64,000 bases of DNA from Nematocida parisii ERTm1 (taxonomy: Eukaryota; Microsporidia). The notes under the pieces were generated by a model. That model was not told the origin of the DNA, searched no databases, and saw only the letters and a program-made list of their open reading frames with translations. Below are positions 1 to 64,000 of this stretch, one piece after another (the stretch's first letter is position 1; each line of letters starts with the position of its first letter). The DNA lies in assembly GCF_000250985.1 (NCBI RefSeq), contig NW_013524648.1, positions 421,441 through 485,440 on the forward strand, read 5' to 3'. Made by a program: the position numbers and the translations under genes.

Positions 1-1
1 C

Positions 2-2272
2 AGAATTAATATTTTAGCCTCTCTGTTTTTATTGGCAGAAGGAGTGGACGTGCCACTAAAAATAGAAGGCACTGGATCAGAGAAAGTGTTAGTTCTAAAG
101 AAGATTGGCACTAAAGAAAACATGTTTTCTCTAAGCATGAGTGTTATATGCAATATAAAGCAGCCTAGTGGTATAGTAAAACCTACTAATGTTAAGCAAA
201 AAGCAGCAGTTAGTGTTATAAACTTCTTTATAGAGAACAAAACGAATCCAGATATAAGAGAAGGAGGCAAATATGCAGAGCCAAGAACACATGAAGACTT
301 TAAAACTGGTAAGTTTTTAAAGAATGCAAGGTGGTTAATACAGTATTATATATTTGAGTACTTGGACAGTGAGAGTAGTATAATTGAGTTAGCAAAGGTG
401 GTGTATTCTATGCTTAAGGACAGTATAAAACAAAAAGAGAAGGAGAAACTAAATGTAGAAGTAGAATATCTGAAAAGTATTATTGATAAGTGCTTTGTGA
501 AGTCTAATGATAATATAACTAATGATAATGGAATACATGTATTGAATGCGGTGTATGGCAATGCAATTTTAGATAATGCATTTCCATTTTCTGGCAGCAT
601 AGATATACCAGGCTATAGAGCCATCCTATCATACAATAGAAAAAAAGACTCCTTTAATGTTGGCAAAGGATACAGCAATTGTGTTGAGGCGGGATTACTA
701 GGCCTGTTTTGTTGCTTAGCATATGATGCAGAGACTAAAGAATACACGACTGAACACATGGGAGAAGTATCGCCAGACTTGAAGAGATTCTTTACTATAT
801 ATAATAAACCATTTGAGACTGATACTTATGATATTCATAAGGAATGGAATAAAGTAGTGGCTGATCTAGAGAATGAGAATATTAAATATCTGAAAGAAGA
901 TAGGAATGAGCTTGTATCAGGTATAATAAATATGCTATATGTTATTACTGAAATAACAGGGAGATATTCTAAAGAAGAAGAATCTCTTAAAGAATTCTGC
1001 GCTCGCCTAGAAATGTATGAAAATCAAAGTAAGCTATTCAATGATATAAAATCATATATAAGCGAGTTATTTATATCACTTTCTACGAAATACAGCCTGG
1101 ATAAAGATTCGAAGATAGTGAAAAGAACAATAAAAATAGACACTTCAAATATGTCTATAAAAGAAAGTATTATTAAACACCCTGATATATTTGGAAGCAT
1201 AAATATAACATACAGTGTTTCTGAGTTTGAAGGAGGAATAACGATAGAAAATTCAAACATTCATTTATCTATTAAAACCTTCTATAATGAAAACAGCTTG
1301 AATTTAATTAACCTAAACCAGACATATATAAATAATACATCTTTATGTACTGAAGGAGAGAAAAACAATACTTTAACGGATTATCTGATTGTACGTTGTA
1401 TAAAACACCCACAGGACAATAAAATACTCGAAAGACGCTTCAAAAAATTGCATCCAGAAAATATAAATATATCAGAAGAAAATAATTATTTATATCCAAT
1501 AGAGAAGCTTTTCTTGTACAATAAATTTAAAAAAGCGGGGAATACAGCATTTATGGTCCATTATATTAGAGAATGTCTCATAGGACATCCATTTGAAGAA
1601 AATAGTCCTTGGGCACGACTTATTTCTAATCTATTAGGAAGCCTTCCGTTAAATGACTATAATATAATATTTAATATTCTTTTCAGTCCATTGTATAAAG
1701 GGGGGCTATACAAAAATTGTTTTCAAAAAATAACCGCTCCCAGTGAGATAGATAATGTTTATTATAAGTATATAATTATGTATGGCATTCATTATCATTT
1801 AATATACTGTAACTCTCTTAAAAGAATCCTACAAATTTTAAAGGCATACATAAGCATGGGTGATGAAATAGGAAATTATTTATTGTTTTTACAGGCAAAT
1901 CTTTTGGAAAAGAATCAAATAAGATTACTCTCTTTATTGACATGCGGTGGTGAAAATATAACTTATCTATTAGAAATTGCAGAATTTATAGATAATTTGG
2001 ATAGAAATGATCCTAGATATACAAATACTTTAACATCTAATGATATGTGGGCTCTTTGGTTTAGAATGGCTTTTAATTCGGATATATTCATTTCAATCAT
2101 AAAATCAATCTTTGATAAAATTAATAGTGAAGAAGAAAACATACATATTGAGTTTATAAAGCGATTTAATTTTTCGGATTTAAGGGATAGTAAAAAAATA
2201 GCAAATTTTCTGAGAGATCTTATAAATAAGTCACCGGAAACCCGAGAAAAGTTTTATTATGCTGTGCTATGA
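2..2272 (+). CDS. Large secreted-family protein, copy 1 (5' end cut by window)
   Basis: This is a 3'-complete, 5'-truncated member of a multigene family with two more copies at 3117 and 6800. The reading frame is open from base 2, and its first codons align with residues about 167 onward of copy 2, so the TTG at position 32 is not a start. Shared blocks include AEPRTHEDFKTGKFLKNARW and the stretch around NCVEAGLLGLFCCLAYD. No catalytic domain is recognisable. The other copies begin with a signal peptide, so this protein is probably secreted too (inference). The organisation resembles the Nematocida large gene families of candidate host-exposed proteins. Its middle part (604-1012) is nearly identical to copy 3, while both ends resemble copy 2, which suggests gene conversion. 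Confidence 0.85.
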   Translation, partial: RINILASLFLLAEGVDVPLKIEGTGSEKVLVLKKIGTKENMFSLSMSVICNIKQPSGIVKPTNVKQKAAVSVINFFIENKTNPDIREGGKYAEPRTHEDFKTGKFLKNARWLIQYYIFEYLDSESSIIELAKVVYSMLKDSIKQKEKEKLNVEVEYLKSIIDKCFVKSNDNITNDNGIHVLNAVYGNAILDNAFPFSGSIDIPGYRAILSYNRKKDSFNVGKGYSNCVEAGLLGLFCCLAYDAETKEYTTEHMGEVSPDLKRFFTIYNKPFETDTYDIHKEWNKVVADLENENIKYLKEDRNELVSGIINMLYVITEITGRYSKEEESLKEFCARLEMYENQSKLFNDIKSYISELFISLSTKYSLDKDSKIVKRTIKIDTSNMSIKESIIKHPDIFGSINITYSVSEFEGGITIENSNIHLSIKTFYNENSLNLINLNQTYINNTSLCTEGEKNNTLTDYLIVRCIKHPQDNKILERRFKKLHPENINISEENNYLYPIEKLFLYNKFKKAGNTAFMVHYIRECLIGHPFEENSPWARLISNLLGSLPLNDYNIIFNILFSPLYKGGLYKNCFQKITAPSEIDNVYYKYIIMYGIHYHLIYCNSLKRILQILKAYISMGDEIGNYLLFLQANLLEKNQIRLLSLLTCGGENITYLLEIAEFIDNLDRNDPRYTNTLTSNDMWALWFRMAFNSDIFISIIKSIFDKINSEEENIHIEFIKRFNFSDLRDSKKIANFLRDLINKSPETREKFYYAVL

Positions 2273-2339
2273 ACCATTATTAATATACTCTAATGAAAGT
2301 TTTCTTATAGTACTCTAAATAATACAACCAAGGAAAGTA

Positions 2340-2700
2340 GAAATAATATTAGTGTGGTGACACCACCACTCAGGTATGGGCTCCAATGGCGATACGCCAG
2401 TGCGCCAGCTCGCGCGATGATCTTGCTAAAACAAAAGGTCGGAATCGCAAATCCGTAGATCCCCTTTCGATTATTTAACTTAAGCGGTTCCCCCAATTTA
2501 GGAAAGACTCAGGGAAGCATTGATGGCTTATTTCAGCGCTTTGTCTAGCACAATCGCGCCCTTAGGACTCCGAGCCTACACAGGATTAGACCGCTTCCTA
2601 AATATAATAAAGAGCTCTCTCTTTTCATTCTCTTTTCTATCTTGGCTACGTAGCAGGGTAGCGTTAGCGTTATTCTTCGTGTGTATGTTAAATATTTTCT
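2340..2700. repeat. GC-rich dispersed repeat, copy A
   Basis: This block is visibly richer in G and C than its flanks and has no convincing ORF. From about 2351 it aligns with 60970-61320 in the same orientation. Shared segments include an AATTTAG..AAG..TCAG stretch (2498 and 61118) and ATATAATAAAG followed by a pyrimidine tract. Identity is partial, so the copies are old. The left end has short perfect hairpins (GTGGT/ACCAC and TGGCG/CGCCA). A solo LTR or another transposon fossil is possible but no target-site duplication was found. Confidence 0.5.
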
Positions 2701-2714
2701 TTAATTGAAACAGT

Positions 2715-3047
2715 TGTTTTCTTTATATTCTTAAGTGCAAATTCTTGTATGGTATAAGTAAAATCTGGCATTTGTTAAGACTCAATAAGTATTACATAGT
2801 TTATTAAAAGCTCTGGCTCGGCCAATTTTAGAACAGCATCACAAATGATCCCCATACAAATATTAGCAAGCCCATAAAACATTATTCATTAGTTAACTGC
2901 TTTATTGTCTTAGCAGAGCTAATTTCATCCTAAAGATGACTATGTATTGGATAAATGATTAACAAAAATTTAAATATTTCTGGTTATTATACGTAATATA
3001 AGCACGATTTATTATAGATAAAATAATATTAATACTCTACAGAATAT
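2715..3047 (+). repeat. Upstream direct repeat of secreted-family genes, copy 1
   Basis: About 333 bp are almost identical to 6170-6503. Each copy lies upstream of a secreted-family gene in the same orientation. Here the repeat ends about 70 bp before the inferred start of copy 2. It has no long ORF. Strong conservation of non-coding sequence between paralogs fits either a recent duplication that carried the promoter region or a shared regulatory region. Confidence 0.85.
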
Positions 3048-3116
3048 AAATAATATATAATTGTTATGTATAGAATTGTTAAAAATAAAATATTATTTAT
3101 GGCTTACATTAAGAAT

Positions 3117-5957
3117 ATGCTTATAAGAAAGGGACTTATTATTGGAATAATTACTTTATGTAGAATGTACTGTAGAGTAGGATTGAATGTTTATGAAGAT
3201 TTACATAACAAAGAAATCGGAGATGGTCTGTGTATACGTACAAATGGGCCACTATTTCCAGCACGTACATTTGCTTCTGAGAAGTGCGATTTAATGCATT
3301 CAATGCGATTTTTGTCACCTGGAATGGATATAAATTATATTCTATCGACCGTTGGCACTTTTCCTAATGATCTAGTACCATCTTTTAGTAGATACTTTAA
3401 TAAGGATAAAGCATATAAGATAAAACATCTTATTAAAAAGAAGAAATATAAAATGGAATCACTTAGTGAAGAAGAGAAAGACCAACTTTATGTTAGCGAC
3501 TATCACCAAACATTAGTATACTTATTTCCTTCCACATTTGGTGATCTATCCATATACACAAATAGAAATAACTCATTCATGAGATTCATTCAAAGTAAAC
3601 ATGTGCTTGTGCACAGAATTAATATTTTAGCCTCTCTGTTTTTATTGGCAGAAGGAGTAGACGTGCCACTAAAAATAGAAGGCACTCGATCAGAGAAAGT
3701 GTTAGTTCTAAAGAAGATTGGCACTAAAGAAGACATGTTCTCTCTAAGCATGATTGATATGTGCAATATAAAGCAGCCTAGTGGTATAGTAAAACCTATT
3801 GAAGTTAAGCAAAGAGAAGCAGTTAGTGTTATAAACTTCTTTATAGAGAACAAAACGAATCCAGATATAAGAGAAGGAGGCAAATATGCAGAGCCAAGAA
3901 CACATGAAGACTTTAAAACTGGTAAGTTTTTAAAGAATGCAAGGTGGTTAATACAGTATTATATATTCGAGTACTTGGGCAGTGAGAGTAGTATAATTGA
4001 GTTAGCAAAGGCGGTGTATTCTATGCTTAAGGAAAGTATAAAACAAAAAGAGAAGGAAGGATCAAATGTAGAAGTAGAATATCTGAAAAGTATTATTGAT
4101 AAGTGCTTTGTAAAATACACCAATAATGCAGCCAGTGATAAGAGAATGCATGCATTGAATTTAATGTATGGAAAGACATTTTTAGACAATGCATTTCCAT
4201 TTTCTGGCTGCATAAATATACCGAGTTATAGGTCTATTTCATCGTATAATAGGAACAAAAATGAAAATAGTTTTATTGAAACATACAGCAATTGTGTTGA
4301 GGCTGGATTACTAGGTTTATTCTGTTGCTTAGCATATGATGCAGAGACTAAAGAATACACGACTGTTCATATGGGAGAAGTATCGTCAGACTTGAAGAAG
4401 TTCTTTACCATATATAATAAACCATTTGAAACAGCTGATTATACTATATATAATGAGTGGAATAAAGTGGTGGCTGACCTAGAGAATGAAAATATTAAAT
4501 ATCTGAAAGAGAATAGGAATGAGCTTGTATCAGGTATAATAAACATGTTATATGTTATTACTGAAATAACGGGGAGGTATTCTAAAGACAAAGAGACTAT
4601 TAAAGAATTCTACACTCGCCTAGAAGGGCATGAATGCAAAGATAATAATTTTGATGAAAATCAAAGTAAGCTATTCAATGATATAAAATCATATATAACA
4701 GAGTTATTTATATCACTTTCTAAGAAATGCAATTCAAAAAAGGATTCGAAGGAAGTGGAAAGAACAATAAAAATAGATACTTCAAATATGTCTATAAAAG
4801 AAAGTATTATTGAACATCCTGATATATTTGGAAAAATAAGTATAACATACAGTGTTTCTGAGTTGGAAGGAGAGATAATATTAGAACACTCAAATATGCA
4901 TTTATCCATTAAAGTCTTCTATAGCAAAAGCTGCTTGGATTTAATTACTCTAAACCAGACACACATAAATAATATATCATTATGTGCTGAAGGAGAGAAA
5001 AACACTACTTTAACAGATTATCTGATTGCACGTTGCATAGAACGCCCTCAGGATACTAAAATAGTTGAACCAGTCATATCCTTCAGAAAATTGCATCCAG
5101 AAAATATAAATATATCAGAAGAAAATAATTATTTATACCCAATAGAGAAACTTTTCTTGTATAATAAATTTAGAGTGATAGAACATACAATGTTTATGAT
5201 ACATTATATTAGAGAGTGCCTTGTAGATTATCCATTTGAAGACACCGGCCCATGGGCACGACTTATTTCTAATCTATTAGGAAGCCTTCCGTTAAATGAC
5301 TATAATGTGATAAATCATATTCTTTACAATCCACTCTTTAAAAAAGAGTTATATAATCATCGCTATAAAAAAATAACTACACCCGCAGAAGTACTTGATA
5401 AACATTATACTTATAGATACATGTATGGGGAGCATGTTCATGTATTATATTGTGAATCTCTTAAAAGAATCCTACAATTTTTAAAGACATACATAAGCAT
5501 GGGTGGTGAAATAGGAAATTATTTATTACGTTTAGAGAATAGTCTTCTCACAGATTATTCGATAAAATTACTCTCTTTATTGACATGTGGTGGTGAAAAT
5601 ATAACTTATCTATCAGAAATTGCAGAATTTATAGATAACTTGGATAGAAATGATCCTAGATATACAAATACTTTAACATCTAATGATATGTGGAGTGTTT
5701 GGTTTAAAATGTGTTTTGAATCAGATATATTCATTAATATCATAGAACCAATCTTTGATAAATTTAACAGTGAAGAAGACGAAAAGACAGGTCGGACAGT
5801 CAGACAAAGGTTTGATTTTTCGGATTTAAATGATAGTAAAAAAATAGAAATATTTCTGAAGGATCTTATAAATAAGTCGCCCGAAACCCGAAAAAAGTTT
5901 TATTATGCAATAGCAAGTCATAACCGCTTTGTTGGGCAAAAAAATCCTAAAATTTAG
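3117..5957 (+). CDS. Large secreted-family protein, copy 2
   Basis: This is a full-length family member of 946 aa. The frame has an earlier ATG at 3066, but the ATG at 3117 aligns with the start of copy 3 and puts the hydrophobic segment LIIGIITLCRMYC at the N terminus as a signal peptide, so 3117 is preferred. Then come YEDLHNKEIGDGLC, a YHQTL/FPS block, the LLAEGVDVPLKIEG block shared with copy 1, and a long helical C-terminal region. There is no transmembrane segment beyond the signal and no known enzymatic motif. The protein is likely exported (inference). Function is unknown; the family architecture is that of lineage-specific candidate effectors. Confidence 0.85.
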   Translation: MLIRKGLIIGIITLCRMYCRVGLNVYEDLHNKEIGDGLCIRTNGPLFPARTFASEKCDLMHSMRFLSPGMDINYILSTVGTFPNDLVPSFSRYFNKDKAYKIKHLIKKKKYKMESLSEEEKDQLYVSDYHQTLVYLFPSTFGDLSIYTNRNNSFMRFIQSKHVLVHRINILASLFLLAEGVDVPLKIEGTRSEKVLVLKKIGTKEDMFSLSMIDMCNIKQPSGIVKPIEVKQREAVSVINFFIENKTNPDIREGGKYAEPRTHEDFKTGKFLKNARWLIQYYIFEYLGSESSIIELAKAVYSMLKESIKQKEKEGSNVEVEYLKSIIDKCFVKYTNNAASDKRMHALNLMYGKTFLDNAFPFSGCINIPSYRSISSYNRNKNENSFIETYSNCVEAGLLGLFCCLAYDAETKEYTTVHMGEVSSDLKKFFTIYNKPFETADYTIYNEWNKVVADLENENIKYLKENRNELVSGIINMLYVITEITGRYSKDKETIKEFYTRLEGHECKDNNFDENQSKLFNDIKSYITELFISLSKKCNSKKDSKEVERTIKIDTSNMSIKESIIEHPDIFGKISITYSVSELEGEIILEHSNMHLSIKVFYSKSCLDLITLNQTHINNISLCAEGEKNTTLTDYLIARCIERPQDTKIVEPVISFRKLHPENINISEENNYLYPIEKLFLYNKFRVIEHTMFMIHYIRECLVDYPFEDTGPWARLISNLLGSLPLNDYNVINHILYNPLFKKELYNHRYKKITTPAEVLDKHYTYRYMYGEHVHVLYCESLKRILQFLKTYISMGGEIGNYLLRLENSLLTDYSIKLLSLLTCGGENITYLSEIAEFIDNLDRNDPRYTNTLTSNDMWSVWFKMCFESDIFINIIEPIFDKFNSEEDEKTGRTVRQRFDFSDLNDSKKIEIFLKDLINKSPETRKKFYYAIASHNRFVGQKNPKI

Positions 5958-5989
5958 CATTTATTTAAATCTTGATTTATATCTACATC

Positions 5990-6135
5990 TCTAAATAAAT
6001 TATCCCTTTAGGAGGTATAACTACACTTATGATTATGCTATTTTCTAATTTAAGTTATATTGTAATTTAGTCCAATCCATGTACACGATATGTATATATT
6101 CGTATTATCTAGGCTTAGCATATAATAATATGAGT
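5990..6135 (+). repeat. Diverged intergenic repeat, copy 1
   Basis: The stretch starting near CCCTTTAGGAGGTATAA and ending near CTAGGCTTAGCATA resembles 44880-45030 in the same absolute orientation. The other copy lies beyond the 3' end of the secreted-family gene at 45182-47401, but that gene is on the other strand. The repeat is therefore linked to family loci without a fixed orientation to the gene. Confidence 0.55.
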
Positions 6136-6169
6136 TGAAAAATAGATAAATTCCGTATTATGAATATAC

Positions 6170-6503
6170 TGTTTTCTTTATATTCTTAAGTGCAAATTCT
6201 TGTATGGTATAAGTGAAATCTGGTATTTGTTAAGACTCAATAAGTATTACATAGTTTATTAAAAGCTCTGGCTCGGCCAATTTTAGAACAGCATCACAAA
6301 TGATTCCCATACAAATATTAGCAAGCCCATAAAACATTATTCATTAGTTAACTGCTTTATTGTCTTAACAGAGCTAATTTCATCCTAAAGATGACTATGC
6401 ATTGGATAGATGGTTAACAGAATTTCGGGTTATTTCTGGTTAGTATACATAATATAAGCACGATTTATTATAGATAAAACAATATTAATACTCTAAAGAA
6501 TAT
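6170..6503 (+). repeat. Upstream direct repeat of secreted-family genes, copy 2
   Basis: This is nearly identical to 2715-3047, with scattered single-base differences. It carries a TTCGGGTTA motif at 6424-6432 that is absent from the other copy. Unlike copy 1 it does not abut the gene: about 300 bp, including an inverted-repeat arm, separate it from the start codon at 6800. Confidence 0.85.
6424..6432 (-). promoter_or_regulatory. TAACCCGAA motif (single)
   Basis: One occurrence of the recurrent intergenic motif (TTCGGGTTA on the + strand), inside the upstream repeat of the third secreted-family gene. Role unknown. Confidence 0.45.
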
Positions 6504-6520
6504 GTTGCTAAGGGGCTATA

Positions 6521-6665
6521 TATTAATAATTAGTGTTGATTTTTATCATATGAGGAACCATGCCTAGTGTGAAGGCTTCACACTCGCGTTTTCGAAGTCT
6601 TATAATGCTGTTATAATTGGAAATTGAAGCTATATAAGACGGGAATAATAAAAAATTTGAATGTG
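6521..6665 (+). repeat. Left arm of inverted repeat around copy 3
   Basis: The reverse complement of 9781-9927 matches this stretch for about 145 bp, including TCATATGAGGAACCATGCCT, GAAGTCTTATA, AATTGGAAATT and TATATAAGACG. Inside the arm is a 19-nt palindrome at 6566-6584 (9-bp stems AGTGTGAAG/CTTCACACT) that the right arm does not preserve. The arms enclose the whole gene at 6800-9706. Confidence 0.85.
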
Positions 6666-6799
6666 TCTTAATAATGTACAAGGGAATAATCAACTACTAG
6701 TTTAATAAAATTCTATATTAGTTTAATTTGTTGGCAACAATTTATTTACAGATTCATTTTAAGAATATTTAAATATTTTCTACTTTTAATAATAAAGAT

Positions 6800-9706
6800 A
6801 TGCTTATAAGGAAAGAATTTATTATAATTATTGGAATAATTACTTTATGTAGGATATGCTGTAGAGTAGGGATAAGTACATATGAGGATTTACATAACAA
6901 AGAAATCGGAGATGGCCTGTGTATACGCATAAATGGGCCACTATCGCCTATACGGAAATTTATTTGTGAGAAGTTGAATTTAATGTATTCAATGCGGTTT
7001 TTGTCACCGGGAACAGACGCACATTACAGTATAATTGTTATAGATGATGAAGAGAATGAAGAGAATTTAAAAATAGAGTCAACAAGAGACTATAATAAGG
7101 ATGCGCCATATATAAAATCTTCTGTTGAAGAAACAGTAGAGACCGCCGAGGCAACTCCCATAGAAGAAAATAAAGAAAAGAAGAAAAGAACAGCGTATCT
7201 TAAAGACTATCACCAAACATTGATAGAGATGTTTCCTTCTTCAACTGGGTTTTTATCAATACATACTTCTAGAGCTGATTCGTTTATTAAATTTCTTCAG
7301 TTTGAGCATGTAAGTAAGCATAAAAATCATATTTTAGCTTTTTTATTTTTATTAGCAGAGGGAGTGGATATACCACTGAAAGTAGAAGGTAGTAAAAGCA
7401 GTCCGATATTGGTATTGAAAGAGATTATAGCAAAATCTAAGCAAAAAAACAAAACAGAAGACTTGAAAGAGTGTGAAGAGGAAAAAAATATATTCTCTCT
7501 AAGTATGAAAGACGATCTAGGCAGTAGAAAGAATGAAAATAGCAAAGGGGCGACAAAAGCAGTACCACAAAAAAGAGCAGCTGATGTTATAAATTTCTTT
7601 ATAGAGAACAAAATGAATCCAGATATTCGGGAAGGGGGCAAATATGCAGAGCCAAGAACATATGAAGAGTTTAACACAGGAAAGTTTTTAAAGAATGCAA
7701 GATGGTTAATACAGTATTATATATTCGAGTACTTGGACAGTGAGAGTAGTATAATTGAGTTAGCAAAGGCTGTGCACTCTATGCTTAAGGAAAGTATAAA
7801 ACAAAAAGAGAAGGAAGGATCAAATGTAGAAGTAGAATATCTGAAAAGTATTATTGATAAGTGCTTTGTTAAATTTAGTGTTACTAATACAATTAAATCA
7901 AAGCATAGAATAGACATATTGACTACAATATATAAAGAGTCCCCTCTATTAAATGTATTTCCATTTGCGGGTGATGTAAGTATACCAGGCTATAGAGCCA
8001 TCCTATCATACAATAGAAAAAAAGACTCCTTTAATGTTGGTAAAGGATACAGCAATTGTGTTGAGGCGGGATTACTAGGCCTGTTTTGTTGTTTAGCATA
8101 TGATGCAGAGACTAAAGAATACACCACTGAACACATGGGAGAAGTGTCGCCAGACTTGAAGAGATTCTTTACTATATATAATAAACCATTTGAGACTGAT
8201 ACATATGATATTCATAAGGAATGGAATAAAGTAGTGGCTGATCTAGAGAATGAGAATATTAAGTATCTGAAAGAAGATAGAAATGAGCTTGTATCAGGTA
8301 TAATAAATATGCTATATGTTATTACTGAAATAACAGGGAGGTATTCTAAAGAAGAAGAATCTCTTAAAGAATTCTGCGCTCGCCTAGAAGAAGGAGGTAA
8401 TGAAAATCAGAGTGAATTATTCACAAAAGTAAAGTTATACACAGAAGAATTGATTTTATCACTCTCTAAGAAATATACTGCAGAAGAAGACTCAGAATTA
8501 CCAAGCAGAGAAATAAAGATAGATATTTTAAATATGTCAAAATGCCCAAATCTTAATGGGCAAACAGAATTATTTGGAGAAGTAGTTATAACATATAGTT
8601 ATTTAAATTTAGAAGGAGGAATAAAATTGAACCATACTATTAAGCATGTACAGACCAAATCTTTCCCTAGTAGAATTAATACTTTAACAAATGAAAAAAA
8701 GAAGGAAATAATTGATAAAACTAGCAGTGTTGAGAAAGAGCCCAAACAAACTCTAACTGATTTCCTACTTATGCACTTTGTAGACAAATTAATGGAGGGT
8801 AACAACCCCATAGGTAATTATTATAAAGAAAATATAAAGATATCACGAGAAAACAACTATTTCTACCCAATAGAAAAGCTTTTTCTGTATAACACATTTA
8901 AAAGCGCTGAATATAGAATGGGCATGATATATTATATTAGGGGGTGTCTCTTTGGGTATTCATTAGAAGAAACTGATCCATGGTCACGATTTCTGTCTAA
9001 TATGATAGGAAGTCTTCCATTAGAAGACTTAAATACAGTGCAAACCGTTTTCTTCAATCCATTATATAGAGCGGGGCTATACAAAAGTTTCTGTACAAAA
9101 GTCAATATAGCCCTAACAATAGTTGATAAGCATATTATTTTAAAGGAAGCATCTGATTGCTATGCGGGGTATATACATAAAAGCAACTTACTCTGCGGGC
9201 ATTTAGAGATTTTAAAGGCATATTTAGTAACAAAAGGCGATAGAAATTGCTTTTTTGCAGCTATGGCATTCCGAATTAGAGGAGAATATGCCATTAATCA
9301 TCTTTCTATACTAACACATCAGGGTACGTCTATAGAACCATTATTAGAAATTGAAGCATTTTTAAATAGCATAGACAGAAAACTTCCAGAATATGAAACC
9401 GTCATAAAAGCCAATGATATGTGGTTGGTTTGGCTTAACATGTTTTTTCGATCATATAATTTTGACAGTATTATAACACTACTTTTTGATAAAATTGTGA
9501 TTGATGAAGATTTTATCACAGCTGAAGGAACTAAACATGAATATACAGATGAAAATATTAATGCGGCAATATCTAAGTTTAAGAAAGCACATCTTTCTTC
9601 AAGAGTAAAAAACTTTGTGCTTAGCTTGATTGAAAACAACATCGAATATGCCAAAAAGATTAGTTATTTACTAAAAAAACGTGAGGTATTTTTGAAGATT
9701 ATATAA
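6800..9706 (+). CDS. Large secreted-family protein, copy 3
   Basis: This 968-aa family member starts at an ATG followed by a basic and hydrophobic signal peptide (MLIRKEF, then IIIIGIITLC). It shares YEDLHNKEIGDGLC, the YHQTL/FPS block and the EGVDIPLKVEG block with its paralogs, but has an extra acidic and lysine-rich insertion at residues about 75-130. Residues encoded by 7981-8389 are nearly identical to copy 1, while 7780-7870 match copy 2 best, so the gene is a mosaic. The C-terminal third is the most diverged part. The gene sits between inverted repeats. No catalytic motif is recognisable; it is probably a secreted, rapidly evolving protein. Confidence 0.85.
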   Translation: MLIRKEFIIIIGIITLCRICCRVGISTYEDLHNKEIGDGLCIRINGPLSPIRKFICEKLNLMYSMRFLSPGTDAHYSIIVIDDEENEENLKIESTRDYNKDAPYIKSSVEETVETAEATPIEENKEKKKRTAYLKDYHQTLIEMFPSSTGFLSIHTSRADSFIKFLQFEHVSKHKNHILAFLFLLAEGVDIPLKVEGSKSSPILVLKEIIAKSKQKNKTEDLKECEEEKNIFSLSMKDDLGSRKNENSKGATKAVPQKRAADVINFFIENKMNPDIREGGKYAEPRTYEEFNTGKFLKNARWLIQYYIFEYLDSESSIIELAKAVHSMLKESIKQKEKEGSNVEVEYLKSIIDKCFVKFSVTNTIKSKHRIDILTTIYKESPLLNVFPFAGDVSIPGYRAILSYNRKKDSFNVGKGYSNCVEAGLLGLFCCLAYDAETKEYTTEHMGEVSPDLKRFFTIYNKPFETDTYDIHKEWNKVVADLENENIKYLKEDRNELVSGIINMLYVITEITGRYSKEEESLKEFCARLEEGGNENQSELFTKVKLYTEELILSLSKKYTAEEDSELPSREIKIDILNMSKCPNLNGQTELFGEVVITYSYLNLEGGIKLNHTIKHVQTKSFPSRINTLTNEKKKEIIDKTSSVEKEPKQTLTDFLLMHFVDKLMEGNNPIGNYYKENIKISRENNYFYPIEKLFLYNTFKSAEYRMGMIYYIRGCLFGYSLEETDPWSRFLSNMIGSLPLEDLNTVQTVFFNPLYRAGLYKSFCTKVNIALTIVDKHIILKEASDCYAGYIHKSNLLCGHLEILKAYLVTKGDRNCFFAAMAFRIRGEYAINHLSILTHQGTSIEPLLEIEAFLNSIDRKLPEYETVIKANDMWLVWLNMFFRSYNFDSIITLLFDKIVIDEDFITAEGTKHEYTDENINAAISKFKKAHLSSRVKNFVLSLIENNIEYAKKISYLLKKREVFLKII

Positions 9707-9760
9707 ACTTCCAACTAACGAAATTCATTCATAAAAGACTGGATAATCTCAGTTGCTTTT

Positions 9761-9769
9761 TTCGGGTTA
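9761..9769 (-). promoter_or_regulatory. TAACCCGAA motif (single)
   Basis: TTCGGGTTA on the + strand, 55 bp past the stop of copy 3 and just outside the right inverted-repeat arm. Confidence 0.4.
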
Positions 9770-9780
9770 AATTAAATGAA

Positions 9781-9927
9781 CTCATTTTAATTTTTTTATT
9801 ATTCTCGTCTTATATAGATTTAATTTCCAATTAAACAGCTCTATAAGACTTCGCGGGCGTGGGCATGAGTCTCCTGCATTAGGCATGGTTCCTCATATGA
9901 TAGAAACCAACAATTATAATTAATTAA
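9781..9927 (-). repeat. Right arm of inverted repeat around copy 3
   Basis: This is the inverted copy of 6521-6665. Most differences lie in the centre, where the left arm has its palindrome and this arm has GC-rich unrelated bases. No target-site duplication was visible outside the two arms. Confidence 0.85.
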
Positions 9928-10479
9928 TGTCTTGTGCTTAAATATAAATAGCTCAGGTTATATCTTAACTACTTATTTCTTGTTTCTACCTCTCCCTGGT
10001 TTATTGTGATATGTATTGTTGTATGCTAAGAATAGCATTTGTTAGCATGACATGAGTTATTGTAATGTTTTACATAAACATGACACAGCTCAGACTAGAT
10101 CAGAAATTATTGTTACACAGCATGGCAACATAATTTAAATTGATTTTACGGTCTATAAATACGTATACAAATTCAATAAAAGTCAAAGTTTAAGAATGCC
10201 TTTTCCTAAGAAAACAACTTGTATTGTAATGCTCTTAATATAATTTAGTATAATTAGAATATTTTATTCGTGTGCTTTAATAAGCTATATTCTATATTTA
10301 TTCTATAAGTGAATTTTGAATCATCCTACTTCTACTTAATTATTTTGAATTATATGTCGGATAAATCATCTTGTGTTCTTATATTCTCTATAAATTTCTC
10401 ACCTTTCTCTTTTCTCATTATAATGTATAAATTATATAAAATACCTTTGCTATGTTTAATTATACTGTGGTAGTATTGT
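9928..10479. other. Intergenic stretch with no recognised gene
   Basis: About 550 bp of AT-rich sequence between the right inverted-repeat arm and the stop of the septin gene. I see no ORF, tRNA or strong repeat. A structured RNA cannot be excluded by eye. Confidence 0.5.
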
Positions 10480-11220
10480 TTATTGATCACTTAGCATACC
10501 CGTCCTGTAATTCTCATAGAAGTGCGTGTGTGTTAAATCCAACAAATCTTCTCTTGCTTCATCTAACATATTCATAAATGAAATATAATCAGAATGCTTT
10601 TCATTTGTAGTGTCTGCTATCCCATGAGGAAGGATTCTTTCTTTATACGTACTATCTACTGGATTCCTCTCCCCACTGAACAGTGCAAATACGTACGCAT
10701 CTTCATCCTCCTCTACACCGAATGTATTTATGTTATTTAGCTTTAATAGATCGGATATTTTTCTTTTTTGTACTTGTATTTCTTCGGCTGTATAATAATC
10801 ACACTTAGGAATAATTACTAATGTGTTCACTTTATTAGACAGCAGTCTAAGTAGTACAATGTCATAGTCCTTTATACCCTTACTGGCTGGTGATGCAAAT
10901 AGAACCATTAAATGTATACGAGAATCTTCTAAAAAAGGATCCCTTTGAATTTTTGTTTCTTCTAGTAAAAAACTCTTATACCGGTCTCTTATGAATATTT
11001 CTATCTGCTTGATTTTTGTGTCTGTGCTTCTGTCAGTGCCATACCCGCGAGTGTCAAATATTCTTATTCCCTTCTCATTTATAAATATTTGATGCTCTGT
11101 AACGTCTCCTTCTGAGAGCAATTCAGCACTTGCCATGGAGTTTATAAGTGAACTCTTTCCCGTGTTAGATGCACCCACAAAAAGAATATTTATGTTCTTA
11201 TTCCTCTTCCTGTACTTCAT
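10480..11220 (-). CDS. Septin-like GTPase
   Basis: Septins are GTP-binding proteins that form filaments at the cell cortex and in cytokinesis. The 246-aa product has a P-loop GASNTGKS at residues 16-23, a G3 motif DTRG at 56-59 (septins normally have DTPG) and a G4-like PKCD at 138-141 (normally AKAD). The block RYKSFLLEE followed by DSRIHLMVLF matches the septin-specific region after G3. The end (LDEAREDLLDLTHTHFYENYR) matches the septin unique element. There is essentially no C-terminal extension or coiled coil, so it is shorter than most septins. The start is an ATG at the 5' end of the frame. Loss of Pro in G3 may affect GTP hydrolysis (inference). Confidence 0.8.
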   Translation of the reverse strand: MKYRKRNKNINILFVGASNTGKSSLINSMASAELLSEGDVTEHQIFINEKGIRIFDTRGYGTDRSTDTKIKQIEIFIRDRYKSFLLEETKIQRDPFLEDSRIHLMVLFASPASKGIKDYDIVLLRLLSNKVNTLVIIPKCDYYTAEEIQVQKRKISDLLKLNNINTFGVEEDEDAYVFALFSGERNPVDSTYKERILPHGIADTTNEKHSDYISFMNMLDEAREDLLDLTHTHFYENYRTGMLSDQ

Positions 11221-11575
11221 TTGTTTATGCTTATATTGTTATACATAATTTATCCTGCATTATTTATTACATATCAGATTATGTTTATTTTCCTATGTTA
11301 CTGTGGTATTATACAAGTAATCTACTTGTTGCTTTATATACATATACTATTATATTCTACTGTATTTTACAGATACTTTAATAATAAAATTAAATAAAGC
11401 TATTTTGTATATATTCATAAGTTATACTCAAATAAGACTAGAAATAATTATTTGAAAAATTTAAATGCTACACTTTTAAATAATTTCAAAATAGAATTAT
11501 AAAAATACTCAGAAATAACCCGAATTTAATGGATTTATTTGTATTACAAGTAGTGATCACTACTAATAATTCAAC
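11221..11575. other. AT-rich intergenic stretch
   Basis: About 355 bp between the start of the septin gene and the stop of the HIT gene. The only element I see is the TAACCCGAA motif at 11516-11524. Confidence 0.5.
11516..11524 (+). promoter_or_regulatory. TAACCCGAA motif (single)
   Basis: Exact motif, about 50 bp beyond the 3' end of the HIT gene. Confidence 0.45.
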
Positions 11576-11989
11576 CTATTTACTATTCAGAACTTGCAGT
11601 TTTTTCTTATAACTCTCTATTATAGTAGGAAGACTTTCTTTTCCTGTGGAGGACACCTTAAGCTCAACTTGTAATCCTTCCTGGGTCTTTTCACAGTATG
11701 GTATAATATGGTAGTGCACGTGGTGAACAGACTGAATGTGGCCATTATTTTGTAGAAGGTTATACTTAGGTATTCCCAGTTGTAATACTATCTTTTTAAT
11801 TAAGACCAGGCACTCCTCTAAATACTCATCAGGGAGTCCCTCCATCTGTGCTGAGTGGTACTTTGGTATAACTAGCAAATGACCAAGGCTTACAGGGTTT
11901 ATATCTGCAATTACCACGTGTCTTCTGGTTTCGTATATAACACTCCCAAGCTCTCCTTTAATAATTCGGCAGAATAAACAGCTCTCCAT
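11576..11989 (-). CDS. HIT-family nucleotide hydrolase (HINT-like)
   Basis: HIT proteins hydrolyse nucleotide phosphoramidates or dinucleoside polyphosphates. The 137-aa product has the family layout: an N-terminal CLFCRII block with C4 and C7, the SLGHLLVIPK strand, and the catalytic triad H90-V-H92-Y-H94 followed by IIP. The ATG at 11989 is chosen because it gives the usual length and begins at the conserved N-terminal block. An upstream in-frame ATG at 12160 would add 57 residues encoded antisense to the ELOF1 gene and is rejected. The start codon is 25 bp from the start of that divergent gene. Confidence 0.92.
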   Translation of the reverse strand: MESCLFCRIIKGELGSVIYETRRHVVIADINPVSLGHLLVIPKYHSAQMEGLPDEYLEECLVLIKKIVLQLGIPKYNLLQNNGHIQSVHHVHYHIIPYCEKTQEGLQVELKVSSTGKESLPTIIESYKKKLQVLNSK

Positions 11990-12014
11990 AAAAACCAGAA
12001 AATTCGAAGTTTTT

Positions 12015-12263
12015 ATGGCCAGAAAAAAAACACAAAGAGTGAAGAGAAAAGCTCCAAATGCTAGGGCAGAAAAGCGGTTTTCTTGTTTAGAGTGTAACAG
12101 AGAGCACACAGTAGTGTGTGTGATAGAGAGTGCAAAGAACAGAGGGACTGCCAAGTGCACATTTTGTGAGGCAACGCACAGATGTCAAACAAATCGGCTG
12201 TCACAGGCAATAGATGTGTATGCAGATTGGGTAGACCATGTTGAAAAGAAATCTTCTATGTGA
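12015..12263 (+). CDS. ELF1: Transcription elongation factor Elf1/ELOF1
   Basis: Elf1 is a small zinc protein that travels with RNA polymerase II. The 82-aa product starts with a basic tail (MARKKTQRVKRK) and has a four-cysteine zinc ribbon: C24, C27, C48 and C51. It ends with the family signature IDVYADWVDHVE, close to the VDVYSDWID form seen in other eukaryotes. Length is as expected. It is divergent from the HIT gene with a 25-bp gap, so any promoter must be shared or lie within coding sequence. Confidence 0.93.
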   Translation: MARKKTQRVKRKAPNARAEKRFSCLECNREHTVVCVIESAKNRGTAKCTFCEATHRCQTNRLSQAIDVYADWVDHVEKKSSM

Positions 12264-12382
12264 ATAGATTGAATAATCTAAAATTATAATAATAAATAAA
12301 ATAGCTTATAAAACGAACAATTAACTGGTGAATATCCAGAAATCGTCTGGAGATATTTTTCACCCCTAAATAAACCAACCAA

Positions 12383-12391
12383 TAACCCGAA
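12383..12391 (+). promoter_or_regulatory. TAACCCGAA motif (single)
   Basis: Exact motif between ELOF1 and the exosome gene. The 400-bp spacer has a second, inverted copy at 12576. A 50-codon ORF from an ATG at 12468 overlaps that copy and is probably chance. Confidence 0.45.
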
Positions 12392-12575
12392 ATATTTTGT
12401 AGATGTGATTATTCAGTATACGGCCATCCTTTATAGATTTAAATTATAATTACTGCGAAAATAAGAATGGAAGAGAGGTACTTCAATATAAAATGCAATG
12501 CTAAAGGGCCGTCACAAATAAATAATAATAAACTAGAAAATGAACAAAGAAAGAATTTACTCAAATGTGGGACAT

Positions 12576-12584
12576 TTCGGGTTA
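12576..12584 (-). promoter_or_regulatory. TAACCCGAA motif (single)
   Basis: TTCGGGTTA on the + strand, about 80 bp before the exosome subunit start at 12667. It faces the copy at 12383 in opposite orientation. Confidence 0.45.
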
Positions 12585-12666
12585 TTTATAGTCTAAGCAA
12601 TTTATTATATTGGTTGTAAAGGGTGCACATTCAATCGATAAATATTTCCATACTGGATTAATTTTT

Positions 12667-13308
12667 ATGGAGCGAGAGGATGGTAGAAAGAATTCACAGC
12701 ATAGATCAATTTCCATGGAAGTAGGAAAGAATGTTGTCTTCTCATTTGGTCTGACTAAAGTGTATGCAATGCTAGAGTATTCAGCCCAGCTTAAAAAGGG
12801 AATTACAGCGTCTGTTATTATGGAAGAAAACGCTTTTCCCAGCAGTGTCTCTAAAAAAAGAATAGAAAGGCTTGTGGAGGAAGCACAAAAAGCAATCGAA
12901 AGCATATTCAGCAATTTATTGCTTGACAAAGAAAACAGTTATAGGATAGTATGCAAGGTACTCTGCGATAATGGATCTTTACTTTCTGCGATTATAAATA
13001 GTGCATCATTAGTTCTACTAGCGCATAAAGTGCCTATTAAGCATTTAGTATTTAGTGTAACAATAGGCCTGTCACAGGAAAGGCACGCAGAGTATGTAGT
13101 AGATCTGAATGAGTCAGAGGAGAGAACAGACATGGCGTATATTACAATTGCAACAGGCGCAGTTGAGTATGACACTATTATATCATATGGGTCTATTTCC
13201 AAACCAATCTCAGAAAAGGCATTTTTAGACCTTCTAGAATATTCAGCCAGTACATCAAAGGACATTTCAAAGGAAATAATGGAAAAAGCCAAGCAGTGCT
13301 TAGCATGA
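12667..13308 (+). CDS. Exosome core subunit, RNase PH-like (RRP41/RRP46 type)
   Basis: This is a subunit of the RNA exosome ring, which processes and degrades RNA 3' to 5'. The 213-aa product opens with EREDGRKNSQHRSISMEVG, the usual DGR entry of RNase PH folds, and has the conserved helix DNGSLLSAIINSASLVLLAH. The ATG at 12667 gives a typical N terminus. The frame is open further upstream, but only non-ATG codons lie there. The likeliest identity is RRP41 (SKI6), with RRP46 as the alternative. CSL4 of the same complex is encoded at 34208. In eukaryotes this ring is usually catalytically inert. Confidence 0.75.
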   Translation: MEREDGRKNSQHRSISMEVGKNVVFSFGLTKVYAMLEYSAQLKKGITASVIMEENAFPSSVSKKRIERLVEEAQKAIESIFSNLLLDKENSYRIVCKVLCDNGSLLSAIINSASLVLLAHKVPIKHLVFSVTIGLSQERHAEYVVDLNESEERTDMAYITIATGAVEYDTIISYGSISKPISEKAFLDLLEYSASTSKDISKEIMEKAKQCLA

Positions 13309-13336
13309 GTATTTATTTTGAGTTTTGTTTTTTTGC

Positions 13337-13648
13337 ATGCACGACCTCAATGAAGACATGGTATTTTCTGATGACGAGACGAAGTTTGAAGACAATGAAA
13401 TACATGTAAGAAAGCAGAACAGAAAGGGGAGGAAGTGGCTTACAACAGTTGAAAACATACCAGAATCATTTGACATCACAAAGCTAATGACTGCTTTAAA
13501 GAGAGAGCTCTGCTGTAATGGAACAATAGTAACAGAAACAGCAACAGGCAAAAAAGTAATGCAAATGCAAGGTGACCACGGAACAAAAATTCAAGCAAGG
13601 CTACAAGAAATCTTCCCAGCGTATAAAGTGCTTTTCTTTGGCAATTAG
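13337..13648 (+). CDS. SUI1: Translation initiation factor eIF1 (SUI1)
   Basis: eIF1 binds the small ribosomal subunit and enforces start-codon selection. The 103-aa product shows the SUI1 fold pattern: RKGRKWLTTVENIP, then KLMTALKRELCCNGTIV, then the MQMQGDHGTKIQARL block that corresponds to the family's QGD-R pattern, and a hydrophobic end LFFGN. The ATG at 13337 is used because the earlier codon in frame is TTG. The gene follows the exosome subunit by 28 bp on the same strand, with no room for a long separate promoter. Confidence 0.92.
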   Translation: MHDLNEDMVFSDDETKFEDNEIHVRKQNRKGRKWLTTVENIPESFDITKLMTALKRELCCNGTIVTETATGKKVMQMQGDHGTKIQARLQEIFPAYKVLFFGN

Positions 13649-14492
13649 AAGGGATTGCGGGCAATATACATTATGTTTAATTAGCAAAATGTTCAGATAA
13701 GAATGAATATGCAATACTTAAGAATACTTAAAATGTATTAAATATTAATACACAAGAACTATTCTATAGTAATTTTAAGTGCACACAGCAAGAATTATTC
13801 ATATTATTAAACTGTAACAGTCAATTAAATTATTTCTCTGTTGAATATTTCTGGTTATTTTGTAAATTTATGAGTTATATTAAGAATGTACATTATTTAT
13901 ACATAGAAGTAGATAATTATGTAATAATACAAGTAATACAGTCTATTACACCCATGAATTCAGTATTATCAACATACTCCATAAATTTACAGAATAACCA
14001 AAAGTATGCAGTGGTATAACAAATAACCCGAAGTATAAAATATTTATACTATTACTCGCATAATTTTACAACCTGCAGTAGACACATTTTGAATTATTTA
14101 GTTATTCAGCAGTAATAAATAGTATATATTATCATACGGATTAGTATACTATTAATATATCTATTTAATACTTTAATTAAAAACCACAAAATAAATCCAT
14201 TCATTAAACGTATTTCAGTATAAACAGCCATTCATTCTGAATTATTTGATAACATTATATATTTACTCTTATTCACTTGTATGTGTTATTGTAATAATGC
14301 TGTATTTAAGACATTATTGCATTTATGCCTTATATTTTATTTTATTATTCTATCTAAGAATGTGAAAATTAGATTAGGAATAAATTATAGAAAATACCCC
14401 TTTATGTGCAGGGGGTGTTAGATTAAATATGATAGTATTTTCCAGATATAAATTACAATCACTGATAAAGAGTATCTTAAGCTATATATTCA
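13649..14492. other. AT-rich intergenic region
   Basis: About 840 bp upstream of the Gag-like gene with no convincing ORF. It holds one exact TAACCCGAA motif at 14024-14032 and a degenerate TTTCTGGTTAT variant near 13850. Similar variants lie near 2978 and 6434. No LTR-like duplication shared with the far side of the Gag-like gene is apparent. Confidence 0.5.
14024..14032 (+). promoter_or_regulatory. TAACCCGAA motif (single)
   Basis: Exact motif in the long spacer upstream of the Gag-like gene. Confidence 0.4.
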
Positions 14493-16025
14493 ATGGTGAA
14501 TAAAAGAAAAATGGTGCACACAAAATCTGACCAGCTGGAGTACTTTACGAACAGCAAGAACCAGAACAAAAGATTCTTTTGTCAGCCTGCGCTGAGCTTA
14601 TTTGAACACTTTATAGTCTATCAAACAATTCCTCATGAGAGGTGCGATATTGTTAATTCACTAGATAAGTATTTTCATAAAGACATGCCAGAGAAAAGTG
14701 AAACTCAGGGATTTACGCCAAGCTTATTTAAAGTGGTTGAGGCTTCATGGATAACAGAGCATGCTGAGGAAGAGGATGATTGTAGCAGAAAAACAGAATT
14801 CCCCAGTTTGAATGAGTATGAATTGGCGTATTATGACATATGGCAGCTGAACTTCATAAATACATTACTGCGTCATCAAGTAGATGTAAGCCAGTACCTT
14901 GCTATACTCAGACAAGTTACGTGTTTAAAACTAACAAAGTTGTACGACCATAAAAGTACTTTGGAGGGAGCACTGAAAATATTGAAAAGGCATGCCTCTA
15001 TTTCCACTGCATGCCATAATCTTGTTGGCATAAGACAGAACGAGTTTTTGTTTTTTAAGGACTATGTCAAGGCAGTGACTGCAAATGTAGACAACCAAAA
15101 TAGAATAGAATTAATACCTAACAACATGTATAAAACCACACTCCACCAGCAGATAGAGGCAGGCCTTTGTCTGGCAACAAAGCAATGGATTCATGAGAAG
15201 AGCATGCAGGGCATGCGGTGGAACAAAATTATGGAGTTCATTGACTGCAAAGAGAACTTCATTTCCACCACTATTATAAAAGAGCGGGAGTTAAAGTATC
15301 AGATAAGCAAGGTCCAAGTGCCCACTCAAGAGAGTGAAGATTCGTATGTTAAGATAGAAACCAGCACGCAAGAGATAAAGGATGATATACCAGAGACCAG
15401 CAAGCCGATCTCAAAGGATACACCGCCCACTGAAACCGGCATGTATTGCACACACCACAGAATAAACACGCACGATTCAATCGATTGCTATGCACTGAAC
15501 AGCAGAGCAAAAAAGCCGCAGGCACCTCCAGAGAGTACATTTAGTAAGCCGCAGAAGTCTATTACTTGGACAAGCACACAGAGGCCTGTTTTAAGTGGAA
15601 CCTTCCCTGCACAGCAGAATGATGAAGACATAGGAATACCGCATGCGAGAGGCGTAATAAATGGAGTGAGCGTGCTTTTCATGCTAAACGCAGGAGTAGA
15701 TGTAAACATTATGACAACTACGGCCCAAAGTTTACTAAACCTGCCAGATCTGTTTGATGGAAAGGGCAAAAGAACCATTCAAAGTGTAACAGGCCCAGTA
15801 GAACTATCCTCAATGTATACGCAGGCATTTATACAGCTGTCAATATACAGCCAGTGCCAGTCCACACAGAAGTTCATGCTATACCCAAGTAAGGAAATAA
15901 GAATAACTTTAGGCCTCCCATGGATACGAAGCAACTACACAATATACTTACTCCATTTGATCCCACAGGAAAAGAGAAGAGAAGTTATATCCAGTCTGTT
16001 AAAGCATCAAATATCTATGATATAA
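14493..16025 (+). CDS. Retroelement-derived Gag/protease-like protein with altered active site
   Basis: The 510-aa ORF looks like the Gag plus protease part of a Ty3/gypsy-type element. Residues about 90-290 are helical and capsid-like. A zinc knuckle of CX2HX4HX4C type follows (C319, H322, H327, C332). A retropepsin-like domain comes next: INGVSVLFMLNAGVDVNIM, where the catalytic D-T/S-G is N399-A400-G401, and a later LGLPW motif (473-477) typical of these proteases. No reverse transcriptase, RNase H or integrase follows; the next gene is IWS1. The frame is open and complete although the catalytic aspartate is gone. That fits a domesticated gene better than a live element (inference). A fossil spared by chance is the alternative. 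Confidence 0.75.
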   Translation: MVNKRKMVHTKSDQLEYFTNSKNQNKRFFCQPALSLFEHFIVYQTIPHERCDIVNSLDKYFHKDMPEKSETQGFTPSLFKVVEASWITEHAEEEDDCSRKTEFPSLNEYELAYYDIWQLNFINTLLRHQVDVSQYLAILRQVTCLKLTKLYDHKSTLEGALKILKRHASISTACHNLVGIRQNEFLFFKDYVKAVTANVDNQNRIELIPNNMYKTTLHQQIEAGLCLATKQWIHEKSMQGMRWNKIMEFIDCKENFISTTIIKERELKYQISKVQVPTQESEDSYVKIETSTQEIKDDIPETSKPISKDTPPTETGMYCTHHRINTHDSIDCYALNSRAKKPQAPPESTFSKPQKSITWTSTQRPVLSGTFPAQQNDEDIGIPHARGVINGVSVLFMLNAGVDVNIMTTTAQSLLNLPDLFDGKGKRTIQSVTGPVELSSMYTQAFIQLSIYSQCQSTQKFMLYPSKEIRITLGLPWIRSNYTIYLLHLIPQEKRREVISSLLKHQISMI

Positions 16026-16350
16026 AATAAATACATATTTTATCCTAAATATTACAAGAACACCCAAACCATCATTAAGCATTAAATACCCAATATCATC
16101 ACCATGCATACCATCTACACCACCTTACATCAACATATAATATACATAATATACCTTAATACCACATACTCTCTCATACTATTTCTCTTATACTAACACC
16201 AAAATACTGCTTCTTTTATATTATATTTCTATTGCATAGTCTATCATTTATTACTTCCTTCTCTTTATATTTATTATTTCCTTCGATTTAACTTTTTGTA
16301 TTTATTATTCATTTCTTGTAATAAGAATATTTTCTTAATTTTACTTTGCC
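16026..16350. other. Strongly G-depleted spacer
   Basis: Between the Gag-like gene and IWS1 the + strand is rich in A, C and T and nearly lacks G, with only a handful in the first 270 bases. Neighbouring spacers do not show this skew. No ORF or RNA gene is recognised. It could be an untranslated region, or reflect strand-biased mutation. Confidence 0.6.
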
Positions 16351-16806
16351 ATGGAAGATACAGAAACCACCAACAACAGTGGTCCAAAGGAAATACAAAA
16401 AATACTTGAAGATTTAGAACTTGCATACGAAAATGACAGAAAATCAAATGAAGAAGGCCACCCAGCCTTAAATAAGCTAAATATAATGGACTCAATGTAC
16501 GACAGATTATTAAAGCGAAAAAATCAGCAAGAATTACTTGACTCTGGAGTACTTTCCTGTCTCAAAAAGTGGCTTGAACCACTTCCTGATATGTCATTAC
16601 CACACGATGATGTAAAAAAGGGAGTACTTGATATATTATTGCACCTTACACCAGAAGTAGAGCACTTAAAAGAGAGTGGGATAGGGAAGATAATCTTATT
16701 CTATTCAAAGAATCCATACGAGAAGAAGGGAATAAAGCAAATGGCAAAACAATTAACACTGAATTGGATAAAAATAGCATCAGAGGAGGATGAGGGCATG
16801 TACTAA
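16351..16806 (+). CDS. IWS1: Transcription factor IWS1/Spn1
   Basis: IWS1 (Spn1) binds Spt6 and acts in RNA polymerase II elongation. The 151-aa product is essentially the conserved TFIIS N-terminal (LW) domain alone. Key blocks are the DRLLKRKNQQELLDSGVLSC helices, LKKWLEPLPD, then HLKESGIGKIILFYSKNP and a final helix ending LNWIKIA. The long disordered arms of animal and yeast orthologs are reduced to a short acidic head, a common kind of shortening in microsporidia. The ATG is preceded by a T-rich stretch. Confidence 0.9.
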   Translation: MEDTETTNNSGPKEIQKILEDLELAYENDRKSNEEGHPALNKLNIMDSMYDRLLKRKNQQELLDSGVLSCLKKWLEPLPDMSLPHDDVKKGVLDILLHLTPEVEHLKESGIGKIILFYSKNPYEKKGIKQMAKQLTLNWIKIASEEDEGMY

Positions 16807-16949
16807 TACATAATGCATTAAATTAAATTCTGTTAATAATGGACATATTTTTATTATAATGAGAAATATTTATTTACTATTAAGACCATTTGGGTTATAT
16901 TTACAAGTAAAGTATTTATTCTGTAGATATTGTGATATCTTTATAATGT

Positions 16950-17023
16950 GTGCTGTTGGTGTAGTTGGTTATCACATTCGCCTAACACGCGAAAGGTGCT
17001 CGGTTCGATTCCGGGACAGCACA
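16950..17023 (+). tRNA. tRNA-Val (AAC)
   Basis: The 74-nt cloverleaf is complete. The acceptor stem pairs GTGCTGT with ACAGCAC, with discriminator A at 17023. The D arm is GTGT/ACAT. The anticodon stem is TTCGC/GCGAA with loop CTAACAC and anticodon AAC. The T arm contains GGTTCGATTCC, the usual B box. There is no intron and no encoded CCA. Overall it closely follows eukaryotic tRNA-Val(AAC). Confidence 0.96.
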
Positions 17024-17109
17024 TATCTTTTTAAATTTTTATATCATCCACTGTAAAGGAACAATTAACCCAAAGAAATACAAAATGTTTTATTTTTATT
17101 AGAATAATA

Positions 17110-17128
17110 TAACCCGAATTAACCCGAA
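17110..17128 (+). promoter_or_regulatory. TAACCCGAA motif dimer, 10-bp period
   Basis: Two copies, TAACCCGAAT and TAACCCGAA, repeat with an exact 10-bp period. They lie directly beyond the stop of PRI2 and about 90 bp past the tRNA. Confidence 0.55.
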
Positions 17129-17129
17129 T

Positions 17130-18251
17130 TTAATTCTCTTTTGACTGCTGTGCCCTGAGCACTCTTAAATAGTACTCAGAAGGAGATGCTATAAGTACCT
17201 CTTGCTTCCCAGTGATTCTTTCCAAAGATTTTGTACACTCTTTCTGTGGATTTAATCCATTTGATAATGGGCACCCTACACACTCTGATCTCTTGCCGTC
17301 AGATATTACTTTACTGCACGGCGTACTCTTATAATTTATACGGCCACCCACCAGCCCATACGCATGCTGTATGTTATACTTATACTTTCTGTCAAATTCT
17401 GTTACAGTGCAGCTGAAATGGGCTTTGTACAGGGCAAGTGCATCCTCAAGGGGAACTCCTGCGGCCTTTAAGAAATTGTTTAGGTTTGACCTGTCATCGT
17501 ATTTTAAATGCCTTTTTTCTTTTAACTTATCCAGTATGCCCGAAATACACGGCGGAACACATTTTGTTTGTAATTGCATCAGTGTAACTGCTGCTACAGG
17601 AAGAGAGACTGCGTACTCTTTAGGCACTCCTGATACGTACATGGTTTGTGTGGTATGTTTCAGAAGGTCCTCAAACCCTCTGGTTAGAATACTTCTTATA
17701 CCATCAACTCCTGATGTGACTAGTCCCAGCTCTATTCTATCGCGTATAACTGCATATTTCGTAAAGTGCGCTGTAACGTGCACACTCTTAGAGCGAACTA
17801 TTTCTCTGTTAATCTTATCGCCAATTGATGCATCATTTACCTTTCCCAGCCAGTTTATAGAATTATTGTCGATTTGTATTTTTAGAACACCTTCTTCTTG
17901 TGTATACAGAACCTCCTCCTGAAGGCGTGGGAGATACTCTGTGGTAAACAATCTAAGAACATCTTTTTCCTGGGCTTGATCAATTCTAAGCCGGAATATT
18001 TGTACTTCTCCGTGTATAAAATCTTTCATCTCATGCACGTCCGTTGCTGCTGCTACTTTTGCACAGTAGTGCTGCTCTATATCTTCTTTTGTATTGTTCT
18101 TATTTAGTATTGCAGATACAGGAAGTTGTTTGTATCTTTCTATGTACGAGTAGACTTCTTTTCTTTCTTTCACTCTTTTCTGGTACTCTGTCATCTTGTA
18201 AACCTCAGGGACATCCTCAACGTATAAGCTGAGTAAAGTATTTCTGCTCAT
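17130..18251 (-). CDS. PRI2: DNA primase large subunit PRI2
   Basis: PRI2 is the iron-sulfur subunit of DNA polymerase alpha-primase. The 373-aa product carries the C-terminal Fe-S domain: VPPCISGILDKL, RSNLNNFLKAAGVPLEDAL, FDRKYKYNIQHAYGLVGGR, and cysteines at about C235, C312, C327 (in GCPL) and C339, matching the four ligands known in eukaryotic PRI2. It is shorter than animal or yeast orthologs (about 500 aa), mainly in the N-terminal half. The ATG at 18251 is preferred over an upstream in-frame GTG. Its start is only 14 bp from the divergent ThrRS start. Confidence 0.9.
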   Translation of the reverse strand: MSRNTLLSLYVEDVPEVYKMTEYQKRVKERKEVYSYIERYKQLPVSAILNKNNTKEDIEQHYCAKVAAATDVHEMKDFIHGEVQIFRLRIDQAQEKDVLRLFTTEYLPRLQEEVLYTQEEGVLKIQIDNNSINWLGKVNDASIGDKINREIVRSKSVHVTAHFTKYAVIRDRIELGLVTSGVDGIRSILTRGFEDLLKHTTQTMYVSGVPKEYAVSLPVAAVTLMQLQTKCVPPCISGILDKLKEKRHLKYDDRSNLNNFLKAAGVPLEDALALYKAHFSCTVTEFDRKYKYNIQHAYGLVGGRINYKSTPCSKVISDGKRSECVGCPLSNGLNPQKECTKSLERITGKQEVLIASPSEYYLRVLRAQQSKEN

Positions 18252-18265
18252 TTTTTTTGCAAAAT

Positions 18266-20377
18266 ATGGAATTTGCACAGTACATAAGCAAGAGAGTTCA
18301 AATCTTTGACAGAATCAAAGCACAGCAAGAGAAGAAAGAAAGCGAGAAAATAAAAATAAAAACAGTCCACGGAGAATACTCTGGAATGTCTTATGAAACA
18401 ACGCCTTTTATTGTATCAAAAGAGCTAAACCCAAACCACAAGGAGTTATTAGTTGCTAGAGTAAATCAAGAACTGTTTGACGTGCACCGGCCGCTAGAGA
18501 AGGACTCTGTTGTAGAGTTTCTGACATTTGCAGATGAAGATGGAAAGAAAGTGTTCTGGCACTCATCTGCACATATTTTAGGTGAGGCATGCGAGAATAC
18601 GTTCTCCTGCCACTTATGCCTGGGCCCTCCCACTGAGTCTGGGTTCTTCTATGAAATGGATATGGACCGAGCAGTCACTCCGGAAGACTACAAGCCATTG
18701 AAAAAAGAAATGAAAAAGATCCTTAAGGAAAACCAGCGGTTTGAAAGGCTTGTTATGACAAAGAGTGAGTTACTGGAGATGTTCGCTGATAATCCTTTGA
18801 AGGTGGAGCTAATCCAGGATAAAGTACAGGACAAGAGTACAGTATACCGATGCGGACCATTGATTGATTTCTGTCTAGGGCCACACATCCCCAGCACAGG
18901 GCTAGTTAAGGCAATAGAAGTACTGCACAACAGTAGTTCGTTTTTCTTAGGGGACAGTAACAGGCCTGTTCTGCAGAGAATATACGGTATATCTTTCCCT
19001 AGCAAGGAGGAAATGACACAGCATCTGGCTTTCCTGGAGGAGGCCAAGAAGAACAACCACAGGAAGATCGGGTCTGACCTTGATTTGTTTTTCTTTTCTC
19101 CAATGAGTCCTGGATCCTGCTTTTTCCTGCCCAAGGGTGCGTTTGTGTATAACGCCCTGATGACTTTAATGAGAGAGCACTACAAAAAGAAGGACTTTAA
19201 AGAAGTAATTACACCGAATATTTATACAAATGAGCTGTGGAAGACAAGCGGGCACTTAGAGAAGTATAAGGAGGACATGTTCTGTTTCCAAGCGGATAAT
19301 ACAGAAATGGCTCTCAAGCCCATGAACTGTCCAGGGCACTGTCTGTTATTTAAACATCTTAGCTGTTCATACCGTGACTTACCTTTACGTCTGGCAGACT
19401 TTGGAGTACTTCACAGAAATGAAGTTTCTGGTGCACTTACTGGCCTAACCAGAGTAAGAAGGTTCCAGCAGGATGATGCCCACATATTTTTATCTCCTGA
19501 TATGGTGGCTCAGGAAATACAGATGTGCCTTGACTTCCTTGAGGAGGTATACAGTCTGCTTGGGTTTGAGTATTCTGTGTGCCTTAGCACCCGGCCAGAA
19601 AAGTATATTGGTAGGCCAGAGATTTGGGACGGTGCAGAAGAACAGCTGAAACAGGCCCTTGAGAGCAGTGGAGTGAACTGGAGTATCAACCCAGGAGATG
19701 GTGCATTCTATGGTCCTAAGATAGATATATCTGTGCGAGATGCACTTGGCAGAAAACACCAGTGCGGGACTATACAGCTAGACTTCCAGCTGCCAGAAAG
19801 ATTTAACCTTAAGTTTGCATCAAACGAGGGAGATTCAATTAGACCTGTCATGATACACCGTGCTATATTGGGAAGTGTGGAGAGAATGACCGGAATACTT
19901 CTGGAGCACTACAAAGGCCGCCTGCCTCCCTGGCTAAACCCAAACCAAGTAATGATTATTCCCATCACAAGTGATGAAGCAGAGTATGCAAATGAGGTTA
20001 AGCAGGAACTGCATGCAATGGAAGTCTCTGTGGACCTATCTGAGTGCACACTAAACAAGAAAATACTCAATGCAGAAAAAGTAAGGTACTCATATATAAT
20101 AATAGTAGGAAAGAAAGAAGCTCAAAGAAAACAATTATCTGTTCGTAATCTAAAAGATGGAAAGACTGTTGTATTGCCACTAAGCCAAGCACACCGTATG
20201 ATCAGTGAAACCATAAGAAGAAGACTTCCCCAGCCAGCAGATGGGCTTAAGTATGCCACTAAAGAAACAGGCAGTACTCTGCCAGTACATCTATCACAGG
20301 CTCTAGTCTGCTTGGAAAAGATAGTTTCCAGTATAAAAGAGAAGTTCATAGAAACATTCAAGATTAAGCGAGTATAA
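18266..20377 (+). CDS. THS1: Threonyl-tRNA synthetase
   Basis: This enzyme charges tRNA-Thr with threonine. The 703-aa protein has an N-terminal TGS-like domain, then the editing domain (FWHSSAHILGEA, and YRCGPLIDFCLGPHIPSTG), and the class II core. Seen there are MNCPGHC with a zinc-binding Cys, RNEVSGALTGLTRVRRFQQDDAHIF for motif 2, and RPVMIHRAILGSVERM for motif 3. An anticodon-binding domain follows. About 60 residues extend beyond the usual C terminus. The ATG at 18266 is chosen; the upstream in-frame codon is TTG. Confidence 0.97.
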   Translation: MEFAQYISKRVQIFDRIKAQQEKKESEKIKIKTVHGEYSGMSYETTPFIVSKELNPNHKELLVARVNQELFDVHRPLEKDSVVEFLTFADEDGKKVFWHSSAHILGEACENTFSCHLCLGPPTESGFFYEMDMDRAVTPEDYKPLKKEMKKILKENQRFERLVMTKSELLEMFADNPLKVELIQDKVQDKSTVYRCGPLIDFCLGPHIPSTGLVKAIEVLHNSSSFFLGDSNRPVLQRIYGISFPSKEEMTQHLAFLEEAKKNNHRKIGSDLDLFFFSPMSPGSCFFLPKGAFVYNALMTLMREHYKKKDFKEVITPNIYTNELWKTSGHLEKYKEDMFCFQADNTEMALKPMNCPGHCLLFKHLSCSYRDLPLRLADFGVLHRNEVSGALTGLTRVRRFQQDDAHIFLSPDMVAQEIQMCLDFLEEVYSLLGFEYSVCLSTRPEKYIGRPEIWDGAEEQLKQALESSGVNWSINPGDGAFYGPKIDISVRDALGRKHQCGTIQLDFQLPERFNLKFASNEGDSIRPVMIHRAILGSVERMTGILLEHYKGRLPPWLNPNQVMIIPITSDEAEYANEVKQELHAMEVSVDLSECTLNKKILNAEKVRYSYIIIVGKKEAQRKQLSVRNLKDGKTVVLPLSQAHRMISETIRRRLPQPADGLKYATKETGSTLPVHLSQALVCLEKIVSSIKEKFIETFKIKRV

Positions 20378-20486
20378 CCCAAAGTACAACTAGAAGCAAT
20401 AAATATCCTGCAGTGATTATAATTATTTTCATTTTTTTATTAGGAATATTTATATAAATTATAAAAATTTATATGGGCTTTTATTT

Positions 20487-21374
20487 ATGTATACTGTATT
20501 ACTGCAAGGCACTGCCGATTTAAAAAAGCACTCTCTATTTTTTGAGTGTATATATACAGTGGGTTATCATCTAAACAAAGCACAGACAGAATTATTCACG
20601 TGGGGTGATGATGTTTCTGTTAAGGATAATATTATGTCTATACTTATATCATTAGTTATGGGGTTTGGTATTCTTATTATTATAACACTAGCTATACCCA
20701 TAATCAGGAAAACCGCGAGTGGGTGTAAGTCACTGTTTATAATGCATAATCAAAAGATTCAAAAGAAACAGAATATAAATGAATTTGTTCCCATAAGAAC
20801 AACTAAATCAAAGATATTTAATGCTATTTCTGTTATATACGATACATTAATAGTTGTGTTTTTAGCGATATACTTATTTGCTATAGTAACGGTTATAATA
20901 AGTACAATTCAGCATGCATACTATAATATTTCTTTTCCTGTATTCCCTATTATAATAGCTGTGACTATATCTGTACTGATTCTGTACTTGTGTGCTTCTG
21001 TTTTACTAATGACTGGTAAAATAGCAGATATTTTCTCAGTAGACAGTGACCACTCTGTGATTAGGCCATTTTTAATTTTTGGTATGTTCTGTGTGTCGTA
21101 CTTCCTTATCGGAATAGAGATATATACAGGATATTCTAAAGTAAGCAGTTATGGTATTTCTAACCTTAGTAATATGAGAGTGCTATGCTTATTATTTCTT
21201 TCATTCTGGTTTATATGGTTTAGTATATCATTTGTGTACTTCTTTATACTCAGCGCACTATATGGCCTAGTCCATACAGTAAACCATATTTATGATACAT
21301 TCACAGATGTAAAACTACTTCCACTAGAAGAACAATTATATGATAAAGTCCAAAATAGTAATAATCCAGCATAA
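20487..21374 (+). CDS. Multi-pass membrane protein of unknown function
   Basis: The 295-aa product has about five predicted membrane segments, near residues 50-75, 115-140, 150-176, 189-210 and 230-262. There is a soluble N terminus of about 45 residues and a basic loop (QKIQKKQNINEF) after the first segment. I do not recognise the family. An out-of-frame ATG at 20473 lies just upstream of the chosen start and opens a very short frame. The gene stands alone between ThrRS and the divergently placed orphan. Confidence 0.7.
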   Translation: MYTVLLQGTADLKKHSLFFECIYTVGYHLNKAQTELFTWGDDVSVKDNIMSILISLVMGFGILIIITLAIPIIRKTASGCKSLFIMHNQKIQKKQNINEFVPIRTTKSKIFNAISVIYDTLIVVFLAIYLFAIVTVIISTIQHAYYNISFPVFPIIIAVTISVLILYLCASVLLMTGKIADIFSVDSDHSVIRPFLIFGMFCVSYFLIGIEIYTGYSKVSSYGISNLSNMRVLCLLFLSFWFIWFSISFVYFFILSALYGLVHTVNHIYDTFTDVKLLPLEEQLYDKVQNSNNPA

Positions 21375-21951
21375 GTTAGATAAATAATTTAGGGTTATTC
21401 GGGTTATATTGCTAATATTTATGATATAATGAGTAAGATATTATAATATTTCACAGTACAAGAATTATTACTCATAAATAAATTATAGAATATATTATAT
21501 AATGTGTATTATATCTTGTAAATTATTTTTCTATTATATATTACATAATGTGTTATAATATATGAATTGGAATATTATTTTATACACTATGTGTAAAATA
21601 TAATTACATTGCTATATATTATGCACAGAAACAGTATTAATAATTAAAATTTTATTTTGGTTTGTGTGTGACTTAGTCTATTTCTTCTAGTTATAATATT
21701 ATTATAATAAATTATTCTGGTTATAGCTTGTAATTTACTGTTTTATCGTTTGAAATTTTAAATTTATTTTTAAACCATTCATTTATAAGTTCTGTGCTCT
21801 TTATATGAGAAGGTTTTAAAAATAAATTTAAAAATTAAAAATTAAGATTTCTATATTTAAGGAAATATTTTAATCTCTATCAAATGAATAAAGAGTATAA
21901 GCCTAATGAGCCATCTTCACTTTCAGAAAAATAATTTATTGTAATTATGGG
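21375..21951. other. AT-rich spacer between convergent genes
   Basis: About 575 bp between the stops of two convergent genes. Apart from the motif at 21398-21406, it is A/T-rich with short TATAATGTGT-like repetitions and no ORF. Confidence 0.5.
21398..21406 (-). promoter_or_regulatory. TAACCCGAA motif (single, with half copy)
   Basis: TTCGGGTTA on the + strand, 24 bp past a stop codon. A partial copy, AGGGTTA, lies directly before it, spaced 9 bp rather than 10. Confidence 0.45.
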
Positions 21952-24951
21952 TTATGAAGTAAATCTAGATGGATAATAGTACTTAAGAACAGAAAGGAGT
22001 ACATTTTTATCAGTTATAGCAGATGGTAGACTGCCCATATACTCAGCCCATTTTATAATGTATGTTTCTAGATTTAGCACATGCGAACTGCCTGGGAAGA
22101 TTATTTCATCAACTGAATCAAGTTTACTCGCATGCATTACCACTTCAGTCATGAAGTAGTTATAGACTGTGTTGGAGAAAGGGAGTCTTTTCTTCAATAA
22201 CCAGCAGATATCTTCACTCTTACAGTTATTTCCTATGGTGTACACGGGATCACTGAGTATTCTCTGGTTTAAAGCATGGACTATTCTAAGTGGGGTGGTT
22301 AAACACCTGGCGTAGTCAATGACACACGGGTGCTTATTTAAATAGAAAAGCATAAAAAAGCTTAGTATATGCCTGACTGCATTATTTGTCTGTAGAAGGT
22401 CTTTTAGTGTGGGCACTCTTCTGCTGAAATATGCTACAATAATGTTATTTTCTAGGGATACGCTGTGTGGTGCTGTATTCGGGTTATTGTTAATCATAAT
22501 AATAATCATTCGCAGGATAGCACCACTGTTTAGTATATGACGCATTGATAGTGGTGCTATATTATAATAATGGATTTTGTAGAAACTAAGGAATTTAGTA
22601 ATGCTTTCCTTAATAATGGCCGTTTTAATTCCATTTGCACACTCTTTTTTGATTTTTCTACACGCGAATGAATAACTGTCAAAAGACAGATCATTCCAAT
22701 AACTGGGATAATTCGATCCATCGATGCGGACAGAATATACTTCCTTGGGCATACTTGAAAGTGTTTCTTGGTCATTACTCGTATACATTAATTCTGCAAG
22801 TTCTTCTTCTAAAGATGGATTATACAGGATAGATGGCATTTCTTTGGTGTACTCACCAACAACTCTTATATCCTCCATAAGCAGAGTGTTCAAGAATAAA
22901 ATGTGTAAAGCAACAAATTTGGGTGTAAACATGATATTCTTATGCCTGGCTATGCCAGTGTACAGCATAATCAATCTAGTCCAGCACGGTGACTGTCTAA
23001 GCCTGTATTCATATCTAAGCATTCTGCCTAAGTGTTTTAGACCATTTCTGGGAGAAATCATGACAGAACATATTTCAGTGTATGCAGGTAGTAATATATC
23101 CAGTGCATCTATTAAGTGTTTATACCGATCGAGGTATAACTCACTAAACTCTGCATCTTCAGGAGTCTTCCCATGCTTAGAAGCAAGATCGAAAAAGACA
23201 GCACCATTCCCGAATAAATTATAAAGAAATGGCTTAAACTGTGTTATAGCTGCTAGTGCACACCGTATGGTAAAGAAGTGAAATTCATTATCTTTTTGGG
23301 ATTGAATTATACTAACTAATACACTGAGCAGGTGGTACCCCTCTACTAGGACTAAGGACATTGTATACGTATAACTATGTAATCCACTCACAAGAAAGTC
23401 TGTTTTTTTATCTGTGAGCATATTGTACATACTATCAGTAACAAGTAAAGAGTCAGCAGAAACTTGTTTTAATACATCACTACTGGAAGAGTGCCTAGTA
23501 GCAAGAACCCCACTACTCGCAGATATTTGGTTTAAAATGTACCCATCAATGTATTCATTATAACAAATGGATGTACTGGTCTCTGAATGGAATGAACTCT
23601 TTAGAAGCTGTGATGTATACGTATATGAGAGTAAAGAAGGATCATTTGCAATCCCACACACGCACTCTACTAGATATACACCATTAGTTATCATAATGTA
23701 TACAGTTGGTATATCAGTGGGTATCCATCTTTTATCAATATCTTCCTGGGAGTACTTGAATAGTTCATTAAACCCTAAAAATCCATCTGATTCTGAGTCT
23801 AATACAGATCTTACCGCAGGAATATTTAAATAGTCATCAGAATGAATTTCACTGATTTTAATCCCAAATGCATCAACTGAATATTTCAATATTTCTTCAA
23901 ATATGCACTGCTCTGTGAATCTGCTCCTTTCTGTTTTATTCGGGATTACAATATTTATTATATTTTCATTTTTTATAATGAACCCAAAATAAAATTTCAT
24001 TCTTTCCTCTACGCTGTGAAATGCCCTTAAATACCCCGTGCAGTACCGGTGCAGAGCACCAGAATTTTTCATGTATATCTCAGAGAGAATTTCTTTTTTA
24101 TGGGATCTATACGAATTAACCGTAGTAGATAGGGGCATTTCACAGAGAACTTGATTACCGTCGTAGTACTTGTACTGGCAGCAGCAGTACGGGTTAGTTG
24201 CCCAGTCCGTGCATATGCGTGAGCTATTTAATGTACCACAGAGGAGTTTATAATACTTACCAAACACGTGTACATGGAATGGCATATTCTCATCTGCTGG
24301 GGACATCTCTTCTACGTACTTCATTATATCTGGATTATTCCAATTATTCTGTAAGTAGTACTGCTTATTAAGTTCTTCTCTTCCCATGCAGTGCTGTTTT
24401 ATACTTGGCTGTGGGACTGTACGGCTATATATGTCATAGTGGCCCATGTCAGATGTGGATGACATTCGATTATTTATCTGAAGAGATACCTTCCAGTCTC
24501 TTGGAGTAAAATACTTCCCAAACACAAAGAATTCATCATCTATTGAAGTATTACTACAACTCAGCCATATATGAGCATTATTATAAGACAGTTTTCTTAG
24601 GGCGTGTATTGCCCAGTGTAAATGACTAACCCACATAGTAAAATCCACGGGACTTACAAATTGACAAGTAATGCTTGGAAGGGCCAGTTCCAGTCTCTCC
24701 CTGTCCAATGTGATAGTTGTTATCTGTGCTTTGTAAATTTCAATTAATTCAGTCCCTACTCTTTCACCAAAAGAATCATAAAGTGCACTCTGTGCTGGAT
24801 GTAGTATGCTAAATATCCTTACATACGGAATATAATCTGAACCAATTGTCATTTGTATATAAGCACGTGCACCTTTGTGCTTTCCCTTTACAACAATAAT
24901 TATAGACCTATTTCCTGTGTAGTCAAATATCCCTCTTGTTTTTATGTTCAT
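21952..24951 (-). CDS. Large orphan protein, 999 aa
   Basis: This long intact ORF starts with an ATG and has no signal peptide and no clear membrane segments. I recognise no domain. Visible features are a cysteine pair in NPYCCCQYKYYD near residue 255, a serine-rich stretch near 490-510, and a mostly helical C-terminal half with several hydrophobic helices. Codon use looks like that of the neighbouring housekeeping genes rather than the AT-rich spacers. Its length and intact frame make it a real gene, but its function cannot be inferred from the sequence. It could be a highly diverged version of a conserved large protein. Confidence 0.8.
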   Translation of the reverse strand: MNIKTRGIFDYTGNRSIIIVVKGKHKGARAYIQMTIGSDYIPYVRIFSILHPAQSALYDSFGERVGTELIEIYKAQITTITLDRERLELALPSITCQFVSPVDFTMWVSHLHWAIHALRKLSYNNAHIWLSCSNTSIDDEFFVFGKYFTPRDWKVSLQINNRMSSTSDMGHYDIYSRTVPQPSIKQHCMGREELNKQYYLQNNWNNPDIMKYVEEMSPADENMPFHVHVFGKYYKLLCGTLNSSRICTDWATNPYCCCQYKYYDGNQVLCEMPLSTTVNSYRSHKKEILSEIYMKNSGALHRYCTGYLRAFHSVEERMKFYFGFIIKNENIINIVIPNKTERSRFTEQCIFEEILKYSVDAFGIKISEIHSDDYLNIPAVRSVLDSESDGFLGFNELFKYSQEDIDKRWIPTDIPTVYIMITNGVYLVECVCGIANDPSLLSYTYTSQLLKSSFHSETSTSICYNEYIDGYILNQISASSGVLATRHSSSSDVLKQVSADSLLVTDSMYNMLTDKKTDFLVSGLHSYTYTMSLVLVEGYHLLSVLVSIIQSQKDNEFHFFTIRCALAAITQFKPFLYNLFGNGAVFFDLASKHGKTPEDAEFSELYLDRYKHLIDALDILLPAYTEICSVMISPRNGLKHLGRMLRYEYRLRQSPCWTRLIMLYTGIARHKNIMFTPKFVALHILFLNTLLMEDIRVVGEYTKEMPSILYNPSLEEELAELMYTSNDQETLSSMPKEVYSVRIDGSNYPSYWNDLSFDSYSFACRKIKKECANGIKTAIIKESITKFLSFYKIHYYNIAPLSMRHILNSGAILRMIIIMINNNPNTAPHSVSLENNIIVAYFSRRVPTLKDLLQTNNAVRHILSFFMLFYLNKHPCVIDYARCLTTPLRIVHALNQRILSDPVYTIGNNCKSEDICWLLKKRLPFSNTVYNYFMTEVVMHASKLDSVDEIIFPGSSHVLNLETYIIKWAEYMGSLPSAITDKNVLLSVLKYYYPSRFTS

Positions 24952-25006
24952 AATATATATTATGCCTATAATAAAGAAAATATCTTTATAATTTAAATTT
25001 TGAATT

Positions 25007-25025
25007 TTCGGGTTATATCGGGTTA
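25007..25025 (-). promoter_or_regulatory. TAACCCGAA motif dimer, 10-bp period
   Basis: TTCGGGTTATATCGGGTTA on the + strand, with a 10-bp period. It lies between the divergent starts of the 999-aa orphan (24951) and the nucleoporin gene (25169), so here it is in promoter position for both. Confidence 0.6.
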
Positions 25026-25168
25026 TGCTGTATATTATACTGTTGTACTTTGTGTGATTTAGAGTGGTTTACACTGTGTTATAATGAATACTGCCATGAA
25101 ATGGGGTTTTATGCATTTTTGTAAAATAATGGATTGGATTATTTTTAGTGCTTTGCGATTTTTTTCTC

Positions 25169-27097
25169 ATGCAGAAGGTTTCTGAGTACAGCGAGTCTTT
25201 GGTCAGAACGTATTCTATTTCACTTATAGAGGTAGAATTGGCTTTAACAAATAAAGTGTCAGATATTCACAGCTACCACCCTGAATTAGAGAAGAGAATA
25301 GAAGAATTAGGGGAGGTTATGGCGCACAGGACGGAAAGTGAAAACATAACCATAGAGGCGTATTTAGACGGGATATTTGAGAAAAAGCTAATTCAATTTG
25401 GAGAAAACCAAGTGAAGCAGGAGCTGGAGGAGTTTGAGAGTGATTTAAAGGCGTATTTTGTGAAGGAGGAGAAAAGGCTGCTGACTGCACCGAGGAGAGA
25501 GCAATTAAAAGTACGAAAAGATGAGCACACGTATGTGATAATTGAAGGGTGCAAGTCATTGAAGAGGGGAGACTCTATTGGACAGAATCTTTTTTCATCT
25601 CCTATGCTGTATGACGCGTACTTATTTGCAACCTCAGCGCAGACTCCGCACGAGTTTCTGGCGTATATCCATTATACACGGGCAATCAGAGAGAGAACAG
25701 CACAGGCCGTTAAGCTCTTTACACGCATGAAGTATGGCAGTGGGATGTACAAAATAGAGATGTATGAGAATCAAGCCATGTATGCAGAGCTGTACCAGTA
25801 TGTTAGAGCAGGGATGTACGCAGAGGCTGCACAGTACGTAGAGCAAAACAAGAACTTCTTTTTAATAATCTCGCATAACTTCTACTCTTCCATTATGTCG
25901 TGGATGCATGCCATGGGATTTATTTCTGAGGAGAAGAAGCACGGAATGGACTGGGAGGAAGTTCCCACGAGTGAGGATGATCCATTTAAATTATTATTTT
26001 ATCGGCTATTCACGGGAAGCACTGAGTGTGTACAGTCGGTTATTACAACAATAGAGGACTTCTTGTGGTACCACATTACTGTTATAAAGACAATTTCAGC
26101 ATGCCGTATAAAAAAGCGTGCGAATACGTATTTGGAGATATTTAAAATGCTAGAAGGTTCTGTTACAGCGCCTAAATTGCTGCAGGCATCTCTTATGCTA
26201 GGGCAGTGGAAGGAAGCTATGATTATTCTGCAGGACAGTGCGTTTAATGCAGCAGAGATGATATTTATATCGTATGCTATTATGCAGAAGATGCGAGAGG
26301 AGTTTCCCTTTGCGTATCCCATTAAAAGAGAATTGGCAGACACAGAGGCAGCACAGTGCACGGATATATTTATCAAGGGAGTGCAGGGAGTCACTGCGTT
26401 CTTTGCATCAGCAGAAGAGAAGCTGTGTGTGGTCAATTTAGCATCGCCTTTTATTACTGCAGAGTGGCTAGAGGATTTAGTTGCAGAGGTATTCATTGCT
26501 TCAGAAGATTACACAGTTCTAGGGGAGGTCGATGCAACTGGAAGAAGACAGGCTGCCACAATACTCGAGTACATCGATGTATCCAGGCAGGGCGTAGTGC
26601 AGAGAGTAGCAGAGTATTATATACACAGTGGAGATTTATTGAAGGCCTTGAAGATATCTTATGCAGGCAGTGATGAAAGGGCACTGGACATTCTTACTTC
26701 TATTCTCGTGGACAAGATAGAGGCAAAGGAGTACGAGCAGGAGGGTCTGGGCAGTATTGTGGAGCACTTCAATGATGAACTGACTAACTTCCTATGGGAT
26801 ATTCTTCTGATCGGTGGATCACAGGAAGGTGCAGTAAACCGCATACGAAGAACAGGACTAGTTCCAGGAAACAATGCAGCAGATGTTCTTAGAAAGACAC
26901 AGGAAATAAAGAACCTAGCACCACGCATTAAACGAGTAATCCCCACCGCGCTAGTAATTACAGCACAACGACTAGGAGCCAACTCTCGTATTGAAAACCA
27001 AGACCTAGCAAAGGCACTCCTTCTACTTGCAGGTGCACTAGACATGGATAAAGAGGTCATGCACGAGATAGTCACCAGCATAGCAGGACTGCTATAA
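25169..27097 (+). CDS. NIC96: Nic96/NUP93-like nucleoporin
   Basis: Nic96 (NUP93) is a scaffold of the nuclear pore inner ring. The 642-aa protein is almost entirely alpha-helical. A helical head with coiled-coil character spans residues 1-110. A stacked-helix body follows, with the segment TTIEDFLWYHITVIKTISAC resembling the conserved (S/T)(I/L)EDxLWxxL helix of the family, then LLQASLMLGQWKEAMIIL and a helical tail. It is shorter than yeast Nic96 (about 840 aa). The call rests on this pattern rather than on a unique motif. The ATG at 25169 is used because the upstream in-frame codon is GTG. Confidence 0.65.
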   Translation: MQKVSEYSESLVRTYSISLIEVELALTNKVSDIHSYHPELEKRIEELGEVMAHRTESENITIEAYLDGIFEKKLIQFGENQVKQELEEFESDLKAYFVKEEKRLLTAPRREQLKVRKDEHTYVIIEGCKSLKRGDSIGQNLFSSPMLYDAYLFATSAQTPHEFLAYIHYTRAIRERTAQAVKLFTRMKYGSGMYKIEMYENQAMYAELYQYVRAGMYAEAAQYVEQNKNFFLIISHNFYSSIMSWMHAMGFISEEKKHGMDWEEVPTSEDDPFKLLFYRLFTGSTECVQSVITTIEDFLWYHITVIKTISACRIKKRANTYLEIFKMLEGSVTAPKLLQASLMLGQWKEAMIILQDSAFNAAEMIFISYAIMQKMREEFPFAYPIKRELADTEAAQCTDIFIKGVQGVTAFFASAEEKLCVVNLASPFITAEWLEDLVAEVFIASEDYTVLGEVDATGRRQAATILEYIDVSRQGVVQRVAEYYIHSGDLLKALKISYAGSDERALDILTSILVDKIEAKEYEQEGLGSIVEHFNDELTNFLWDILLIGGSQEGAVNRIRRTGLVPGNNAADVLRKTQEIKNLAPRIKRVIPTALVITAQRLGANSRIENQDLAKALLLLAGALDMDKEVMHEIVTSIAGLL

Positions 27098-27137
27098 TAA
27101 AATAATAAACAGAATATGAATTATACTAAGCCAGTAA

Positions 27138-27359
27138 ATGCCTTCTAATAGCCAAATAGTGCATGGCCAATGCATTCAGATATTAACAGAAATCCAAGCA
27201 CTTGCATTAAAATTCAGCAGGGCACGGATTGTTTACTATAATTATTTCAGGCTGTACGGCATGAAATATCAAATTTTGATTTTTAGGTTGTTCCTGGGGT
27301 ATGGCACTAATTCATCTGGGGAGGGCTCTTTTAATTATTCTCTAAGACGGATTAAATAA
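27138..27359 (+). CDS. Possible small ORF, 73 aa
   Basis: An ATG-initiated 73-codon frame in the 288-bp gap between the nucleoporin and the Sel1 gene. The start region (HGQCIQILTEIQALALKFSR) could form a helix, but I recognise no family. It may be chance or a lineage-specific small protein. Confidence 0.25.
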   Translation: MPSNSQIVHGQCIQILTEIQALALKFSRARIVYYNYFRLYGMKYQILIFRLFLGYGTNSSGEGSFNYSLRRIK

Positions 27360-27385
27360 TTTAACAACAAATACTTTTTTATTTA

Positions 27386-29299
27386 ATGTGGAAGCGTGTG
27401 CTTGTAGGCCTTGTGTTATGTGCAGGGATGCTATTTGGGCATGCAGAGGAGAAACAAGATGTAAAACAAGAGAATTCTTCATGTCCATATGAATGCAATA
27501 AGATATTTGATAGTATATTCATTAAAACAGACATAGAACAAGCAAAGCGCAATATAGATGCAGCAAAAGGGCCATGCAAGCACTTTTATGCGTGGTTTAT
27601 ATATACGTATGTGGACTTAGATATTAAAGCAGGGGTTGAGTCACTGTGGAAGTCATTGTACTCTACGTGCAGCACTAAAAATCTGGCGTATCTAGTGTAT
27701 GCGAGCAAAATGTACAGGAAGCACAACATAATTGGGACAGAAGCAGAGATGGTGAAATATTATAGGCCAGTGGCAGAGGAAGTGTTTAATGGGTTTTTCA
27801 AGAAGAAGATTACGCTGTTTACCAAGTGGAAGCTTTCTAGGCTACACAAGCAGGGAGAGAATGCAAAGATAATCCAATTTATAAAAACGCTGAAGAGCAC
27901 GGGAAGTGCAACTGCGAATGAAAATCTGCTTTCATTGATAAAAATGGGGTATATTGATGCAGAGCAGCACATTGACTTTCTTAAGGAGCATGCACGGACG
28001 GGGAGTGCAGATGCTATGGGGATACTTGGAAATATGTACTACTATGGATGGGGTGTGAAGCCAAGCAAGATAACTGCTCGGCACTACTTCTCAGAAGGGG
28101 CAAAGAAGAATGATGCAGATTGCTTGAATGGTTTAGGAATGCTGTATGCAGAGGATGGGAATGTGTTTGAAAGCAAGCTGTATTTAGAGAAAGCATCTGC
28201 AATTGGATCGCAGGAGGCAGACTATAATCTGTACAAGTTATACGAAAATGCGAATAAGTTTGTTGGTGAGATACATCTGATGAAGGCAGCCAAGCACGAT
28301 GGGTACTTGCCTGCAGTGTATACATATGCAGAGAAGGAGCGACTAAAGGGAGACATAAAAAGAACAACTGTCTCACAATATAAAAGCATCGCTTCATACC
28401 ATGACCAAGTAGTGGCACTAGAAAAGAATGCAATCGAGATGTACAGAGACCACAGGAATGCAGAGGCATTTTATATGTCACTGCTAATAGGGGATCTTTG
28501 CCCTAAAACAGGATATGAGAATGCGCAGTATATCTTGAAACACCGAGTAATCAAGCCAGGTTTAATCCAAAGACTATATAAGTACACCAGTCTATGGAAA
28601 GACAAGAAAGAATCTGACTCAGAACCAGCAGAAGTTGAAATTAAAATACAAGACAAAAATGCGAAAGATATTGAAGAAATTCTGAACACCCAGGCAGGAG
28701 AGACACAAAAAGAGAATGCTTCTAAAGAATCCAAGAGTACTGAAACAAAAAAAGAATCAGTAAATGAAGAAGCCGTGCCCGATGTGAACACAGAAAAAAT
28801 AGAAAATGCAAAATCAGTGAACACCAATAATAACGACAAGATAAAGAATGCCACAAAGCTGTACATATTGCTGAATACAAGGCTGGCAAGGTCAAGTGAC
28901 AGCAATGCAGCAATAGAATTAGGAGATGCATACTTCTACGGAACAGGAGTGAAGAAGGACCTTACCAAGGCATTCTCCAGGTATTATTCATCGTCCCTCA
29001 TGGAAAGTGCAGAGGGCGACTATCTCACAGGGTGGATGTACGAAATGGGCTATGGAGTGAAAAGAAACTATGCACTCGCACAGACCTTCTACATGCAAAT
29101 GTACGAGAGAGAAGAGAATTCGTATCTTTTATACGGTGTGCTAATGACACGACTGTTCATTAAGAAGAACCTTTCAAATATAATAGCACTATTTACAGTG
29201 GGTGCATCAGTTATATTTGGCTGGATGACCATCCCACAGGCACTTCTCTTTATAAACAGAAGAAAGGCCGTAACAGCAGCCAATAACCCAAAGCAATGA
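27386..29299 (+). CDS. Sel1-repeat ER membrane protein, HRD3/SEL1L-like
   Basis: HRD3/SEL1L proteins recruit misfolded ER proteins to the HRD1 ubiquitin ligase. The 637-aa product has a signal peptide (MWKRVLVGLVLCAGMLFGHA) and Sel1 repeats around residues 208-275, such as ADAMGILGNMYYYGWGVKPS. A charged lysine/glutamate-rich linker spans about 400-480. Further repeats lie around 508-575 (AIELGDAYFYGTGVKKD, GDYLTGWMYEMGYGVKR), and a single membrane segment lies near 597-617 with a short basic tail. This architecture is that of type I HRD3. Other Sel1 proteins are possible. The lectin at 33006 and this gene are both ER/Golgi quality-control or transport candidates. Confidence 0.75.
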   Translation: MWKRVLVGLVLCAGMLFGHAEEKQDVKQENSSCPYECNKIFDSIFIKTDIEQAKRNIDAAKGPCKHFYAWFIYTYVDLDIKAGVESLWKSLYSTCSTKNLAYLVYASKMYRKHNIIGTEAEMVKYYRPVAEEVFNGFFKKKITLFTKWKLSRLHKQGENAKIIQFIKTLKSTGSATANENLLSLIKMGYIDAEQHIDFLKEHARTGSADAMGILGNMYYYGWGVKPSKITARHYFSEGAKKNDADCLNGLGMLYAEDGNVFESKLYLEKASAIGSQEADYNLYKLYENANKFVGEIHLMKAAKHDGYLPAVYTYAEKERLKGDIKRTTVSQYKSIASYHDQVVALEKNAIEMYRDHRNAEAFYMSLLIGDLCPKTGYENAQYILKHRVIKPGLIQRLYKYTSLWKDKKESDSEPAEVEIKIQDKNAKDIEEILNTQAGETQKENASKESKSTETKKESVNEEAVPDVNTEKIENAKSVNTNNNDKIKNATKLYILLNTRLARSSDSNAAIELGDAYFYGTGVKKDLTKAFSRYYSSSLMESAEGDYLTGWMYEMGYGVKRNYALAQTFYMQMYEREENSYLLYGVLMTRLFIKKNLSNIIALFTVGASVIFGWMTIPQALLFINRRKAVTAANNPKQ

Positions 29300-29383
29300 A
29301 TAAGAAATAAACATTTTTTTGTACTCTCGTGATATGCCCGTAATTATATCTGAACAGACCAGTGCACTTTACTATTTATGCAA

Positions 29384-29400
29384 TAACCCGATATAACCCG
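29384..29400 (+). promoter_or_regulatory. TAACCCG motif dimer, 10-bp period
   Basis: TAACCCGATATAACCCG, exact 10-bp period, in the spacer between the HRD3-like gene and eIF4G. Confidence 0.55.
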
Positions 29401-29653
29401 TTTTAAGTGTTTTTAATTATTAGCCAGTAGTACGCCATGGATAATATTTAAATATTTCTGATTGGAATATTTCCGTGATAAAATATTTTAATCACAGTGA
29501 TTGCATAAAATTAAGACCAGTCACAGTGTTCTGCTATAGGATGGGCCAATTATTGAATATTTCATGTGTTTGTGTGTTATTGCAACGAGTCTCAAACAAA
29601 GTGTTTTAAGAGGCAATTGGCTACTTATTTGTTTTATTTTAGTTTTTTCTCAT

Positions 29654-29657
29654 CCCC
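29654..29657 (+). promoter_or_regulatory. CCC-like start-proximal signal of eIF4G
   Basis: A CCCC run three bases before the ATG, preceded by a T-rich stretch. CCC-like signals directly before start codons have been described in microsporidia. The same layout occurs before the uL29 gene at 32566. Confidence 0.4.
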
Positions 29658-29660
29658 AGT

Positions 29661-32375
29661 ATGGATAGTGAAGAGCAAAGATCTGCTGTTATGCATAACG
29701 AAAGATATTCAGAAAAGCCGTACAATGCTGCCCGAAAAGACCATTCGTATGAGAACAAGAAGCCCGCGTATAAATCACAGTTTCGTACAGATACAAAGAA
29801 AGCGGAAATAGATAAAAAGAAGAAAAAGAAGCGAGAGGAAAGTGCCACCGACAAGGAAGACATTTTGATTTCTGGCCTACCAAAGCGAGAGAACAAAGGG
29901 TTTCAGTTAGTGCTTCAGGATGGGTCGCAAATAACTGCGCAACTTATTCAGGAGGAACTAAAGAAGTACCAGAGTGCATCTGGCACCGCTGCTGTCTCAG
30001 AGGAACCCAACGTGGAGAGTGCTGAGCCAGAAAAAAGTGAAAAGGAGGAGACTATTTCTGAGCCTACTAAGGCAGTGGAGAGCGAGTCTGTAAAAGAAGA
30101 AGCTTTGTCTGGTGAAAAGGCAGAGGTTGTAGAGCCAGTTGCACCTGTTCCAGAAAAGCCTAAGCTGAGCCCACTTGAGGAGATGAAGATGCAGCTGGAC
30201 AGGCATCTGGAAGAGGAGAGGAAGAAGAAAGCCATGGAAGCTGCAGCAGCACTAGATGTACGCTCTGAGGAGTCTTCTAAAGCCGAGACTGCACAGCCAG
30301 AAGTTTCAGCACCTGAAAAGCCATTGAGTACGGTGGCTGAGAAGCCTGTTGAGCCTGTTAAGGAAGACTCAGAAGAGGAGGAGGAAGATGAGGAACCTAC
30401 TGGACCTGACGTAAATATTTGGACCAGAAAGAAATCAAAAAATCTGCTGAATACTATATTCAACAAAGTCCCCGAAAAGAAGTCACCAGCAAAAGCACCG
30501 GCATTCCGTACTGCACGAAAAGTATCTACTTTAGGCAAGGCCACTGCACCAGCAGCGCAGGGACCAACTCTTACTATAGAAAAGCCAGAGAAGACATTCA
30601 AGGAAAAGGGCGAGGGTGTTTTTAGACAGGACAAGCTTGCAAAAGGTATTGGCAAAATGAAAATATCTTCAGACTCTGCCAGCCGCACGCCAAAGGAAGA
30701 GCCGTATAAAAAGGCTGAAGCAGCACCTTCTGCAGGAACAAAGACTATTTCTTCTGCTGGTGCCAATAAGCCAGAGAGTGCCGCAGTGACTGTGTCAGAA
30801 AAGATACATTTACAGGAAAGGGCAGAGACCACTCCGCAGACAATTGCAGCCACTGCAAGTACAAAGAAGGCCGAGCCGATCTCTTTTGCAGCTGTTGACA
30901 AAGCAGTAAGCAGCCCGGACAGCTTCTACAAGTCTCTGGACGGAGCCACAATCACTTCTCTTCCCATTATATACTCAAAGGAACAGCTTTGGGCACTGAA
31001 GAGCCGCTCTGAAGGAATGCCAAGTATAATAGACAAAAACATACTTGCCAAGTCAATTGGGGCTGGGAAGAAGAGGAAGGACTTTAAGATGTTTAAGACA
31101 TCGGGGTTCAAGGATGCGCGAAAGACTGCTTTGCCTGTGACTGTGTTTGAGAGCATTGAGCCGTACATTGCAGAGTTCAACCTTGCACTGAACCAGGTCT
31201 GCCAGAACAACATTGATGAGGTGGCCAAGAGAATACTTTCCATTAAAGTGCCAACTGTTGAGGCGATGGAGGAGCTTGCAAAGGCGTTCTTTAACCGGGC
31301 GATGGTTGAGCATGCGTACACGGGTGTTTATGCTGCACTGGTTGAGCGGCTTGAGGTTCGGTTTAGAGCACAGACTGAAGAACCATTTGTTGAGAACTCT
31401 CCTACAGGGTACAAGACAGTCTTCCGACGCACCATCATAAAGCTGTCACAGCAGGAGTTCATGGTCAAGAGAACTTGGGCCACAGACCAGGTGGAGCACA
31501 AGATGGTAAGTATGACAGCAGAGGAGCTTGCCAAGCGTGTTATGGAAATCAGCAGCAACAAGGAAAAGGAGTACGAAAGAATCAGCATAAAGAAGAGAGC
31601 ACTTACTATTGCTAGATTTGCAGTGGAGCTTTACTTACAGCTGGTACTTAAGGACAGCACTATGCACTCGTCGATATTCTTCATAATGGAGGATAGAACT
31701 CCAGAAAACGTTGAAATTGTCTGCTACATTCTAAAGCACGCAGGAAGTCGGCTGGATGTTCCAATTGCCAAGGAGTACATGGACTCATACATTACATGGC
31801 TTAAAGAGTCATCTGCAAACTTAAGCGTTCGGTACAAATTCATGGTTGAGGAGATAATTGACCTAAGAAAGCACAGCTGGGTGGCAAAGGATTCCAGAAA
31901 AGACTCCGAGGATGAGGACGACGGGTGGAAGAGCAGCAAAACAAAAGAAAAGAAGAAGTTCGTTAAAGAAAAGTCTGTCCGCAAGGAAAGTATTTCTAAG
32001 ACCCAGAAAGTATCAGAGTTCATTGAATTGCACGACGATGAGTACAGAAAGATGGAGTCCGATGCAGTTTCTACACTAAAGTGCAGCAACAAGACGTTTG
32101 CACCAGCAGAACATGCAAAGAGACTATCAGTAGAGTACAACAGCTTAAGTGCAATATTCTTCACGGCGCTTATTAAAATAACCATTGAGGGATACGGAGA
32201 TACCTTAGAGAACGGAATGGGACTGGTCAAAGAATGGACTAAATTAGTTCCACTGTCCCCACAGAAGAAAGAAGAAGTGTTTGAATATATAGAAGAGATA
32301 ATGCCAGACTTGGTCGATGACTCTCCCAAAGCACCCGCACACTTTGAAGAAATCAAAAAAGCACTCCATAAATAA
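29661..32375 (+). CDS. Translation initiation factor eIF4G
   Basis: eIF4G is the scaffold that links cap-binding eIF4E, helicase eIF4A and the ribosome. The 904-aa product has a long disordered N-terminal half rich in Lys, Glu, Ala and Pro (acidic runs near residues 235-250). A MIF4G HEAT domain starts near 490: FNLALNQVCQNNIDEVAKRIL, AYTGVYAALVERLE and VELYLQLVLKDSTMHSSIFF. A charged linker (residues about 745-790) leads to a final helical segment of about 110 residues. The N-terminal region carries the motif-poor but charge-rich composition usual for the family. The antisense strand holds a long serine-rich open frame that is only its shadow. Confidence 0.82.
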   Translation: MDSEEQRSAVMHNERYSEKPYNAARKDHSYENKKPAYKSQFRTDTKKAEIDKKKKKKREESATDKEDILISGLPKRENKGFQLVLQDGSQITAQLIQEELKKYQSASGTAAVSEEPNVESAEPEKSEKEETISEPTKAVESESVKEEALSGEKAEVVEPVAPVPEKPKLSPLEEMKMQLDRHLEEERKKKAMEAAAALDVRSEESSKAETAQPEVSAPEKPLSTVAEKPVEPVKEDSEEEEEDEEPTGPDVNIWTRKKSKNLLNTIFNKVPEKKSPAKAPAFRTARKVSTLGKATAPAAQGPTLTIEKPEKTFKEKGEGVFRQDKLAKGIGKMKISSDSASRTPKEEPYKKAEAAPSAGTKTISSAGANKPESAAVTVSEKIHLQERAETTPQTIAATASTKKAEPISFAAVDKAVSSPDSFYKSLDGATITSLPIIYSKEQLWALKSRSEGMPSIIDKNILAKSIGAGKKRKDFKMFKTSGFKDARKTALPVTVFESIEPYIAEFNLALNQVCQNNIDEVAKRILSIKVPTVEAMEELAKAFFNRAMVEHAYTGVYAALVERLEVRFRAQTEEPFVENSPTGYKTVFRRTIIKLSQQEFMVKRTWATDQVEHKMVSMTAEELAKRVMEISSNKEKEYERISIKKRALTIARFAVELYLQLVLKDSTMHSSIFFIMEDRTPENVEIVCYILKHAGSRLDVPIAKEYMDSYITWLKESSANLSVRYKFMVEEIIDLRKHSWVAKDSRKDSEDEDDGWKSSKTKEKKKFVKEKSVRKESISKTQKVSEFIELHDDEYRKMESDAVSTLKCSNKTFAPAEHAKRLSVEYNSLSAIFFTALIKITIEGYGDTLENGMGLVKEWTKLVPLSPQKKEEVFEYIEEIMPDLVDDSPKAPAHFEEIKKALHK

Positions 32376-32557
32376 ATACTCTCAAATGAGCCACTCTAGT
32401 GATAATCTATGCCTTATCTAATTAATTATTGCATGTTCGGGCAGTGCACACAGATATTTATTCGCTGTTATTAATTATAACTGGCACTTATTTCCGTTTG
32501 GTAACGGCGTATTTTTTCTTTCAAGATTCTAAATATTATTTTCGCAAATATTTTTAT

Positions 32558-32561
32558 CCCC
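32558..32561 (+). promoter_or_regulatory. CCC-like start-proximal signal of uL29
   Basis: CCCC four bases before the ATG, after a T-rich run. It parallels the site before eIF4G. Assignment as a microsporidian CCC-like signal is by position and sequence only. Confidence 0.4.
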
Positions 32562-32565
32562 TGCA

Positions 32566-32928
32566 ATGGGTAAAAGTGAATTTACAAACCAGTTAAGAGC
32601 AATGACATACGCCGAGGTGGAGGGCACACTCTCAGACAAAAAGATGCAAGTCTTAAGAATGAGAAACAATGTCAAAGGAGAGGAGTACAAAAACACTGCC
32701 GAGTGGATCACCACAAAGAAAGACATTGCAAGATGTCTTGGTGTCTTAACAGAGAAGAAGAGGCAGGAGATCAAGGAAGAGTGCGAGAGAGAGAACAAGC
32801 CACTTCCAAAGTTCTTCACAAAGAAGCTTCCAAAGGCCCAGAGAGTAAACATTCCAAAGGAAATGCTTGAGAGATACAGACAGAACAGATATCCCCTCAG
32901 AAGAAAGATTGTTGTCTTTACTCCATAA
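32566..32928 (+). CDS. RPL35: 60S ribosomal protein uL29 (L35)
   Basis: This is a structural protein of the large ribosomal subunit near the exit tunnel. The 120-aa product has the helix pair typical of L29 (LSDKKMQVLRMRNNV, then a TKKDIARCLGVLTEKKRQE block matching the RKSIARVLTV region). It ends in the eukaryotic L35 signature RQNRYPLRRKIVVF. Length matches L35 of other eukaryotes. The start is fixed by a short MGKSE head. Confidence 0.9.
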   Translation: MGKSEFTNQLRAMTYAEVEGTLSDKKMQVLRMRNNVKGEEYKNTAEWITTKKDIARCLGVLTEKKRQEIKEECERENKPLPKFFTKKLPKAQRVNIPKEMLERYRQNRYPLRRKIVVFTP

Positions 32929-33005
32929 ACAAGCCAATCCTTCCATTTACGTCAGAGAATAAACCGTGCTTTAAATTAATTTATACAAAGTATTTTTGCA
33001 TCTGA

Positions 33006-33848
33006 ATGAAATTTACGTATTTGTTACTGCTGGTGAGCAGTGCCTTAGTTTTGGCCGCGGATAGTATGCAGCCTGTATATAAAAGCAAGGCAAGTATGTA
33101 CAGGCCGTACCTTGATAGAATCACGGGCAGGTTAGTATTTGGTACCATGCAGGGCGGGTGCAATATTGTGTCGATGGGGAATGAAGCAGGTGTGCACTTG
33201 ACGCAGAGCACAGATAATTCATACGGAAGTGTCACTGCAAAGCATCCCATTGCCATGGACAACTGGAAGGTGGACATACACATGTCAGTAAAAAGAGGCG
33301 CCCAGGGCATGGGCGTATGGTTTACAAAAGACTTTAACTCTGGCACACTCTTTGGAGGAAGCCCGCAGTTCAATGGTCTTCTTGTATTTATGGCTATGTC
33401 TGAGAACACGCTCACTGATAAGTATCCCATGATAGGCATAGCCACTGCATATGGCGGTGCACCCGTTGTGCACTTCTCTAAGAAGGTGGATGTAGTGCAG
33501 GACTGCATGATTAGTCTTAAGTTTGTGAATGGAGTACTCTCAGTTATGTACGGTGGAAGAGACAAAGAAGTAAAACTAATTGAAGAGATGAGAAGAGTGT
33601 CATTTGATGATGGAACACGTCTAACCATATCTGGGCAGGTGGCAGATTCAGATGGAGACATAAACATAAAGAGCATATCCGTTTTTAAGATGCACCGCCC
33701 CAGAAGAATCCCCGCAGCTGATGAAATACCAAAGACCCGGCAGAAAATGACTTGGCTGGTATTTGGTGCTGTACTCGTTGGTGTTGGGTATTATGTTTAT
33801 AAACAACGAACCGTTAAGCAAAAGCATAAAGGTATTCTACAGCAATAA
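33006..33848 (+). CDS. L-type lectin-like cargo receptor (ERGIC-53/VIP36 family)
   Basis: L-type lectins of this family carry glycoproteins between ER and Golgi. The 280-aa product begins with a signal peptide (MKFTYLLLLVSSALVLAA). It then has a legume-lectin-like fold with GMGVWFTKDFNSGTLFGGSP and FNGLLVFMAMSEN, which corresponds to the GDGxAFWxT...FxGLxVFxD region of the family. A membrane segment near residues 245-263 and a basic cytosolic tail follow. The calcium-binding Asp usual in the VFxDT segment is not obvious, so sugar binding may be lost (inference). No coiled-coil stalk is present, unlike ERGIC-53. Confidence 0.75.
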   Translation: MKFTYLLLLVSSALVLAADSMQPVYKSKASMYRPYLDRITGRLVFGTMQGGCNIVSMGNEAGVHLTQSTDNSYGSVTAKHPIAMDNWKVDIHMSVKRGAQGMGVWFTKDFNSGTLFGGSPQFNGLLVFMAMSENTLTDKYPMIGIATAYGGAPVVHFSKKVDVVQDCMISLKFVNGVLSVMYGGRDKEVKLIEEMRRVSFDDGTRLTISGQVADSDGDINIKSISVFKMHRPRRIPAADEIPKTRQKMTWLVFGAVLVGVGYYVYKQRTVKQKHKGILQQ

Positions 33849-34207
33849 GTATCTTTATACGGGAATTGTCTACGCTTGATTATTTTACCACAGAATAAAT
33901 TTCCAGTTACTGATTTTTAATTGCTTTATATTTATTTATAGTGTAATAGCCAGCTGGTTCTAATTTTTTGACTTTTTATTATTATTTAAATATTCTTTAT
34001 ACTCTAAAATGAACTTCTGTTCTACTAAAAGGAAATTTTAATTAGTGCTGGTACAACTGGTACTTTGACTGGTTTACTGTTAAATATGTAATAAATGGAT
34101 ATTTATATGGAATGTCCCGATACAACCCGAATTGTCTGTTGTAATAACTTTAAATAGTCTAAATCACAGAATATACTAATATTATCTTATGATTACTGTT
34201 AATTATT
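33849..34207. other. Intergenic spacer
   Basis: About 360 bp between two convergent genes, AT-rich. The only distinct element is the motif dimer at 34115-34131. Confidence 0.5.
34115..34131 (+). promoter_or_regulatory. TAACCCGAA-like motif dimer, 10-bp period
   Basis: TCCCGATACAACCCGAA, with a 10-bp period and one diverged half. Confidence 0.5.
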
Positions 34208-34615
34208 CTATAGTACGGCATTCTTTCTGTTTAATTCCTTACCATTGTGTATAAACTTATTCTTAGACATCCTTATATCCTGCAGTGTCTCATAATCCTT
34301 TGCTTTTACTACACCATGGGCTGTATCCGCAGTGGATATAACTACATTACCTGACTCACCAAGTGAAAGCACTCTGCCGTGCACTGTATCGCCTGGTGAA
34401 AATAGTTCATTTAATTTTGTCTCGTCTTTAATCCCATACTGTGCATCTTCTCTGTGGATGACTGCTGGTACTTCTATTGATTTTATGCCATCTATTGCTA
34501 TAATACGCAGCAGTACGTGATTATACGCTATATACTCTACAATACATGCGGCAGTGCTATTTACATATGGTCTTATAAGTCTTGGTGTGTAGCCGTATTC
34601 TCCTGGTAGAGCCAT
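34208..34615 (-). CDS. CSL4: Exosome cap protein CSL4
   Basis: CSL4 caps the exosome ring and helps admit RNA. The 135-aa product starts with PGEYGY and has an S1-like barrel containing AVIHREDAQYGIKDETKL, the turn FSPGDTVHGRVLSLGESGNVVISTADTAHGVVKA, which matches the FRPGDIVxAxVISLG..LLTTAxxxLGVVxA pattern of CSL4. The C-terminal zinc ribbon of animal CSL4 is not present. The gene is divergent from NUF2 with a 30-bp gap. Confidence 0.87.
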   Translation of the reverse strand: MALPGEYGYTPRLIRPYVNSTAACIVEYIAYNHVLLRIIAIDGIKSIEVPAVIHREDAQYGIKDETKLNELFSPGDTVHGRVLSLGESGNVVISTADTAHGVVKAKDYETLQDIRMSKNKFIHNGKELNRKNAVL

Positions 34616-34645
34616 TTCTTAATAATTAAAAATTTCATTACGAAA

Positions 34646-35935
34646 ATGAAAGCACACCCACAGACGTACTCCATGCCAAACATGCCTGTTAAGGAGATAG
34701 TAGAATGCCTGTCAGAGAGTGGTTTTAATATATTAGCAGCAGATATAACCAACCCCAACACAGGATACATCACAAGACTCTACGAAGGTATTTTAGGCAT
34801 ATTTCTAGAGCAAAGAATACCCGAGAGTGTTGATGAGTCTGTCTCACTCGTTCTAATATATATGCACATGAAGAAATTCTTAGAAAGAATAGGGATTGGT
34901 CCGTTTCTTATGTCGGATATTATAAAGCCAGAAGCCAGCAGGACCATACGGATATTAAGCGGGATAGTTAACTTTGGGTTATTTAAAGAGAGTAAGCGGC
35001 ATTTACTGACTAATATATACAGGAAAAGGGAAGAAATTGAAATAACAATAGAAGAGACAGAAAAATATATTGAAAAAAGCGAAAGCCTATTATCACAGAA
35101 GCGGCAGGAGCGGGGTGAGTCACTCAGGCAGATAAAAAGCATAATGAAAGAAATTTCAGAGAAAGAATCAGAGATAATAAATTATCACAGGACACAGCAG
35201 GCCACGGCAATTGAAACAGAAGAAATATCTAAAGAGCAGGAGAGGTTAAACGAGTGCATCAGCACAGAGAAGTGTGAGATAATGAATATAACCCAGGAGA
35301 TAACAAAGCTACAAGCAAAAATAGTGAAGAATCCAGAGCAATTAAAAGAATTATTAATTGCCATGAAGAGTCAGCTATCAGATGAAACAGAAATATTAAA
35401 GGAGTATGAGAAGAGAATATCAATTCTGCATAATACTATAGCCATGTTTCAGAGGGTAACTGAGGATTTAAAGTCACTCATGTGCGTGGTTTCTTTAGTG
35501 GGGGAGTACAGCAATAAATATTACGAGACAGAAGTTCAGCTGAAAAGGCTTCAGAACGAGAATGGCTCACTTGAGATAGAGAACAAATCAAAATTCTCTA
35601 AGAAACTGTTATTGGAAAAGAAAATCAGTTATATCGTAGATAAAATGGCAAATTTAACAACAGAGGATTCTATTCGCATGGACGGCTTAAAAAAAGAATT
35701 TGAAGCACTCCGGGCAAAGCACATAAAAATATCTGAGCAAAGAGAGCAGGCACAGCAATTAATACACAGAAATAACGAAGACATCAAAAATTTAGAAAAG
35801 GAAATAATTGAAATAGAATCGGTGCACCACTCTAAATTATCTTCAATATATAACGGATTAGTACAACAGAAGAACTTCCTTATTGGGTACGGCGAGGATA
35901 TACAAAAAGTCTTTAAAGGTGAGTACATTTTATAA
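34646..35935 (+). CDS. NUF2: Kinetochore protein NUF2
   Basis: NUF2 is part of the NDC80 complex that links kinetochores to microtubules. The 429-aa protein has an N-terminal calponin-homology-like domain (residues about 5-130) starting with YSMPNMPVKEIVECLSESGF and containing NPNTGYITRLYEGIL and RILSGIVNFGLFKE. A long coiled coil rich in Glu, Lys, Gln and Ile runs to near the C terminus. Length agrees with NUF2 of other eukaryotes. The start is the ATG at 34646, 30 bp from the divergent CSL4 start. Confidence 0.88.
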   Translation: MKAHPQTYSMPNMPVKEIVECLSESGFNILAADITNPNTGYITRLYEGILGIFLEQRIPESVDESVSLVLIYMHMKKFLERIGIGPFLMSDIIKPEASRTIRILSGIVNFGLFKESKRHLLTNIYRKREEIEITIEETEKYIEKSESLLSQKRQERGESLRQIKSIMKEISEKESEIINYHRTQQATAIETEEISKEQERLNECISTEKCEIMNITQEITKLQAKIVKNPEQLKELLIAMKSQLSDETEILKEYEKRISILHNTIAMFQRVTEDLKSLMCVVSLVGEYSNKYYETEVQLKRLQNENGSLEIENKSKFSKKLLLEKKISYIVDKMANLTTEDSIRMDGLKKEFEALRAKHIKISEQREQAQQLIHRNNEDIKNLEKEIIEIESVHHSKLSSIYNGLVQQKNFLIGYGEDIQKVFKGEYIL

Positions 35936-36010
35936 TCTGTAATAAAGTATTCCAAATGTTTATATTTTTATGGTTTAAGTGATTATAATGCAGTTTACGC
36001 CCTGTATAAA

Positions 36011-36030
36011 TTCGGGTTATATCGGGTTTA
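36011..36030 (-). promoter_or_regulatory. TAACCCGAA motif dimer, 10-bp period
   Basis: TTCGGGTTATATCGGGTTTA on the + strand, between the convergent stops of NUF2 and the 173-aa gene. Confidence 0.55.
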
Positions 36031-36157
36031 AATTATTCAATAACCCCTTCATTTCTACTACATCAGCAATTACTCAATAAAATTCCAGCAAGTGCCATTA
36101 TTATTCTGTATATAAATAGCAAAATTTATTTATTATAAAGAATAATAATGATTCTGC

Positions 36158-36679
36158 TTAATTAAGAGACTTCCTTCTACTGGCTGTTGTGGATGTATTA
36201 GGTACAAATGTAGTATTCCTTGCACTTCCATGAGATACACAGCCGCATTTCATTCTTTTTTTTGTTAGTGCCTGTAATGGTTTATGAACAGATAATTCTT
36301 CTTTATTGTGTCTCTTGGCTGGACAGTCATTCCTTACACTCTCTTCTTCTTTATTGTGTCTCTTGGCTGGACAGTCTTTCCTTACAACCTCTTCTTCTAA
36401 TTCTTGTTCATTCGATATTTCATCTGTTTCACTTAAAGAATCAAATACTTCCTCTGATGATAATTCTCTAATGTTTACTTCTGTTGCTGCTGTGCTTAGC
36501 TTAACCCGCTTCCTTGCCCTTGATTTGTTCATCTTCCTTCGCATTTTCCTTTCAAATGACGTGTTGTTTACGTGCTGTGGCTCTTTTATGTTTCTTACCT
36601 GCATGTTTATCTCTATCTCCTTTATTCTGTCTTTTATGTACTTGCTAACCAGTGAAAGCTCTTTCTTCCCCGTCTCCAT
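36158..36679 (-). CDS. Small charged protein with a 16-aa tandem repeat
   Basis: The 173-aa product has no recognised family. It starts with a basic helical part (residues 1-65, rich in Lys and Arg, including RKMRRKMNKSRARKR), followed by an acidic serine-rich part. Then come two copies of a 16-residue unit with the core DCPAKRHNKEE, encoded by a perfect-period 48-bp repeat at about 36297-36392, and a basic serine/threonine-rich tail. The basic stretch could be a nuclear localisation signal (inference). The start ATG lies 85 bp beyond the VPS13 stop on the same strand. Confidence 0.65.
   Translation of the reverse strand: METGKKELSLVSKYIKDRIKEIEINMQVRNIKEPQHVNNTSFERKMRRKMNKSRARKRVKLSTAATEVNIRELSSEEVFDSLSETDEISNEQELEEEVVRKDCPAKRHNKEEESVRNDCPAKRHNKEELSVHKPLQALTKKRMKCGCVSHGSARNTTFVPNTSTTASRRKSLN
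36297..36392 (-). repeat. 48-bp tandem repeat, two copies
   Basis: The unit around TTTATTGTGTCTCTTGGCTG occurs twice, with starts 48 bp apart and few differences. It codes for the 16-residue protein repeat. The period is a multiple of three, so copy changes keep the frame. Confidence 0.85.
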
Positions 36680-36763
36680 ATTAAAAACCCAAAAATTACA
36701 AAACCAACTCTAATAAATACAGAATAATATTGTACGATTTACTAGATTTATGATATCCCTGGA

Positions 36764-39700
36764 TTATGAATGGTCCTTAATTGGCCTCACTATCATTAGA
36801 CTACTGTATTTACCTATTTCCCTAAATACTCGTAGTCCCTCCAAATATATTTCTATTGTGTCTACCGTTATTACTGTGTGCTTCTCTTTTTCTTGTGCAG
36901 TCACTATCCCGGGTATCTCCTGCACTTCCTCTTTGTTGTACAGGATCACTCGCATGTTTGTAATTAAAACAAACCATCCGATATACTCCATCGTGCATAT
37001 CCCGCCTGTTATGAACCTTTCATCTCGCTTTGTACTGTCGTTTCTGATAAGCACGACATACGCCCTGTAATAAGAATTCCTTTCAACCTCGTACTCCACT
37101 GGTACATTGTCTAAGGGTGGGGCTCTTGGTAGCTGGATTCTAAGAAGGGGTTTATCATTCCCCAGGACGCCTGTTATACTTGTAGATATTCCCTGCATTA
37201 GACCCACGGCACCTGATATTGGCTTAATTATTGCGCCTAGAAGGCCTTTTCCTACACCCTGTACCATGCCACTAATCCCGTTAGACCTTCTTCCTTGCAT
37301 TGGACTGTGCACAACTCCTTTAAACCCGCTTATGACAGATCCCATGAACTTCTCTCCTGCCTTTGAAAGGTGCGTCTTATGGCCTGGTAGTCCCATATCC
37401 AGCTCGTCAATGTAAATGCAGCTGGTCTCCCGGATTGCTTCTGCGAAATTTTCATCCATTGAAATATCCGCTAGCTTCTGAGAAAACTTCCCCATAACAT
37501 TCCCAACAAACCCTGCCACGCCAGTTACTACATTTGTTGCCAGACTCTTCCCTCCTTTAAGCAGCTGCTTCGACAGAAGTGCTGGATTATCCAGTGCTCT
37601 GTACGGTGAGTATATTAAGTCGTGCACACCCACTCCTAGTTTGTCAAATAACTCCCCAGGACTGGCAACCACATCTGCTGATAAGACCAGAGACACAATA
37701 TTCCGAATGAACCCCCTCTTGTACATTCTTCCAATTATATGGTATACCTCGTACGTCCTGGCGTAAATATCAAATAATTCTATACTGGGCAGGGAGACTT
37801 TACTGCTTGTGATGTTACAGAATACAGATGAAAGTGGAACTATCGACCCATGCGGGGCCCGTCTGAATGAACACTTGAACTTGACCGCCTCAATTTTGAA
37901 GTATCCCAGTGCCATGTACACCGACCGTGTTGTTGTATGGTCTACATACGTACACGTACAGTTAAGGGACCGGCATACGCTGCACATGATAAAGTACTTC
38001 GGATTCTCTATTGGCTCTGCAAGTGGGACAAAGTGCTCAATTACCCTTTTCATGTACACCTCTTCTATCTCCAGGACCACGGGAAGAATCACTATGCTCA
38101 TATACCGGATCACATTCTGATTAACAATCCATCCAGATACGCTCAGCACATCTGACGTAATCGGAGTATGCATTGGTATGTGGTAGTACCCCTTTGTCTC
38201 TTGATTGTCCATTTGGAAGCTGTCCATTTTAAAGAGGAACTCCAGCCCATTCGGTGAAAACAGCGAGACCAGCTGGATATTAAACAAGTGCACTGCAGCA
38301 AATTCAATCTCCTCTCTGTCCATTAAACTAACAGAGACCCTTCCCGTTCTGGCTCTAATAAGTGTTCCCTGGGTTGTTGATGCATCTGTGCTTATATCCT
38401 GGGTTTGCTCAGTGACTGTTAAAACCTTAATCTGCCTCTCTGATGTAAGTGTGGCTTTAAACCCGCCTGCAGTCACCACGGAGAAATCAGATATCTTCAG
38501 AGTCTGGCCATCAATCTCCACATTAAATGCTGGCTGTGCTTTAAAACTGTCCCAGTAATAAGGAAGTACCTCATTTGGCTTTAGAATGTACTCAATCGGA
38601 TACCCTTTCTGTGAGAACTGCATCTTCTTCTGTGACATATTCTTTATAAGGTACGGCCAGGTGTCTTCTTTTTCTATCAGGATCACTCGCTGTGAATTAT
38701 TGGTCTGTATCGTAATCGACAGAAGAATTGAATTATTTACACAGAATGCCTCTTCACCCTCATCTGCCTCTGCTGGCTGTTCTAGTACGGTGTTCATAGA
38801 GAAACTGCTTGTACTCTTGTTTAAGTATATGGACGACCTGCTTGTAATAGCAGAGGACAGCATACCCGCAGAATTTATGCCTTTTGATGCAGTGTTCAGT
38901 TTGACAAAGTGCTTCTTCAACCCTTCTAGCGGCAGATAGCTTGCATCAACAGACTTTTCTAGATCCAGGATGTAATCGGTCATGTCTGATGATGCTTCCT
39001 GTGCGGGTGACCCAGACTCAAATTTAAAATCATCTCTGGGTGACCCCAGCCGTATCCAACTACTAAACTTCTTTCTTGGGAAGTGCATGGGCACTCTTTC
39101 TCCCGTCCCACAAGTAAATTCTCTGTCCGTGACTATCGTTAAATCTAATCCCGTCTTGTTCTCAATCACATTCGCATACTCTACAACCACATACTTGATC
39201 TTCTCTTTGGATCCCTCTCCTTGGTATATGTTCATAAGATAGTTCATCTGGTAGGTTGACTTTATGTCCAAGAACACCGTGTTATACTGTATCTTAGAAC
39301 TGAATGCTTTACTCTCACACTTATTGAATACAATTGAGTGCTTGTCTCTTGATGTTATAACAGTCACTTGCTGGTCATACGGGATCGCGCACAGAGTACT
39401 TCCTGATTTTAGATGGAGATCGTCCTGGGTCTTGTTTATTGCGATAAGTACGGGGTATATTGTCACCTGGATTATTCCAATGTCCACTGGGCACCCACTC
39501 ACTAAAACAGTCTTGGCCTCTTTTGCTGCAATAATCCCTTTTGATACGGTAACCTTTGATGATGACTCATACGGGAATAAAAATAAATCGGCATTTGAAT
39601 TAATTTTGAGCCTGATTTTTTTAACTTTTTCTATTTCCTTGTTCCCGGATATTTGCTTGATCTCCCCGGACTGGGCAGTTGCAAGAATCTTCTCTGTTTT

Positions 39701-42538
39701 TGACTTTGCACTTATTTTTATCTCAAACCCAACCGTGGCCAGCGTAAGGTTACGGAGAATAAATTCGTGGTGGAATAAATAGTGAAGTATCGGAAGGTTA
39801 CTCACAACCTCAAATAAGCATGCTACCGTAATATAAGACTCTCCATGCACGATCCTTTGCAGACCAATTACATGAATCTGCTTTGAATAATCCCTTCTCT
39901 CTGGGATATCAAACAGTACACTTGCTGATGATTCCTGGCTGTTCTCAATTGCTGCTGTGAATTCTGTTAGGACTGAAGTGTGTGAACACTCTGAGAATGG
40001 TGGGACTAGTATTTTCTCTTCACCCACCCGTATGAAAATTGGCGTATCTGTTATGTTCTTAAAATTTGTTCCCCCTCGTATAACGGCAGTCTCTTCTTTA
40101 AATGTTCCCATGTATAACTTGTTTGACATCTGCGTGGCTTCTTTATACCCAGGGGTGTGCTGCTTAAACAGAATGTCATTCTTGTCCGTGAGAATGTGCA
40201 TTCTTTGACTCTCTATCACAGTTGATGTCAATGGGCTTATGCTTACGTCATTTACTATAATTGACTGATTTGTCAGGTTTGTCAGGTGTACGGTCTTTTT
40301 TGTTCTCTTCAGTGCTTCTACAATCCTTTTACTGAGTCTAATCCGTATGGTGTCTTTGGCCACTAGTGACAAAAATGCAACTAACAGGGACTCCTCCTTT
40401 TTCTCTTCTGCGAATGGGAGACTGCAGAAGCCAGTATTCTCCTTTTCAACATTAATTTGTGTCTGCATCGAAATATTTATCGGGAATGTCTCGCACATTA
40501 TTTCGTACTCCTGGGTTTCTGGTATGCTAACAAATACTCGGCACATTGCAGAACCATTCATGTCCACTGAGCACTTACTCTCTAATTGAATAATTGCAAG
40601 TGTAAGCTGTACTACTTCTGTTTTTATTGGTGGTTGCTGTACGCTCATGGAAATTAGTCCGCACTCTATTCTTATTGTACTGTTAGCTGGGATGGGATAT
40701 TTCTGAATTCTTGCCTGGTTTAGCCTGTTGTACACATTAAGCATTCCTTCTATGTCACTTTTTTCTATAACCTTGCTTTCTATTGGATCAATGCTTATGT
40801 GCATTTCTGGCATCTCATGCGCACACAGCCGGACTTTTATGTTGAGTGGGTCTTTAAGTATCTGCTTCTCATTTAAAGAGACTGCAAGTGCTAGCTGCAT
40901 GTACGAATTGATCATGGCAAATTTGCTTATCGTTATAAGTGCTTGATCTGTTCGTAGTATAAGATGGGATACTTTGCACTTTATATCGATCATAGTGGGG
41001 ACAGTTGGTACTCCATTATTGAAATTTACCTTAGTAAACAGTCCAAACATGTCCAAGAACAACCCGATTGTATCTGCTATTTCTGCCTTCTCTATCACTA
41101 TACTAGCCGACTTAATCAGCCGACTTATTTTTGCAAAATTAACCGTTACTTCTGGTGCACTGCATATAAGCAGCCCATCACTCCACCCCTTAATATTTGT
41201 AATTGTAATGACCCCATGGTACAATTGGTCTTTTATCACATGTGCATGCAACTGTGCAACTGTTTTACAGAGAACATAAGTGTCCTTTAGTACAGTTATA
41301 CCGGTACTCACATCCACATTAACCACTAAATCTCTATTATCTGATTCTTCTTCCTCCATCTCTGGATCAATCAAGTCGTTCAGTCCCGGGATAGTTGGTA
41401 CACCATAAATTGGACTGTCCATTATAATAGTATACCCATCAAGTATAAAGAATATTCTGTTCACAAGTAGTACGTATAAATCAACATCAAGTGATCCTTC
41501 ACACGTAAATGATCCAATAACACGCTTTTCATCTGGATTATAAACTAACTTATGCCCTACTGCTTTAAGTAGTCCATTTTTATAGTGAACATCCGCTGAG
41601 AGTGCCTTAACTTGGATTATTTCTGCTATACTAATCGATATGTCTGATGAATATACAGTTGCCACTGTCCCTGCATTATTTATCTGTACTGTTGTATTTC
41701 TGAGTGTAATTACCATATGTGCCCCTTTATACTCCTGTTTAGGAATTACTCCTTCTGATATATGCTCAACAGATAAATTAGCATCCACTGATAAAATATG
41801 CTCTGGTGTGCTTAACCCCTCTGCATTCTCTTCTATCATCGGTATATTCACTTTATGCCCATTTCCCTCTGCTTTTTTGTCTATACCCACTGCCATATAA
41901 ACAGTTCTTATATCCATCATAATTGAATTAAGAATATCATCGCACGGTACAAGTACTTCTGTATTAGTGAATATTATTTCAATTACTTCATGCATAAGTA
42001 TCTGGACAGGCCGTACACTCAATATTGAACTCTCTCCGTATACTAACTCTAACCTATCAACTAAAATATTATCAGTGCACAGCACCGTATCATGTGCGGA
42101 TACAATACATGGCGTATCTTTATGTACTCCCGTTAGCTTACACTCAGAAATAAGTAAGATTGGATTTTTGTTCATATCCTGTATATTCTGTGCCTTCTCT
42201 CTCTCTGGTAGCACGAATAAGTCCTTGTTCATTGAAATGTACTTGTTAATGTCCCTCACTGCAAGAATTAGAAGTATCACTGCAGATGTGACTGATTCTG
42301 GTACATCCACATTCACTAAATCTAGTTTTAACTCTTTCTTGTACATACCCGTAACACTAATACTGCTTTTCATATACGGTATAGCAGTATTAACCAGTGA
42401 ATTTGCCACAGTAATACTTGAATTACTATAAAATACAACGCCCTCCTCTATTGATACAGATGTTTTTGTACCTATTGCTTCTATTACACTATTCCCTATG
42501 CTTGTCTTTATGTTTATCCTGTCTATCACTATCAACAT
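36764..42538 (-). CDS. VPS13: VPS13, main part (split gene, second ORF)
   Basis: VPS13 is a bridge-like lipid transfer protein at membrane contact sites. This 1924-aa ORF holds most of it: extended beta-rich rod sequence, an adaptor-binding (VAB) type region around VVVEYANVIENKTGLDLTIV, and the C-terminal helical segment. The last contains LFDKLGVGVHDLIYSPYRA, NVVTGVAGFVGNVMGKFS, then ISGMVQGVGKGLLGAIIKPI, the VPS13 glycine-rich amphipathic helices. A PH-like end follows. The N-terminal chorein part lies in the preceding ORF (42541-43722). The two frames meet at 42539-42540 and overlap openly across an A-run, so they are probably one gene of about 2320 residues. The ATG at 42538 may be an internal methionine rather than a start. 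Confidence 0.85.
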   Translation of the reverse strand: MLIVIDRINIKTSIGNSVIEAIGTKTSVSIEEGVVFYSNSSITVANSLVNTAIPYMKSSISVTGMYKKELKLDLVNVDVPESVTSAVILLILAVRDINKYISMNKDLFVLPEREKAQNIQDMNKNPILLISECKLTGVHKDTPCIVSAHDTVLCTDNILVDRLELVYGESSILSVRPVQILMHEVIEIIFTNTEVLVPCDDILNSIMMDIRTVYMAVGIDKKAEGNGHKVNIPMIEENAEGLSTPEHILSVDANLSVEHISEGVIPKQEYKGAHMVITLRNTTVQINNAGTVATVYSSDISISIAEIIQVKALSADVHYKNGLLKAVGHKLVYNPDEKRVIGSFTCEGSLDVDLYVLLVNRIFFILDGYTIIMDSPIYGVPTIPGLNDLIDPEMEEEESDNRDLVVNVDVSTGITVLKDTYVLCKTVAQLHAHVIKDQLYHGVITITNIKGWSDGLLICSAPEVTVNFAKISRLIKSASIVIEKAEIADTIGLFLDMFGLFTKVNFNNGVPTVPTMIDIKCKVSHLILRTDQALITISKFAMINSYMQLALAVSLNEKQILKDPLNIKVRLCAHEMPEMHISIDPIESKVIEKSDIEGMLNVYNRLNQARIQKYPIPANSTIRIECGLISMSVQQPPIKTEVVQLTLAIIQLESKCSVDMNGSAMCRVFVSIPETQEYEIMCETFPINISMQTQINVEKENTGFCSLPFAEEKKEESLLVAFLSLVAKDTIRIRLSKRIVEALKRTKKTVHLTNLTNQSIIVNDVSISPLTSTVIESQRMHILTDKNDILFKQHTPGYKEATQMSNKLYMGTFKEETAVIRGGTNFKNITDTPIFIRVGEEKILVPPFSECSHTSVLTEFTAAIENSQESSASVLFDIPERRDYSKQIHVIGLQRIVHGESYITVACLFEVVSNLPILHYLFHHEFILRNLTLATVGFEIKISAKSKTEKILATAQSGEIKQISGNKEIEKVKKIRLKINSNADLFLFPYESSSKVTVSKGIIAAKEAKTVLVSGCPVDIGIIQVTIYPVLIAINKTQDDLHLKSGSTLCAIPYDQQVTVITSRDKHSIVFNKCESKAFSSKIQYNTVFLDIKSTYQMNYLMNIYQGEGSKEKIKYVVVEYANVIENKTGLDLTIVTDREFTCGTGERVPMHFPRKKFSSWIRLGSPRDDFKFESGSPAQEASSDMTDYILDLEKSVDASYLPLEGLKKHFVKLNTASKGINSAGMLSSAITSRSSIYLNKSTSSFSMNTVLEQPAEADEGEEAFCVNNSILLSITIQTNNSQRVILIEKEDTWPYLIKNMSQKKMQFSQKGYPIEYILKPNEVLPYYWDSFKAQPAFNVEIDGQTLKISDFSVVTAGGFKATLTSERQIKVLTVTEQTQDISTDASTTQGTLIRARTGRVSVSLMDREEIEFAAVHLFNIQLVSLFSPNGLEFLFKMDSFQMDNQETKGYYHIPMHTPITSDVLSVSGWIVNQNVIRYMSIVILPVVLEIEEVYMKRVIEHFVPLAEPIENPKYFIMCSVCRSLNCTCTYVDHTTTRSVYMALGYFKIEAVKFKCSFRRAPHGSIVPLSSVFCNITSSKVSLPSIELFDIYARTYEVYHIIGRMYKRGFIRNIVSLVLSADVVASPGELFDKLGVGVHDLIYSPYRALDNPALLSKQLLKGGKSLATNVVTGVAGFVGNVMGKFSQKLADISMDENFAEAIRETSCIYIDELDMGLPGHKTHLSKAGEKFMGSVISGFKGVVHSPMQGRRSNGISGMVQGVGKGLLGAIIKPISGAVGLMQGISTSITGVLGNDKPLLRIQLPRAPPLDNVPVEYEVERNSYYRAYVVLIRNDSTKRDERFITGGICTMEYIGWFVLITNMRVILYNKEEVQEIPGIVTAQEKEKHTVITVDTIEIYLEGLRVFREIGKYSSLMIVRPIKDHS

Positions 42539-42540
42539 AC

Positions 42541-43722
42541 TTAATTCTGATTTTTCTTCTTTTTTTCTTCTTCCTTCCCATATAAATTGAATAATTTCTT
42601 GTACAAGTTAAACAGTCCCATTATTATACGCTCGTGAATATTTAAATTTATACTTTTAATATAAATCCGAACCTTCCTGCCAAACACTCCAAAATCACTT
42701 GAATCATTCAACAGGATATTCACTCTCTTACAAGTAATAATTTCAGTGGTACTCTCCCTAATTAAAAATGTTCCAAATACTCTAATTACTCCTTTCTCAT
42801 ACACTCCAATTTTTAAATTCTTGCATGATAATACGCACTGGTCAATCTCCTTTATATCACACACCCTTAAATCCGTGGATATGTCTATTTTTACAACAGG
42901 ACTCTTTTCAATATATTTTTCTGTTTTTTTTGTAGTGCCCACTCTCGAATTATTTTCATATTTTATATTTTCCTTGTCCTCTCCCATTGCATACTTAATA
43001 ATACTCACTAATTGGACTAAATCACTTACACTTACTTCCCTACTGTAAATATTTATAGTTGATGAACTAACCTGTATAGATAGAATGTCATCTTTTGTGG
43101 TTACTTCTATGGTTATACTGGCTGTCTTTATGCCTGATATGGAAATATTCTCTTTTTCTAGTTTTACCTTATACTTCTCATTTTCTTTGATTAAGTCCAT
43201 CTGCTTTATTTCTACGCTTAATAGAGTCTCTAAACGTACTGATACTTTTACTTTTTCTAGTTTTACTTTCATTCTGGCTGTAACCCTTTCTGCTATACTC
43301 CCCAGTACACTATTAAGCACTCTCATAATTATGCCTTTATTCTCTGGCGTGCTTGTTTTCCTGCATGCATAGCACCGATCAGATATTTTGCATATACACT
43401 CCACTCCGCCCACTGCAATTTCCACCCCAGAAATCTTTACGTCTGTGAATAAATCTGTGTTGTACCAATTGCTCATGAATATTATTCGGTCTATCCTGGC
43501 TTCAGCCACTTTTACTCCAATAATAGAACTAACATACCCTCTGTTTAGCCCTAATCCCTCTATAATAACAATGCCCCGTATTATATCGAACGTAATTTGG
43601 TCAGTAGTGAGCCTCCTGGTTATCTTGCCTTCTAGCCAATTGTTCACTCGATTTGTTATAATCCTCTTAATTGTTATTTCTGTGAGTCTCCTATACAGAT
43701 GCGGAAGGTCAAATCTAAACAT
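42541..43722 (-). CDS. VPS13: VPS13, N-terminal chorein part (split gene, first ORF)
   Basis: The 393-aa ORF starts with an ATG and carries the chorein-type N terminus: a first amphipathic helix, then ITFDIIRGIVIIEGLGLNRG and repeated beta-strand units. It ends in KEEEKKKKNQN at a stop two bases before the ATG of the next ORF. At 42559-42565 (minus strand) the heptamer A AAA AAG stands in the reading frame in the exact X XXY YYZ phase of -1 frameshift sites. A -1 shift there enters the downstream frame, which is open across this point. An unread A in the A7 run (T7 at 42560-42566) would have the same effect. Confidence 0.8.
   Translation of the reverse strand: MFRFDLPHLYRRLTEITIKRIITNRVNNWLEGKITRRLTTDQITFDIIRGIVIIEGLGLNRGYVSSIIGVKVAEARIDRIIFMSNWYNTDLFTDVKISGVEIAVGGVECICKISDRCYACRKTSTPENKGIIMRVLNSVLGSIAERVTARMKVKLEKVKVSVRLETLLSVEIKQMDLIKENEKYKVKLEKENISISGIKTASITIEVTTKDDILSIQVSSSTINIYSREVSVSDLVQLVSIIKYAMGEDKENIKYENNSRVGTTKKTEKYIEKSPVVKIDISTDLRVCDIKEIDQCVLSCKNLKIGVYEKGVIRVFGTFLIRESTTEIITCKRVNILLNDSSDFGVFGRKVRIYIKSINLNIHERIIMGLFNLYKKLFNLYGKEEEKKKKNQN
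42559..42565 (-). other. In-frame A AAA AAG heptamer at the VPS13 frame break
   Basis: The codons read GAA AAA AAG. This is the classic slippery pattern in the zero frame, 16 bases before the stop. Whether it acts as a frameshift site or marks a sequencing indel cannot be told from the sequence. Confidence 0.5.
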
Positions 43723-43742
43723 AAAAAAAATTATTGAAGAGT

Positions 43743-44267
43743 TTATTTATCCTCATAAAATGCTGATATTGTTTCCTTTACTTTTGATTGGTCTCTCCAT
43801 GTAATATAGTCTTCCATTGCCCTGGTTATAATTAAGGATGGATCTGTTATTGTGTCTATACCTAATTTTACATGTCCATCCTTTATGAAAGTAACTGCTG
43901 TTTTTATGTCCTGTACCATATCTATGCGTGGTAATAAGGTAGAAAGTCTTCTTTTACAGAATGAGCCCACACTTACTTTAGCACACTCTAAAAGGGTTTT
44001 TGTGTTTATTATACCCAATGTGTATAATTTATTCGTTAACTCCCTGGTTATTATTTGTTTGGTTGGTTCATTATCATTTAACTTTGCCAGTGCGAGTGCT
44101 AGTCTTCTTATTTTTCCTACAATAATATTATATTTTACGTACGTCTCTCTGTCCTCTATGAAATATTTACTTGTGGTCATTTGTTCTTTCTGTGTGGATG
44201 TTCCCTTCCACTCCAGCAAATCCACTTTCTTTAGAAGTTTCTGCTCGTGAAATTTCAGCTGCCGCAT
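43743..44267 (-). CDS. IMP3: U3 snoRNP protein IMP3
   Basis: IMP3 is an S4-domain protein of the small-subunit processome that helps U3 snoRNA pair with pre-rRNA. The 174-aa product matches IMP3 along its whole length: RQLKFHEQKLLKKVDLLEW at the N terminus, KLYTLGIINTKTLLEC, then the S4 part SFCKRRLSTLLPRIDMVQ and FIKDGHVKLGIDTITDP, ending RAMEDYITWRDQSKVKE. The ATG at 44267 aligns with the family start; the upstream in-frame codon is TTG. VPS13 begins 20 bp beyond its stop on the same strand. Confidence 0.95.
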   Translation of the reverse strand: MRQLKFHEQKLLKKVDLLEWKGTSTQKEQMTTSKYFIEDRETYVKYNIIVGKIRRLALALAKLNDNEPTKQIITRELTNKLYTLGIINTKTLLECAKVSVGSFCKRRLSTLLPRIDMVQDIKTAVTFIKDGHVKLGIDTITDPSLIITRAMEDYITWRDQSKVKETISAFYEDK

Positions 44268-44717
44268 ATTCTTTTGCAAAAATTTCTGTGTTAAGTATTT
44301 TCAACGACTCTTCAAATTGAAAATTACTCTAAAAATATTCGGAGAATGAATAAAGTATACTTATTGGTCTATACATATAATAAACTGTACTGGTTGAATT
44401 TCTAGTGGTTTTAATGTGGTTTTAATTGGTTTTATAATTAAAACATTAATAATTATTGGTTTTTTACTGTAATTTTAAATATATTGCGTATATTCAGTGT
44501 ATTACGTATATATTACGCATATTATATGGTATTTATGCTTATTTATGTGTATTTTTATTACTTATACTTGAATTATTTTAAAATAAGAAAAATAAAAGTG
44601 TATCCAAATTCCTTTGACAGTTTTTTATTGTACTGGAAATGTTTCAGAAATACAATAATTCCATAAAAATAAAATAGGATAAGCAGTAAAATATACTAAA
44701 TTTACCAGATTATACAT

Positions 44718-44736
44718 ATCGGGTTATGTCGGGTTA
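44718..44736 (-). promoter_or_regulatory. TAACCCGAT motif dimer, 10-bp period
   Basis: ATCGGGTTATGTCGGGTTA on the + strand, with an exact 10-bp period. It lies about 450 bp upstream of the IMP3 start and on the 3' side of the secreted-family gene. Confidence 0.55.
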
Positions 44737-44879
44737 TGTATAATTATTAAATATAATATTCATTTACGTTTAATTTGGCTTATTATGGTTATATTAATGA
44801 ATATTATACGTACTAGTAATTGTTTTCTTAGAATAAGTATCTTAAACTTGGTCATTTATTTAAGTTTTAACCTTTATAC

Positions 44880-45030
44880 CTTAATTAACCCTTTAAGGAG
44901 TATAAATATCTTCAGGTATTCTATTAACCCTTTATATTCTATTATAATCTAATCTAGTTCATGTATGCAATATATGTATATTGCATAACTCATAATAATC
45001 CTATTACGCTAGGCTTATCATACAATATAA
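44880..45030 (+). repeat. Diverged intergenic repeat, copy 2
   Basis: It resembles 5990-6135, with shared segments around AACCCTTTAAGGAGTATAA, GTTCATGTATGCAATATATG and TACGCTAGGCTTATCATA. Both copies lie next to the 3' side of a secreted-family gene, in opposite orientation relative to that gene. Confidence 0.55.
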
Positions 45031-45181
45031 GTACTATTATACGACTAATTACTTATTACCACTGACTTATAATATTATGGACGTATTCTGATTTTTATTG
45101 TATTATAGCTTATACCACAGTAATAATTAATTTTAATTAGGTGGAATATGACTTGTATACGCTTTATAATGGAGATATGGG

Positions 45182-47401
45182 TTACTCAATGGATTTATTA
45201 TGGGCACCATCACATTTACTTATATCAAATAATTCCTGTCTACTTGTGACATAACAACTACTGCACACATTTAATATAAATTTAGTAATGCATTCCTTAC
45301 CTGGAGTCTTCCATATACTGGCATCTGTACTGTACGCTTTCAGTAGTTCTTGTTTATACGGTATATCCCGTATATCCCCCATAAGGAATAATCTATTTAT
45401 GTTTATAAGGTGTAATTCCATAGAAATGGGTTTGCACATACTAATTTGTTCTTTAACCCAATTACTGTCATAGTTCTGTCTACATGCACTATTTAAATAA
45501 TGCAATAGAATTGATTTTATAAAGGACTCAGGCAGGTTATCAATGGCTGCTTGTATATTATTATAATTCTGGTTATTGCTTAATTCTGAATTATCCTGTG
45601 GTGTATTTGGTACTGTATCAATTATAATACCACTGGGCTTAATCGCCATATAAAATGAGTCAGTGGACACTTCTCCAAAATAATCTATGCACAGTTTACT
45701 TATGAATATGTCTTTGTTTGTCTTGGATGTATCACTAATGTACATGTCTGCTGTATCCTCCACATATACATTTATATCTGTATCCATGGAAATCAAAGAG
45801 AATACGTTATTTATAAGTTTAATCACTTGATTTCTCATCTTTTTAGTCAGGTTTCTACTAGACTTACTCTGCAGTAGTTGTACTTCATTAAATTTATTCG
45901 TTATTTCCTGGTCATTCACTCCTGATATGTGCATAATAACACTTAGCATGTTCAATAACCCAGATGAGAGTTGTTGCTTGTCAGTTCTCATGTACATTAT
46001 ATTAGTATCAATTAAATCAGAAACTACTTTATTCCAGTCATTATGGATGTCTCTGGTGGTTACTTCAAACATATTCCTGTACCTAGTGAAGAACCACTTG
46101 AGCTTTTTTGATGGATTTGGTATTTTATCTGTTTTGTGCATGTCTGTATGAATATCGTACGTAAATCGACAGAATAATGCAAGAAGTGCTGTTTCCGTGT
46201 AATTTATAAATTCCCTCGGATTTTCAGTTATATTCTCTGATTCCTGTGATAAATCCATTGCTTGCCAGTCATCTACTGTATTATTATCAGAAGTATCCGG
46301 GAATATCCGTATAGGCGTATACTTCAATGGGAATGTAATCGGCCTTAACCCCTTCATATTAAATATACTCCGTATTTCATCTGCAATACTTATAAGGCCT
46401 GCTTTATTATCACTAGAATCATCCACCTGTATAAAGTACTTATTGTATAAGTCCCTGGCTAAGTGTTTATTATTACACTCCTCACGGCTTTCCATATAAT
46501 ACACCAGAATATTCTTTATGGTTTTCATGATTATATAGTACTCCTTGGCATTCTTAGTATACTCACTTACGTACATCTTTATAAGGAATTGTGGACTGTT
46601 TAAAAAATATCCATTTTTAAAGTCTTCATACGTACTTGGCTCTGTGTACGCATTCTTACTAATAATATTATTATTCCTATTTCTTATGAAGAAATTAATT
46701 ATTTCGTATGCTTCTGTATAATATATTGTGCCATTATCACTGTTATTTATATGGTCATCCATTCTCATATTAATGGCAATCCCATTTTTATAACCTATTT
46801 TCTCAATAACCAGAACTTGATTAAATTCATCCCCTGTGAATGAAATGGGGATGTCCATTCCTTCTGATAATAATTGTAATATTGCCAGTATATAAGATGC
46901 CTTCCTTCTAACCCTACTATTAACAAGAAACCCATAAAAAGAGTCTTTTTTATACGTACGTATGCCGAAGTATCCATTTAAAGATGGGAACATTCTACAG
47001 AATGTTTGGTAGTGGTCATCTAAGTACTGGACTGTTGGACTTTTACTATTCTGTGTGATTAATACAGTATCTTCTAGACAGTTCCTTATGTACGTATAAA
47101 TTGGATTTTTACTGTGGGTTTTATCTATTTCTATGCCGAAGTTCATGGACACCTTTGATGAGTAATTTCTCATGTTAGATGCAGCACCAATATCTCTAAG
47201 GATGTACATTCCCAGGGGGTGACCTGTTCCTTGTTCATTTATTATTACTTTTTGACCTTCTTTAGTGTTGATTGTCATTGTTTGTAATTCTTTCATTTCT
47301 TCCATACTTAGTCTACTGTATATTCTGTTTATAAGCAGTATCTGTACTATTATGTATACCTTTATTAGTAATACTCTATTTATACTACTAGCACTATTCA
47401 T
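45182..47401 (-). CDS. Divergent member of the large secreted family
   Basis: The 739-aa product starts with a signal peptide (hydrophobic VLLIKVYIIVQILLI). It is clearly related to the three genes at the start of the window: YHQTFCRMFPSLNGYFGIRT parallels the YHQTL/FPS block, LLSEGMDIPISFTG parallels LLAEGVDVPLKIEG, TEPSTYEDFKNGYFL parallels AEPRTHEDFKTGKFL, and a DWNKVVSDL-type block is present. It is about 200 residues shorter, lacking the C-terminal part, and much more diverged. It stands alone among housekeeping genes. Likely secreted, function unknown. Confidence 0.82.
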   Translation of the reverse strand: MNSASSINRVLLIKVYIIVQILLINRIYSRLSMEEMKELQTMTINTKEGQKVIINEQGTGHPLGMYILRDIGAASNMRNYSSKVSMNFGIEIDKTHSKNPIYTYIRNCLEDTVLITQNSKSPTVQYLDDHYQTFCRMFPSLNGYFGIRTYKKDSFYGFLVNSRVRRKASYILAILQLLSEGMDIPISFTGDEFNQVLVIEKIGYKNGIAINMRMDDHINNSDNGTIYYTEAYEIINFFIRNRNNNIISKNAYTEPSTYEDFKNGYFLNSPQFLIKMYVSEYTKNAKEYYIIMKTIKNILVYYMESREECNNKHLARDLYNKYFIQVDDSSDNKAGLISIADEIRSIFNMKGLRPITFPLKYTPIRIFPDTSDNNTVDDWQAMDLSQESENITENPREFINYTETALLALFCRFTYDIHTDMHKTDKIPNPSKKLKWFFTRYRNMFEVTTRDIHNDWNKVVSDLIDTNIMYMRTDKQQLSSGLLNMLSVIMHISGVNDQEITNKFNEVQLLQSKSSRNLTKKMRNQVIKLINNVFSLISMDTDINVYVEDTADMYISDTSKTNKDIFISKLCIDYFGEVSTDSFYMAIKPSGIIIDTVPNTPQDNSELSNNQNYNNIQAAIDNLPESFIKSILLHYLNSACRQNYDSNWVKEQISMCKPISMELHLININRLFLMGDIRDIPYKQELLKAYSTDASIWKTPGKECITKFILNVCSSCYVTSRQELFDISKCDGAHNKSIE

Positions 47402-47479
47402 GAGATTTTTATTTTTAATTTTATTTTATATGCAATGTGTAATTAATTTTATTGATCTCTGGTTATATAATTTATTAAT

Positions 47480-47552
47480 GCATAAATAATTATACTATGT
47501 GTAATAAATAAGGTGAATATGCATAAATAAGTATACTATGTGTAATAAATAA
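47480..47552. repeat. Short tandem duplication, period about 41 bp
   Basis: GCATAAATAATTATACTATG and GCATAAATAAGTATACTATG, both followed by TGTAATAAATAA, start at 47480 and 47521. Confidence 0.75.
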
Positions 47553-47703
47553 TATTTATTACTGTATGTCTTATATATAATTGTAATTTTAAATATTTAA
47601 GTATGCTAAGACTTATTCGTGTACGCATTAAAAGTAATTATAGTTTCTCTAATATTTTTGATATTGTGTGTAATAAATAATATTTATTACCAATAGTGTA
47701 TTA

Positions 47704-47931
47704 AGTAATTATAAGATATAAATGATATTTTAATAAATTATATACGGTTATTACTTATTACCAATAGTGTATAAAGTGTTATTTATTATTAATGTATTAC
47801 TTATTACCTATTACTTATTATTTATTACTTATTACCAATAGTGTATAAAGTAATTATAAGATATAAATGATATTTTAATAAATTATATACGGTTATTACT
47901 TATTACTAATAGTCTATAAAGTGTTATTTGG
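47704..47931 (+). repeat. Direct repeats with a 145-bp offset
   Basis: An 80-bp segment at 47704-47784 recurs at 47849-47931 with few changes. Between and around them the unit TTATTACTTATTACCAATAG and its variants recurs. The whole 47402-48093 spacer is A/T-rich and simple. It is not duplicated after the retroelement-like ORF, so it is not an LTR. Confidence 0.75.
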
Positions 47932-48093
47932 TATTTATTACTTATTACTAATAGTGTATTATTTATTATTTATTATTAATATATTACTTATTATATATAG
48001 TGTATATAGTTGTTATTTTTATTTACACAGTGTGTTATTAATTTTAATTAATTATACTTATAACTATAAATTAAATAAAAGTATAAATTTACG

Positions 48094-51000
48094 ATGGAAG
48101 TTTATAAAGGAACCAAGGATAAAGAAGAAAATCAACCAGAACACATAAAAACACTCACAGAAACAGAAATAAAAGATATAAAAAATAAAGAACCAGTAAA
48201 TCAGGGAGAAGAAAAATATAATAAGAAAGTTACAGAAGATAATTATAATAATGGACAAGTTAACCACAGAAATAATGAAAATATGAGTATAACCCGAATA
48301 ATCACTAAAATCAGCAATATTAACTTGAATGATTCAACTGACAGTATTATAACTGTATTAGATGGGATATGGTCAGAAGAGGATAAAAATGAAGATATTT
48401 CATGGAGTGGCCGTATAAAATTAATTATTAAAGGGATTACCACAGGAAGCATAAAGAATCCAGAAATATTGAAGAATGCCCTAAGGAAGTATAAATATTT
48501 ATTGGGAGAGGATGAGGATAAGAAATTAAATGGTAATTCAAGTGAATTATGTGGGGAAGTAAGAACAGGCCTATTAAGGATAATAGAGGCGTATAAGAGT
48601 ATAAGTCCATATATATCACGGGGTGATAAGCACAGGATGAGTTATTGGGAGAATTGGGTATATAAAAAAGTGCTTGATTCTGCTGTGTATAATGAGAATT
48701 CAATAGATACTCTTAGGGGAGAAATAATGGGGAAGGAAGGTTTATATCCTGAGAAATGGCAATTTATAAATTGGGATGGGCCACTGTGTGATATAATTAA
48801 ACAATTACTGCGTACGTATAAGTCAGATAATGAAGATACGTATATGAGAAATGAGGATAATTTACGCATACATTTAGGGAAGGGCACTTTTAATAAGAAA
48901 TACTGTAATTACTGCAAGAAGAAGAATCATTCAGAAGATGAGTGTTATAACAAGGATGTATCAGATGAATTATTAGATGATAGGGCACGGATGGAGAGTA
49001 GTAATGATGATATTATAGTATATATTGGACCAAAAAGGATCAGTTGTAAATTAGACAGTAGTGCGTATGTTAATTTTATGGGGTATGATATGTACAGGTC
49101 TATTCCAAAGAAGTATATTATTAAAGAATCAGAGTGTAGAAGTAGAAGTATATCTTATACTGGGACTGAAGATATGGTTATTCCAGAGAGGGAAGTATTT
49201 GTAAATATTATGTATAAAAGGGAATTACTAGGGAAGTGTTCATTTTATATTACACGGAGTAACTCGTGTAAGGCCATAATAGGAAAGGAATTAATGAGTA
49301 TAATATTTAATGTAGACAGGGTTAAATTAGAATCAGAACGTATATGGACCAAGAAAGAGAGTAAGAAGGAAGTATTTAAAGATGAAGAGGGGACAATGGA
49401 GGAGTATAAGGAAGAAAATGAAAAATCACACAGACGGCGTAAAGATGGGATTATGATATTTAATGATAAAAGTGGGCATAAGAAAAGAGTAGATGAATAT
49501 TCCAGTACATACAGAAGGGGAAGAGAGGATGGTAATTCATACCGTACAGAGAAAAAGAAGGACTTAGGATGGATGAGTGCACTAAAAGATTCTTGTATGT
49601 CATATAATGACTTTAAACTTATTATGCAATCTGTTGACACTGTAGAAGTAACTGGGAAAATAGAGCCAGTACAATTAAATACTGTACTGGGAGAGTGTGC
49701 TTGGGATAAAAGGATTATACCCAGAAAGAAACTAGAAGAAGCACAGAGGAGAGTGTGTGAGTTTATGAGGGAAGGAGTTATAGTGTCAGCTGAGAAGAGT
49801 GAATGGCTAGTTCCTGTGCAGATTATAAAGAGACCCGATGGTCAATTAGGTGACTGTCTTGACTTAAGGGGACTTAACCAAATAGCAGAACAGGATAAGT
49901 ATCCCCTTCTAAATATTACTACTATTACTGATGACATAATAGAAATGAAGTACTTTACAAGGATAGACACAATGGACGGGTTCTTTAGTATACCGTTAGA
50001 TGAAAAGGACCAGGAAAAAACAACATTTAAAGTTGACAAATCCTACTACAAATTCGCAGTTCTCCCGATGAGCTTTAGAAATGCTCCGCATATTATTCAG
50101 AGAGTAATAGAGAATATTCTAAGCGAATTATTAAGGGTTTGCTGTGTAGTATACATAGACAGTATACTTATATACTCAAAAGACATGGCCAGCCACAAAG
50201 AGCATATAACAGAAGTACTAAAGAAAATAAAAGAGTACGGAATGGAAGTAAATTGGAAGAAAGTATCTCTGGCAGTAGAGGAGATAAAATATCTTGGGTA
50301 TAGGATAGGGTATAATACAATTGTACCGATAGAGTCTAGATCGCAGGGAATAGAAGAATATTCCGTACCAATGAGCAAGAAGCAGTTAAAGCGGTTTATA
50401 GGGTTACTTGGGTGTAATCGAAGATTCCTTTGGAACATATCAGAGATACTAAAACCACTACACGCTCTTACAAGAAAGGATGTGCCATGGAAATGGACAG
50501 AAGTACACCAAGCAGCATTTTTAAAGGCAAAAACCAAGCTAATTACAGCGACAGAGCTAGTAGTACCAGACTACACAAAGAGGTTTACACTGGAAGTAGT
50601 TGCATCAAACAGCGGGGTAGGCGCAGTACTAAAACAAGACATAGGCGTAGTGGGGTATTATTCAACAATACTGAAAGAGTCAAAGAAGAATTATACATTT
50701 GCTGAAAAAGAGCTATTTGCAGTTGTATGGGCAATTAAAAGGTGTAAATACTATCTTCGTGGGGTAGAGTTTGACTTAATGACAGACCATCAAGCAATCA
50801 CATACTGCCAAACACTGTCTGACTCAGGGAATATACGCATTAACACATGGAGTCAAATTTTGGATGACTACTCATTTGTACCAAACTATCAAGAAAAGTC
50901 TGCAATGGTTCAGGCAGATGCATTATCTAAATCATTTTGTAACTTACAAGAAGAATGGGAAGACATGAGCCATCCGTACTTAGAGAGAATATATAATCTA

Positions 51001-51186
51001 CAGTCAGAACCTCTAACTGAAGAAGAGAAGGTGATACTACAAAAACATAAAGAATGGGACCATAGAAAGGCAATAAGAAGAGAATTATTAGACAGCCAAA
51101 TATATGTTACAGGCAAGGATCTTAGAGTAATACTGGATAAGTGCTTAATATGCCTAGAAAGAAGCAGTATAGACACAAATTCATAA
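48094..51186 (+). CDS. Ty3/gypsy-like Gag-PR-RT-RNase H ORF with altered catalytic sites
   Basis: The 1030-aa ORF has the domains of a retrotransposon polyprotein in order. A Gag-like region ends in a zinc knuckle (C271, C274, H279, C284). A protease-like motif DSS at 321-323 replaces D-S/T-G. A reverse transcriptase has D625 in motif A (RIDTMDGFFSIPL) and LPMSFRNAP. Its motif C, however, reads YIDS (D689, S690) instead of YxDD. In the RNase H domain V836 stands where the first catalytic Asp is expected, while E873, D898 and D942 remain. The end (CLICLERSS) may be a remnant of the integrase zinc domain; no integrase core follows. No LTRs were seen. An intact frame of this length with lesions in three enzymes fits a co-opted gene (inference); a recently dead element is the alternative. 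Confidence 0.85.
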   Translation: MEVYKGTKDKEENQPEHIKTLTETEIKDIKNKEPVNQGEEKYNKKVTEDNYNNGQVNHRNNENMSITRIITKISNINLNDSTDSIITVLDGIWSEEDKNEDISWSGRIKLIIKGITTGSIKNPEILKNALRKYKYLLGEDEDKKLNGNSSELCGEVRTGLLRIIEAYKSISPYISRGDKHRMSYWENWVYKKVLDSAVYNENSIDTLRGEIMGKEGLYPEKWQFINWDGPLCDIIKQLLRTYKSDNEDTYMRNEDNLRIHLGKGTFNKKYCNYCKKKNHSEDECYNKDVSDELLDDRARMESSNDDIIVYIGPKRISCKLDSSAYVNFMGYDMYRSIPKKYIIKESECRSRSISYTGTEDMVIPEREVFVNIMYKRELLGKCSFYITRSNSCKAIIGKELMSIIFNVDRVKLESERIWTKKESKKEVFKDEEGTMEEYKEENEKSHRRRKDGIMIFNDKSGHKKRVDEYSSTYRRGREDGNSYRTEKKKDLGWMSALKDSCMSYNDFKLIMQSVDTVEVTGKIEPVQLNTVLGECAWDKRIIPRKKLEEAQRRVCEFMREGVIVSAEKSEWLVPVQIIKRPDGQLGDCLDLRGLNQIAEQDKYPLLNITTITDDIIEMKYFTRIDTMDGFFSIPLDEKDQEKTTFKVDKSYYKFAVLPMSFRNAPHIIQRVIENILSELLRVCCVVYIDSILIYSKDMASHKEHITEVLKKIKEYGMEVNWKKVSLAVEEIKYLGYRIGYNTIVPIESRSQGIEEYSVPMSKKQLKRFIGLLGCNRRFLWNISEILKPLHALTRKDVPWKWTEVHQAAFLKAKTKLITATELVVPDYTKRFTLEVVASNSGVGAVLKQDIGVVGYYSTILKESKKNYTFAEKELFAVVWAIKRCKYYLRGVEFDLMTDHQAITYCQTLSDSGNIRINTWSQILDDYSFVPNYQEKSAMVQADALSKSFCNLQEEWEDMSHPYLERIYNLQSEPLTEEEKVILQKHKEWDHRKAIRRELLDSQIYVTGKDLRVILDKCLICLERSSIDTNS

Positions 51187-51456
51187 AGAATGTCTTTTAT
51201 TTAAATGATAATACAAGAACCAAGAAGAGTATGCCATGTAATATGCTAATTTTAGTATAATACACAAAATAACTCAAAAAGTAAAAGTAGAAATAGTAAG
51301 TATATTCTACAAGTAGATAAGAATTGAATAAAGACAAGTTTCACAGATAAGATTATACAAGAAATAAGGTAGAATCGATTTTATTCAATTAAAGAGTATA
51401 TTTGACAGTTATTCAAAAACTGGATTTGTTAAATACGGCACTAATATTTTTTTATA

Positions 51457-52266
51457 ATGCTTACACTGCTGGGACTAGGCCTGGAGCCAACAGACATTTC
51501 TTTAAAAGGACTTGAGCTAGCAAAAAAAGCAGATGCAGTGTATCTAGAGAAGTATACAAGCATTGTATTAGATGAGACAGAAATAGAGCGTGTAATAGGA
51601 CGGGAAATCAAACAAGCGTACAGAGAGGATATAGAAGGATCAGATGGAGGCGATCCACTGATCATAAAAGAAGCTCTTGATAAAGATATAGTATTATTAG
51701 TAGTAGGTACTCCTTTATTTGCCACCACACATACAGAATTACTTATTCGTGCACAGGAACTAAAAATAGGTATAAATGTACTGCACAATGCATCTATACA
51801 GAGTGCCATGGGGTGCTGTGGGTTCAATTCATACGGATTTGGTAAAACTGTCTCAATTCCATTTTTCATTGACAACTGGAGACCGTACGACTTTATAAAG
51901 AATATTATGACAAATTTCAATAACGGTCTACACACACTATGCCTACTCGACATAAAAATAAACGAGCCAACAATTGCCACACTCATGGGACAGGAGAATG
52001 TAAGATATAACCGGTTTATGACAATTAATGAAGCAATTTCACAAATAGAAGAAGCTGCAGATAAGTGTGGTAATACAGAATTAAGCAATATAAAGATTGT
52101 TGGAATAGAAAGACTCGGACAAAAAACAGAAAGGTTCGCATATGGGACATTAAGTGAGTTAAAGGATAAGGAATACGGACCTCCTCTGCACTCAATAATT
52201 ATTCCCTCAGCGCATGGCAATGCAATGGAAAAAGAGTGTGTTGAAAGATTCTTTGCCAGTAGATAA
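51457..52266 (+). CDS. DPH5: Diphthine synthase DPH5
   Basis: DPH5 methylates the modified histidine of elongation factor 2 on the way to diphthamide, using S-adenosylmethionine. The 269-aa product has the family blocks: LTLLGLGLEPTDISLKGLE, ADAVYLEKYTS, VLLVVGTPLFATTHTEL, NASIQSAMGCCGFNSYGFGKTVSIPFF and the LCLLDIKINE segment. The end IIPSAHGNAMEKECVERF also fits. Length is near that of yeast Dph5. The start is the ATG at 51457, after a T-rich run. Confidence 0.96.
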   Translation: MLTLLGLGLEPTDISLKGLELAKKADAVYLEKYTSIVLDETEIERVIGREIKQAYREDIEGSDGGDPLIIKEALDKDIVLLVVGTPLFATTHTELLIRAQELKIGINVLHNASIQSAMGCCGFNSYGFGKTVSIPFFIDNWRPYDFIKNIMTNFNNGLHTLCLLDIKINEPTIATLMGQENVRYNRFMTINEAISQIEEAADKCGNTELSNIKIVGIERLGQKTERFAYGTLSELKDKEYGPPLHSIIIPSAHGNAMEKECVERFFASR

Positions 52267-52359
52267 TTTTATATAACTATCAGAAATAAATAACTGTCAA
52301 ATTATCATATATCCCATTAAATTAATGCATATTTATTATAGAATTGGTTTATTGTATAT

Positions 52360-53325
52360 CTAGTATTATACATGGAGACAATATGCGCCTCAGTGGTGGC
52401 ACTGCACCTCCTGCTGCTGTTTATCGTGCCTCTAGGGCGGCCGTAACAAGTTAATGTTTTTGACTGCTAGGGGTAGAGGAACGTGGCTTATAAAGTAGGG
52501 CCTTATAAGGCCACTCCTTAATGGGTTGATGGCACTGAGATATAGTGCCACCGCGCAAGTAATACTAATGCTACGGTCTACGCACTGGGCCTTAGTTTCA
52601 GGAAAGTCCCGGAACATAGTCCTCCATGCGTGTTTAGGTAACTTCTCCCCAAGAAGCGCATCGACCAAGCCGTTCATCGATACTTGAGATAGTGCGCCCA
52701 TCTCCAACCGCACAGACCGAGCCAGAGGAGCTCTTGTTAGAGCCCTACTCTCTTGCAAGTGCAGAAGAGCTGATGGACAATCCTCTCTTCCGGAGGCAGA
52801 GGGAGAAATATCTCCTGAGCACTGGCCAGCCTGAACAAGTTGTTCTATAACCCGAATAATCCCAAACAACAACCTGAAATATGTACACACGCGCTGTCGT
52901 GCACTCTCCTGGGCAGGAAAGGAGTGCCATGTACATGCACCGTGTATTGCTATAGAATAAATTATCAGAACTGCGTATTCATTCGTATTGTATGCACTGC
53001 ACCCATATACAGGCACCCTGCATTTACTTCTTTTGATTTATTACATAGTTCATTTTCTGTCTATTGCCTCTTCTATACACTCTTCATATACTACTATAGA
53101 TTACTAGTTGTTTCTCACGCCTTCTCTTTTATTATGCCACACAATCACACGAAGTGCACCCTGCCACCTTGTATACAGTCTGTACATGCACATTAGTGTG
53201 TGTGCATGCTCAGTCTATTCGCTGTGTAGTTGTTTCACACAGCATTCACTTCTCTAGACTCTTCTAGACACTATACATAGCCCGGAAATAGACTGCAGTG
53301 CAGCCGAAACACCATATATACAGTT
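52360..53325. other. Anomalous GC-rich block next to the gap
   Basis: From about 52380 to 52960 the sequence is much richer in G and C than any neighbour, then grades into C/T-rich sequence up to the gap. It contains short palindromic pairs such as AGTGGTGGCACT and GGCCTTATAAGGCC. A 194-codon minus-strand frame (52432-53016) crosses it, with no family I recognise. It could be a fragment of a repeated or structural-RNA region, or a foreign insertion. No rRNA could be confirmed by eye. Confidence 0.5.
52848..52856 (+). promoter_or_regulatory. TAACCCGAA motif (single)
   Basis: Exact motif at the right side of the GC-rich block. Confidence 0.35.
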
Positions 53326-54116
53326 NNNNNNNNNNNNNNNNNNNNNNNNNNNNNNNNNNNNNNNNNNNNNNNNNNNNNNNNNNNNNNNNNNNNNNNNNNN
53401 NNNNNNNNNNNNNNNNNNNNNNNNNNNNNNNNNNNNNNNNNNNNNNNNNNNNNNNNNNNNNNNNNNNNNNNNNNNNNNNNNNNNNNNNNNNNNNNNNNNN
53501 NNNNNNNNNNNNNNNNNNNNNNNNNNNNNNNNNNNNNNNNNNNNNNNNNNNNNNNNNNNNNNNNNNNNNNNNNNNNNNNNNNNNNNNNNNNNNNNNNNNN
53601 NNNNNNNNNNNNNNNNNNNNNNNNNNNNNNNNNNNNNNNNNNNNNNNNNNNNNNNNNNNNNNNNNNNNNNNNNNNNNNNNNNNNNNNNNNNNNNNNNNNN
53701 NNNNNNNNNNNNNNNNNNNNNNNNNNNNNNNNNNNNNNNNNNNNNNNNNNNNNNNNNNNNNNNNNNNNNNNNNNNNNNNNNNNNNNNNNNNNNNNNNNNN
53801 NNNNNNNNNNNNNNNNNNNNNNNNNNNNNNNNNNNNNNNNNNNNNNNNNNNNNNNNNNNNNNNNNNNNNNNNNNNNNNNNNNNNNNNNNNNNNNNNNNNN
53901 NNNNNNNNNNNNNNNNNNNNNNNNNNNNNNNNNNNNNNNNNNNNNNNNNNNNNNNNNNNNNNNNNNNNNNNNNNNNNNNNNNNNNNNNNNNNNNNNNNNN
54001 NNNNNNNNNNNNNNNNNNNNNNNNNNNNNNNNNNNNNNNNNNNNNNNNNNNNNNNNNNNNNNNNNNNNNNNNNNNNNNNNNNNNNNNNNNNNNNNNNNNN
54101 NNNNNNNNNNNNNNNN
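53326..54116. other. Assembly gap (791 N)
   Basis: A run of undetermined bases. Frames that appear to cross it have no meaning. The neighbouring GC-rich block suggests a repeated sequence caused the break (inference). Confidence 0.99.
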
Positions 54117-54994
54117 ACTGCTGTATCTGTCTGGATACTCTTCATCTGTATGTACCCCTTTGTTCGTAAATAAAAAGAAAATAGAAACCTTCTCTTCTTT
54201 TCATATTCAATCAAGTTGTATATTTATAATCATAATTATAGAGAACATTCTCTTCACAGATGAATTATGCTTAGCAAACAAATTATAGAATATTCTACGG
54301 CTTATTAGTATTATGAGCTAGTGTATTTACTATTTCAATTTTAACCATTTCTATTCTGGATCTCACTATCCAAAACCAACGACCAACAATACTAATATAT
54401 TTTGCTTCGATTAATGAAATAGCTAGTAGTTAATGTTTAAATAGGAATAAGAACAAATCATTTATATTTGTGTTCATGTTATAATTATAGTGTAATATTG
54501 ACTGTCTTATAACATTGTTTTCTATGTCTAATTATTTACATGATTTCGTTTCTGTATTTCTCATATAAATCCGTGTTTCTAATATATTATTAGTATAATC
54601 CGTCTGTATTATTTTTACAATAATTTCTATTTCTGTATTTCTTTATTTTTTTATAAACCCATTCACTGAAGATATTTAAATTTTATAGTTTTATAAGAAT
54701 ATTTAAAATTCATTTTTATTATAAATAGCTAGAATTTATATACTTACGTATATACACTTAATATACAAATGATTATTACTATATTGATGTATATTAGTGT
54801 ATACACAGTGTAAAATCAATTATACTTCTTAAGTCAATATAAATAAGGAATGGGTGTGCTTCTGGATGAGATAGTCTAAAATATTTATGATTCTTGATAA
54901 AATTACTTTATTTTAGGTATTAAAAAGAATTATTTCTATGAGTTATTGACTTAAAGGAAGCAAATAATTTTGAGTTATCGGGTATGCAGTAAGT
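54117..54994. other. AT-rich spacer without genes
   Basis: About 880 bp of A/T-rich sequence between the gap and the stop of HisRS, with no convincing ORF or RNA gene. Confidence 0.55.
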
Positions 54995-56464
54995 TTATAT
55001 CTGTGCCTTAAGAATTTCTTCTTCTGAATCTGCTTTATCATTGGGTGTATCAGAGCCATTTTTAAGAATTTCTTCTATCTTAGTGACAAGATCTGAAATA
55101 TGAACACTTACCTTTTCTCTGGTGTTCTTGCTCCCCCAAATGATTTGGTACTTTTCTTCTTCTATTTCTTTTCTTCCTATAAGCACCAGAACATTCACAC
55201 CTGCTGATTCTGCATATTCACTGTGCCTAGTGAAATTTCCCGATTCTCCCATAAAGTACTCAGTGTTTATCCCATTATTACGTAAATAAGTACACATTCG
55301 GATCCTTTCTTCTAAAAGATTGGAGCCAACTGAGCATACCATAACCTGAGTGGGCGTCTTCTTGTCGTTTGCACTCACCACACTGAATAATCGGCTTACA
55401 CCCAGACTGATTCCTACACATCTGATTTCTTCTGTGTTTTTATTTGTTGGCTTTTTCTTGTTTTTCACTTTTAGCTTAGTATTAAGATCCTGCGCAAGAG
55501 CCGGGTCTTCAGAGTTCATGGTCAGTATATTATTAACAAGCCCGTCATATCTGCCTCCTGCCACTAGTGTTCCTTCCAGTCCAACATATCCTCCTTCTAA
55601 TAATATTCCAGTGTAATAATCTAATCCTCTAATTAGACTCACATCAAGAACAATTTTATCGTCTACACCATATACAGTAAGCAGCTCTTGTAATCTTTCC
55701 AGATCCTTTATTGCCTCCTTTCCCACCAGTGTCTGCCCTATCTCATTCTCTTTAATTGCACTCAGAACTTTAAAAGACCCTTTAATACAAATTGCTTCTT
55801 TTATCTTGGCAATCGATTCAACAGAAGCCCCTTTCCCTGCCATTTCCTCAGAAACTTCTTCCCATGACATTTTGTCTAGTTTGTCAATGGCACTGCCAAT
55901 TGGTCCACATAAAGATTTTTCTATACCACATACTTCCATTAAACTATCTACTAATTTTTTGTGGTTTAGTCGGATGTACACTTTATTATTGCCTCCCAGC
56001 ACATCCTTTGAAAAATTGTCCAAAATAGTGCAGGCGGTGCTAACTATCTCAGAATCGGCTGCCATATGTGCGTACTCTCCAATAATATCAAAGTCACTTT
56101 GGTAAAACTCTCTATACCTTCCTTTGGCTAAAGCAGGCTGGTCTCTTCTAAACACCTTTGCCGTGTGGTACCTCTTCATTTTTACAGTCTTTGTCATTGC
56201 CAAATACCTAGCCAAAGGAACTGTTAGATCGTACCGCAGTGCACACAGTTCACCCCCCTGATCTGCCAGATCATAAATAAGCTTGGAGTCTTCTCCGTAT
56301 TTGTTCATTAGAATAGATTTTATTTCAAATGTGGGTGTGTCAAAAGGAACTCCTCCCCTTTTTCTGTAAATATTCTCTACCTCCTGAATAATCCTGTCAA
56401 GCACCATTTTATCCTGTCCAAAATAGTCTCTGGTACCCTTTGCTGTTTTAATTAACTGGTCCAT
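54995..56464 (-). CDS. HTS1: Histidyl-tRNA synthetase
   Basis: This enzyme charges tRNA-His. The 489-aa class II protein shows LRYDLTVPLARYLAM, motif 2 with GRYREFYQSDFDIIGE, the histidine-specific SLIRGLDYYTGILLEG, and motif 3 with GISLGVSRLF, followed by the anticodon-binding domain (VMVCSVGSNLLEERI onwards). A short acidic tail ends it. The start ATG is 24 bp from the start of the divergent TMEM120-like gene. Length fits a cytosolic eukaryotic enzyme without the N-terminal WHEP domain. Confidence 0.97.
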   Translation of the reverse strand: MDQLIKTAKGTRDYFGQDKMVLDRIIQEVENIYRKRGGVPFDTPTFEIKSILMNKYGEDSKLIYDLADQGGELCALRYDLTVPLARYLAMTKTVKMKRYHTAKVFRRDQPALAKGRYREFYQSDFDIIGEYAHMAADSEIVSTACTILDNFSKDVLGGNNKVYIRLNHKKLVDSLMEVCGIEKSLCGPIGSAIDKLDKMSWEEVSEEMAGKGASVESIAKIKEAICIKGSFKVLSAIKENEIGQTLVGKEAIKDLERLQELLTVYGVDDKIVLDVSLIRGLDYYTGILLEGGYVGLEGTLVAGGRYDGLVNNILTMNSEDPALAQDLNTKLKVKNKKKPTNKNTEEIRCVGISLGVSRLFSVVSANDKKTPTQVMVCSVGSNLLEERIRMCTYLRNNGINTEYFMGESGNFTRHSEYAESAGVNVLVLIGRKEIEEEKYQIIWGSKNTREKVSVHISDLVTKIEEILKNGSDTPNDKADSEEEILKAQI

Positions 56465-56488
56465 AATAAAAAAGAATTTTCAGAATAT

Positions 56489-64000: not shown

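Follow-up and report, generated by a model that had tools for sequence, protein, structure and literature searches.

To our knowledge, the nearest precedent is the mammalian gene RTL1/PEG11, whose long Gag-Pol frame is conserved while its catalytic sites are changed. Like the gene described here, it is a single long conserved Ty3/Gypsy frame that runs from gag through protease and reverse transcriptase (RT) to RNase H and in which the RT and RNase H catalytic sites are altered (PMC2799525). A second point of reference is DRT2 of S. cerevisiae, a fungus without RNAi, where a domesticated gag restricts Ty1′ (PMC10951436). For Nematocida parisii itself, Parisot et al. (2014; PMC4202319) placed four Ty3/Gypsy consensus polyproteins in a tree of microsporidian LTR elements; their account of these sequences treats them as elements and appears to single out no locus as a conserved gene. 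In the open-licence literature we came across no account of a microsporidian gene that derives from Gag-Pol and is conserved, most subscription papers lying outside the search.

The locus lies in a window of 64,000 nucleotides of N. parisii ERTm1, which is a piece of contig C3 in an assembly of 3.98 Mb and 11 contigs; its features are collected in Table 1. The frame starts with ATG, has no internal stop, and encodes a protein 100% identical to N. parisii NEPAR05_1893. For the cluster of this protein only the sources "ncbi,nr" are given, and the older ERTm1 and ERTm3 protein sets may therefore lack it; published N. parisii RNA-seq has been mapped to ERTm1 (PMC9762603). Its domains follow in the order gag-like, zinc knuckle (C271-x2-C274-x4-H279-x4-C284), protease-like, RT, RNase H and integrase HHCC, after which the frame ends. 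In Pfam the 1030-aa ORF matches RVT_1 over residues 590-738 with 4.4e-29, as well as two RNase H models with 2e-24 and 2.7e-24, and gives no match for a protease domain; among solved structures its closest relative is Ty3 RT (residues 547-947, E 1.2e-59), which marks the region as a Ty3-type RT-RNase H. A chance frame or an annotation artefact is ruled out by 1030 codons without a stop together with the domain matches.

Table 1. Features of the locus, with positions counted in the 64,000-nucleotide window
Feature	Positions	Strand	Basis and observations
Full ORF, gag-like to integrase HHCC, 1030 aa	48094..51186	+	ORF reading, Pfam, Ty3 RT alignment, protein search
Gag-like, residues 65-255	48286..48858	+	Homologous to gag of LTR-bearing N. 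parisii elements; 149/188 (79.3%) identical in P0002
Zinc knuckle CNYCKKKNHSEDEC, residues 271-284	48904..48945	+	Residues 260-290: 30/31 identical in P0002
Protease-like, residues 300-412	48991..49329	+	Triplet D321-S322-S323 at 49054-49062, catalytic Asp present
Reverse transcriptase, residues 546-760	49729..50373	+	D625 and D689 present; S690 (50161-50163) for second Asp of YxDD; 202/215 identical in P0002
RNase H, residues 826-947	50569..50934	+	V836 (50599-50601) for first Asp; E873, D898 and D942 present
Integrase N-terminal HHCC motif (H985, H990, C1017, C1020)	51046..51153	+	Read by eye against P0003
Trace of 3′ end of a 5′ LTR	48019..48094	+	Adjoins the ATG as in the C5 gag-only element
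13-base match to 5′ end of C1:939k LTR (L041 start match)	47601..47613	+	Possible LTR start; equalled in 150 and 193 of 1000 shuffles, not significant alone

The earlier note on this DNA had described an intact 1030-aa retroelement frame with a zinc knuckle, DSS at residues 321-323, YIDS in RT motif C and V836 in RNase H, all of which read as it stated. It had also counted lesions in three enzymes, and here the losses of the first RNase H Asp and of the second motif-C Asp stand; the protease drops out, since D321 is kept and a Ser at the usual Gly position is the sole change in the triplet. Residues were equated with those of Ty3, numbered after PMC5371799 and placed on a printed alignment with a hand-counted offset: Ty3 D151, D213, D214, D358, E401, D426 and D469 correspond to D625, D689, S690, V836, E873, D898 and D942, and five of the seven acids of Ty3 are thus retained in the RT-RNase H. 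S690, at the end of motif C (Y687-I-D-S690), aligns with the second Asp of YLDD in the solved Ty3 RT and V836 with the first RNase H Asp, and RT motif B is altered too in the alignment. Among the described Ty3 mutants, D151N and D213N abolish polymerase activity and D358N abolishes RNase H activity, D214N and D214E retain polymerase activity in vitro with reduced processivity, and all the polymerase active-site mutants are lethal for transposition (PMC5371799). Ty1 D211N likewise retains activity in vitro, with a kpol 223-fold lower, and loses transposition, a defect whose suppressors map to the RNase H domain (PMC2148107). Because mutants of Ty3 and Ty1 at the equivalent residues behave in this way, the RNase H of the window protein is very likely dead through V836, while its polymerase may or may not retain activity. 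The earlier statement that these Asp residues are needed in Ty3-type enzymes consequently holds for RNase H and does not fully hold for motif C, given the activity of D214N and D214E in vitro (PMC5371799); the two indispensable Asp, D625 and D689, are present in the window protein.

Compared against 5.8 billion proteins, the ORF protein yielded 61 matches among the 7984 scored candidates (those sharing most words), of which five (P0001-P0005) are named as Nematocida. P0002 (NEIRO03_1450, also NEIRO02_2198), a protein of 1024 aa from Nematocida sp. AWRm78, is identical to the window protein at 902 of 1024 aligned residues (88%; 88.1% in the simulations below) and carries the same DSS, YIDS, V836 and C-terminal end, so a close relative holds a full-length counterpart with the same altered sites. 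Judging from the locus-tag prefix NEIRO alone, AWRm78 would be N. ironsii. Average identity between N. parisii and N. ironsii ERTm5 is 84.7% for proteins and 92.3% for nucleotides (PMC5423893), and the window protein thus appears somewhat more conserved than the average (88% vs 84.7%). The ERTm5 counterparts of DPH5 and of the 739-aa neighbour are both listed with a longest contig of 42,484 bases. No counterpart named from another Nematocida species occurs among the 61 matches except the more distant P0004 of strain LUAm3, named N. ferruginous (PMC10393165), a single sequence with an open frame of 1195 aa that carries changes in motif A, in motif C and at the RNase H sites.

Identity to P0002 is uneven along the protein. 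It is lowest in residues 1-64 (45/61, 74%) and in the gag-like part (79%) and highest in the zinc knuckle and RT-RNase H (RT 94%; residues 761-947, 177/187), with 96/113 in the protease-like segment, 65/77 in residues 413-489, 52/56 in residues 490-545 and 77/83 in residues 948-1030. The conservation of RT residues 546-760 would suit a co-opted reverse transcriptase without RNase H, whose weak polymerase or stable RNA-DNA hybrid is used by the cell. D625 and D689 are retained, Ty3 D214N and D214E polymerize in vitro (PMC5371799), Ty1 D211N is active with suppressors in RNase H (PMC2148107), and the Nematocida relative P0003 combines a motif C of YIDN with retained RNase H acids. The window protein, however, has Ser, which is neither Asn nor Glu and falls outside the changes described for Ty3 (PMC5371799), its motif B is altered as well, and the sister C4 lineage (below) is without the motif A Asp in both species, all of which make a co-opted polymerase unlikely.

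We next consider whether the frame could be a dead element in neutral drift that has stayed free of stops by luck, as the lack of a similar copy and of an LTR pair, the lost catalytic residues, and the lack of any annotated counterpart beyond the window/P0002 pair might suggest. When the window DNA was randomly substituted to 88.1% protein identity under four mutation models (2000 runs each; substitutions only, indels ignored), the mean number of stops was 10.3, 8.9, 7.8 and 6.7, and stop-free runs numbered 0, 0, 0 and 3 of 2000. This result is independent of the species identity of AWRm78. Constraint is also uneven: residues 1-480 are identical to P0002 at 385/474 positions (81.2%) and residues 481-1030 at 517/550 (94.0%; Fisher 2.7e-10), and for the latter, at a neutral divergence of 7.7%, an identity of about 0.84-0.85 would be expected and no run exceeded 0.885 (four sets of 300 runs), against the 0.94 observed. 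The replacements are conservative, with a mean BLOSUM62 score of 0.279 vs -0.195 to -0.333 in the stop-free null (test on the 111 of 122 replacements that are one base change away), and null draws were as high in 0, 0, 8 and 8 of 5000. We consider neutral drift very improbable. Selection on the protein, as the earlier note had proposed, is well favoured because of the counterpart with shared lesions, the missing stops and the replacement pattern, and we think it highly probable that purifying selection has acted at the protein level in two lineages.

Eight places in the assembly, the window's own included, match the ORF protein, and the next best is 41% identical with seven in-frame stops. Neither the protein search nor, for the 3′ part, a DNA search turned up a near-identical copy in the assembly. 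The earlier note had reasoned that near-identical LTR-bearing copies would mean a recent death; a recently dead copy is ruled out by the absence of similar copies together with the P0002 counterpart. The RVT_1 profile finds six places in the assembly, of which C1:152083 was left aside and five with a Ty3-type RT were compared. The C1:939k element has 216-bp LTRs that are 97.7% alike and retains YIDD and the RNase H Asp; the C1:38k element has an open frame of 1145 aa with YMDD and the RNase H Asp retained, and a putative 50-bp terminal repeat whose status as an LTR is unsure, since several of the other loci retrieved match it as well. Both the xDD pair and the first Asp of RNase H are gone from the copies in the window, C4 and C6, and for none of the three was an LTR pair found; among 15 outside elements aligned, the motif-C DD is present in 15 and the first RNase H Asp in 14. 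The joint loss of LTRs and catalytic sites in these three copies is a pattern and not a test, the numbers being small. The C4 ORF has an intact ERTm5 counterpart (NEIG_01332, 622/684 identical) and ends four codons before it; the indispensable motif A Asp is lost in both species, and the neutral test alone makes a weaker case there, with 3, 15, 38 and 64 of 2000 runs stop-free.

Mobility of LTR elements in this genome is indicated by a gag-only element on C5, with two identical 203-bp LTRs and an open gag frame, to whose gag that of the window is identical at 68 of 288 aligned residues. Its LTR family has at least 42 matches in the genome, 73-100% identical (40 of 49 candidates scored), which include the element's own two LTRs, several partial ones and two fragments of less than 50 bases, and which suggest element movement both long-standing and recent. 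Searches of the genome for Piwi and RNase III domains gave no match; they ignored introns, and among 14 control genomes the profiles matched only prokaryotes (1 and 8 of 14).

An integrase core, reported missing by the earlier note, was indeed not found in the ORF by Pfam or in the flanks by tblastn with the C-terminal 260 residues of P0003 and P0004 (nothing at E 10); the frame does hold the HHCC motif, which that note had passed over, and in P0003 the same motif is followed by an integrase core. In the window gene the motif was read by eye, Pfam H2C2 giving no match. The note's lack of flanking LTRs is upheld for a pair and qualified on the 5′ side. No direct repeats were found at 44001-56000 in a low-complexity-filtered self-comparison, and an unfiltered repeat finder gave no LTR-like repeats; it reported repeats inside the AT-rich array on the 5′ side, of which one recurs at 45048-45073, past the next gene, and a second at 46646-46709, together with a 26-base pair (85%) at 48288, inside the ORF, and 52846. 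Comparison of the 5′ and 3′ flanks gave no signal of an LTR pair (207 of 500 shuffles as good), and a search for a 3′ LTR trace did not rise above shuffles (803 and 405 of 1000 as good). The segment that adjoins the ATG matches positions 91-179 of the C5 gag-only element LTR with a score of 40, which none of 1000 order-1 and none of 1000 order-2 shuffles reach (maxima 36 and 39), and 18 control comparisons, covering nine loci around AT-rich arrays on both strands, gave 30 or less; in the C5 element the gag ATG is itself position 180 of the 203-base LTR. Upstream of the C4, C6 and C2 ORFs no LTR match stood out significantly from shuffles; for C1:407k, 15 of 500 shuffles did as well when one LTR was used and 146 of 500 when the second was. 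A set of 128 genome-wide matches to the 5′ flank was rejected as LTRs, since these resemble common AT-rich arrays instead.

Could the constraint reflect selection for transposition, in an element that was mobile until recently through complementation in trans, and not a role in the host? Active elements likewise show a slow pol and a fast gag, the pattern seen here, and related elements have recently been mobile. The window gene, on the other hand, is without a similar copy, an LTR pair or an integrase core, its altered sites and shortened end are common to both lineages, and the described changes at the Ty3 polymerase site are all lethal for transposition (PMC5371799); we judge such an origin of the constraint highly improbable.

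In a tree of RT-RNase H with 24 rows, the window and P0002 pair with support of 100/100, the pair joins the C4 pair (96/90), and this group sits with other Nematocida elements including C1:38k (98/99). The fewest changes on the tree are two for the motif-C DD state and two for the first RNase H Asp, where the outside rows were all scored as having the Asp even though P0042 has Asn in the alignment; the number of independent losses is uncertain because some forks are poorly supported and some branches are long (C6, 2.71).

A full-length structure model has a mean pLDDT of 59.9, with ten-residue blocks at about 60-95 in RT, about 60-88 in RNase H and below 60 in gag. The best 50 of 1664 Foldseek matches are all reverse transcriptases or RT-containing complexes, with 8R0S first and Ty3 RT (4OL8) among them, and the model superimposes on 4OL8 chain A with a TM of 0.71 by target length and an rmsd of 5.8. 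Residues 1-300 folded alone yield helices at low confidence (pLDDT 41.6), and the gag-like region may accordingly be helical. Arc and PEG10 are gag-derived proteins that assemble particles, and the window gene might be another such capsid-like gene, with the gag region assembling and the pol part as baggage, in view of its homology to gag in a gag-only element that has LTRs, the retained zinc knuckle and the tentatively predicted helices. The supposed baggage is nevertheless the better conserved part (94.0% vs 81.2%), and the gag model is too poor for comparison, so that we regard a capsid-like gene as decidedly unlikely. The two roles suggested in the earlier note fare differently: nucleic-acid binding fits the zinc knuckle and the RT-RNase H as the best conserved parts, and a purely capsid-like role is disfavoured by the divergence of the gag-like part (79%) and the N-terminus (74%).

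Microsporidia have some of the most reduced of eukaryotic genomes, and the retention of a 3.1-kb element-derived gene in one of them therefore calls for a benefit. An element-derived gene that is unable to jump and is kept unbroken in a close relative has probably acquired a new function. The explanation we prefer as a whole, for which the balance stands about even, is that the window ORF is a co-opted (domesticated) Ty3/Gypsy-type gene acting as a putative trans-dominant repressor. It would derive from a Ty3/Gypsy-type element minus its integrase core and a recognizable LTR pair. The altered sites would already have been present before N. parisii and the AWRm78 lineage parted, with the frame held since then by purifying selection, and autonomous transposition would be impossible because integrase core and LTR pair are absent; taken together, we put considerable confidence in these two steps. 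The Ty3 mutants make it likely that RNase H is dead and that the polymerase chemistry is weakened, perhaps residual. The protein could then bind nucleic acid through the zinc knuckle and the RT-RNase H cleft and associate with the Gag or RT of related elements in non-productive particles or RT complexes, and the outcome would be trans-dominant repression of related, recently mobile LTR elements in the same genome. Such a trans-acting role is the likeliest single one that we can name, and we put it forward tentatively. By hand reading, the Ty3 dimer residue R140 is Asp both in the window protein (D614) and in C1:939k, and R203 is Ser in the window protein (S677) and Arg in C1:939k; because these equivalents differ, the dimer poisoning known from Ty3 does not carry over unchanged. 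What works in DRT2 and p22 is Gag, which in the window protein ranks with the least conserved parts, and this counts against a repressor.

If the protein is a repressor, it would represent a protein-based defence against elements in a eukaryote without an Argonaute or RNase III match, parallel to DRT2 and built from a Ty3-type Gag-Pol. A wider, speculative and rather doubtful extension is that several catalytically altered element-derived proteins (window, C4 and perhaps C6) control Ty3-type elements in the apparently RNAi-free Nematocida, with near-whole Gag-Pol proteins as trans-dominant repressors, and that similar proteins may have arisen repeatedly in the genus (P0004 of N. ferruginous). 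Compared with solved Ty3 RT (4OL8), the protein shares an RT-RNase H over residues 547-947 and differs in Ser at the second motif-C Asp and Val at the first RNase H Asp. Like DRT2, the gene would be what is left of an LTR element after domestication; in both cases related copies are mobile within the species, and RNAi is missing from S. cerevisiae and apparently from Nematocida. DRT2, however, derives from Ty1′ GAG (Ty1 family) and its restriction is proven (PMC10951436), whereas the window gene is a near-whole Ty3-type Gag-Pol with a putative repressor role. RTL1 has gag as its strongest Pfam match and an integrase core region has been described in it (PMC2799525), whereas the window gene is best conserved in its RT-RNase H and gave no match to an integrase core, and the two belong to different lineages and element families.

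The frame on contig C4 and its counterpart NEIG_01332 in N. ironsii ERTm5 are identical at 622 of 684 residues, and both have lost the motif A Asp, the second motif-C Asp and the first RNase H Asp; the protease DSG is retained in the pair. The majority of catalytic residues are also gone from the C6 frame, which is nevertheless still free of stops. The C2 frame has an integrase core-like (rve) match of 1.9e-06, under the Pfam cut-off, with no notable Pfam domain upstream of it.

Elements and frames on other contigs, and features of the window (L003, L044, L045 and L047, sequence pieces from contigs C4, C6, C5 and C2)
Feature	Position	Strand	Remarks
Protease-RT-RNase H frame, 684 aa	L003 1507-3561 (C4)	-	without LTRs
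RT-RNase H open frame, 458 aa	L044 4076-5452 (C6)	-	
Open frame, 416 aa	L047 3952-5202 (C2)	+	integrase core-like domain
Gag-only element	L045 3882-5846 (C5:99881-101845)		gag frame and two identical LTRs
LTR of C5 gag-only family	window 10017-10219	+ (element sense)	99.5% identical
AT-rich tandem-like array	window 47430-48044		upstream of main ORF (48094-51186)

The gag frame of the C5 element (302 aa, with a zinc knuckle) overlaps its LTRs, each of 203 bp. Since the element is gag-only, it was probably mobilised by the enzymes of another element. The window contains no second, equally long copy of the LTR found there, which is thus probably a solo LTR. The array preceding the main ORF holds two copies of 145 bases that are 83% alike, and the ORF's 5′ flank has 128 matches genome-wide.

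P0004 of strain LUAm3, a more distant relative, is an open polyprotein of 1195 aa that includes an integrase core match. Its RT and RNase H sites are both altered, and it may represent an independent case of an element-derived protein with altered sites.
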